Shown here one piece after another: positions 1 to 36,226 of a stretch of DNA of 36,226 nt. The stretch is from NCBI GenBank assembly GCA_021787335.1, contig JAJYMC010000036.1, positions 1 to 36,226 on the forward strand. Reading direction: 5' to 3'. This DNA comes from Bacillota bacterium. GTDB taxonomy: Bacteria; Bacillota; Sulfobacillia; JAJYWN01; JAJZPE01. The number at the start of each line of letters is the position of its first letter. Position 1 is the first letter of the stretch. Both the position numbers and the translations under genes were made by a program. The notes beneath the pieces were generated by a model. It was not told the origin of the DNA, made no database searches, and saw only the letters and a program-made list of their open reading frames with translations.

Positions 1-2
1 GG

Positions 3-584
3 GAGCAAGCCCGCTTGGCCCAGCAGGGGCTCCGCACCTCCAGGGCGGTGCGACGGTCATACCGCAGGCGTCGCCTGCGTCTGCTGCACGCTCTACAGGC
101 CCTGGCCCGGCAGGTCGCCGTCGGGCTCCGTCGAACCGGCGTGACCCACGTGGCCCTGGAAGACCTGACCGGCATCCGTGAGGACATGGACTTCGGCCCA
201 GGGAACCTCTTGGTCCACAACTTCTGGGCGTTCGCCCGGTGGCGTCGGACGCTTGAGGCGGCTCTCGGGCGGGTGGGGATCCGGGTCGTCGCCGTCGAGG
301 CGCGGGGCACCTCATCACACTGCGCCGTCTGCGGGCAGCCGGTCGCCCGGCCGGTCCGCCACAAGGTCGTCTGCCGCCATTGCGGAACTGTCTTTCACGC
401 CGACGCCAACGCCGCGAGAAACATCCTGAACAAGGCGGCTGGTTTTCAGGCTCCCTCGAAGGGAGACGGGGCGGAGGCCAAAGCCCCAGCGCCCCTGGCT
501 CTGCGGTGGGACCGCCATCGCTGGGTGCCGACCGGCGCCAAATCCGCGGCTGCCCATGCAAGCCGCGACTCCAGGGCGGCTTAA
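3..584 (+). CDS. tnpB: TnpB RNA-guided nuclease of an IS200/IS605-type element, C-terminal part
   Basis: The reading frame is open to the left window edge, so the gene starts outside; 193 residues are visible. The protein shows the C-terminal half of TnpB: a RuvC-II block with the catalytic Glu in VALEDLTGI, a four-cysteine zinc ribbon (CAVCG followed by CRHCG), and the RuvC-III block HADANAARNI with the catalytic Asp. The RuvC-I Asp must lie upstream of the window. TnpB family proteins are DNA nucleases guided by an omega-RNA made from the 3' end of the element. The basic tail after the RuvC-III block is usual. No catalytic residue in the visible part is lost, so the copy may be active. The hairpin just downstream supports IS605-type rather than stand-alone origin. 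Confidence 0.88.
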   Translation, partial: EQARLAQQGLRTSRAVRRSYRRRRLRLLHALQALARQVAVGLRRTGVTHVALEDLTGIREDMDFGPGNLLVHNFWAFARWRRTLEAALGRVGIRVVAVEARGTSSHCAVCGQPVARPVRHKVVCRHCGTVFHADANAARNILNKAAGFQAPSKGDGAEAKAPAPLALRWDRHRWVPTGAKSAAAHASRDSRAA

Positions 585-650
585 GGCCGCCTCGGGGAAT
601 CCCCGGATTTCAATCCGGGGAGGAGGTCAACCACCTATCTAGCTGTTGTG
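585..650 (+). ncRNA. Candidate omega-RNA (reRNA) 3' end and IS605-type right end, with guide
   Basis: Right after the tnpB stop is a perfect 8-bp stem, 601-608 CCCCGGAT with 613-620 ATCCGGGG, loop TTCA, followed by AGGAGGTCAA (621-630). This hairpin plus GGAGGNTGTCAA-like tail is the form I know from right ends of IS200/IS605 elements and TnpB omega-RNA scaffolds. If so, the element ends at about 630 and the flanking sequence from 631 would be the guide. The scaffold must extend back into the tnpB 3' end. Boundary and expression are inferred. Confidence 0.6.
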
Positions 651-699
651 CTATACACCTAGTATCGGTGTACAGGGCGGTTTGCGTTAGTGGTTTTTA

Positions 700-727
700 G
701 CACAGGGTCGAGTGCACAGGGCCGAGT
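700..727 (+). repeat. Two tandem 14-bp direct repeats beside the ileS promoter
   Basis: GCACAGGGTCGAGT (700-713) is followed directly by GCACAGGGCCGAGT (714-727), with one mismatch. The last base of the second copy is the first base of the -35 hexamer. It may be a small slippage duplication or a protein-binding site; nothing else tells which. Confidence 0.7.
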
Positions 728-755
728 TGACGGCTCAGCGGTTGGGTGATAGAAT
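727..755 (+). promoter_or_regulatory. Housekeeping-sigma promoter of the ileS T-box transcript
   Basis: The -35 hexamer TTGACG (727-732) and -10 hexamer TAGAAT (750-755) are separated by exactly 17 bp. Transcription would begin near 762, just before the T-box stem I. Each hexamer differs from consensus by one base, so this is the best promoter seen in the window. Confidence 0.8.
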
Positions 756-761
756 CAGGCC

Positions 762-1058
762 AAATCACACCGCGAGCGCAAAGATGATGATCCGGAAAGT
801 AAGCCGGACTGAGGCACAAAGCGAGCCGGGGGAGGTGGGAGCCCGGCGGCCGAGGAAGGCCGAAGATCACCGGGGAGTCGCCAACCGAAACCGCACGGGA
901 GTAGGCTTGGACGGCAGCCACCGTTAGGCGGACAGGGTCTCGGACAGATGCGTCCGGCACCCCGGTGAGTGGGCGCGGCTTCTTTGAAGCCGTCGCCAAG
1001 CAAGGTGGTACCACGGGAGGTCTCTAACCCCTCGTCCTTATCGGACGGGGGGTTTTTG
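762..1058 (+). promoter_or_regulatory. Isoleucine T-box riboswitch leader of ileS
   Basis: The leader contains the conserved T-box sequence AAGGTGGTACCACGG (1002-1016) just before an intrinsic terminator. Its bulge sequence UGGU would pair with the ACCA end of tRNA-Ile, whose discriminator base is A. In the 5' half, GATGAT..GGAAAGTA (from about 784) resembles the stem I K-turn and AGTA elements, and GGTGGGAGCC (835-844) resembles the distal loop. The triplet ATC at 866-868, in the context GAAG-ATC-ACC on the 3' side of stem I, is the likely specifier and reads as an Ile codon. Uncharged tRNA-Ile should therefore stabilise the antiterminator and switch on ileS. The T-box motif is seen directly; the exact stem I pairing is inferred. 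Confidence 0.88.
1028..1057 (+). terminator. Regulated intrinsic terminator of the T-box leader
   Basis: CCCCTCGTCC (1028-1037) pairs with GGACGGGGGG (1043-1052) around loop TTATC, followed by TTTTT (1053-1057). One G-T wobble lies in the stem. The stem competes with the antiterminator formed by the T-box sequence just upstream. Confidence 0.85.
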
Positions 1059-1087
1059 CGTTCCGCGGCAGGGAGGGGGATTCCTTG

Positions 1088-4000
1088 ATGTTCAAGCGAG
1101 TCGGGAGGCCGAACTGGCCGGCGCTGGAAGCCGAGGTCCTCGACTTCTGGCGTTCGGCCGGGGTCTTTCGTCGGAGCCTGGACGGCCGCCGCGGCCGGCC
1201 GGCCTTCGTTTTCTTCGAGGGGCCGCCGACGGCCAACGGGCGGCCGCACGTCGGCCACGTCCTGCCCCGGTCGATGAAGGACCTCATCACCCGGTACAAA
1301 GCGATGGACGGGTTCTTCGTCGATCGCAAGGCCGGGTGGGACACCCACGGACTGCCGGTCGAACTGGAGGTCGAGAAACGGCTCGGCCTGTCGGGCAAGG
1401 CGGACATCGAGGCCTATGGGGTTGAGGCTTTCACCAAGAGATGCAAGGAGAGTGTCTTTCAGTATGAAGAGGAATGGGAACGCCTCACCGAGCGCATCGG
1501 ATACTGGGTCGACCTGGACGATGCCTACGTCACCTACCGAAACGGATACGTGGAGTCAGTCTGGTGGGCCCTGCGGCAGATTTGGGACCTGGGGCTCCTC
1601 TACCAAGGCCATAAGGTGGTGCCGTACTGTCCGCGCTGCGGGACGGCCCTCTCCGACCACGAGGTCGCCCAAGGGTACGCCGAAGTCGAAGACCCCTCGG
1701 TCTTCGTCCGCTTCCCCGTCGAAGGCCAAGTCGCCGGCCAACGTGACGTTGCCCTCCTGGTCTGGACGACGACCCCGTGGACCCTTCCATCAAACGTCGC
1801 CGTTGCCGTCCGGCCGGGTGAGGCTTATGTCGTTGTCGAGTCGGCGGGCCCTGGACCCGGCCAAAGCGAGAAGCTCGTCGTCGCCAAGGGGCGGCTCGAA
1901 GAAGTCTTCGGACCGGATGGCCCGGCCGGTGCGGAAAGGGCCGCACCGGACGCGACGCGCCCCTTCCGTGTCCTGGCGGAACTCGACGGAGAAGGGCTTC
2001 TAGGGCTGAGATACCGGCCGCCCTTCGACTTCTTCGCGGCCGAGGCCCCGGCCCCAGCCCCGGCCAGCGGGCGGGCCTTCGTCGTCGTCGGGGCCGACTT
2101 CGTCACCCTCGAGGACGGCACCGGCCTGGTCCACCTGGCCCCGGCCTTCGGCGAGGACGACCTGCGGGTCGGACAGGCCGAGGGACTGGCCGTGTTCCAA
2201 CCGGTCGACACCCGCGGCCGCTTCACCGCCGAGGTGACCCCGTGGGCGGGCCGCTTCGTCAAGGACGCCGACCCGGAGATCGTCGCCGACCTGGCGCGGC
2301 GGGGCCTGCTCTTTCGGGAAATGAAGTACCGCCATCCCTACCCGTTCTGCTGGCGCTGCGACACCCCGCTGCTGTACTACGCCCGCGGGGCCTGGTTCAT
2401 CCGGATGACCGCCGTCCGCGACCGGCTCCTGGCGGAGAACGCCGCCGTCGACTGGCACCCCGGACACGTCGGCGACGGGCGCTTTGGCGATTGGCTGGAG
2501 AACGTGGTTGACTGGAACCTCAGCCGCGAGCGTTACTGGGGCACGCCGTTGCCGGTCTGGGTCTGCCCGGACTGCGGGCACAAGCATTGCGTGGGGGGCT
2601 TCGAGGAACTGCGGCGGATGTCCGTCGCGCCGGTGCCCGACGGGGAGGCCTTCGACCCGCACCGGCCGTATATCGACGAGGTCCGGCTGCGCTGCCCCAA
2701 GTGCGGCGGGGCGATGCGCCGCGTCCCCGAGGTCATCGACTGCTGGTTCGACGCCGGGTCGATGCCCTTCGCCCAGTGGCACTACCCGTTCGAGAACCAG
2801 GCGACCTTCGACGAGCACTTCCCGGCCGACTACATTTGCGAAGCCGTGGATCAGACGCGGGGCTGGTTTTACACCCTCTTGGCCATCTCGACCCTCCTCT
2901 TCAAACAGGCCCCGTACCGCCACGTCCTTGTCACCGGGCACGGGCTCGACGAGACCGGTCAGGCCATGTCCAAGCACAAGGGAAACGTCCTCGACCCGTG
3001 GGTGGTCCTCGACCGCTACGGGGCCGACGCCCTGCGCTGGTTCCTCTACGTCACCAGCCCGCCCTGGGTCTCCAAGCGCATCACCCTGGAGGGCATTGCC
3101 GAGGCCCAGCGGACGACCCTGGACACGCTTTGGAACGTCCCCAGCTTCTTCACCCTCTATGCCGGCATCGATCGCTGGCGCCCGGCCGCTGGCGCTCAGC
3201 CGGGCGGTCGGCCAAGCGGCCCATCGGGGGCCGACGCGCCGCTCGATCGCTGGATCCTATCGCGCCTGACGGGGACCACGGAGGAGGTCCGGACCGCCCT
3301 CGACGCCTATGACGTGACGACGGCCGCTCGGGCCCTGACCGTCTTCGTCGACGACCTCTCCAACTGGTACGTGCGCCGCTCCCGACGCCGCTTCTGGAAG
3401 GCCGCGGCCGACCAGGACAAGGACCAGGCCTACGCCACGCTCCACCATGTCCTCCGGTCGACGGCCAAGCTGATGGCCCCGTTCACGCCCTTCCTGGCCG
3501 AGCAGGTCTACCGCGACCTGACAGGGACGGGCGGAGAGGGGCCGGAGGGGGCGGAGGTCGCCGGCCGAGCCGAACCAGACAGCGTTCACCTCTGCGACTA
3601 CCCGCGACCGGACCCAAGGCTCCGCGACACGGCCCTCGAGGCCGGAATGGAGGCCGCGCGGCGCCTGGTCGCCATGGGCCGGGCGGCCCGCGGCCGGGCC
3701 GGCATCAAGACCCGGCAGCCGTTGCCCGAACTGGTCGCCGGCGGCCTGTCCGCCGAGCAGCGACAGTCGGTGGCGGCCTTGGCCGACCTCCTGGCCGACG
3801 AGCTGAACGTCAAGGAGTGCCGCTTGGACGGGGCCGGTCCGGAGGCCGAGCCGGGCCCCGGTTGGGTCGCCGAGAGCGCCGGTGGGCTGTGGGTGACCCT
3901 GCGGACCGAGGTCTCCGCCGACTTGAGGCTCGAAGGGCTGGCCCGCGAACTGGTCAACCGGATTCAGCGGGCTCGCCGGGAAGCCGGGCTGGAAGTGGCC

Positions 4001-4210
4001 GATTCCGTCGAGCTGACCTACCTCGCGGCGGGCGACCTGGCCCGCGCGGCCGCCCGGCACGCCGACTACATCCGCCTGGAGACCCTGGCCGAGCGCTTTG
4101 AACCCGGCGCCGCGGACGTCGCACCGGGCGAGGGACACGTCCGGCAGGAATGGGCCGTCGAAGGTGAAAGCTTCGTGCTCTGGCTTCGCCGAGGCACGGA
4201 GCCCCGTTGA
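1088..4210 (+). CDS. ileS: Isoleucyl-tRNA synthetase, IleS2 type
   Basis: Class I aminoacyl-tRNA synthetase that charges tRNA-Ile in the cytoplasm; 1040 residues. ATG 1088 is chosen over the overlapping TTG 1085 because GGGAGGGGG (1071-1079) lies at a normal distance. The HIGH signature is HVGH (residues 54-57) in EGPPTANGRPHVGH. The KMSKS signature reads AMSKH (residues 626-630). CP1 editing-domain sequence (LLVWTTTPWTLPSNVAV) and CxxC pairs (CPRCG, CPDCG, CPKCG) are present, and the C-terminal part matches the anticodon-binding region. The EGPP-type HIGH context and the length fit the eukaryote-like IleS2 class rather than the IleS1 of E. coli. Control by the Ile T-box confirms the amino acid. 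The first Lys of KMSKS is replaced by Ala. An intrinsic terminator follows 7 bp after the stop, so it is probably monocistronic. Confidence 0.96.
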   Translation: MFKRVGRPNWPALEAEVLDFWRSAGVFRRSLDGRRGRPAFVFFEGPPTANGRPHVGHVLPRSMKDLITRYKAMDGFFVDRKAGWDTHGLPVELEVEKRLGLSGKADIEAYGVEAFTKRCKESVFQYEEEWERLTERIGYWVDLDDAYVTYRNGYVESVWWALRQIWDLGLLYQGHKVVPYCPRCGTALSDHEVAQGYAEVEDPSVFVRFPVEGQVAGQRDVALLVWTTTPWTLPSNVAVAVRPGEAYVVVESAGPGPGQSEKLVVAKGRLEEVFGPDGPAGAERAAPDATRPFRVLAELDGEGLLGLRYRPPFDFFAAEAPAPAPASGRAFVVVGADFVTLEDGTGLVHLAPAFGEDDLRVGQAEGLAVFQPVDTRGRFTAEVTPWAGRFVKDADPEIVADLARRGLLFREMKYRHPYPFCWRCDTPLLYYARGAWFIRMTAVRDRLLAENAAVDWHPGHVGDGRFGDWLENVVDWNLSRERYWGTPLPVWVCPDCGHKHCVGGFEELRRMSVAPVPDGEAFDPHRPYIDEVRLRCPKCGGAMRRVPEVIDCWFDAGSMPFAQWHYPFENQATFDEHFPADYICEAVDQTRGWFYTLLAISTLLFKQAPYRHVLVTGHGLDETGQAMSKHKGNVLDPWVVLDRYGADALRWFLYVTSPPWVSKRITLEGIAEAQRTTLDTLWNVPSFFTLYAGIDRWRPAAGAQPGGRPSGPSGADAPLDRWILSRLTGTTEEVRTALDAYDVTTAARALTVFVDDLSNWYVRRSRRRFWKAAADQDKDQAYATLHHVLRSTAKLMAPFTPFLAEQVYRDLTGTGGEGPEGAEVAGRAEPDSVHLCDYPRPDPRLRDTALEAGMEAARRLVAMGRAARGRAGIKTRQPLPELVAGGLSAEQRQSVAALADLLADELNVKECRLDGAGPEAEPGPGWVAESAGGLWVTLRTEVSADLRLEGLARELVNRIQRARREAGLEVADSVELTYLAAGDLARAAARHADYIRLETLAERFEPGAADVAPGEGHVRQEWAVEGESFVLWLRRGTEPR

Positions 4211-4217
4211 CCTTCAG

Positions 4218-4253
4218 CCCCCCGATCCGATGTGGACCGGGGGGTTTCTTTTT
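4218..4253 (+). terminator. Intrinsic terminator of ileS (first copy in the tandem duplication)
   Basis: CCCCCCGATCC (4218-4228) pairs with GGACCGGGGGG (4234-4244) with one mismatch, loop GATGT, followed by TTTCTTTTT. A close copy lies at 5279-5315. Confidence 0.85.
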
Positions 4254-4406
4254 GCCTCGGTCACCATTTTCGCCCAGCCTTGCCAGACCTCCGCACCATT
4301 AACTGGGGTGAGTCATACCCTGGAACCAGGACTGGGAATCGCGCTCAGTCCGGGCTCAACGCTAGAAGAAGTGGTCCCAACAGGAAAGGAGGTGCGAAGT
4401 AAGCCA

Positions 4407-5204
4407 ATGTCAGAAGAGAAGGAACTGGTCAATGCTAGCGGGCAGCCTGATGCGGAGGCGCTCCATGGGGGGTGGCCGCCGCACCCCACCCACTGGCCGC
4501 CGCCCCCGCCCCCCCCACCCTGGGAGATCGTCTGCGTCGACGTGAAGAAGGTCTTCGATTCCTGCTCCAACGTGGACTGCGAAGAGTTCTGCGTCCAGTT
4601 CTACCCCACCGTGGCCGGTGTCACCATCACCCCGGCGCCGCCGGCGGGGGGGCCCACCCCGCCCTTCACCCTCGTCAGCTGCACGGCGGGGACGGCCGAT
4701 GTCGGCCCGATCACGGAGTCCGCGGTCCCGGGAGAACCGCTCCTGCAGCGGATCACCGCCACGATTTGTGGGTCGGCGACCGTCGTCTTCACCGACTCCG
4801 CGACGCCGCCGGTCACGTACACCGTCACCATCTCGAATCTCACGTACCAGCATATCTGCTTCGATAAAGACGTCCTCCTATACATGCCCAACCCGTCGAT
4901 GATGTTCGGGAAGATCGAAGTGGTGACCTTCGAGTGTCTGACCGCCAGGTTCCAGGCCGTCGACACGGTCTTCTCCGTCTGCGTGACCATCGGCCTACGG
5001 GCGATCGTCAAGAGCGAGGGGCGCGTGCAATTGCGAATCCCCAGCTTCGGCTACTGCCCCGTCCCGCCGACCTGCCGCGAACTCGGCACCCTCTGCGAGG
5101 GGTTCGAGGCCGCCCCGTTCCCGACCGTGTACCCGCCGCAGCTCGAAGGCACGCCGCCTCCGACCTGGCCCCCGCCCCGGCGCCGCGACGGTCACCCCTG
5201 TTGA
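4407..5204 (+). CDS. Cysteine-rich protein with polyproline run, tandem paralogue 1 (possible spore-surface protein)
   Basis: 265 residues. ATG 4407 is chosen with SD AAAGGAGGTG (4385-4394); an in-frame GTG at 4392 overlaps the SD. I see a charged N-terminus (MSEEKEL), a His/Trp/Pro stretch with eight prolines, and the block WEIVCVDVKKVFDSCSN. A Thr/Val/Ser-rich beta-like middle follows, then a very conserved C-terminal half with CVTIGLRAIVKSEGRV, IPSFGYCPVPPTC and CRELGTLCEGF. About 13 cysteines are scattered, with no transmembrane segment or signal peptide. The KVFDSC start and the GRVQL..PSFGYC end remind me of Cys-rich, disulphide-linked spore-coat or appendage proteins of Bacillota, but I cannot name a family. 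Compared with copy 2 it has an extended Pro/Arg C-terminal tail ending in HPC. Function is unknown. Confidence 0.8.
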   Translation: MSEEKELVNASGQPDAEALHGGWPPHPTHWPPPPPPPPWEIVCVDVKKVFDSCSNVDCEEFCVQFYPTVAGVTITPAPPAGGPTPPFTLVSCTAGTADVGPITESAVPGEPLLQRITATICGSATVVFTDSATPPVTYTVTISNLTYQHICFDKDVLLYMPNPSMMFGKIEVVTFECLTARFQAVDTVFSVCVTIGLRAIVKSEGRVQLRIPSFGYCPVPPTCRELGTLCEGFEAAPFPTVYPPQLEGTPPPTWPPPRRRDGHPC

Positions 5205-5278
5205 AGGACCGTTCCGCCGGGCAGCCGATCGGAGAGGCTCACGGACCACGAAAGCAAGGACACCAGCCCATTGATCAA

Positions 5279-5315
5279 GCCCCCAGGTCCGGTGCGGACC
5301 GGGGGGCTTCTTTTT
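5279..5315 (+). terminator. Intrinsic terminator after paralogue 1 (second copy of the ileS terminator)
   Basis: GCCCCCAGGTCC (5279-5290) pairs with GGACCGGGGGGC (5296-5307) with one mismatch, loop GGTGC, followed by TTCTTTTT. Sequence and setting match the ileS terminator at 4218-4253, so it marks the start of duplication unit 2. Confidence 0.85.
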
Positions 5316-5466
5316 GACTCGGTCACCATTTTCGCCCAGTCTTGCCAGACCACTGCACCATTAACTGGGGTAAGTCATATCCTGGAACCAGGACTGGGAG
5401 CCACACTGTCCGGGCTTACCGCTAGAAAAAGTGGACCCAACAGGAAAGGAGGTGCGAAGTAAGCCA

Positions 5467-6204
5467 ATGTCAGAAGAGAAGGAACTGATCAATGACGGTG
5501 GGCAGGCTGATGTGGGAGCCCAAGGGGGATGCCACCCGACCCACTGGCCGCCGCCCCCGCCCCCACCGCCCTGGGAGATCGTCTGCGTCGATGTGAAGAA
5601 GGTCTTCGATTCCTGCTCCAACGTCGAGTGCGAGGAGTTCTGCGTCTTGTTCACCGCACTCGGTGTCGTCATCACCCCGGCGGCGCCGCCGCCCACCCCG
5701 CCTTTCACCTTCGTCAGCTGCACGGCGGGACCGGCCGTGGTCGGCCCGATTTCGGAGTCTCCGGTCCCGGGCGAACCGCTCCTGCAGCGGATCACCGCCA
5801 CGATCTGTGGGCCAGCGAGCGTCGTCTTCACCGACTCCTTGGGGGTCACGTACACCATCACCATCCCGAATCTCACGTACCAGTATATCTGCTTCGATAA
5901 AGACGTCCTCCTGTACATGCCCAACCCGTCGATGATGTTCGGGAAGATCGAAGTGGTGACCTTCGAGTGTCTGGGCGCCAGGTTCACGACCACCGACACT
6001 GTCCCGACCGTCTGCGTGACCATCGGCCTGCGGGCGATCGTCAAGAGCGAGGGGCGCGTGCAACTGCGAATCCCCAGCTTCGGCTACTGCCCCGTCCCGC
6101 CGACCTGCCGCGAACTCGGTACCCTTTGCGAGGGGTTCGAGGCCGCCCCGTTCCCGACCGTGTACCCGCCACAGCTCGATGACTCGCCGCCTCCGACCCG
6201 GTAG
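5467..6204 (+). CDS. Cysteine-rich protein with polyproline run, tandem paralogue 2
   Basis: 245 residues, a close paralogue of the preceding gene with the same SD and start (ATG 5467) and the same order: MSEEKEL start, HPTHW followed by eight prolines, WEIVCVDVKKVFDSCSN, beta-like middle, and an almost identical C-terminal half. It lacks several residues of copy 1 in the Gly/Pro-rich and Thr-rich middle. It stops earlier, ending PPPTR, because of a TAG at 6202. The core cysteines are kept, which argues for selection on both copies. No signal peptide or membrane segment is visible. Spore-surface or other extracellular structural role is a guess from composition; function is unknown. Confidence 0.8.
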   Translation: MSEEKELINDGGQADVGAQGGCHPTHWPPPPPPPPWEIVCVDVKKVFDSCSNVECEEFCVLFTALGVVITPAAPPPTPPFTFVSCTAGPAVVGPISESPVPGEPLLQRITATICGPASVVFTDSLGVTYTITIPNLTYQYICFDKDVLLYMPNPSMMFGKIEVVTFECLGARFTTTDTVPTVCVTIGLRAIVKSEGRVQLRIPSFGYCPVPPTCRELGTLCEGFEAAPFPTVYPPQLDDSPPPTR

Positions 6205-6280
6205 CCGCACCGGCGCCGAGACGGCCCGTGTTAAGGGACCGTTCCGCCGGGCAGCCGATCGGAGAGGCTCACGGACCACG

Positions 6281-6306
6281 AAAGCAAGGGCACAGGCCCT
6301 TGCTTT
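6281..6306. terminator. Terminator between convergent paralogue 2 and the methyltransferase
   Basis: AAAGCAAGGG (6281-6290) pairs perfectly with CCCTTGCTTT (6297-6306) around a 6-nt loop. The A- and T-rich arm ends could serve both strands; the genes on either side converge on it. Confidence 0.75.
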
Positions 6307-6315
6307 TGTGGTTTC

Positions 6316-6849
6316 TTATACCGGCATGGATATTGGTCTCACCGGAAGGCGCCTGGCGATCAGGGCGACCACTCGGCCGGTGATCATCAGGCGAGTGATC
6401 ACGCCGGCCCTGGCCAGGTGGGCCTGGAGCCATCCGGCCTTCAGGAGGAGCACCTCCGAACGCCAACTGGCGAGGAACATGACCACCCCGCCCGGCCGGA
6501 CGACCCGGATCATCTCCGCCGCGACCAGCCCGGGATCGCTGAAGTGACCCAGGGCGTTGAACTCGGCCACCGCGTCGAAGAGCTCGTCGGGGAACTCGAG
6601 GCGGTGGGCGTCCATCATAAGGAGGGAAACGGCCCGCCCGCCGACCTTCGGCCGGGCGGTGATCAGGCTGCGCGGATCCCAATCGACGGCCACGACACGG
6701 CGGAACCGCCGGGCGGCCTGCCTGGTCAGACGGCCTTCGCCGACACCGACTTCAAGGAAGGAGGCGGTCCGGTCGATCTCCTCGAGCAGGGTGCCGAGGG
6801 AGCGGTCGAGGGGCGACCGGTTATCCTGGGCCTGAATGACGTCCTGCAT
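6316..6849 (-). CDS. Class I SAM-dependent methyltransferase
   Basis: 177 residues with a Rossmann-type methyltransferase fold: motif I FLEVGVGEGRLT (about residues 31-42), the acidic end of beta-2 in VVAVDWD, motif II/III MMDAHRLEF and motif IV FDAVAEFNALGHF. Post-I RVVRPGGVVMF follows. This is the Methyltransf_11-like pattern for small-molecule or lipid methylation; the substrate cannot be read. The C-terminal part is short and ends in a basic, hydrophobic segment (VVALIARRLPVRPISMPV). It is transcribed away from the RlmD gene from a shared intergenic region and ends beside a hairpin shared with the convergent Cys-rich gene. Confidence 0.85.
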   Translation of the reverse strand: MQDVIQAQDNRSPLDRSLGTLLEEIDRTASFLEVGVGEGRLTRQAARRFRRVVAVDWDPRSLITARPKVGGRAVSLLMMDAHRLEFPDELFDAVAEFNALGHFSDPGLVAAEMIRVVRPGGVVMFLASWRSEVLLLKAGWLQAHLARAGVITRLMITGRVVALIARRLPVRPISMPV

Positions 6850-7057
6850 GCTAGACCACCCGTTTTGCTGGTCGCCCTCCGACGGTCTGGCCGACTCTTG
6901 GCGACTTGCGGTTACGTTAATTTACAGCAATCGACAGGAAACGGGTACAGGTTTCGCCCCCGAACGGAAGATTCCTCCAGGGGCCATAGCGATATCCTTC
7001 GGGGGAGGAAAAGCTCCCCGCTTGGGGAATCCTTCCTATCGAGGGAGGATCTCCACC

Positions 7058-8485
7058 ATGACCGACCACGACAACGCCGCGACCGCCAAGAGCGTCCCGC
7101 TCAGCCGGGGAAAGACTTTCCGCATCCCCATCACCGGCCTCTCCCACAGCGGCGAGGGCGTCGGGCGCTTCCGCAACTTCACCGTCTTCGTGCCCTACGC
7201 CGTCCCCGGTGACACCATCGACGTCCGCATCGAGGAGGTCCACAAGAACTATGCCCGTGGGGAACTGGCCTTTGTCCGCTCGCCCTCGCCGGACCGGGTC
7301 CAGCCGCGCTGCGGGCTCTTCTACGAGTGCGGCGGGTGCCAGCTCCAGCAGGTCGACTACCAGGCTCAGCTGGCCTTGAAGACAAAGGTCGTCGAGGACG
7401 CCGTGACCCGCCTCGGCCGGCTTCAGGGGGTCGAGGTCAAGCCCTGCCTGGGCGCCAGCGACCCCTGGTACTACCGCAACAAGGTGCAGTTCCCGGTTGG
7501 CCTGTCCGAGGGGCGCCTGGTCGTCGGCTGCTACACCAGGGGCACCCACGACATCGTCCCGGCCGACGAGTGCTACATCCAGCACCAGACGAACAACCGG
7601 ATCATGCGCGAGGCGCGCATCCTGGCCGAGAAGTACAACGTCCGGCCCTACGACGAGGAGACCGGTGGCGGGACGCTGCGGCACATCCTCAGCCGGGTGG
7701 CCGCCAAGACCGGTCAGGCCATGGTCGTCTTCGTCACCGCCACGCGGGACTTCGGGCCCGGGCGCAAGCTGGCCGAAGAACTCATGCTGCGGCTGCCCCA
7801 GGTGGTCGGGGTCTTCCAGAACATCAACCAGGCCCGGACCAACGTCATCATGGGCCCCGAGACCAGGCTCCTGGCCGGGGTCGAGAGCATCGAGGACACC
7901 ATCCACGTCGGCGGGCCATACGACGACCTGCGTTTCAAGATCTCGCCGCAGTCATTCTACCAGACCAACCCGGATCAGACGGCCCTCCTCTACCGGCAGG
8001 TCCTCAAGTACGCCGACCTGACCTACCGCGAGACGGTCATCGACGTCTACTGCGGCATCGGGAGCATCACGTTGTTCCTGGCCCAGCGGGCCAAGAAAGC
8101 CTATGGGGTCGAGGCGGTGTCCGAGGCGGTCAACGACGCCAAGAAGAACGCCCGGCTCAACCGGATCGAGAACGTCGAGTTCCTGGTCGGCGAGGCCGAG
8201 AAGGTGCTGCCGCAGATGCAGCAGGGCGGGGTGGCCCCCGACCTCATCGTCGTCGACCCGCCGCGCAAGGGCTGTGACCCCCGCGTCCTGCAGGCCATGG
8301 CCGAGATGCGGCCGGCGCGGATCATCTATGTCTCGTGCAATCCGGCCACCCTGGCCCGCGACCTGGCCGGCCTGCGGGACCTGGGCTACCGGACCCTGGA
8401 GGTTCAGCCGGTCGACATGTTCCCGATGACCGGCCACATCGAGGCGGTGGCCAAGCTGGAGCCGGCCCAGGCGGCCGGGTCCTAG
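7058..8485 (+). CDS. rlmD: 23S rRNA (uracil-5-)-methyltransferase, RlmD/RlmCD (TrmA) family
   Basis: 475 residues. ATG 7058 follows SD GAGGGAGGA (7041-7049). The order is an N-terminal TRAM domain (about residues 15-75), a 4Fe-4S site (C85, C91, C94 in CGLFYECGGC, with a fourth Cys probably in ADECYIQH), a central RNA-binding part and a SAM-dependent domain with VIDVYCGIGSITLFLA. The end holds the DPPRKG motif and the nucleophile Cys in YVSCNPATLARDL. The family uses SAM to make 5-methyluridine in 23S rRNA. Bacillota often have one enzyme acting at both U747 and U1939, so RlmCD is equally possible. The 208-bp leader has inverted repeats, TTCCTCC (6972-6978) with GGAGGAA (7004-7010) and a small CCCC/GGGG stem at 7016-7027; their role is unknown. 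Confidence 0.94.
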   Translation: MTDHDNAATAKSVPLSRGKTFRIPITGLSHSGEGVGRFRNFTVFVPYAVPGDTIDVRIEEVHKNYARGELAFVRSPSPDRVQPRCGLFYECGGCQLQQVDYQAQLALKTKVVEDAVTRLGRLQGVEVKPCLGASDPWYYRNKVQFPVGLSEGRLVVGCYTRGTHDIVPADECYIQHQTNNRIMREARILAEKYNVRPYDEETGGGTLRHILSRVAAKTGQAMVVFVTATRDFGPGRKLAEELMLRLPQVVGVFQNINQARTNVIMGPETRLLAGVESIEDTIHVGGPYDDLRFKISPQSFYQTNPDQTALLYRQVLKYADLTYRETVIDVYCGIGSITLFLAQRAKKAYGVEAVSEAVNDAKKNARLNRIENVEFLVGEAEKVLPQMQQGGVAPDLIVVDPPRKGCDPRVLQAMAEMRPARIIYVSCNPATLARDLAGLRDLGYRTLEVQPVDMFPMTGHIEAVAKLEPAQAAGS

Positions 8486-8525
8486 GGCGCCCCAAGGGCC
8501 GGGCGCTTGACCTGCCGTGGGGACG

Positions 8526-8555
8526 AAAAACGCCCCGGCACTGGGCCGGGGCGTT
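8526..8555 (-). terminator. Intrinsic terminator of dat
   Basis: An 11-bp perfect stem AACGCCCCGGC (8529-8539) / GCCGGGGCGTT (8545-8555), loop of 5 nt. On the minus strand it is followed by a U run (AAAAA on the plus strand at 8526-8530). No T run follows on the plus strand. Two copies of the palindrome GGCGCGCC (8583-8590, 8595-8602) lie between it and the dat stop. Confidence 0.85.
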
Positions 8556-8609
8556 GGCATGTCAGTCGGTCGTCCTTTTCGGGGCGCGCCCGCCGGCGCG
8601 CCGCGGGGC

Positions 8610-9455
8610 CTACTTGCCCCACATCTCCTTGTGCAGCGCGGTCTGCAGCTTGTCGGCGATGGGTCCGCGCCGGCCGCCGCCGGCGATTTTCCCGTCGATC
8701 TTGGTGATCGGCATGACCTCCGTCGTCGTCCCGCAGAAGAAGAGCTCGTCCGCTTTCCAGACGGCCTCGACCGGGATGGGTTCCTCGCGAACCGGGATGC
8801 CCATGGCCTCGGCCAGCCGGAGGACGTGCTGGCGGGTGATGCCGCCCAGGATATGCGGGCCCCTGGGGTGGGTGACCAAGGTTCCGCCCAGGACGGCGAA
8901 GAAGTTGGAGGACGCCCCCTCGATGGCAATGCCGTCGCGTACGAGGATGCAGTCCTGCGCCCCCGCCTCGGCCGCGGCCTGCTTGGCCAGGACGTTGGGG
9001 AGCAGGTTCAGGCTCTTGATGTCGCAGCGTCCCCAGCGCAGGTCGGGGTGGGTGATGGCCGGTCGCCCCTGGGCGCGGTCCTCGTCCGGCACATATTTGC
9101 CGGGCTTGGTGGTGAGATAGACCGTCGGTCGCGTGCCGTTGGCCGGGAAGGCGTGCATCCGCGGGGCGGCGCCGCGTGTTACCTGAATATAAACGGTCCC
9201 GTAATCCCCGAGGTTGTTCTCGCCCCATAGCCGCTCGGCCACCTTGGCGTAGACGGCCGGGTCTTCGGGCAGCTTGAGCTGGATCTCCCGGGCGCTGTAA
9301 CGCAGGCGGTCCATGTGCTCATCGAAGGCGAAGAAGCGCCCACCGGCGAACGAGGCGACCTCGTAGATGCCGTCGCCGAAGTTGCTGGCCCGCTCCTCGA
9401 CCGGGATCAGCGCTTTCTCGGATGGTAGATAGTCACCGTTCAGGTAGACGATCAC
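8610..9455 (-). CDS. dat: D-amino acid aminotransferase (fold-type IV PLP enzyme)
   Basis: 281 residues, the usual length of Dat. GTG 9455 is the start because a GGAAAGGAG site lies 7-8 nt upstream on the minus strand; the longer open frame adds unrelated residues. Key D-aminotransferase residues are in place: Y31, the PLP Lys K147 in CDIKSLNLLPNVLAKQ, the Glu in IAIEGASSNFF, and the RMH carboxylate trap (R99, H101 in PRMHAFP), which distinguishes Dat from branched-chain aminotransferases. It interconverts D-amino acids and 2-oxo acids (D-Ala/D-Glu supply for cell wall). It is monocistronic, with its own terminator, and convergent with rlmD. Confidence 0.93.
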   Translation of the reverse strand: MIVYLNGDYLPSEKALIPVEERASNFGDGIYEVASFAGGRFFAFDEHMDRLRYSAREIQLKLPEDPAVYAKVAERLWGENNLGDYGTVYIQVTRGAAPRMHAFPANGTRPTVYLTTKPGKYVPDEDRAQGRPAITHPDLRWGRCDIKSLNLLPNVLAKQAAAEAGAQDCILVRDGIAIEGASSNFFAVLGGTLVTHPRGPHILGGITRQHVLRLAEAMGIPVREEPIPVEAVWKADELFFCGTTTEVMPITKIDGKIAGGGRRGPIADKLQTALHKEMWGK

Positions 9456-9584
9456 GTTGGTTGCTCCTTTCCCTGGCTGCGCCGGACGGTCATTTCGACC
9501 CGCACCGACACCCGATATCTGTTCTCCGCGGTTCAGCCGCTTCCTGCCGAGGGGGCGACGAACGCGGTGCGTGAGGAGGTCCAC

Positions 9585-10088
9585 ATGCGCCACGACGGTG
9601 TTCCAGAGACTTCCGGTGGACAGGCCCTATCGCGGTTCGTGGCCGCCGCCGAGCGACTGACGGCGCTCGCGGAAGGCCGTGGGGGAGACCAGGCCGGCGG
9701 GGCCGGCGATGGCGACCTGACCGCCCTGCAGGCCGCCCTGTGCGAGGTGCACGCGGCCTTCCTGGCCCTTTCCGAGGGTCAGGAGACCGGCCACGCCCCA
9801 CCCGACGAAGCCAACTTCGCCCGGTCACAGCAGGCGTACGAGGGGTGGCGCCGGGCCAGTCCACGGCTGGCCGACGCCCTGGCCGGCGTCTACCGCGACC
9901 TCATCGACGGCCTGGAGCTCTATGGCCGCGGCACGACGAGCGACCGCGAGGCCGCCCTGTGGGCTTGGCAGAGCCTTTACTGGCAGCACTGGGGCGAGGA
10001 ACTGCTCAAAGTCCAGCAGGCCCTGTACCGCCTGATGGCCCGCCGGCGCTTCGACCGCGCCCTCGACGACGAAGGGGGGCTCCTCTGA
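9585..10088 (+). CDS. DUF5063-like protein
   Basis: 167 residues, soluble, alpha-helical in look. ATG 9585 follows GAGGAGGT (9573-9580); an in-frame GTG 9567 lies before that site and is less likely. The C-terminal half (LADALAGVYRDLIDGLELYGRG, then ALWAWQSLYWQHWGEELLKVQQALY) matches my memory of the DUF5063 family, a domain of unknown function with conserved YRDL and WxWxxxxxxHWG motifs. The N-terminal third has a Gly-rich linker (GGDQAGGAGDGD). Its stop overlaps the ATG of the next, broken gene (TGATG), so the two were probably co-transcribed. Confidence 0.8.
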   Translation: MRHDGVPETSGGQALSRFVAAAERLTALAEGRGGDQAGGAGDGDLTALQAALCEVHAAFLALSEGQETGHAPPDEANFARSQQAYEGWRRASPRLADALAGVYRDLIDGLELYGRGTTSDREAALWAWQSLYWQHWGEELLKVQQALYRLMARRRFDRALDDEGGLL

Positions 10089-10319
10089 TGAAAGAAGCGC
10101 ACACCACGGCCCAGATCTCGCGCCGCTTCGAGGCCTCGACCGAGCGCGTTCGCGCCCCTGGACAAGGGGTGTCGGTTGACCCTGACGCAGGAGATCACCG
10201 TTCCGCACGAAGACGCTCTGACGCCGGCGGAGGTCAGCTCTCTGCTGGCCGAGTGGGTCAAGGGGACCGAGGACGGCTGGAACAAGATGTTCGACGTCCT
10301 TGAGGCCGCCCTCGCCTGA
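10088..10319 (+). pseudogene. Remnant of an AHSA1/SRPBCC-domain gene (internal deletion and frameshift)
   Basis: From ATG 10088 the frame reads MKEAHTTAQISRRFEASTERV, the N-terminus of AHSA1-type START-like proteins, then becomes nonsense. A +1 frame carries APLDKGCRLTLTQEITVP and ends in GWNKMFDVLEAALA with TGA at 10317-10319, the typical C-terminal strand and long helix of the same family. Family members have about 140-150 residues; only about 75 remain, so roughly half the middle is lost and the two ends are out of frame. The break lies near 10149-10155. The ATG overlaps the stop of the preceding gene. Confidence 0.75.
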
Positions 10320-10338
10320 AGGGAGAGGTCCCGAACAT

Positions 10339-10374
10339 GGAAAAGACCGACCTCTATGCGCGGTCGGCCTTTCC
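10339..10374. terminator. Hairpin between convergent genes, likely terminator
   Basis: GGAAAAGACCGACC (10339-10352) pairs with GGTCGGCCTTTCC (10362-10374) with one bulge and one mismatch. It lies between the pseudogene and the convergent DUF255 gene; the A- and T-rich arms suit either strand. Confidence 0.5.
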
Positions 10375-10417
10375 ATCGGACATGACTCGCCCTACTCTTC
10401 AGGCACCGGGCAGCGGC

Positions 10418-12385
10418 TCAAGAGCCACCACCGCCAGGCGACGGTCGGTCCGCATCCTTCTCGTCGACCGCGAGGGTCCGCACCGGACCCTCGGCCACTT
10501 CCCGGACGGGTTCCTTCTCGAGGATGCCCCGGAGGACGCTGGAGTCGCCGATCGGGGCGAGGCACTTGGTCCCCACGCAGACATAGGCCCGCGGGTCCGG
10601 GTCGCGGCCAAAGCCCAGGGCCTCGGTGACGTCGGCTTTTTCGGCCGGGTCGAGGAGCCGGATGACCGTCTGCGGCCGGTAGGCCGCCCAACAGACGTCC
10701 TCGAGGTCGGCCGTGGCGGCGTCGCGGCGGTCGCCGATGATGGTCACGGTGGTCCATGGCCGCAAGGCGTCGGCCACCGCCAGGGCGTAGCCCGAGGCCA
10801 TGACGCCATAGTCCCGGTAAGTGTCGGCGAAACGGCTCAGGGCGGTCACGGCCTCGCGACGGTAGCGCGCCGCGCGGTCCTCGTCGATGACCGTCGCCGC
10901 CAGTTCCAGGAGGAACCGGGCGGCGCGCGCGTTGCCCTCCAGGGTGACCTTCGGGCGGGCCAGCTCGCCGGGGGCCTCGCGGTCTGGCCGCAGGTCGTGG
11001 AAGCCTCCGCCGGGGGCCTTAAGGTTCTTGAGGATGAACTCGGCCAGGGCCTCGGCCGTCTCCAGCCAGCGGTCCTCGCCGGTGCTGTGATAGAGCCGCA
11101 CCAGCGCCCGCCCGGACGAGACCTGGTCGCCGAGGAGGCTCCAGAGTTGCGGCTTCCAGGTGCCAGGGCCATGTGGCGGGACGGGCAGGGAGGCCCCCTC
11201 CTCGCTGGGCGCGTCGTTGCGGACCACCGCCGTCGGCGGCACCGGCAGGTAGTGGGCCATCCCGCGCTCGCGGTCGTAGGCGTGCTCGAGGAGGAAGTTC
11301 ATCACCTCGATGGCCCGCTGCAGGTGATTGACGACGTCGAGGACCCACGAGGCGTCCACCAACGCGCGGATCGCGTCGGCGTTCCAGTTGACGTAGACGT
11401 TGCGGTCGAGGGCCGGGGCCTTGCGCTCGCGGCGCTCCTTTATGTCAAGCCGATAATACTCCTCGTCGGCGTCCTGAGTCCCCGCGTACACACCGAAGTG
11501 GTCCTGATAGAGGACCTCGTTGAGGAAGCGGACGACGTCTTCGGCGGCCCCGTAGAGCTTGGGGGTGCCGACGATACGGACCGCGTCCAGCAGCGCCCCC
11601 AGGAGGGCCGCGTTGTCCTCGAGCATCTTCTCGTAGTGCGGGACGCTCCAGTCGCGGGTCGTCGAATAACGGAAGAAGCCGCCCTCGACGTGGTCGTACA
11701 TGCCCCCGTCGACCATCGCTTCGATGGTCCGGGCGAAGATGTTCCGGAGGTCGTCGTCGCGGGCCGTCACGTAGGCGTCCATGGCCAGTTCGATGGCCTC
11801 GACCATCGGGAACTTGGTGCCGCGGCCGAAGCCGGCGTGACGGTCGTCGAAGGAGTCGCGCAGGGACCGGACCACATGGCGGTGAATGTCCGGGTCGAGG
11901 CGGCCCGGCTGGGTCGTGGCCGGGGTCCGCTCCAAAGTGCGGCGGCGCTCGGCCAGGCGGCGGCCGATGTCCTTGCGCTCGTCGCGCCAGGAGTCGATGA
12001 CCCCCTCGAGCCACGGGACCATCTGCTCGAGCGGGATGTAGGTGCCTCCGCCCATGAGCTCGCCGTCGGGGCTCAGGAGGGCCGTCGTCGGCCAGCCCCC
12101 GAGGTTGTAGCGCTCGTTGACGTCGGGGCGCTGGTCGGTGTCGACCCGCACGGGGACGAAGTTCTCGTTGATGAGCCGGATGACCTCGGGGTCGGAGTAG
12201 GTCGTCTCGTCCATGACATGACACCAGTGACACCAGACCCCGCTGATGGACAGAAGGACCGGGCGGTCGACCTTCTTGGCCTCGTCGAAGGCCTCGCGGC
12301 CCCATTCGCGCCAGCGGACCTCGTGGGCCCGGTTGGCCCGCGGAGAGAAGCGGAATGGCTGCACCATCTCTGACAAGCGGCGCAC
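10418..12385 (-). CDS. yyaL: DUF255/YyaL-type protein: thioredoxin-like domain plus six-hairpin glycosidase-like domain
   Basis: 655 residues. The N-terminal thioredoxin-fold domain carries WCHWCHVMDETTY (C52, C55), the hallmark of the YyaL/spermatogenesis-associated protein 20 family, followed by VPVRVDTDQRPDVNERY and a cis-Pro GGWPTTALL. Helical (alpha/alpha)6-toroid sequence fills residues of about 170 onward (LVRLYHSTGEDRWLETAEAL). Biochemical function of the family is not settled. The start GTG 12385 has a purine-rich site (AGAGGGG) immediately upstream on the minus strand; an internal ATG gives MVQPFRF at residue 7 and is the alternative. At 655 residues it is at the short end of the family. 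The C-terminus is Gly/Ser-rich. Confidence 0.9.
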   Translation of the reverse strand: MRRLSEMVQPFRFSPRANRAHEVRWREWGREAFDEAKKVDRPVLLSISGVWCHWCHVMDETTYSDPEVIRLINENFVPVRVDTDQRPDVNERYNLGGWPTTALLSPDGELMGGGTYIPLEQMVPWLEGVIDSWRDERKDIGRRLAERRRTLERTPATTQPGRLDPDIHRHVVRSLRDSFDDRHAGFGRGTKFPMVEAIELAMDAYVTARDDDLRNIFARTIEAMVDGGMYDHVEGGFFRYSTTRDWSVPHYEKMLEDNAALLGALLDAVRIVGTPKLYGAAEDVVRFLNEVLYQDHFGVYAGTQDADEEYYRLDIKERRERKAPALDRNVYVNWNADAIRALVDASWVLDVVNHLQRAIEVMNFLLEHAYDRERGMAHYLPVPPTAVVRNDAPSEEGASLPVPPHGPGTWKPQLWSLLGDQVSSGRALVRLYHSTGEDRWLETAEALAEFILKNLKAPGGGFHDLRPDREAPGELARPKVTLEGNARAARFLLELAATVIDEDRAARYRREAVTALSRFADTYRDYGVMASGYALAVADALRPWTTVTIIGDRRDAATADLEDVCWAAYRPQTVIRLLDPAEKADVTEALGFGRDPDPRAYVCVGTKCLAPIGDSSVLRGILEKEPVREVAEGPVRTLAVDEKDADRPSPGGGGS

Positions 12386-12496
12386 CCCCTCTGATGAGTT
12401 TTAGTATCGCCCGTATACGAAAGAAGCAGCCCCCACAAGGACTGCCGGTTAACCGCTGCGATTGATCCCTCATTTGCCCACCGGAGGTGATGCCGT

Positions 12497-13285
12497 GTGT
12501 CGCCGCGCAAATCCGCCCCGTTTGACGGTGTGGCTGAGCTGTACGATCAGGCGCGCCCGCGCTACCCCGCCCAACTCGTGGCTGATCTTGTACGGTTGAC
12601 CGGTCTGACCGTTGGCGGACGCGTACTGGAGATTGGCTGCGGGACTGGACAGCTTACCTTGCCCCTTGCCGAGCATGGGGTATCGCTTGTGGCGGTCGAA
12701 GCCGGTGAGCGGTTGGCCGCGATAGCCAGTAGGAACCTGGCCAGATTCCCTAATGCGAGAGTGATAGTGTCCACTTTCGAAGACTGGGAACTGCCCGACG
12801 AACCCTTCGATGTCGTGCTGGCGGCAACCGCCTTCCATTGGCTCGATGAGAAGAGTCGCGTAAAGAAGTGCGTCCAGGCCCTACGCCCAGGAGGAACCCT
12901 GGCCATCATCGATACCCTTTGGGGGGTCAGCGACTCACTTGATCCATTCACGGTCGAAAGCCAAGCTTGCTACGCCCGCTGGGATCGGAATTCCGACCCA
13001 GATTACCGCCCGCCAACGGTGGCAGACGTACCGGCCAGACACGAGGAGTTGGAAAGATCAAACCTGTTCAGGACAGTGAATTTGAGTCGTTATGGGGTCC
13101 AGCGGACATATACCGCGGATGGCTACTGTGAGTTGCTCAGGACGTTTAGCGATGTGATAGGTCTGGCTGAGGATCTCCGGCTAGGCTTTCTTGAGTGCGT
13201 GGCAAGCCTCATTGATCATCGCTTTCAGGGCAAGCTCACCCGCCGTGATCTCTACCAATTGTGGCTTGCCCAAACGCCGGGTTGA
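12497..13285 (+). CDS. Class I SAM-dependent methyltransferase
   Basis: 262 residues. GTG 12497 follows SD GGAGGTGA (12483-12490). Motif I is VLEIGCGTGQLTLPLA (about residues 43-58), then VAVEAGERL, a motif IV region PFDVVLAATAFHWLD and post-I ALRPGGTLAII. The N-terminal FDGVAELYDQARPRYP is common in Methyltransf_11/25 proteins. The C-terminal part (TYTADGYCELLRTFSDVIGL) is typical of a group often annotated as small-molecule methyltransferases; the substrate is unknown. Codon third positions here include many more A and T than in neighbouring genes, and the flanks also look less GC-rich, suggesting recent gain by transfer. Confidence 0.88.
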   Translation: MSPRKSAPFDGVAELYDQARPRYPAQLVADLVRLTGLTVGGRVLEIGCGTGQLTLPLAEHGVSLVAVEAGERLAAIASRNLARFPNARVIVSTFEDWELPDEPFDVVLAATAFHWLDEKSRVKKCVQALRPGGTLAIIDTLWGVSDSLDPFTVESQACYARWDRNSDPDYRPPTVADVPARHEELERSNLFRTVNLSRYGVQRTYTADGYCELLRTFSDVIGLAEDLRLGFLECVASLIDHRFQGKLTRRDLYQLWLAQTPG

Positions 13286-13349
13286 ATGATACCCATAGCA
13301 TCCTGCGGCTTACGTTGGACCCGGATGGTGGCGCGAAGGAAGTGAGACT

Positions 13350-14258
13350 GTGCTCGAGCCCGTGCTGAAGCCCGAGGCGGCCGAGGCCGTCCTGCGGTTG
13401 GCCCGCGGAGCCCGCCCCGACGACCGCCGGAAGGCCGTCGACGAGCTCTGCGGCCACTGGACGACCGCGCTGGTCGCCCGGAGCGAGGGCCTGCCCCCCG
13501 CCGCCATGCGCGAGGCCATTGGCCATTTCGCCCGTGGTGAGCCGACTCGCCAGCCAAGACTGAGCCTGGACCAGATCCGAGCCGGGGCCGACGCCCTGGA
13601 GCGTTACGTGAAGACGCTCTCGGCCGACCAATCGTGGTTCAGGGCGGCCGCAGATGCGGGGCTGCGCCACGTGCCCTGGCGAGACGAGCTTGACGCCGCG
13701 ATCGAGGTCTATCCGATCGCCCTCGGCGGGTCGTATACAGACGGGGAGGCCCTCATGGCCGGGCCCACGGCCCGCGTGGTTCTGGACCTCTACCACCTGA
13801 AAGACCCGGGCGACCTGCGGGTCGTGACCGCCCACGAGCTCAACCACGCCGCCGTGTACCTGTACCGATGGCGGCACCCGGAGAGCGCCCCGGTCCTTTC
13901 CGACCCGGTGGGCATCCTCCTGGACCTGTTGTATCTCGAAGGGTTCGCCCGCTTCTCCACCCTCGGCCGGCGCTATCGCGAGGACACGGAGAAGTGCTTC
14001 AGCGCCGTACAGGAGGTCATCGACCGGGCTCGCGCCGGCGTCGATACGACGGCCGCCCGGGACGACCTCTTCACCGGCGGCGACGGCCAGGGCCACCTGG
14101 GCGGGACGGCCGGGGCGTTCATCTTCGAGACCGTCATCGGCGGCAAGCCCTCGGCTGACGCTCAACAGGCGCTGCGCGAAGGGCCCGTGGCCGTGCTTCG
14201 GCTGTACGACTCGATGGCGGCCCGCCGGGGATTGCCCAGGCTCGACTGGCAAACGTGA
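13350..14258 (+). CDS. Putative zinc metallopeptidase-like protein with HExxH motif
   Basis: 302 residues. GTG 13350 follows AAGGAAGTGAG. Residues 159-172 read VTAHELNHAAVYLY, an HExxH site (H162, E163, H166), with E197 in LLYLEGFARF about 30 residues later as a possible third ligand, the spacing of gluzincin peptidases. The N-terminal part is helical (LARGARPDDRRKAVDELCGHW). No signal peptide is present, so it is cytoplasmic. It resembles DUF2268-type HExxH proteins in layout, but I do not recognise the family. It could also be a non-peptidase domain with a coincidental motif, though the hydrophobic surroundings and downstream Glu make that less likely. Confidence 0.7.
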   Translation: MLEPVLKPEAAEAVLRLARGARPDDRRKAVDELCGHWTTALVARSEGLPPAAMREAIGHFARGEPTRQPRLSLDQIRAGADALERYVKTLSADQSWFRAAADAGLRHVPWRDELDAAIEVYPIALGGSYTDGEALMAGPTARVVLDLYHLKDPGDLRVVTAHELNHAAVYLYRWRHPESAPVLSDPVGILLDLLYLEGFARFSTLGRRYREDTEKCFSAVQEVIDRARAGVDTTAARDDLFTGGDGQGHLGGTAGAFIFETVIGGKPSADAQQALREGPVAVLRLYDSMAARRGLPRLDWQT

Positions 14259-14361
14259 CCGCCGAGGCAGGAGGATTTCTTCGGCTGGCGAACAAAATAC
14301 GAATCATTGTCCCATAGGCAACCGCGAATAGCACCCACCAACCGCCAAGGAGGTCCCATTC

Positions 14362-15471
14362 ATGCAATATCGCGACTTCGGCAAACTCGGCATCAAGGTT
14401 TCCGCCCTCGGCTTCGGCGCCATGCGCCTGCCTGAGGACCAGGAAGAGGCGATCAAGGTCATCCGCCGGGCCATCGACCTGGGCGTCAATTATCTCGACA
14501 CCGCCCCGAAGTATATGAAATCGACCAGCGAGGAGACCCTCGGCAAGGCCGTCAAGGGTTACCCGCGGGAGAAGCTCTACCTCTCGACCAAGTACCCGAC
14601 GGAGAACGCCTCGGCCGACGACTGCCGGAAGTGGTTCGAGCAGTCCCTGCAGCGGATGCGGCTCGAATACGTCGACTTCTATCACATGTGGGGGATCAAC
14701 TGGAAGGTCTTCACAGAGAAACTCGACGTCAAGGGCGGCCCGCTGGAGTTTGCCCGCAAGGCCAAGGACGAGGGGCTCATCCGGCACATCTCCTTCTCCT
14801 TCCACGACACCCCGGAGGCCCTCCACAAGCTCATCGACACGGGTTACTTCGAATCGATGACCGTCCAGTACAACGTCCTCGACCGGGCCAACGAACAAGA
14901 GATTCACCACGCCAAGGAGAAGGGCATGGGCGTGGCCACCATGGGCTCGGTCGGCGGCGGCCGGCTCGGTTTCCCCTCGGAGAAGATCATGGGCGCCGTG
15001 GCCGGCGGGGTCAAGAGCACGCCGGAACTGGCTCTGCGCTTCGTCCTGTCGCATCCGGGCGTGAGCACGGCCCTGTCCGGCATGGGCTCCATCGAGATGG
15101 TCGAGGAGAACGCGGCCACGGCATCGCGACCTGACCAGATCAGCCCGGAGGAGCGGCGGCGCATCGAGGCCATGCACGACGAGAACGCCAAGCTGGCCGA
15201 CCTCTATTGCACGGGTTGCGGCTACTGCCAGCCCTGTCCGAACGACGTCAACATCCCGGAGAACTTCAAGTACATGAACTACCACCGGGTCTGGGGCCTC
15301 ACCGAATACGCCAAGAAGCAGTACGCCGCTTTGGGAACCGATAAGAATCCGTGGATCAAGGGACTCCCGGCCCACGAGTGCATCGAGTGCGGCGAGTGCG
15401 AGCCCAAGTGCCCGCAGCACCTGCCGATCATGGCTCAGCTGAAGGAGACCGCCGCGGCCCTGCAAAGCTGA
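14362..15471 (+). CDS. Aldo/keto reductase with C-terminal 4Fe-4S ferredoxin-like domain
   Basis: 369 residues; ATG 14362 follows CCAAGGAGG (14346-14354). The TIM barrel starts MQYRDFGKLGIKVSALGFGAMRLP. The catalytic tetrad is visible as D and Y in YLDTAPKYM, K in LSTKYP and H in DFYHMWG. The C-terminal 100 residues add two cysteine clusters, CTGCGYCQPCP and CIECGECEPKCP, for two iron-sulphur clusters. The family is common in anaerobes and annotated as a predicted oxidoreductase; the natural substrate is unknown and electron transfer may bypass NADPH. An APH-like gene follows 35 bp downstream, probably in the same transcript. A paralogue lies at 16967-18007. Confidence 0.92.
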   Translation: MQYRDFGKLGIKVSALGFGAMRLPEDQEEAIKVIRRAIDLGVNYLDTAPKYMKSTSEETLGKAVKGYPREKLYLSTKYPTENASADDCRKWFEQSLQRMRLEYVDFYHMWGINWKVFTEKLDVKGGPLEFARKAKDEGLIRHISFSFHDTPEALHKLIDTGYFESMTVQYNVLDRANEQEIHHAKEKGMGVATMGSVGGGRLGFPSEKIMGAVAGGVKSTPELALRFVLSHPGVSTALSGMGSIEMVEENAATASRPDQISPEERRRIEAMHDENAKLADLYCTGCGYCQPCPNDVNIPENFKYMNYHRVWGLTEYAKKQYAALGTDKNPWIKGLPAHECIECGECEPKCPQHLPIMAQLKETAAALQS

Positions 15472-15506
15472 GAGGCCCGAATCAGCGCCGGGAATCGGTG
15501 GTCAAG

Positions 15507-16436
15507 ATGAACGTTGAACGGGTCCGGTCCCTGATCGCGGCGGCCTTCCCGGAACTCGCCGGGGCCGAGGTGAGCCCCTTCGGGGAAGGGTGGGTCAACG
15601 AGCTGTGGCGGGTCCGACACGGCCGGAGCGGCGCCGACGGCGCCCGCGGCGGGACCGCCGGGACATCCCAGCCGGACCTCCTCTTTCGTTTCCAAAAGCG
15701 AGCGGCGGCCGCGGCCGGCGTCCGCCGGGAGATGACGCTCCTGAGAATGATCGGACCGGCGTTGCCGGCGCCGGTCCCCGATTATCGCTATGTCGCGTCC
15801 GATGGGGCGCTCGACTACGCCTGGCCCTTCGGTGGCTACCCATTGATCCCGGGGGTGCCTTTGACCGAAGTGCCCGGCCCGCCCGGACCGGCGCGGGCGG
15901 CCCTGGCCGCGGCCGTGGGCCGTTTCCTCTCGGTCCTGCACCGTCTCCCGGTCGACACGGCTTTGGCCGCCGGCGTCCCGGGCGGTTCCGGTGAGGCCTG
16001 GCGGCGCGGGCACGAGGAGTGGTACCGGACGACGCGGGACGTCATCCGGCCGGCCCTTGCGCCGCGCGAACTGGCCCGCGTCGATGACCTCCTGACGGGC
16101 TTCCTACGGCACGATGGGAACTTCACGTTCACCCCGGTCCTGCTCCATCGAGACCTGAGTTTCGACCACCTGCTGGTCGACCCGGTCACCGGGACCCTGA
16201 CCGGGGTCATCGACTTCGAGGACGCCGCCGTCGGCGACCCGGCCTTCGACTTCACCGGCCTGGAAGACCTGGGGCCGGGCGCCCTGGAGGCCTACGAAGG
16301 GCCGCGGGACGCCGGTTTCGGCCAACGGGTCGGCTTCTATCGCCGCCTCGTGCCCCTCCACGAGCTGCGTCATGGGGTGGAAGAGGGGTTGCCGGACCGC
16401 GTGGCCGTCGCCCTCGACCGCCTGGCCGCCCCCTAG
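15507..16436 (+). CDS. Aminoglycoside phosphotransferase (APH)-family kinase
   Basis: 309 residues with ATG 15507 (in-frame GTG 15498 is an alternative; the SD is weak). The catalytic loop is LLHRDLSFDHLLVDP and the metal-binding segment is GVIDFEDAAVGDPAFDF. The His at the position where most APH enzymes have Asn (HxDxxxxH) fits the APH(2'')/macrolide-kinase-like subgroup. The N-terminal EGWVNELWRV and LLFRFQKR carry the nucleotide-binding lobe. The family phosphorylates aminoglycosides, macrolides or metabolites; environmental members often have unknown substrates, so resistance cannot be claimed. Its stop shares a palindromic CTAG with the stop of the convergent gene. Confidence 0.87.
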   Translation: MNVERVRSLIAAAFPELAGAEVSPFGEGWVNELWRVRHGRSGADGARGGTAGTSQPDLLFRFQKRAAAAAGVRREMTLLRMIGPALPAPVPDYRYVASDGALDYAWPFGGYPLIPGVPLTEVPGPPGPARAALAAAVGRFLSVLHRLPVDTALAAGVPGGSGEAWRRGHEEWYRTTRDVIRPALAPRELARVDDLLTGFLRHDGNFTFTPVLLHRDLSFDHLLVDPVTGTLTGVIDFEDAAVGDPAFDFTGLEDLGPGALEAYEGPRDAGFGQRVGFYRRLVPLHELRHGVEEGLPDRVAVALDRLAAP

Positions 16437-16876
16437 CGGTCGACCATCAGCCGCGTCCCGATGACCATCAGCACGAACCCAATCGCCCGCAGCCAGCTCA
16501 GCCCGACCTTCTCCGAACCGAAGAGACCGAAGTGGTCGACGATCAGGGCCGTGGCCAATTGGGCGGTGATGATCGAGGAGATGGCCAGGGCGGCGCTGAG
16601 GTGCCCGATGGCGAAGGCCACGCCGACGATGATGACCACGCCGAGGATCCCGCCGAGCCAGGCGTACCAAGGCGCCCCGACAACGTGAGTGAGCTTGCTC
16701 CAACGCCCCCAGATGAAGAAGACGACGACGGCCGCCAGGAACCCGATCAGCGAGACGAGGACGGCCATGTTGGCGACGCCGATCCTCTTGAGGAGGGCCG
16801 AGTTGAACGTCCCCTGGATCGTCATCAGCGCCCCGGCCAGGGCGGCGGCCACCACATCCAGCCATAGATGAGCCAA
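16433..16876 (-). CDS. DMT-superfamily membrane protein, YdcZ (DUF606) type
   Basis: 147 residues, the usual length of the five-helix YdcZ family. The TTG at 16876 is chosen since GGAGGTG lies 5 nt upstream on the minus strand; the longer frame to 17167 is not hydrophobic and is antisense to the next gene. Hydrophobic helices: VVAALAGALMTIQ, MAVLVSLIGFLAAVVVFFIW, YAWLGGILGVVIIVGVAFAIG, ALAISSIITAQLATALIVDHFGLFG and LRAIGFVLMVIGTRL. The early helix with TIQGTFNSAL is the family hallmark. Probably an inner-membrane transporter of small molecules, acting as a dimer. Its TAG overlaps the convergent APH stop. Confidence 0.88.
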   Translation of the reverse strand: MAHLWLDVVAAALAGALMTIQGTFNSALLKRIGVANMAVLVSLIGFLAAVVVFFIWGRWSKLTHVVGAPWYAWLGGILGVVIIVGVAFAIGHLSAALAISSIITAQLATALIVDHFGLFGSEKVGLSWLRAIGFVLMVIGTRLMVDR

Positions 16877-16966
16877 GAACGCACCTCCGGATGTCGGTGA
16901 GTCTGAGAGACATCCGTACCAGTTTGCCCGGCCTTTGACGTTTCCACGACCAGGAGGAGAGAAGCT

Positions 16967-18007
16967 TTGGAGAAGGCGCCCCTCGGCAACACCGACCTCA
17001 AAGTGACGAGGCTGGGCTTCGGCGGCATCCCCATCCAGACCGTGGCCGGCCGCGAGGAGGCCTTGGCTGTGGTCCGGCACGCCGCCGACCGCGGCATCAA
17101 CTTCTTTGACACCGCCCGCGGTTACACGATAAGCGAGGAGATCATCGGCGAGGCCCTGGAGGCTCACCGCGACCAGTACATCATCGCCACCAAGACACCG
17201 TCCCGCGACGTCGACGGGGTGGCCCGCGACTTCCAGACCTCCCTATCCAAGCTGCGCACCAGCTATATCGACCTCTACCAGTTCCACAACGTGATGGACG
17301 AGGAGTCCCTGACCAAGATCCTCGCCCCCAACGGCCCCCTCGAGTACCTGCAGATGGAACAGCGGCGGGGGCGCCTCCGCTACATCGGCATCACCAGTCA
17401 CCGCCTGGAGACCATCATCAAGGCCGCCTCCACGGGCCGTTTCGCCACCGTCCAGTTCCCCTTCAACTACATCGAGAAGGCCGCGGCCGAGGAGCTGTAC
17501 CCGTTGGCCCATCGCCTGGGCCTGGGCGTCATCGTCATGAAGCCGCTCGCCGGCGGGGTCATCCGGAACGCCAACGCCTCCATCCGGTGGGTCCTGTCGC
17601 AGCCCATCAGTGTGGCCATCCCGGGGATGGCCTCGGTGACCGAGGTCGACGCCAACCTGGCGGCCGCCGCGGCCGGCGCCCCCGGCCCGGATGAGCTGGC
17701 CGACCTCGAACGCGACCTGCGGGAGATCGGGCCGACCTTCTGCCGTCGCTGCGGCTACTGCATGCCGTGCCCCGAAGGCATCCAAACTAACTTCATCGCC
17801 TCTTCGGAGCTCTTCTTCAAGCGCTCGGGCTGGGGTCGCCTGACCAAAGCGCACCTCCAGACGTTCGACAAGGGCCTCGACTGCCAGGCCTGCAAGACCT
17901 GCGAAGGGCGCTGCCCGTATGGTCTGCCGCTGTCGGAGATGGTCCCCGCCATCAGCCGCCGGATGCTGGACCACATCAACGAGCTTGGGCTCAAGCCCGA
18001 GCGGTGA
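16967..18007 (+). CDS. Aldo/keto reductase with 4Fe-4S domain, paralogue 2
   Basis: 346 residues. TTG 16967 follows AGGAGGAGA (16952-16960). The barrel begins MEKAPLGNTDLKVTRLGFGGIPIQ. Catalytic residues appear as D and Y in FFDTARGYT, K in IATKTP and H in DLYQFHNV. Two cysteine clusters follow at the C-terminus, CRRCGYCMPCP and CQACKTCEGRCP. It is the same architecture as 14362-15471 but clearly diverged, so not a recent duplicate. The substrate is unknown. It is divergent from the YdcZ-type gene, with 90 bp between the starts, and followed by a C/G-rich hairpin. Confidence 0.92.
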   Translation: MEKAPLGNTDLKVTRLGFGGIPIQTVAGREEALAVVRHAADRGINFFDTARGYTISEEIIGEALEAHRDQYIIATKTPSRDVDGVARDFQTSLSKLRTSYIDLYQFHNVMDEESLTKILAPNGPLEYLQMEQRRGRLRYIGITSHRLETIIKAASTGRFATVQFPFNYIEKAAAEELYPLAHRLGLGVIVMKPLAGGVIRNANASIRWVLSQPISVAIPGMASVTEVDANLAAAAAGAPGPDELADLERDLREIGPTFCRRCGYCMPCPEGIQTNFIASSELFFKRSGWGRLTKAHLQTFDKGLDCQACKTCEGRCPYGLPLSEMVPAISRRMLDHINELGLKPER

Positions 18008-18014
18008 AGCGAAA

Positions 18015-18050
18015 GCCCCCGCTCGGTGAAACGGAAACCCAGGCGGGGGC
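18015..18050 (+). terminator. Probable terminator after aldo/keto reductase 2
   Basis: GCCCCCGC (18015-18022) pairs with GCGGGGGC (18043-18050); the loop is 20 nt and only GTTATATT follows, so the U tract is poor. Confidence 0.5.
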
Positions 18051-18092
18051 GTTATATTGGTGGTGGGTGAAATGACGGGAGGTCTCGCTTTA

Positions 18093-18560
18093 ATGGAGTA
18101 TCGCCGTCGCAACCTGATTCTCGGTTTCGTCCTCATCGCCGTCGGCGGGCTGAGCATGCTGGCCAGGTTCCTGGACCTGGGGCGGATGACCGGCGGGGCG
18201 ATGCTATGGATCATCGCCGGGGCTTTCTTTGTCGCCTATTCGAAGCGGCATGAGATCGGCTTCCTCATCGCCGGCAGCATGGTCGCCGCCGTCGGGACCT
18301 TTGTGCTTCTGCAGGCCTTGCCCAACCATGGTCGGTTTGAATCCGGCGGCCTCTTCTTCATGCTCATCGGGTTGGCCTTTGTCTTCGTCTACCTGGTCGG
18401 GACGCGGCCCAGCCCGTGGCCGCTCTTCCCGGCTCTGGCGACGATGGTCTTCGGGGCCTTCATCTTGAGCCTCGAGATCCCCGCCTGGGGGAGGTACGCC
18501 TTCCCGTCGCTGCTCATCCTGGCCGGCCTGTGGCTGATCTTCCGGCCCCGGCGCTGGTAG
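18093..18560 (+). CDS. Small polytopic membrane protein, LiaF/DUF5668-like transmembrane type
   Basis: 155 residues. ATG 18093 follows GGGAGGT (18077-18083). Six hydrophobic segments fill most of the protein: LILGFVLIAVGGLSMLARFL, AMLWIIAGAFFVAY, IGFLIAGSMVAAVGTFVLLQAL, LFFMLIGLAFVFVYLVG, LFPALATMVFGAFILSL and YAFPSLLILAGLWLIF, ending in the basic RPRRW. The layout is like transmembrane regions found in LiaF-type proteins, but no partner domain is present. Function is unknown. It is followed 13 bp later by the next gene, likely in an operon. Confidence 0.75.
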   Translation: MEYRRRNLILGFVLIAVGGLSMLARFLDLGRMTGGAMLWIIAGAFFVAYSKRHEIGFLIAGSMVAAVGTFVLLQALPNHGRFESGGLFFMLIGLAFVFVYLVGTRPSPWPLFPALATMVFGAFILSLEIPAWGRYAFPSLLILAGLWLIFRPRRW

Positions 18561-18573
18561 GCGGACGGCTGGC

Positions 18574-19275
18574 GTGCCCCTCTACCTGGACAGCTACGCC
18601 CGGACCCCGGTCGGCAACTACGCCGGGGCCTTGGCCAAGGGCACCTCGACCTTCGCCGCGGCCGACCCGGCCCGGATGGCCGCCCTCGCCGGCTGCTCCA
18701 TGGCCGGCGGAAGGGCAACCGGGGCCGGCTCCGGGACGATCCTTCTGCCGTGCCTCGGCCACCTGTTCGAGGTCGAGCACCCGGCGGGCCGCGTCCGTTT
18801 CGCCGGCACCGCCCTGGAGCCCAACGGCACCCTGCTCATCGTCATCCTGAACCATCTGGCCAGGGCCGACGGCGCGCCCCTCGAGGGGCGGCCGATCTCT
18901 TACCGTGAGTTGCCCGCTGGGGAGGTCTTCTGGCGGGCTTTTGTCAGGTACTCCATCGAGCCGTTGGCCGGGCACTTCGGGACCCGTGCCGAGCGGCTCC
19001 CAGTGGCCGCCCGGCCGCTCGGCGGCGAATCCATTCAGACCAAGGCCGACTTCTCTGTCCGGCTCCCGTTCTTTCCGCGCCTGCCGCTCATCGTGCAGGT
19101 CTCGGCGGCCGACGATGAACTCCCCGGGGCGGCCAACATCCTCTTCGACGCCAGCGCCCCGCATTACATCCACACCGAGGACGCCGCGGCGGTCGGCTCG
19201 TACGTCGGTCACCTCCTGGCCGCGGTGGAGAAGGGGACCGACCCGGCGGGCCTGGCCGACCACGGAGTGGTCTAA
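18574..19275 (+). CDS. DUF3786-like protein
   Basis: 233 residues. GTG 18574 starts 13 bp after the previous stop, with no strong SD. Features that match my memory of DUF3786: ILLPCLGHLFEVE near residue 56, a LIVILNHLARADGAPLEGRPISYRELPAGEVFW block, and the later PRLPLIVQVSAADDELPGAANILFDASAPHYIHTEDAAAVG. The family is found mainly in anaerobes and its function is unknown; some members are near Fe-S or corrinoid genes. No signal peptide or membrane segment. The N-terminal half (DPARMAALAG) is typical. Confidence 0.8.
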   Translation: MPLYLDSYARTPVGNYAGALAKGTSTFAAADPARMAALAGCSMAGGRATGAGSGTILLPCLGHLFEVEHPAGRVRFAGTALEPNGTLLIVILNHLARADGAPLEGRPISYRELPAGEVFWRAFVRYSIEPLAGHFGTRAERLPVAARPLGGESIQTKADFSVRLPFFPRLPLIVQVSAADDELPGAANILFDASAPHYIHTEDAAAVGSYVGHLLAAVEKGTDPAGLADHGVV

Positions 19276-19331
19276 AAACTTGTCAGGTCTGGCTTTGCTT
19301 GAACCGTATCCGACCCAGACGAACGCCGATG

Positions 19332-19357
19332 GGGCGACCAAGCCAGGTCGCCCTTAA
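19332..19357 (+). terminator. Terminator after the DUF3786-like gene
   Basis: GGGCGACC (19332-19339) pairs perfectly with GGTCGCCC (19346-19353), loop of 6 nt, then TTAATATTT. The T-rich tail is imperfect but convincing. Confidence 0.7.
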
Positions 19358-19374
19358 TATTTGACCGCTTTTTT

Positions 19375-19422
19375 CCGAAAAAATGGGTGCCGGCATAAAT
19401 CAGCCGCCGGCCCATCTTTCGG
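19375..19422 (+). promoter_or_regulatory. Long hairpin just upstream of the TPR gene
   Basis: CCGAAAAAATGGGTGCCGGC (19375-19394) pairs with GCCGGCCCATCTTTCGG (19406-19422), about 16 paired bases with two small bulges and an 11-nt loop. It ends 16 nt before the start codon, beside the weak SD, so it could affect translation or mark a processed 5' end. No known riboswitch class is recognised. Confidence 0.45.
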
Positions 19423-19438
19423 ATAAGGCGGTGTCCGT

Positions 19439-20911
19439 TTGGCCCGAAATTGGCTTAAAGGCCTGCTCAGCGCAGTCGGCGCGCTCCTTACCGGGTTCAT
19501 CCTGCTGGCCCTGATCGACGGCCCGGAGGGGGCGGCCGACCAGCTCCTGACGCTCATCATCGTGGCCGCGGCCATCGGTGCCGCCAGGGCCAGGCCCAAG
19601 TCGGCTTACCTGCCGGCCCTGCTGGCCCTGCTCATCCTGCAGTGGCCGCTGGCGGCCCCAGGCGACCAGCTCGCCCTGGCCCTCGCCGGACGCTCGGAGG
19701 TCCTCCTCCAGGCGGGCGAGAAGGCCGTGGCAGCCGGTCAGATCGAGGCCGGGGCGGCCCTCATGGACCGGGCGATGCGGGCCAACCCGAGGAGCGGCAA
19801 GGTCAAGGCCACGGCGGCCGCACTCAAGCTGGCCGAGGGCCGGACCGCGGACGCCTTCGCCCTTGGCAACGCGGCCCTGAAAGACTACGAGCACCCGACC
19901 TTCAAGATCGCTCGGACCCGGCGCGACGGGACCAGGAACGTGGCCCTCTACGTCGCCGGCAAGGCCGCGGCCGATCTCGGCTACAACGATGAGGCCATGG
20001 CCCTCCTGACCCAGGCGGTCCTGGTCGACCCGGAGAACGGGGCGATCCATTGGGAGATGGCCGGGCTGTTCGCCCGCGACGGTCTCTGGAAGGAGGCCGC
20101 CGATGCCTACCAGCGGGTCATCGCCAACGCCGGGAGCGTCGACCGGGGCCTGGTCGTCCAGGCCTACCGGCTGTGGGGCGAGGCCCTGGTCCGGCTGGGA
20201 CGCCTTGACGAGGCCATGACCGCGCTGAAGACCTCGGTCGACCGGAACCCCGGCGACGCCATGGCCCGGCTCGACCTCGGGGCGGTCAAGATGGCCCAGG
20301 GTCGCGTGACCGAGGCCATGGCCGACCTGCGGGCGGCCAGCGACGGGCTGAGGGCCGAGGGCAACCCGGCCGCCGCCCAGGCCGAGCAACTTCTGAGCCA
20401 GGCCAACGATTACATCTATCAGGGATACGCGGCCAAGGGCCGCGAACGGCTCAACTCCGGCGACTACCAGGGGGCCATCCGCTGGTTCAAGAAGGCCCTC
20501 GCCCTGGCCCCGGAAAAAGACACGGCCGAACTCGACCTGAACCTGGCCCAGGCTCACTGGCAACTGCAGCTCTATGACCAGTCCCTGGAGTACTACCGCG
20601 AGGCGGTGGCGGTCGCCCCGTTGAGCCCTCGGGCGAGGCACAGCCTCGGCTGGGCCCTCGGGGCCACGGGCCAGTTCAAGGAGGCCGAGGCCGAGGTCAA
20701 GCTGGCCATCGCCTTCTATTCCTCCGGCGCGCCCGAACTTCCGGCCGCCCACAGCCTGCTGGGCCTGATCTACGAGGTCAGCGGCAAGCGCGAGGCCGCC
20801 CGCACCGAGTACCTGACCGCTCTATCACTGGATCCCAACGACGGTCGGGCCCGCGCCAACCTTGACCGGGTGGTCCGGGCGGCGCAGGTGAGCGAGGCCG
20901 GCGGGCGGTAG
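19439..20911 (+). CDS. Membrane-anchored tetratricopeptide-repeat protein
   Basis: 490 residues. TTG 19439 is taken, with a weak purine site (AAGGCGG) upstream. Hydrophobic segments lie in the first 80 residues (LLSAVGALLTGFILLALI, LLTLIIVAAAIGAA, YLPALLALLILQWPLA), then TPR-like helical pairs run from about residue 85 to the end. Good repeats include AMALLTQAVLVDPENGAIHWEMA, AMTALKTSVDRNPGDAMARLDLG, AIRWFKKALALAPEKDTAELDLN and SLEYYREAVAVAPLSPRARHSLG. TPR domains bind partner proteins; none is indicated by the context. It converges with the GerD-like gene. Confidence 0.85.
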   Translation: MARNWLKGLLSAVGALLTGFILLALIDGPEGAADQLLTLIIVAAAIGAARARPKSAYLPALLALLILQWPLAAPGDQLALALAGRSEVLLQAGEKAVAAGQIEAGAALMDRAMRANPRSGKVKATAAALKLAEGRTADAFALGNAALKDYEHPTFKIARTRRDGTRNVALYVAGKAAADLGYNDEAMALLTQAVLVDPENGAIHWEMAGLFARDGLWKEAADAYQRVIANAGSVDRGLVVQAYRLWGEALVRLGRLDEAMTALKTSVDRNPGDAMARLDLGAVKMAQGRVTEAMADLRAASDGLRAEGNPAAAQAEQLLSQANDYIYQGYAAKGRERLNSGDYQGAIRWFKKALALAPEKDTAELDLNLAQAHWQLQLYDQSLEYYREAVAVAPLSPRARHSLGWALGATGQFKEAEAEVKLAIAFYSSGAPELPAAHSLLGLIYEVSGKREAARTEYLTALSLDPNDGRARANLDRVVRAAQVSEAGGR

Positions 20912-20957
20912 GACAGCGTCTGACAGAAGGCCCGAAAGAGGCCGAAATGAAGACATG

Positions 20958-20990
20958 AAAAAAGCGGAGGGGCTGCCTGCCCCTCCGCTT
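20958..20990 (-). terminator. Intrinsic terminator of the GerD-like gene
   Basis: AAGCGGAGGGG (20962-20972) pairs perfectly with CCCCTCCGCTT (20980-20990), loop of 7 nt. On the minus strand a run of six U follows the stem. Confidence 0.85.
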
Positions 20991-21016
20991 CGTCATGCCG
21001 TCCAGACCCGCGTGAA

Positions 21017-21511
21017 TCAGCCTCCGCCACCGCCGCCGCCGGACGAGCCACCACCGCCGCCGCCGGACGAACCGCCCCCGCCACCACTGGTCCCGGATGA
21101 CCCCTTCCGGATGATGTCCATGAGGGACGAGGTCACGGCGTCGTTGATGGCCTTCTTGACGTCGGGCGTCGCCATCAGTTTCTTCAAGGCGTCACTCAGT
21201 TGTTTCTGCGCGTCGGGCCCGGTCATCACCTTGCTCAGCGCATCCTGCAGAGCCTTCTGCATCTCCGGCGAGGTCAGCGCCTGGTTGATCATGGGCTGGA
21301 TCTCCGCGCGGCTGGTGGCCTCCTGGATGGCGGCCGTGCCTGTCGGTCCGCTGATCTCGTCCTTGACGATGCTCCGGATCTGGTCCTGCGACGGGGTCGG
21401 CTTTTGAGAGCCGCCGAGCAGCGAGCAACCCGCGCCGACGATGATCAGCGCGGCGATCGAAAGCGCGGCCACTACCGGCGCGATGAGCGATCTGAAGACC
21501 TTACGGATCAA
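21017..21511 (-). CDS. GerD-like lipoprotein with polyglycine tail
   Basis: 164 residues. TTG 21511 is the start, since GGAGGAGA lies 6 nt upstream on the minus strand. An N-terminal hydrophobic signal (LIAPVVAALSIAALIIVGAGC) ends in a lipobox-like AGC with the lipidation Cys at residue 29. The middle is a series of acidic/helical repeats: SQDQIRSIVKDEI, SPEMQKALQDALSKV, GPDAQKQLSDALKKLM, TPDVKKAINDAV. This repetitive PxxQKxLxDAL style resembles GerD, the lipoprotein needed for nutrient germination of Bacillus spores. The last 30 residues are Gly/Ser only (GGGGGSSGGGGGG), unlike known GerD. Monocistronic with a strong terminator. GerD assignment is inferred from repeat style only. Confidence 0.75.
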   Translation of the reverse strand: MIRKVFRSLIAPVVAALSIAALIIVGAGCSLLGGSQKPTPSQDQIRSIVKDEISGPTGTAAIQEATSRAEIQPMINQALTSPEMQKALQDALSKVMTGPDAQKQLSDALKKLMATPDVKKAINDAVTSSLMDIIRKGSSGTSGGGGGSSGGGGGGSSGGGGGGG

Positions 21512-21824
21512 AGTGGATCTCCTCCCGGTCCTGGGCTCCGCGCGGGTCGGATGCCCCACGCAGGTTCTAGCTTCCGACGCTTCTCATTATCTCCGGCCGT
21601 CGGGGGCGACATACTTCGGCCGCTTCTCCACCCGCGGCGCGGTTTTCAGCGGTAGGGCGGGCGGCCCATTTTTCTGGCAGAGTTTTTTGCTTGCCTTTGG
21701 GCAGGAATTGGGCGACAATTGGTGTATCTGAATAACTGTCGACAATCGACACATTAATATGACACCAGCATACGCGTCACGACACGCACCAATCCACCAC
21801 TTCCCTTAAGAGGGGGAACCGTCG
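21512..21824. other. Divergent intergenic region between GerD-like gene and gntR
   Basis: A 313-bp gap, more A/T-rich near gntR. It should hold the promoters of both divergent genes, but I see no clear -35/-10 pair. TAATAT (21755-21760) could be a -10 toward gntR with a poor -35. The palindrome at 21737-21751 is listed separately. No small gene is convincing here. Confidence 0.5.
21737..21751. promoter_or_regulatory. Palindromic candidate operator upstream of gntR
   Basis: TGTCGACAATCGACA has perfect 6-bp arms TGTCGA/TCGACA around CAA, and also an inner TGTCGACA. FadR-type GntR regulators bind short palindromes of T-GT-AC-A type, and this lies 74 bp before the gntR start, a usual place for autoregulation. 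A related 15-mer lies before larA (27920-27934). Confidence 0.55.
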
Positions 21825-22553
21825 TTGCCGAGCTTCCAACGGGTGAAGGCCAACAACCTCAGGGACAATGTCCTCACGCAGTTGCGACAGGCCATCATCA
21901 ACGGCGAGTATCAACCCGGCGACCACCTGGCCGAGACCGAGGTGGCCAACCAGATGGGGGTCAGCCGCGGGCCGGTCCGCGAGGCCATCCAGAACCTCGA
22001 GGGCGAGGGCCTGGTGATGACCGTCCCCAACCGCGGAACCTTCGTCACCACCTTTTCGGCGGAGGACATCCACGAACTGACCTCGTTGCGTTCCGTGCTC
22101 GAAGCGCTGGCCGTGCGGCTGGCCCTGCCGAACCTGACCGAGGACGACCTGCATGAGATGGAACGGCTCGTCGACGAGATGGCCAAGGCCGGTCGCCGGG
22201 ACGACCTGAAGACCGTCGTCCAGCGCGACCTCGACTTCCATGAACTGATCTTCCAGAAGGCGCGCCACCGCCGGCTCTACGGCGTCCTGCGCGGCCTCCA
22301 CTTCCAGATCAGGCTGTTCATCAGCGCCAGCAGCATGCTGGCCGGCAGCAAGGAAAGCGTCGCCGAGACTCACGTCCCCATCATCGAGGCCATCAGGCGG
22401 CGCGACCCTGCTTATGCTGAAGCCACCATCGTCCGCCACATCTACGACGTGGGCGAGCAGATGGTGGAGGTCCTTCGCGGGCAGGGGGACACCGAGGCGA
22501 CGCCAGCCTCCGCGCAGCGCCGGGTGGCCAGAGGCCGCCGCGCCGCGACTTAG
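21825..22553 (+). CDS. GntR-family transcriptional regulator, FadR subfamily (FCD domain)
   Basis: 242 residues. TTG 21825 follows AGAGGGGGA (21807-21815). N-terminal winged helix-turn-helix (residues about 10-75): LRQAIINGEYQPGDHLAETEVANQMGV then SRGPVREAIQNLEGEGLV and a wing VPNRGTFV. The C-terminal FCD all-helical domain (about 80-220) includes DLDFHELIF, ETHVPIIEAI and VRHIYDVGEQM, the Asp/His residues that bind a metal and a small carboxylate. FadR-type regulators with glycolate/lactate oxidase operons (GlcC, LldR, PdhR relatives) sense 2-hydroxy or 2-oxo acids, so it likely controls the downstream cluster. The C-terminal tail is Arg/Ala-rich. Confidence 0.9.
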   Translation: MPSFQRVKANNLRDNVLTQLRQAIINGEYQPGDHLAETEVANQMGVSRGPVREAIQNLEGEGLVMTVPNRGTFVTTFSAEDIHELTSLRSVLEALAVRLALPNLTEDDLHEMERLVDEMAKAGRRDDLKTVVQRDLDFHELIFQKARHRRLYGVLRGLHFQIRLFISASSMLAGSKESVAETHVPIIEAIRRRDPAYAEATIVRHIYDVGEQMVEVLRGQGDTEATPASAQRRVARGRRAAT

Positions 22554-22620
22554 GCCGACTGACCCGCGTTACCCCCTCAGACTTTGCGCCACGTTCGACG
22601 GACTTGAGAGAGGGAAGCCC

Positions 22621-25272
22621 ATGAACGAGCTCAGAGAAGCCAATCCGCGGAACCTTCCGCCGCACATACTGCACGAACTCAACCGCGTCGTGGGCCACGA
22701 CGGGGTGCTTTGCCGTGTCTTCGACCGGACGGTCTATCAGTATGACGGCACCAGCCTGGGCCACCTGCCCCTGGCCGCGGTCCTGCCGCGCACGCCCGAA
22801 CAGGTCGCGGCCTGCCTCGCCATCCTCACCAAGCACGGGCTGCCGGTCATCACCCGCGGCGCCGGCACCAACCTCAGCGGGGCGACCACCTTCGTCGCCG
22901 GCCAGGCGGTAATCGTCGAGACCAGCCGGATGAACCGGCTCGTCGACCTGGACCAGGCCAACGCCCGGGCTCTGGTCGAGCCGGGCCTGCGCAACCAGGA
23001 ACTGCAGGACGCGGTGGCCCCCCTCGGCCGCTTCTACCCGCCCGACCCGGCCAGCATGGCCGTGTCCACCCTCGGCGGCAACGTCGCCGAGAACTCCGGC
23101 GGGCCCAAGTGCATCAAGTACGGCGTCACCAACCGCTGGGTCAGCGGCCTCGAGGTCGCCCTGTCGACCGGCGAGGTGGTCCACACCGGCGGCGTCTCCG
23201 ACTACACCCCCGGCTACGACCTGACCGGCGTGCTCATCGGGTCGGAGGGCAACTTCGGCGTCATCACCAAGGCCCGACTGAAGCTCCATAACCGGCCCGG
23301 CGAGACTCGGACCCTCCTGGCCATCTTCAACCATCTCGACGACGCCGCGCGGACCGTCTCGTACATGATCGCCGAGGGCGTGACCCCGGCGACCATCGAA
23401 CTCATCGATGACGTCGTCCTGCAGGCCGTCGAGCAGAACGTCAAGGTGGGCTATCCGCTCGACGCCGAGGCCGTCCTCCTGATCGAGGTCGACGGGACGC
23501 CCGAGGCCGTGGCCGAGGACGCCGCCCACGTCGACCGCATCTGCCGCGAGCACGGCGCCCGTGAGGTCCGCACGGCCGCCTCGGAGCAAGAACGGGAGCT
23601 TCTGTGGCGCGGCCGCCGCGAGGCCGTGGGTTCGTTGGCCCGCCTCCGGCCGTCCTACGCCGAAGAGGACGTCGGCGTGCCGCCGAGCCTACTCCCGGAG
23701 ATGTTGCGGACGATCAAGGACATCGGCAAGCGCCATGACCTGGTCATCGGCAACGTCTTTCACGCCGGCGACGGGAACTTCCATCCGGTCGTCCTGTATG
23801 ACGAGCGCGATTCGGACGAGTCGCGCCGGATGCACGAGGCCAACTTCGAGATCATGAAAGCCGCCGCGGCCATGGGCGGGACCATCACCGGCGAGCACGG
23901 CGTCGGACGCCTGAAGCTCCCCGGCATGCCGCTGATGTTCAGCCGCGACGAGATGGTCTTCATGGCCGGTGTCAAGCGCGTTTTCGACCCATCCGGCCTC
24001 CTCAACCCGGGGAAGGTCATCCCGCCCACGGTCCTCGAGGACCCGTCGGCGACGGCCGTCGTCCGCCCGCCGGTCCCGGCCGAGGTGGCCGAGGTATTGG
24101 CCGAGGCGGGGGCCAAGGGCCTGTCCGTCGTCCCCACCGGGGCCGGGACCAAGCTCGCCGTCGGGCCGCGCCAGGACATCCCGGCCGGGGCCGTCCGGCT
24201 CGACCTGAGGCGGCTCCCCAGGGTCCTGGACTTCGATCGCGACAACCTCATCATCCGCGTCTCCGCCGGGGTCGGCCTGGCCGAACTGCAGTCGGAGCTG
24301 GCGCCGGAAGGCTTCTTCTTCCCGGCCGACCCGGACTTCGCCGGGCGGGCCACCATCGGCGGCGTGCTGGCGACGGGCGACGCCGGTTCCTATCGTCCGC
24401 GCTACGGCGAGGTCAAGGACAACGTCCTCGGCCTCAGCGTGGCCCTGGCCGACGGCCGCCGGCTCCACTTCGGCGGGCGGACGGTCAAGAACGTCGCCGG
24501 CTTCGACGTCAAGCGACTCCTCGTCGGGTCCTGGGGGACCCTCGGGGTCATCCTCGACGCCACGGTCCGCGTCTATCCCATCCCGGAGACCCAGACCGTC
24601 TCGGTGGCCTTCACTTCGGCCGACGGGGCGGGCCGCTTCATCGCGGCCGTGCGGGCCAACGGCGGCATCACCCCGGCCGCCCTGGACTTCGCCGACTTCG
24701 ACCCCCGCGCCGCGGCCGCGGCCATGGACGCCGGCCGGCGTCCGACCTTCCGCGTCTATGCCCGTTTCGAGGGCTCGTCGACGGTGACCGCGGCCCACAT
24801 CTCGCGGTTGGCGGCCATGGCCGAGACCGCGGGTGGTTCGCTGGAGCGGCTCAGCGCCGCCGAGGCTACGGCCCTGTGGACGGCCAGGACCGAAACGGCC
24901 GCCGCCTTCATCGCCACCGGCCGCGCCGTTTGGCTGAAGGCGGGATACGCCCCCGCCGGGCTCGCTGAGCTCCATCGCGACCTGGCCGCATTGACCGGCG
25001 CCGCCGGGGCCGGGCTCGCGGTCCTCGCCCATGCCGGCAACGGCGCCGCCGACGCCTTCATCTTCCCGTCCGATCGTGACGCTTCCGACGACGACCTGGC
25101 CAGGCTGGCCGAGGAACTCGGCCGGCGCGGCGGTTCGCTCTACCCGATGGCCCGCGGGCCCTGGTCCGCAAGCCTCGGGACTCTGTATGGCCGGCGTGAT
25201 GACGCCCGCCTGTCGGCCGAGGTCAAGCGGTACTTCGACCCGGACGACCGTTTCGGGGTGTACCGCGTATGA
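22621..25272 (+). CDS. glcDE: GlcD-GlcE fusion, FAD-linked 2-hydroxyacid dehydrogenase/oxidase
   Basis: 883 residues. ATG 22621 follows GAGAGAGGGA; the frame is open further upstream but overlaps gntR. Residues 1-470 are GlcD: FAD-binding PCMH fold (AVLPRTPEQVAACLAIL, VITRGAGTNLSGA, GNVAENSGGPKCIKYG) and FAD-oxidase C domain with HAGDGNFHP and GEHGVGRLK. From about 480 a second PCMH-type half begins, GlcE-like: VVPTGAGTKLAVGP, SAGVGLAEL, VKNVAGFDVKRLLVGSWGTLG. In most bacteria glcD and glcE are separate genes. Together with GlcF it would oxidise glycolate, D-lactate or another 2-hydroxy acid to the 2-oxo acid. GlcF starts in the 4-bp overlap ATGA, indicating coupled translation. Confidence 0.92.
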   Translation: MNELREANPRNLPPHILHELNRVVGHDGVLCRVFDRTVYQYDGTSLGHLPLAAVLPRTPEQVAACLAILTKHGLPVITRGAGTNLSGATTFVAGQAVIVETSRMNRLVDLDQANARALVEPGLRNQELQDAVAPLGRFYPPDPASMAVSTLGGNVAENSGGPKCIKYGVTNRWVSGLEVALSTGEVVHTGGVSDYTPGYDLTGVLIGSEGNFGVITKARLKLHNRPGETRTLLAIFNHLDDAARTVSYMIAEGVTPATIELIDDVVLQAVEQNVKVGYPLDAEAVLLIEVDGTPEAVAEDAAHVDRICREHGAREVRTAASEQERELLWRGRREAVGSLARLRPSYAEEDVGVPPSLLPEMLRTIKDIGKRHDLVIGNVFHAGDGNFHPVVLYDERDSDESRRMHEANFEIMKAAAAMGGTITGEHGVGRLKLPGMPLMFSRDEMVFMAGVKRVFDPSGLLNPGKVIPPTVLEDPSATAVVRPPVPAEVAEVLAEAGAKGLSVVPTGAGTKLAVGPRQDIPAGAVRLDLRRLPRVLDFDRDNLIIRVSAGVGLAELQSELAPEGFFFPADPDFAGRATIGGVLATGDAGSYRPRYGEVKDNVLGLSVALADGRRLHFGGRTVKNVAGFDVKRLLVGSWGTLGVILDATVRVYPIPETQTVSVAFTSADGAGRFIAAVRANGGITPAALDFADFDPRAAAAAMDAGRRPTFRVYARFEGSSTVTAAHISRLAAMAETAGGSLERLSAAEATALWTARTETAAAFIATGRAVWLKAGYAPAGLAELHRDLAALTGAAGAGLAVLAHAGNGAADAFIFPSDRDASDDDLARLAEELGRRGGSLYPMARGPWSASLGTLYGRRDDARLSAEVKRYFDPDDRFGVYRV

Positions 25273-26600
25273 ACCTCAAAGACATCTACGAAGAAGTCGC
25301 CAAGTGCAACCGGTGCGGCGGCTGTCAGGCCGTCTGCCCGACGTACGCCGAGACGCGGGTCGAGTGGTCGGTCGCCCGTGGTCGCATCGCCTTGGTCCGG
25401 GCGATGATCGAGGGCAAGCTCCCGGTCAGCCCGGAGACCATGGCTCCAATCTATGAGTGCCTCCTGTGCCAGAAGTGCGTCGTCAATTGCCCATCCGGCG
25501 TCCGCACCGATCAGATCATGCTGGCCGCCCGCGAGGAACTGATGAAGACCCAGGGGAAGCCGACCGTGGCGAAGGCGGCGGTGCGGGTCATCCGCGACCC
25601 CAAGCGCTTCAACGCCGCCGTGACCCTGCTCGGCTACTACACCAAGACCCTCCGGCCAGTGACCATCGTCACCCGGCTCGAGCGCGTCGCCCGCGTCGTC
25701 GCCAAGGCCAACGGCCTCGTGCCCAGGGTCGAGGGGCGGAGTCTGCAATCCATGGCCCCCAAGTACCTGAAGCCCGTGGCCGACCCGGCCCACCGGGTGG
25801 CCTACTTCATCGGCTGCGCGACGAACCGGCTCAACCACGCCCCCGGCGTGGCCACCATCGAGGTCCTGCAGCGGAACCGGGTCGCCGTCGAAGTCCCCGA
25901 GGCCGTCTGCTGCGGCCTCCCGGCCGCGTCCTACGGCGACCGCGAGACCGCTAGCGAGATGGCCCGCCGCAACCTGGACCACTTCGCCGACCTCGACGTC
26001 GAGGCCGTCGTCAGCGACTGCGGCAGCTGCACCTCGACCCTCTCCGAGTACGGCGAGCTTCTGGCCGATGACCCGGTCTACCGCGACCGGGCCAAGGCCT
26101 TCTCGGCCAAGGTCCGGGACATCTCCCAGTACCTCGTGGAGATCGACTTCGCCCGCCCAAGGGGCGAGGTCAAGACCTCCGTCACCTACCACGACCCCTG
26201 CCACCTCTGCCGTTACCTGAAGGTCACGGCCGAGCCGCGGACGGTCCTGCAGAGCATCCCCGGGGTCGACTTCCGCGAGATGAAGGAGGCCGACGCCTGT
26301 TGCGGTGCGGCCGGTTCCTACATGTTGACGCATCCGCAGTTGTCCGAGGAGATCCTCGGGCGCAAGGTCGCCCACGTCGCCGAGACCAAAGCCGAGGTCC
26401 TCGCCACCAGCTGCCCGGCCTGCCAGCTCAACCTGAGCTACGGGCTGAAGAAGCAGGCCGTTCCGGCCCGGGTGGTCCACACCGTCGAACTCCTCGCCCA
26501 GGCCTACCGGGCCGAGGAGGGCGTGGCGAGGCCGGCCGGCCGAGACGCGACGCGCGAGGCCAAGGCGACCCGACAGGAGGTGGCCGGCAGTGGCCGGTGA
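25269..26600 (+). CDS. glcF: GlcF-type Fe-S subunit of 2-hydroxyacid oxidase (CCG domain)
   Basis: 443 residues. The ATG overlaps the stop of glcDE (ATGA). The N-terminal double ferredoxin motif is CNRCGGCQAVCP near residue 13 and CLLCQKCVVNCP near 64. Two CCG (heterodisulphide-reductase-like) cysteine-rich domains follow: VCCGLPAA with DCGSC, and HDPCHLCRYLK, ACCGAAGSYML with TSCPACQLN. This layout is that of GlcF/LutA-like subunits, which pass electrons from the flavoprotein to membrane quinones or another carrier. The last 30 residues are an Arg/Ala/Glu-rich tail. The next gene's GTG lies 11 bp inside this gene's end, showing co-translation. Confidence 0.92.
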   Translation: MNLKDIYEEVAKCNRCGGCQAVCPTYAETRVEWSVARGRIALVRAMIEGKLPVSPETMAPIYECLLCQKCVVNCPSGVRTDQIMLAAREELMKTQGKPTVAKAAVRVIRDPKRFNAAVTLLGYYTKTLRPVTIVTRLERVARVVAKANGLVPRVEGRSLQSMAPKYLKPVADPAHRVAYFIGCATNRLNHAPGVATIEVLQRNRVAVEVPEAVCCGLPAASYGDRETASEMARRNLDHFADLDVEAVVSDCGSCTSTLSEYGELLADDPVYRDRAKAFSAKVRDISQYLVEIDFARPRGEVKTSVTYHDPCHLCRYLKVTAEPRTVLQSIPGVDFREMKEADACCGAAGSYMLTHPQLSEEILGRKVAHVAETKAEVLATSCPACQLNLSYGLKKQAVPARVVHTVELLAQAYRAEEGVARPAGRDATREAKATRQEVAGSGR

Positions 26601-27810
26601 GCTTCAGGACATGGACCGCCTGATCAATGAGGTCTGGGACGACGTCGTCGACTTCGCCCGGCGCCTGGTCCGCACGCCGAGCATCAGCGGCCAGGAACGC
26701 GAGGTCGCCGGCCTCATCCAGGCCGAGATGACCAAGCTCGGCTACGACGAGGTCTTCGCCGACTCGACCGGCAACGTCGTCGGGGTCATCCGCGGCGACG
26801 GTCACGGCGAGCACGTCCTCTTCAACTTCCACATGGACCACGTCTCCCCGGGTAACCTCGAAGCCTGGCCGTTCCCCCCGTATGAGGGCGTCATCCGCGA
26901 CGGATTCCTCCACGGCCGCGGGGCCAGCGACGTCAAGGGGGCGACGGCCGCCCAGGTCTACGCGGCGGCCCTGATCAAGAAGGCCGGCCTCAGGCACGGC
27001 GGCGACATCATCGTCACCGGCGTGGTCGATGAGGAACCCGGCGACATGTGGGGCATGCGACGGCTGGCGTCCGAGGTCCTGGCCCAGTACCCCGGCCGGA
27101 TCGGCCTGGTGGTCCTGGCCGAGGCCACGAGCCTTGATATCTATCTCGGTCACCGCGGCCGGGCCGAGTTCGAGATCTCGACCGTCGGCCAGATCGGCCA
27201 CTCGAGCTCACCATGGCGCGGCGTCAACGCCGTCTACCTGATGGCCCCGGTCGTCGCGGCCGTCGAGGAGATGGCCGGCGGCCTGCCCGAGGAAGCCTTC
27301 CTGGGCAAGTCCAGCGCGGCGGTGACCAACATCACGGCCTCGCCCGGCTGGGGCAGCATCATCCCCGACCGTAGCACCATCTGGGTCGACCGGCGCTTCC
27401 TTCCTTCAGAGGACAGAGTGTCTACAATCGACCAATTCGCGAAGATCCTCGCCGCCCGGGTGCCCGAGGGCCGGGCCACGGTGGCCGTCCGGAAGCTCGC
27501 CCACCGGAGCTACACGGGCCTCGAGGAGACCATCGAGCTGTACAAGCCGGCCTTCCTGACCGATCGCCACGAGCCGCACGTCGAGCGGGTCCGCTCGGCC
27601 CTCACCGCCCTGGGCCAGGACCCGGGGTTCGGCCGCTGGGACTTCGGCACCGACGGCACCCTGACCGCGGTCGACCTGGGCCTGCCGACCATCGGCTATT
27701 CAGCCGGCGAGGAGGTCTACGCCCACCAGCCCACCGACCGGGTCAGCCTGGACCTTTTGCGCAAGTCGGTACGCGGCAACGTGGCCATCGCCATGACGAC
27801 GACAGCGTGA
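26590..27810 (+). CDS. ygeY: M20-family metallohydrolase, YgeY-like
   Basis: 406 residues. GTG 26590 has SD AGGAGGT (26575-26581) and overlaps glcF by 11 bp. Zinc-ligand motifs: FHMDHV, GRGASDVKGA, the catalytic/ligand Glu pair VDEEPGD and the final H in EVYAHQPTDRV. The opening LVRTPSISGQEREVAGLIQ and the closing SAGEEVYAHQ are typical of the YgeY group, annotated as selenium-metabolism hydrolase or peptidase; its true substrate is uncertain. M20 enzymes cut peptides, N-acyl or N-carbamoyl amino acids in the cytosol. It is the first of three different M20 genes in this cluster. All catalytic residues look intact. Confidence 0.9.
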   Translation: MAGELQDMDRLINEVWDDVVDFARRLVRTPSISGQEREVAGLIQAEMTKLGYDEVFADSTGNVVGVIRGDGHGEHVLFNFHMDHVSPGNLEAWPFPPYEGVIRDGFLHGRGASDVKGATAAQVYAAALIKKAGLRHGGDIIVTGVVDEEPGDMWGMRRLASEVLAQYPGRIGLVVLAEATSLDIYLGHRGRAEFEISTVGQIGHSSSPWRGVNAVYLMAPVVAAVEEMAGGLPEEAFLGKSSAAVTNITASPGWGSIIPDRSTIWVDRRFLPSEDRVSTIDQFAKILAARVPEGRATVAVRKLAHRSYTGLEETIELYKPAFLTDRHEPHVERVRSALTALGQDPGFGRWDFGTDGTLTAVDLGLPTIGYSAGEEVYAHQPTDRVSLDLLRKSVRGNVAIAMTTTA

Positions 27811-27849
27811 ACCCAGGACTTTCGCAAGGACTTCCTTTCTAAAAGGCTA

Positions 27850-27855
27850 TATAAT
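27850..27855 (+). promoter_or_regulatory. Candidate -10 element upstream of larA
   Basis: TATAAT is a perfect -10 hexamer 39 bp after the ygeY stop, but no good -35 lies 16-18 bp upstream. Two AGGACTT repeats (27815-27821, 27827-27833) sit in that place and could be an activator site. An internal promoter here is plausible, not proven. Confidence 0.4.
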
Positions 27856-27919
27856 GGTCTGTTGCGGCCTGTCGCCACCCATGGTATGGCCTGACAGCGG
27901 CGGCATCATGCGGACGATG

Positions 27920-27934
27920 TGTCAACAGTTGGCA
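27920..27934. promoter_or_regulatory. Candidate operator upstream of larA, related to the gntR palindrome
   Basis: TGTCAACAGTTGGCA forms an imperfect palindrome TGTCAAC-A-GTTGGCA with one mismatch. It agrees with the 15-mer at 21737-21751 in 11 of 15 positions, and the four differences are all transitions. Its position, 43 bp before larA and after the candidate -10, fits repression by a shared regulator. Confidence 0.45.
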
Positions 27935-27936
27935 AA

Positions 27937-27964
27937 GGCGACCGGCTCAGCAAGAGCCGTCGCC
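27937..27964 (+). promoter_or_regulatory. Stable hairpin just before the larA ribosome-binding site
   Basis: GGCGACCGGCTC (27937-27948) pairs with GAGCCGTCGCC (27954-27964) with one bulged C and a 5-nt loop. SD-like GAGAGGGGGG and ATG 27978 follow within 14 nt. It may stabilise the mRNA or tune larA translation. Confidence 0.5.
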
Positions 27965-27977
27965 TCGAGAGGGGGGC

Positions 27978-29294
27978 ATGGCGGTGTATTCCATCAGGCG
28001 CGACGGGGCCCAGGTCGAATATCGGGATGACCTCGAGCACGTCACCCTGAAGGTCGGGGAGGAGCAGTTCGCCGATCTGATCGGGATGACCGAGCCGGCG
28101 CCGATCACCGCCCGCAGCGCATACGAGGAAGCCATACGCCGCCCCATCGGCGCCCGACCCCTGGCCGAGCTGGCCGGGCAGGCCCGGCGGGCCTGCGTCA
28201 TCGTCCCCGACTCGACCCGCAACGCGCCTTCCGGCCGGCTGCTGCCGGTCATCCTCGACGAGATGCTCTCGGGCGGTCTGCGCCCTCAGGATATCACCGT
28301 CGTCGTCGCCATCGGCGTCCACCGCGCGGCCACCGGCCGGGAACTGGACGAGATAATCGGGCCCTTCCGGGGCCGGATCCGCCTCGTCAACCACGACCCC
28401 TACACCCGTGAGGCGCTCGTCTCCCTGGGCCAGACGGCCCGCGGCACGCCCATCGAGGTCAGCCGCCTGGTCTATGACTGCGACCTCCGCGTCGGACTGG
28501 CCAAGGTCGAGCCGCACGAGTTCGCCGGCTTTTCCGGCGGCCGCAAGCTGGTCCTACCGGGCGTCTCCAGCGAGTCCTCGATCGTCACCAACCACCGCCC
28601 GGAGATGATCCTCGACCCTCGCGCCTACATCGGCATCCTCGATGGCAACCCGGTCAGCGAGGACATGGAGGAAGCGGCCTCCCGGCTCGGTCTGAACTTC
28701 GTGGTCAACACGGTGGTCGACCGGGCGGGGGAGCCGGTAGGTGTCTTCGCCGGCGACCTCATCGGGGCGCATCGCACGGCCGTCGCCTTCCTGCGCTCGT
28801 ACGCCGAGGTGGCCTTGGACGCGCGGCCCGATGTCATCGTCACCACGCCGGGGACCCCCCTGAACATCAACCTCTATCAGTCCCTGAAGCCCGTCTTCGC
28901 CGCGGAGCCGGTGATCGCCGAGGGCGGCGCCATCGTCCTCTACAGCGCCTGCCACGAGGGTGTCGGGTCCGAGGACATGCTCAAGCCGTATGACGGCCAG
29001 ACCAGCCCGGACGGCGTCATCGCCCGGCTGAAGCAGGGCTACAAGATCCAGATGGACCACGCCCTGCTCCTCTCACGGGTCCAGAAGAAGGGCCTGAAGC
29101 TCTTCGCCGCTTCGGCCGGCGCCCCGGCCGAGGCCCTGAAGACGATGTTCATCGAGGCGGCGGGCTCGCCGCAGGAGGCCCTAGACCGGGCCATCGCCCA
29201 CGTCCAGGCGGGCACCCGGGCAGCCGGCCGGCCGGTCCGCGTCCTGTTCTTCCCGCAACCTCAGCGGACCCTGCCCACCATCAGGCCGCACTGA
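27978..29294 (+). CDS. larA: LarA-family nickel-pincer 2-hydroxyacid (lactate) racemase
   Basis: 438 residues. ATG 27978 follows GAGAGGGGGG. The family isomerises lactate or other 2-hydroxy acids using a nickel-pincer nucleotide. Conserved LarA residues can be placed: D78 and R81 in VPDSTRNAP, H115 in AIGVHRAATG, H180 and cofactor-bound Lys K190 in VEPHEFAGFSGGRKLVLPG, H206 in VTNHRPEM, and a QSLKP block further on. The cofactor enzymes LarB, LarC and LarE are not in the window and must be elsewhere. Next to a GlcDE-F oxidase it would convert the wrong enantiomer of a released 2-hydroxy acid. LarA homologues act on several acids, so lactate is only the default guess. Confidence 0.88.
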   Translation: MAVYSIRRDGAQVEYRDDLEHVTLKVGEEQFADLIGMTEPAPITARSAYEEAIRRPIGARPLAELAGQARRACVIVPDSTRNAPSGRLLPVILDEMLSGGLRPQDITVVVAIGVHRAATGRELDEIIGPFRGRIRLVNHDPYTREALVSLGQTARGTPIEVSRLVYDCDLRVGLAKVEPHEFAGFSGGRKLVLPGVSSESSIVTNHRPEMILDPRAYIGILDGNPVSEDMEEAASRLGLNFVVNTVVDRAGEPVGVFAGDLIGAHRTAVAFLRSYAEVALDARPDVIVTTPGTPLNINLYQSLKPVFAAEPVIAEGGAIVLYSACHEGVGSEDMLKPYDGQTSPDGVIARLKQGYKIQMDHALLLSRVQKKGLKLFAASAGAPAEALKTMFIEAAGSPQEALDRAIAHVQAGTRAAGRPVRVLFFPQPQRTLPTIRPH

Positions 29295-29340
29295 GCCCGC
29301 AGTCACACTGAGCCCGCAGTCATCCTGAGCCCGCTCCACG
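29291..29340 (+). repeat. 17-bp tandem repeat at the end of larA
   Basis: CTGAGCCCGCAGTCACA (29291-29307), then CTGAGCCCGCAGTCATC (29308-29324), then a partial third unit CTGAGCCCGC (29325-29334). The first unit contains the larA stop. No coding or terminator function is visible. Confidence 0.75.
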
Positions 29341-29371
29341 CAAGCGCGACTCCACTCCAGGAAGGAGACCC

Positions 29372-30523
29372 ATGATGTCCGTCATCGAACTGACCCAGTC
29401 ACTCGTCCGCATCCCCAGCGAGAACCCCACCGGCAGCGAGGCCAAGATCGGCGAGTTCGTCGCCGACTGGATGAGGCGCCTGCCCGGCGTCGAGGTCATC
29501 AGCTACGAGGTCCGTCCCGGACGGCCCAACGTCATCGGCCTCCTCCCGGGGCAGACCCGCCGGCCCGGCCTGGCCTATCTCGGCCACATGGACACCGTCC
29601 CCCGTGGCGAAGGTTGGGTCCACGGCCCCTTCGACGGGGTCATCGAGGACGGCAAGCTTTACGGACGCGGCTCGGCCGACATGAAGGGCGGTCTGGCGGC
29701 GATCATGGTCGCTCTCCAGAACCTGGCCACCTCCGGCCAGCGCCCCCGCAAGGACTTGCTCGTCTGCGCGACCATGGATGAGGAAGGGACGGACATGCTC
29801 GGTGCGGTCGACCTGGTCAAGCGCGGCCACATCGACCGGGACACGATCATCGTCGCCACCGAGCCCACGGGACTGAAGCTCCTCACCGCCCACAAGGGCG
29901 TCATCTGGTACGAGATAATCACCCGCGGCAAGAACGCCCACGCCGGCAACCCGCAGCACGGCGTCGACGCCATCCACGGCATGGCCAAGGTCCTGGCCGC
30001 CCTGAAGGACCGCGTCGCCGCTTTGCCGCACGCTCACGCGAGCCTCGGCTGGCCTTCGGTCACCTACGGGAAGATCGAAGGCGGCGAGAAGACCAACGTC
30101 GTCCCCGACCGTTGCCGGGTCGAGGTCGACATGCGGCTCGTCCCGCCGATGACCATCGCGGCCTCGGCCGAGCTCGTCAGGCAGGTGGCCGACGAGGTCA
30201 TGGCCGGCTTCCCCGGGCTCAAGGTCGAGTTCAGGCAGTTCAACATCGACCGCCCACCGGTCGAGACCGACCCGAAGTCCCCAGTCATCGACGGCTTCAA
30301 GTCGGCCATCGCCGCCGTCACCGGCGCCAAGGCGGAGGTCGACGGCTTCCCGGCTTACACCGACGCGGCCATCATCGCCGCCATCACCGGCAACCCGCAC
30401 AGCGCCCTCTACGGGCCGGGTCGCCTGGAGCAGGCCCACACCATCGACGAGTTCGTGGCCACGGCCGAACTGGAGACGGCCGCCGCCGTCCTGACCGAAG
30501 CCGCCCGCCGGCTCATCTTCTGA
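29372..30523 (+). CDS. M20-family amidohydrolase, ArgE/DapE type
   Basis: 383 residues. ATG 29372 (or 29375) follows AGGAAGGAG. Zinc-site motifs are complete: YLGHMDTVP, GRGSADMKGG, MDEEGTDM with the catalytic Glu pair, ATEPTG, and the final HTIDE in RLEQAHTIDEF. A dimerisation/lid domain lies between about residues 170 and 280 (KGVIWYEIITRGKNAHAGNP). It matches ArgE/DapE/acetylornithine-deacetylase-like peptidases, which cut N-acyl amino acids or dipeptides. No arginine or lysine synthesis genes are near; the importer and 2-hydroxyacid genes point to catabolism. The next gene starts 19 bp after the stop. Confidence 0.9.
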   Translation: MMSVIELTQSLVRIPSENPTGSEAKIGEFVADWMRRLPGVEVISYEVRPGRPNVIGLLPGQTRRPGLAYLGHMDTVPRGEGWVHGPFDGVIEDGKLYGRGSADMKGGLAAIMVALQNLATSGQRPRKDLLVCATMDEEGTDMLGAVDLVKRGHIDRDTIIVATEPTGLKLLTAHKGVIWYEIITRGKNAHAGNPQHGVDAIHGMAKVLAALKDRVAALPHAHASLGWPSVTYGKIEGGEKTNVVPDRCRVEVDMRLVPPMTIAASAELVRQVADEVMAGFPGLKVEFRQFNIDRPPVETDPKSPVIDGFKSAIAAVTGAKAEVDGFPAYTDAAIIAAITGNPHSALYGPGRLEQAHTIDEFVATAELETAAAVLTEAARRLIF

Positions 30524-30542
30524 GGAGGCCTGACCTGACGCC

Positions 30543-31802
30543 ATGAGCGACCACCGCGACGTCCTCGACTACATCGATGCGCACCGGGACGAGCTCTACG
30601 CCGTCCTGCGGAACCTGGTGTCCTTCGACACCCAGAACCCCCCAGGGGGCAACGAGAAGGCCGCCCAGGACTGGGTGGCGGCCAACCTGAGGGAACTCGG
30701 GATGGAGGTCGACGTGTTCGACGCCCTGCCGGGCCGGCCCAACGCGGTCGGCGTCCTCAAGGGACGCGGCGGCGGAAAGACGGTCGTCCTCAACGGTCAC
30801 CTCGACGTGGCCGAGGTCCTGCTCCCCGAGGCCTGGAGCCATCCACCCTTCGGCGGGGAGATCGCCGGCGACCGCATGTACGGCCGCGGCACCAGCGACA
30901 TGAAGAGCGGCCTGGCCGGCTTCATCTTCGCCCTGCGGGCCCTGAAGGCCCTCGGCCACAAGCTCAAGGGCGACGTCATTCTCCAGAGCGTGATGGGCGA
31001 GGAGCGCGGCGAGCCCGGCACGGTGGCCTGCCTGGAGCGCGGCTACATCGGAGACTTCGCCATCGTCGGCGAGTGCGCCAGGGGCCGCGACGTCTTCGTC
31101 ACCTCGATCGGGGTCATGAACGTGGCCATTCGCGTCAAGGCCCCTTACAGCCAGCACCTGGTGGCTCGGCGCCTGTTCAATAGCACCGGCGGCGACCTCG
31201 AGGGGGCCAACTGCCTCGAGAAGACGGCCACCGTCATCGTCCCAGCCCTCCTGAGCCTGGAGCGGCACTGGGCCAACTACAAGGCCCACCCGCACCTCCC
31301 GCCCGGGCAGGCGATGATCAACACCTTCGCCATCCACGGCGGCGGCAACATGGCCGTCATCCCCAGTTCCTGCGAGCTTCTGGCGACTGTCTTCAGCCTG
31401 CCCAACGAGAAGGTCGAGGACGTCCGCCGCGAGTTCGAGGAGCACGTCCTGGCCGCGGCCAAGGCCGACCCCTGGCTCCGCAAGTACCCGCCGGAGATAG
31501 AGTGGCTGCCGGCGGCCGACCCGGCCCAGTTCCGCCCGTGCCGGACCGACCCCGCTGACCCCAACGTCCGCGCCCTGGCCGCGGCCATCGAGACGGTCCG
31601 CGGCGAGCCCGCCCGGATCACCGGCCGCGGGGCCATCGTCGACGGTGGCTGGTTCGCCGAGCGGGGCATCCCGGTGGTCGTCTACGGCCCCGGCGACGTG
31701 TCCCACATCCACTGCGTCGACGAGTACATCGGACTGGCCGACCTGAGGGACTTCACCAAGAGCATCGCCCTGTTCTTATTGCGGTGGAGCGGCGCCGCTT
31801 AA
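30543..31802 (+). CDS. M20-family amidohydrolase
   Basis: 419 residues; ATG 30543 has the purine site GAGGAGG (30522-30528) about 14 nt upstream. Zinc-site motifs: VLNGHLDVAEV, GRGTSDMKSG, MGEERGEPG with the catalytic Glu, VGECARG and the final His in VSHIHCVDEYI. The middle has an unusual insertion-like lid (LVARRLFNSTGGDLEGANCLEKT) rich in contacts, unlike the two other M20 proteins here, so it probably has its own specificity. It is similar to ArgE/DapE/YgeY-like deacylases. Close spacing to the preceding gene suggests one transcript; 171 bp follow before livJ. Confidence 0.9.
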   Translation: MSDHRDVLDYIDAHRDELYAVLRNLVSFDTQNPPGGNEKAAQDWVAANLRELGMEVDVFDALPGRPNAVGVLKGRGGGKTVVLNGHLDVAEVLLPEAWSHPPFGGEIAGDRMYGRGTSDMKSGLAGFIFALRALKALGHKLKGDVILQSVMGEERGEPGTVACLERGYIGDFAIVGECARGRDVFVTSIGVMNVAIRVKAPYSQHLVARRLFNSTGGDLEGANCLEKTATVIVPALLSLERHWANYKAHPHLPPGQAMINTFAIHGGGNMAVIPSSCELLATVFSLPNEKVEDVRREFEEHVLAAAKADPWLRKYPPEIEWLPAADPAQFRPCRTDPADPNVRALAAAIETVRGEPARITGRGAIVDGGWFAERGIPVVVYGPGDVSHIHCVDEYIGLADLRDFTKSIALFLLRWSGAA

Positions 31803-31973
31803 CCTCTTCCTTTCATCAACCAAACCATCTTCAAGAGCCGCTGACAAGCACCGCGAAAGGGGGTTGGGACCGGCTGGAGACCGTGGAAACGGGTTTCAAG
31901 TCGACCTGAGGATCCACCAGGCAGGAACTCAAGGGGCACTTCACTGACCCAAGACTCCAAGGGAGGTAAGAGA

Positions 31974-33164
31974 ATGAAGTTGCATTCGAAGCTGCTCGCC
32001 CTGGTCGCCGTGGCCGCCCTCGGTCTCACCACCGTGGTCGCCGGCTGCAACAGCGGGGCCTCGAGCAAGGTCATCGAACTTGGTCAGCTCCAGGCGACGA
32101 CCGGCTCCTTCGCCCCCGGCGAGGAGTACGCCGTCAACGCCACCAGGCTCGCCGTCGACGAGATCAACGCCAAGGGCGGGGTTGACGGAAAGACGCTCCA
32201 GCTGGACTTTGAAGACACCGCCAGCAAGGCGGCCACCGCCATCAGCTCCTTCCAGAAGGTGATGTCCGAGCACCCGAAAATCGTCGCCGTCCTCGGTTCC
32301 GAGCTGAGCTCCATCTCCATCCCCATCATGCCCTACATCGCGCAGCTCAAGGTGCCCTACCTGAGCGGTGCCACCAGCCCCAAGGTCAACACGATCTCCG
32401 ACTGGAACAACTACTACTTCCACACCGTCGCTGACGACAGCTTGAACGCCAGTCTGACCGTCAAATACCTGGTCGAGAACGAGCATCGGTCCAAGTTCGC
32501 CATCATCTACGACACCGACGACTTCGGCGTCGGTGGGATGAACGCTCTCAAGGACGCGCTGGCGAAGTACAACCTCCAGCCGTTGACCGTCCAGGCCTAC
32601 ACCATCGGCGACAAGGACTTCACCAGCCAGCTCATGGCGATCAAGAAGTCCGGCGCTGACACCCTGCTCGGCTGGTCGCACCCGACCGAGGCCGGCCTCA
32701 TCGTCAAGCAGATCGGTACGCTCGGCCTGACCAGCCAGATCAAGACCGTCATGGGCAGCTACTACGCCCATCCGCAAGTCGTCCAGCTGGCCGGCGACTA
32801 CACGAACAAGATCGAGGTCCTCAGCGTCACCGATAACTCCCCCGGTAACCCGGACGCCAGGGTCCAGGCCTTCGTCAAGGCCTACCAGGCGAAGTACAAC
32901 CAGATCCCGGACCGCACGGCCATGCATAACTATGACCGCGTCTACATGATCGCCGACGTCATCAAGAAGCTCGACGCCGACAAGAAGCCCGTCACCGCTC
33001 AGAACGTCCGCGACGGTCTGGCCGCCCTTCAGAACTGGCAGGGCGTCATGACCAGCTACTCCTTCAACGACAAGAACCTCGGCGTCTGGGCCGGCGTCGT
33101 CGTCAAGATCGACCCGACCGGCGTCAGCGGCCTCAAGTACATCAACAGCATCAGCTTCAAGTAA
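31974..33164 (+). CDS. livJ: Substrate-binding lipoprotein of a LIV-type ABC importer
   Basis: 396 residues. ATG 31974 follows GGGAGGTAAGAG. The signal peptide KLLALVAVAALGLTTVVAGC has a lipobox VAGC with the lipidated Cys at residue 25, so it is anchored outside the membrane. The mature part is a Peripla_BP_6 / LivJ-like type I binding protein: IELGQLQATTGSFAPGEEYAVNATRLAVDEINAKGGVDG and VLGSELSSISIPIMPY with KVPYLSGATSP. The family binds branched-chain amino acids, but also amides, urea, short peptides and aromatic acids. Gene order with permeases and ATPases is complete. The 171-bp upstream gap shows no clear promoter. Codons here are a little less GC-rich. Confidence 0.93.
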   Translation: MKLHSKLLALVAVAALGLTTVVAGCNSGASSKVIELGQLQATTGSFAPGEEYAVNATRLAVDEINAKGGVDGKTLQLDFEDTASKAATAISSFQKVMSEHPKIVAVLGSELSSISIPIMPYIAQLKVPYLSGATSPKVNTISDWNNYYFHTVADDSLNASLTVKYLVENEHRSKFAIIYDTDDFGVGGMNALKDALAKYNLQPLTVQAYTIGDKDFTSQLMAIKKSGADTLLGWSHPTEAGLIVKQIGTLGLTSQIKTVMGSYYAHPQVVQLAGDYTNKIEVLSVTDNSPGNPDARVQAFVKAYQAKYNQIPDRTAMHNYDRVYMIADVIKKLDADKKPVTAQNVRDGLAALQNWQGVMTSYSFNDKNLGVWAGVVVKIDPTGVSGLKYINSISFK

Positions 33165-33186
33165 TAGTCATTCTTAGCACCGGTGC

Positions 33187-33217
33187 CCCGGGCGGCGGGC
33201 CGGTCCCGTCGCCCGGG
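33187..33217 (+). promoter_or_regulatory. Intercistronic hairpin between livJ and livH
   Basis: CCCGGGCGGCGGG (33187-33199) pairs with CCCGTCGCCCGGG (33205-33217), 13 bp with one G-T wobble and a 5-nt loop. No T run follows. Such hairpins downstream of binding-protein genes often protect the upstream mRNA from 3' decay and raise binding-protein levels over the permeases. Confidence 0.6.
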
Positions 33218-33246
33218 AGCCACCGAGACTGAATGGAGGCATGCCA

Positions 33247-34116
33247 ATGGGCAGCCTGGTCCAGATCGGCGTCAACGGATTGGCGCAGGGCAGTATCTAC
33301 GCCCTTTTGGCCCTGGCCATCGCGGTCATCTACAACACCACGGAGACCTTCAACTTCGCCCAGGGCGAGTTCGTCCTCTTGGCTGCCTATCTCAGTGCCA
33401 GCCTCATGGGAGTCATGCCCTGGTACCTGGCCATGCTGGTGGCCATCGCGGCCATCTCCCTCTTCGGCGCGACCGCCTTCCAGCGGGTCGCCTACTGGCC
33501 TCTGCGCAACGCCACCTTCGAGTTCGTCATCGTCAGCACGTTGGGCGTCAGCCTCTTCCTACGGAACATCGCCAAGATCATCTGGGGAGCCATCCCCCGC
33601 CCCTACCCGGAGTACTTCGGGGGCGTCTGGCGCGTCGCCGGGATCAGCATCGTCAAGCAGCATGTGCTCATCCTCGCGGTGACGGGCCTTCTCATCTTCC
33701 TGTTCTACCTCTTCATGATGAAGACCACGCTCGGAGCGATGATGCGGGCCACCGCCCAGAACAAGCAGGCCGCCACCCTGATGGGGGTCAAGGTCAACCG
33801 GATGGTCAGCCTCACCTATTTCTTCGCGGCTCTGCTGGGCTCAGTCGCCGGCATCCTCATCGCCCCGATTTACTTCCTGACCATCGACATGGGCATGGCC
33901 ACCATGAACAAGGGCTTCGCGGCCACCATCGTCGGCGGTTTCGGCAGCATCCCCGGCGCCATCGTCGGCGGGCTCCTGCTGGGGCTGGTGGAGGCGTTCG
34001 CCACGGCCTTTATCTCCCCGGTCTATAAGGACGCCTACACCTTCGTCACCCTCATCGCCATCCTGGTCTTCCTGCCACGCGGCATCTTCGGCGAGCGGAT
34101 CGCCGAGAAAGTGTAA
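33247..34116 (+). CDS. livH: LivH-type permease of ABC importer
   Basis: 289 residues. ATG 33247 is preferred, since GGAGG (33235-33239) is 7 nt before it and only 1 nt before ATG 33241. The permease BPD_transp_2 fold is evident: IGVNGLAQGSIYALLALAIAVIYN with NFAQGEFVLLAAYL, then about eight hydrophobic segments. The coupling region (AMMRATAQNKQAATLMGVKVNRM) contacts the ATPases. The C-terminal YFLTIDMGMATMNKGFAATIVGGFGSIPGAIVGGLLLG is typical of LivH. It pairs with the next permease to form the transmembrane channel. Confidence 0.93.
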   Translation: MGSLVQIGVNGLAQGSIYALLALAIAVIYNTTETFNFAQGEFVLLAAYLSASLMGVMPWYLAMLVAIAAISLFGATAFQRVAYWPLRNATFEFVIVSTLGVSLFLRNIAKIIWGAIPRPYPEYFGGVWRVAGISIVKQHVLILAVTGLLIFLFYLFMMKTTLGAMMRATAQNKQAATLMGVKVNRMVSLTYFFAALLGSVAGILIAPIYFLTIDMGMATMNKGFAATIVGGFGSIPGAIVGGLLLGLVEAFATAFISPVYKDAYTFVTLIAILVFLPRGIFGERIAEKV

Positions 34117-34129
34117 GGGGGGGACTGAC

Positions 34130-35113
34130 TTGCGGTTCAAGCGCTCGTATCTCTGGTATCTCATCGGCTTGGTGGCGCTGCTCGTCCTACCCCAGGTCAT
34201 CTCCTCGCCGTACACCATGTTCCTCCTGAACATGGCGGTCATCTACATCATCCTGGCCCTGGGCCTGAACGTCGTCTTCGGGATGACCGGGATGCTCAAC
34301 CTGGCGTCGCTGGCCTTCTCCGGCATCGGGGCCTACACCAGCGGCGTCCTGGCGGTCAGGTTCGGCCTGCCGTTCCCGCTGGCCCTCATCGGGGCGGTGC
34401 TGGTGACCATGGCCTTCGGGCTCGTCATCGGCCTGCCGACCATCCGCATCGGCGGACACTACCTGGCCTTCATGACCATCGCCTTCGGCGAGATCATGCG
34501 CCTCATCTTCCAGAACTGGACCCCGGTCACCGGCGGCGCCATCGGTCTCTCCGGCATCAAGTACGCCACCATCGGGCCGCTGGTCTTCAAGACCCACTGG
34601 TCCTACTACTACCTGTCGGTGACGCTGCTCCTGATCATGGTCTACATCGCCAACCGCGTCCGCGTCTCCAAGCTCGGCCGGGCTTTCGAAGCCGTCCGCG
34701 GCAGCGAGGTCGCGGCCCGCGCCCTGGGCATCAACACCTACTACCACAAGGTCCTCGCCTTCGTCCTCGGGGCGGCCTTCGGCGGCGTGGCCGGCACGCT
34801 CTACGCCTTCCTGATGCGCTACGTCGACCCGGGCACCTTCACCTTCGAGGACTCCGCCCGCGTCCTGACCATGGTCATGGTCGGCGGCCGCGGCTCAATC
34901 GCCGGGGTCGTCGTCGGGGCCTTTCTCCTGACCTTCCTGCCCGAGTGGCTGCGCTTCCTGAAAGACTACTACATGGCCATCTACGGCCTGGGTATCCTGC
35001 TCATCGTCCTGTTCCTCCCGGGCGGCGTGGCCAGTCTGTGGGACAAGGTCCGCGCCCGTCTCGCTGCTTCGCGGCGGTCGCCGGCGGTCCAGACGTCCGC
35101 GGGAAAGGGGTGA
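34130..35113 (+). CDS. livM: LivM-type permease of ABC importer
   Basis: 327 residues. TTG 34130 follows AGGGGGGGA (34117-34123). Many hydrophobic segments (YLIGLVALLVLPQVI, MAVIYIILALGLNVVFG, LIGAVLVTMAFGLVIGLP, YYLSVTLLLIMVYIANR, YGLGILLIVLFLPGG). The conserved GMLNLASLAFSGIGAYTSGVL and the coupling helix GRAFEAVRGSEVAARALGIN are LivM hallmarks, as is MVMVGGRGSIAGVVVGAFLL. It works with LivH in the membrane. The C-terminal tail is Arg/Ala-rich. It is followed 6 bp later by livG. Confidence 0.93.
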   Translation: MRFKRSYLWYLIGLVALLVLPQVISSPYTMFLLNMAVIYIILALGLNVVFGMTGMLNLASLAFSGIGAYTSGVLAVRFGLPFPLALIGAVLVTMAFGLVIGLPTIRIGGHYLAFMTIAFGEIMRLIFQNWTPVTGGAIGLSGIKYATIGPLVFKTHWSYYYLSVTLLLIMVYIANRVRVSKLGRAFEAVRGSEVAARALGINTYYHKVLAFVLGAAFGGVAGTLYAFLMRYVDPGTFTFEDSARVLTMVMVGGRGSIAGVVVGAFLLTFLPEWLRFLKDYYMAIYGLGILLIVLFLPGGVASLWDKVRARLAASRRSPAVQTSAGKG

Positions 35114-35119
35114 CCAAAC

Positions 35120-35899
35120 TTGGCACTGCTTGAAGTGAATCAGGCCGTCAAGCGCTTCGGCGGCCTCGTCGCGGTCAACAAGGTCGACCTGACCATCGAA
35201 AAAGGCGAGATCCGCGGCCTCATCGGGCCCAACGGCTCCGGCAAGAGCACCATGGTCAACCTGATCAGCGGCGTCTACCGGAACGACGGCGGCTCGATCA
35301 AGCTCGACGGGCGCGAGATCGCCAACCTACCGGCCCACACCATCGCCAATCTGCGCGTCAGCCGGACCTTCCAGACCATCCGTCTTTTCGGCACCCTCTC
35401 CGTCCAGGAGAACGTGATGGTCGGCTTTTACGCCAGGAGCAAGTCCAATCTGGCCGACGTCATCCTGAACTCGCCCCGCCTGGTCAAGGAGGAGGCCGGT
35501 CTGCGGAAGCGGGCCGAGGAACTCCTCGACCTGGTCGAACTGAAGCCGTTCAAGGACCAGCCGGGGAAGAGCCTGACCCTCGGCCGGCAGAGAGTCCTCG
35601 AGATCGCCCGGGCCCTGGCCGCCGAGCCGAAGCTGCTCATCCTGGACGAGCCGGCGGCCGGCATGAACCCGTCGGAAAAGGAATGGCTCGTCGACGTCAT
35701 CCGGCGGATCAGCCAGTCCGGCGTCAGCATCCTGCTCATCGAGCACCACATGCCCGTCGTCATGGCCCTCGCCGAGCACATCGCGGTGATGAACTTCGGG
35801 GTCAAGATCGCCGACGGTACCCCCGAGGAGATCCGCCAGAACGACGCCGTCATCGAGGCTTACCTGGGGAGGAGGGAAGACGATGTTGCTGTCGGTTGA
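35120..35899 (+). CDS. livG: LivG-type ATPase of ABC importer
   Basis: 259 residues. TTG 35120 follows AAAGGGGTGA. Walker A is GPNGSGKST (residues 36-44), Walker B is [13 protein letters not shown], and the H-loop is in [22 protein letters not shown]. The C-terminal extension [20 protein letters not shown] is typical for LivG. The ABC signature reads [15 protein letters not shown]; LivG usually has a form like LSYGQQRRLEIARAL, so the Ser, Tyr and first Gln are replaced. The stop is overlapped by livF by 17 bp. Confidence 0.93.
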
Positions 35900-36226
35900 C
35901 CACATGTCCATGGCCTACGGCGAGGCTCAGGCCCTCTTCGACGTTTCCCTCAAGGTCGAGGAAGGCGAGGTCGTCACCCTCCTCGGCGCCAACGGCGCCG
36001 GCAAGTCGTCCATCCTCAAGACCATCATCGGCATGTACCACCCGTCGACCGGGACCATCGAGTTCGACGGGCACCACATCGAGGCGCTGTCGACGGACCG
36101 CGTCGTCCCCCGCGGGCTGGTCCTCGTCCCCGAGGACCGCGGCATCTTTCCCGGCCTGACCGTCCTGGAGAACCTGCAGATGGGCACGGTCAGCTGGCGC
36201 CGGCGCGGGATGAAGATCGACGACGA
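35883..36226 (+). CDS. livF: LivF-type ATPase, 5' part (cut by the window edge)
   Basis: About 114 residues are visible and the frame is open at the edge. ATG 35883 lies in the end of livG, with GGGGAGGAGGG before it. Visible: [18 protein letters not shown], Walker A GANGAGKSS, then IIGMYHPSTGTIEFDG and the LVPEDRGIFPGLTVLENLQMG block typical of LivF (usually written VPEGRxIFPxLTVxENL). It would be the second ATPase of the importer. The remainder, including Walker B and signature, lies outside. Confidence 0.92.
   Translation, partial: MLLSVDHMSMAYGEAQALFDVSLKVEEGEVVTLLGANGAGKSSILKTIIGMYHPSTGTIEFDGHHIEALSTDRVVPRGLVLVPEDRGIFPGLTVLENLQMGTVSWRRRGMKIDD

Follow-up and report, generated by a model that had tools for sequence, protein, structure and literature searches.

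A tandem pair of cysteine-rich proteins from a Sulfobacillia genome, very probably of the outer spore layers and related by profile to the BMQ_0737 coat family

The proteins of the outer spore layers are reported to be far less conserved than other parts of the sporulation machinery (PMC7333573), and for this reason little is known of these layers in anaerobic Bacillota. Among the described systems, the closest to the proteins considered here is BMQ_0737 of Bacillus megaterium QM B1551, which has been placed in the outer coat by the fitted radius of its GFP fusion. The fusion is also reported to bind anti-GFP antisera strongly, which implies an outermost protein (PMC4656864), and a role in the outermost layer is stated both there and in the title of Manetsberger, Hall and Christie (2014). 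In addition, CsxA and ExsY/CotY are described as Cys-rich spore proteins that self-assemble into disulphide-linked arrays (PMC7333573). Another kind of spore-surface structure is the F-ENA appendage, whose fibre subunits have the DUF4183 fold (PF13799), and the F-Anchor of Bacillus is reported to end in DUF4183 as well (PMC11952670).

The window, that is, the whole stretch of 36,226 nucleotides that was analysed (contig JAJYMC010000036.1), comes from a Sulfobacillia assembly of 65 contigs, 96.9% complete and 2.9% contaminated. Gene 1 (4407..5204, plus strand) encodes a Cys-rich spore-coat-type protein of 265 aa, and gene 2 (5467..6204, plus strand) is its tandem paralogue of 245 aa; both are open reading frames with an ATG start, and both have the ribosome-binding site AAAGGAGGTG, at 4385..4394 (+) and 5445..5454 (+), respectively. 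The pair reflects a tandem duplication of about 1.05 kb in which the whole unit was copied, upstream region and trailer included. Unit 1 (upstream region, gene 1 and trailer) occupies 4216..5277 (+) and unit 2 occupies 5278..6299 (+), as seen from direct-repeat blocks within 4216-5269 and 5278-6299, which are spaced by 1030-1062 nt and are 83-93% identical. Since the duplication takes in the upstream regions, the mutual likeness of the two genes is weak evidence alone. Terminator-like hairpins with T-runs lie 3' of gene 1 (5288..5303, +) and of gene 2 (6284..6309, +), both weak, two being found against a mean of 1.5 in shuffles.

A third paralogue is present on a different contig of the same genome, with 78% identity over residues 25-251. 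The gene pair itself is flanked by ileS (1085-4207) and by a methyltransferase gene (6316-6849, minus strand), next to which is a TRAM/RumA-type gene (6836-8482), with no sporulation genes around it in the window. In G001, a genome from the same genus, the only family match adjoins an ileS-like frame and a stretch resembling the methyltransferase region (L146, by eye), and in G002, a genome from the same taxonomic family, one of the copies lies near a gene resembling the TRAM/RumA-type gene of the window (L140, by eye). Based on these similar surroundings, the window pair seems to have arisen when an inherited gene was duplicated locally. At its start (15-581, +) the window also carries a piece of an IS605 OrfB / Cas12f1-like TNB domain.

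Each window protein has 13 cysteines, of which 12 align between the copies and the 13th differs, and the run of eight prolines as well as the conserved ends KVFDSCSN and IPSFGYCPVPPTC are found in both, just as the initial annotation had described them. By eye, no hydrophobic N-terminal stretch could be seen in either protein, which agrees with the lack of a signal peptide noted there. The two proteins are identical at 207 of 245 aligned residues (84%), and the length differences between them are whole codons. The dN/dS ratio is 0.53 for gene 1 versus gene 2, 0.35 for gene 2 versus the third paralogue and 0.62 for gene 1 versus the third paralogue, while the remaining 7 of the 10 pairwise comparisons of five genes range from 0.28 to 0.49. 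From these values both copies look like real genes under purifying selection; in the initial annotation, selection had been suggested from in-frame indels with retained cysteines. The poly-proline run is not a feature of the family: the longest run is only 2, 2 and 3 residues in the third paralogue and the two relatives counted, and besides the window copies a few members (e.g. L026, L068) have the long run, which may be a spacer. The alignments referred to here are A1 (26 members), A2 (the window clade, eight sequences), A4 (43 members) and A5 (39 members). Across A4, the residues C40, C50, C208, C214, C221, K45, D48, G206 and several prolines are invariant or nearly so. These are mainly cysteines, glycine and prolines and form no obvious catalytic set.

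No model in Pfam or NCBIfam matches either window protein at E up to 10 (note that the HMMER filters lose most hits above about 0.1), and PDB sequence searches returned nothing credible. The family had been called unrecognised, which holds for both proteins in these two libraries but not for the superfamily, part of which is already named after BMQ_0737. Weak Pfam matches of other members (LtfC, CFAP65 Ig-like and others; best E 7.5e-4, one or two members each) were taken as chance. Viral contigs contained no relatives, and one member, L070, had no match in plasmids. With a single-sequence search, family members were found in 21 of 61 near genomes, and with profile A1 (E<=0.001) in at least 108 of the 299 genomes sampled across the phylum, which is a lower bound since no more than nine candidates were scored per genome. 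A scan of 84,980 species, which detects only proteins with either of two peptide patterns, yielded 99 stretches, and 44 of these were confirmed as relatives. The titles of all 44 name Bacillota, Firmicutes, Clostridia or subordinate groups but say nothing of sporulation, and they include Moorella, Sulfobacillus, Alkaliphilus, Natronincola, Pelotomaculum, Ammonifex and many MAGs. Literature searches brought up no data on the expression of the family or on its presence in spore proteomes, and no mention of it was seen in a Moorella spore proteome paper (PMC8745062), supplements aside. In cultured organisms such as Moorella, Sulfobacillus and Alkaliphilus, its members are candidates for structural studies and spore proteomics.

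The link to the described coat protein comes from the model NF052457 (BMQ_0737 family morphogenetic spore coat protein), which matches 31 of the 43 A4 members at E<=1, the best at 2.1e-20. When 20 proteins were scored singly, only L089 passed the 71-bit cut-off (73.7), followed below it by L084 (67.5), L080 (66.7), L079 (55.5), L070 (47.0), L103 (32.0) and L038 (20.7); the window pair, two other members of the window clade (L003 and L061) and the members L062 and L012, likewise scored singly, had no match. At the level of genomes, 20 of 99 had NF052457 matches, none over the cut-off, and the source genome had none. NF052457 does not reach the window proteins, which are also longer than the model-matching L070 (245 and 265 aa versus 212) and have the long proline run. 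However, in a profile comparison by hhalign, the window clade A2 aligned with a set of relatives including L089 and L084, in which there were no window-clade rows, over 200 columns with a probability of 99.0 and an E-value of 6.5e-18, and with a second set (L062, L063, L072 and one member each from two Alkaliphilus loci) with an E-value of 1.9e-19. The conserved cysteines at both ends are common to the window clade and the relatives that match NF052457. By profile comparison through these intermediates, the window proteins are homologous to the BMQ_0737 family over their full length, the comparison being made with sets that include model-matching relatives. The window proteins are thus a divergent, unlabelled branch of a superfamily of which BMQ_0737 is the named part.

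Both window genes are preceded by a sigma-K-like promoter. For gene 1 it consists of GCACC, 15 nt and TCATACCCTG (4293..4322, +), matching the published B. subtilis consensus except that the last base is G, not A, and for gene 2 of GCACC, 15 nt and TCATATCCTG (5355..5384, +), as a pattern match. The consensus is given as KCACM and GCATANNNTA (PMC3416734), with a spacing of 15 bp, plus or minus 1 (PMC517825), and in C. difficile the -35 element is reported to be AC for sigma-K and ATA for sigma-E (PMC3789822). Both genes have KCACM at -35 and CATANNNTR at -10 at the right spacing, with TG where the published consensus has TA. A simpler sigma-K-like pattern occurs three times in the window, twice at the gene pair. 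From 117 family ORFs, 82 were kept as non-redundant, those with less than 200 bp upstream or at least 90% identical to a kept one being dropped. The strict pattern AC-N16/17-CATANNNTR is found upstream of 49 of these 82 genes, against a mean of 0.98 and a maximum of 6 in 40 shuffles, and upstream of 23 of 343 other ORFs of the same loci, at least three of which themselves resemble spore proteins. Since the strict pattern was chosen after the window-clade promoters had been seen, the 73 genes outside that clade are the fairer test, and 41 of them have it. The full published -35 and -10 elements are present in only 6 of the 82 upstream regions with the TA ending and in 29 with TA or TG, while control patterns gave 0 for sigma-E, 1 for sigma-G/F and 0 for sigma-A.

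Therefore, we consider it very probable that the gene pair encodes structural proteins of an outer spore layer (coat or exosporium), made in the mother cell under sigma-K, disulphide-linked and homologous to the BMQ_0737 family. Late in sporulation, the mother cell would make the proteins from the sigma-K promoters, without a signal peptide. Each protein would fold as a single all-beta domain with long strands, its proline-rich ends being disordered. The nearly invariant cysteines of the first strand and of the region just past the last strand (EIVC, KVFDSC, GYC, PPTC, TLC) probably form disulphides, and these would lock self-assembling subunits into an insoluble layer on the outer surface of the spore. 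This mechanism is borrowed by analogy from the CsxA and ExsY lattices. CsxA is likened to the family by description, and the CotZ/ExsY model PF10612 had no match in Pfam scans of members or in any of 99 genomes of the phylum, the B. subtilis control being positive.

The beta-like character noted at first inspection agrees with the predicted structures. The model of gene 2, from 43 sequences, is all-beta with low-confidence ends (pLDDT 78.6, pTM 0.70), and that of L070, from 39 sequences, has six long strands (pLDDT 87.1, pTM 0.73). Fold searches with the two models gave no match at E<=0.001 in any library, and thus no confident match to an unrelated enzyme fold. The best Foldseek E-values in the PDB were 0.022 and 0.043, and the best in the viral library was 1.6e-3, for the L070 model only, with a TM of 0.16. 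The best VIA Z scores were 3.4 (5ds1_B, rmsd 4.4, 68 aligned) and 4.0 (9fmb_B, rmsd 4.8, 70 aligned; 8rha_C, rmsd 5.1, 71 aligned), values under the 8 below which the tool rates a match as possibly a mere common arrangement. The Ena-like jelly-roll proposed in the initial annotation is left unproven, as Ena is absent among the Foldseek and VIA matches listed for the two models, and the Pfam model Enas (PF13157) matches neither the window pair nor the 26 A1 members at E<=10, nor the 43 A4 members at E<=1; it had no match in 99 genomes, although the control genomes gave none either.

Then, could the proteins be subunits or anchors of spore appendages, fibres of Ena or F-ENA type, instead of parts of a closed coat layer? 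This reading is unlikely, but it is the strongest of the alternatives, and it draws mainly on fusion proteins. In genome G139, a protein of 465 aa (L155:2708-4102, minus strand) joins the family domain, with 47.1 bits to NF052457 at residues 20-139, to three DUF4183 domains C-terminal to it (E 1.7e-72, three stretches), DUF4183 being the F-ENA fold. The same contig has, at a distance of about 15 kb, a separate DUF4183 gene of 126 aa, and sigma-K-like sites are found upstream of both genes. L155 is a possible F-ENA anchor. Fusions of other kinds, as expected of a display module, place the family domain C-terminal to a YNCE/lactonase-type beta-propeller in two genomes (L157, and L158 by likeness to L157) and C-terminal to a right-handed beta-helix in five proteins (L159, L161, L162, L163 and L164). 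On the other hand, the members scanned had no DUF4183 or Enas match, and DUF4183 turned up in only 3 of 99 genomes, the source genome not among them, and had no match in the window proteins. The window proteins have a different domain from the F-ENA subunits and F-Anchor (PMC11952670), which are on the spore surface and all-beta like the family. The PDB Foldseek search, with nothing below E 0.02 and no Ena among the matches listed, neither establishes a new fold nor settles the case against Ena.

The fusions also show an unusual order of the first strand. The strand-1 motif KVYDxC precedes the rest of the domain in all 39 A5 members, and follows it, as in a circular permutation, clearly in L155 and L160 and weakly in L159 (E 0.076) and L161 (E 0.44). 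The normal order is kept in other fused proteins, clearly in L157 and L164 and weakly in L162 and L163. From the permuted order in L155 and L160 it seems that either end of the domain can contribute strand 1, and perhaps a neighbouring subunit too. We mention, as a long shot, a wider proposal, namely that the family is a phylum-wide, mostly unannotated spore-shell module with a movable strand 1, whose subunits could polymerise by lending a terminal strand to a neighbour and then be locked by disulphides, and which in some anaerobes may serve as the F-ENA spore anchor in place of the collagen-like F-Anchor of Bacillus. Two further proteins (L095:5854-7065 and L101:5959-7086, both plus strand) have the family domain followed by a long Thr run and a second domain; L095 has no Pfam match.

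That the window proteins act at the cell surface or after secretion, without any particular link to the spore, is very improbable. Cys- and Pro-rich beta proteins are common on surfaces, and the neighbourhood in the window is a housekeeping one. However, besides the N-terminus, in which no signal-peptide-like stretch could be seen by eye, and the sigma-K-like sites, the distribution of the family argues against this reading. SpoIVA is present in 257 of the 299 sampled genomes, in 107 of the 108 family-positive and 150 of the 191 family-negative ones (Fisher p 4.6e-8, a value that overstates independence because the genomes are related to each other). The sole family-positive genome lacking a SpoIVA match, G330, carries Spo0A, so that a sporulation marker (spoIVA or spo0A) is found in 108/108 carriers. 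Homologues in clear non-spore-formers, named beforehand as evidence against a spore role, were not encountered. The 150 SpoIVA-positive genomes with no detected member show that the family is not a universal coat part.

The neighbours of the family outside the window also point to the spore. A ykwD-type CAP-domain gene lies 49-2074 bp from the family gene in 27 of 44 loci. Of two YkwD-type members checked against TIGR02909 (spore_YkwD), one was over and one under the cut-off. In 9 of 10 hand-picked family-positive genomes, the source genome included, a family gene has a TIGR02909 match no more than about 3 kb away; the only match in the source genome is beside the third paralogue and divergent from it (135.6 versus the cut-off of 171 bits). 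The match exceeds the cut-off in only 4 of the 10 picked genomes, and two non-Bacillota controls had matches below it. The ykwD label is therefore looser than the adjacency, and general CAP-domain proteins may be among these neighbours. The family gene is convergent with spoIVA in G065 and G143, 3' of genes that were identified from their sequences, with no model, as der, plsY and gpsA, and in G078 it has a SipL-domain gene on one side and a ykwD-type gene on the other. A superficially similar strand pattern at first impression suggested by eye a divergent SPOCS/SipL scaffold domain (DUF3794, PF12673), and the neighbourhood shared with SpoIVA-SipL in some genomes would fit, but the idea is hardly tenable, as four family profiles compared by hhalign with 30 SipL-domain sequences gave only E 0.03-0.95 over 1-33 columns, no profile similarity that would relate the family to SipL repeats. 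The spore-surface structural family first suggested for the pair is thus well supported from several sides, namely the BMQ_0737 profile link, the sporulation markers, the sigma-K-like sites and the linkage to ykwD-type, spoIVA and SipL-domain genes. The family profile connects the B. megaterium coat family, ykwD-type genes, spoIVA loci and F-ENA appendages.

Some other proteins were noted at these loci. In Moorella sulfitireducens, a SafA/ExsA-type LysM gene (L091:3900-4850, +; 201 bits versus 67.85) lies near the family gene; for M. thermoacetica, the spore paper reports no SafA match (PMC8745062). Proteins of 446 and 532 aa (L143:5833-7173, + and L144:2534-4132, -) lie beside the family gene near spoIVA and are alike at the N-terminus by eye, the L144 protein having no Pfam match. 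In nine loci of Sulfobacillus or similar MAGs (L065, L067, L071, L076, L081, L083, L085, L092 and L096), a common protein of about 185-240 aa, with no NCBIfam match for the L067 copy, is encoded 3' of the family and ykwD-type genes, and several of the copies have their own sigma-K-like site.
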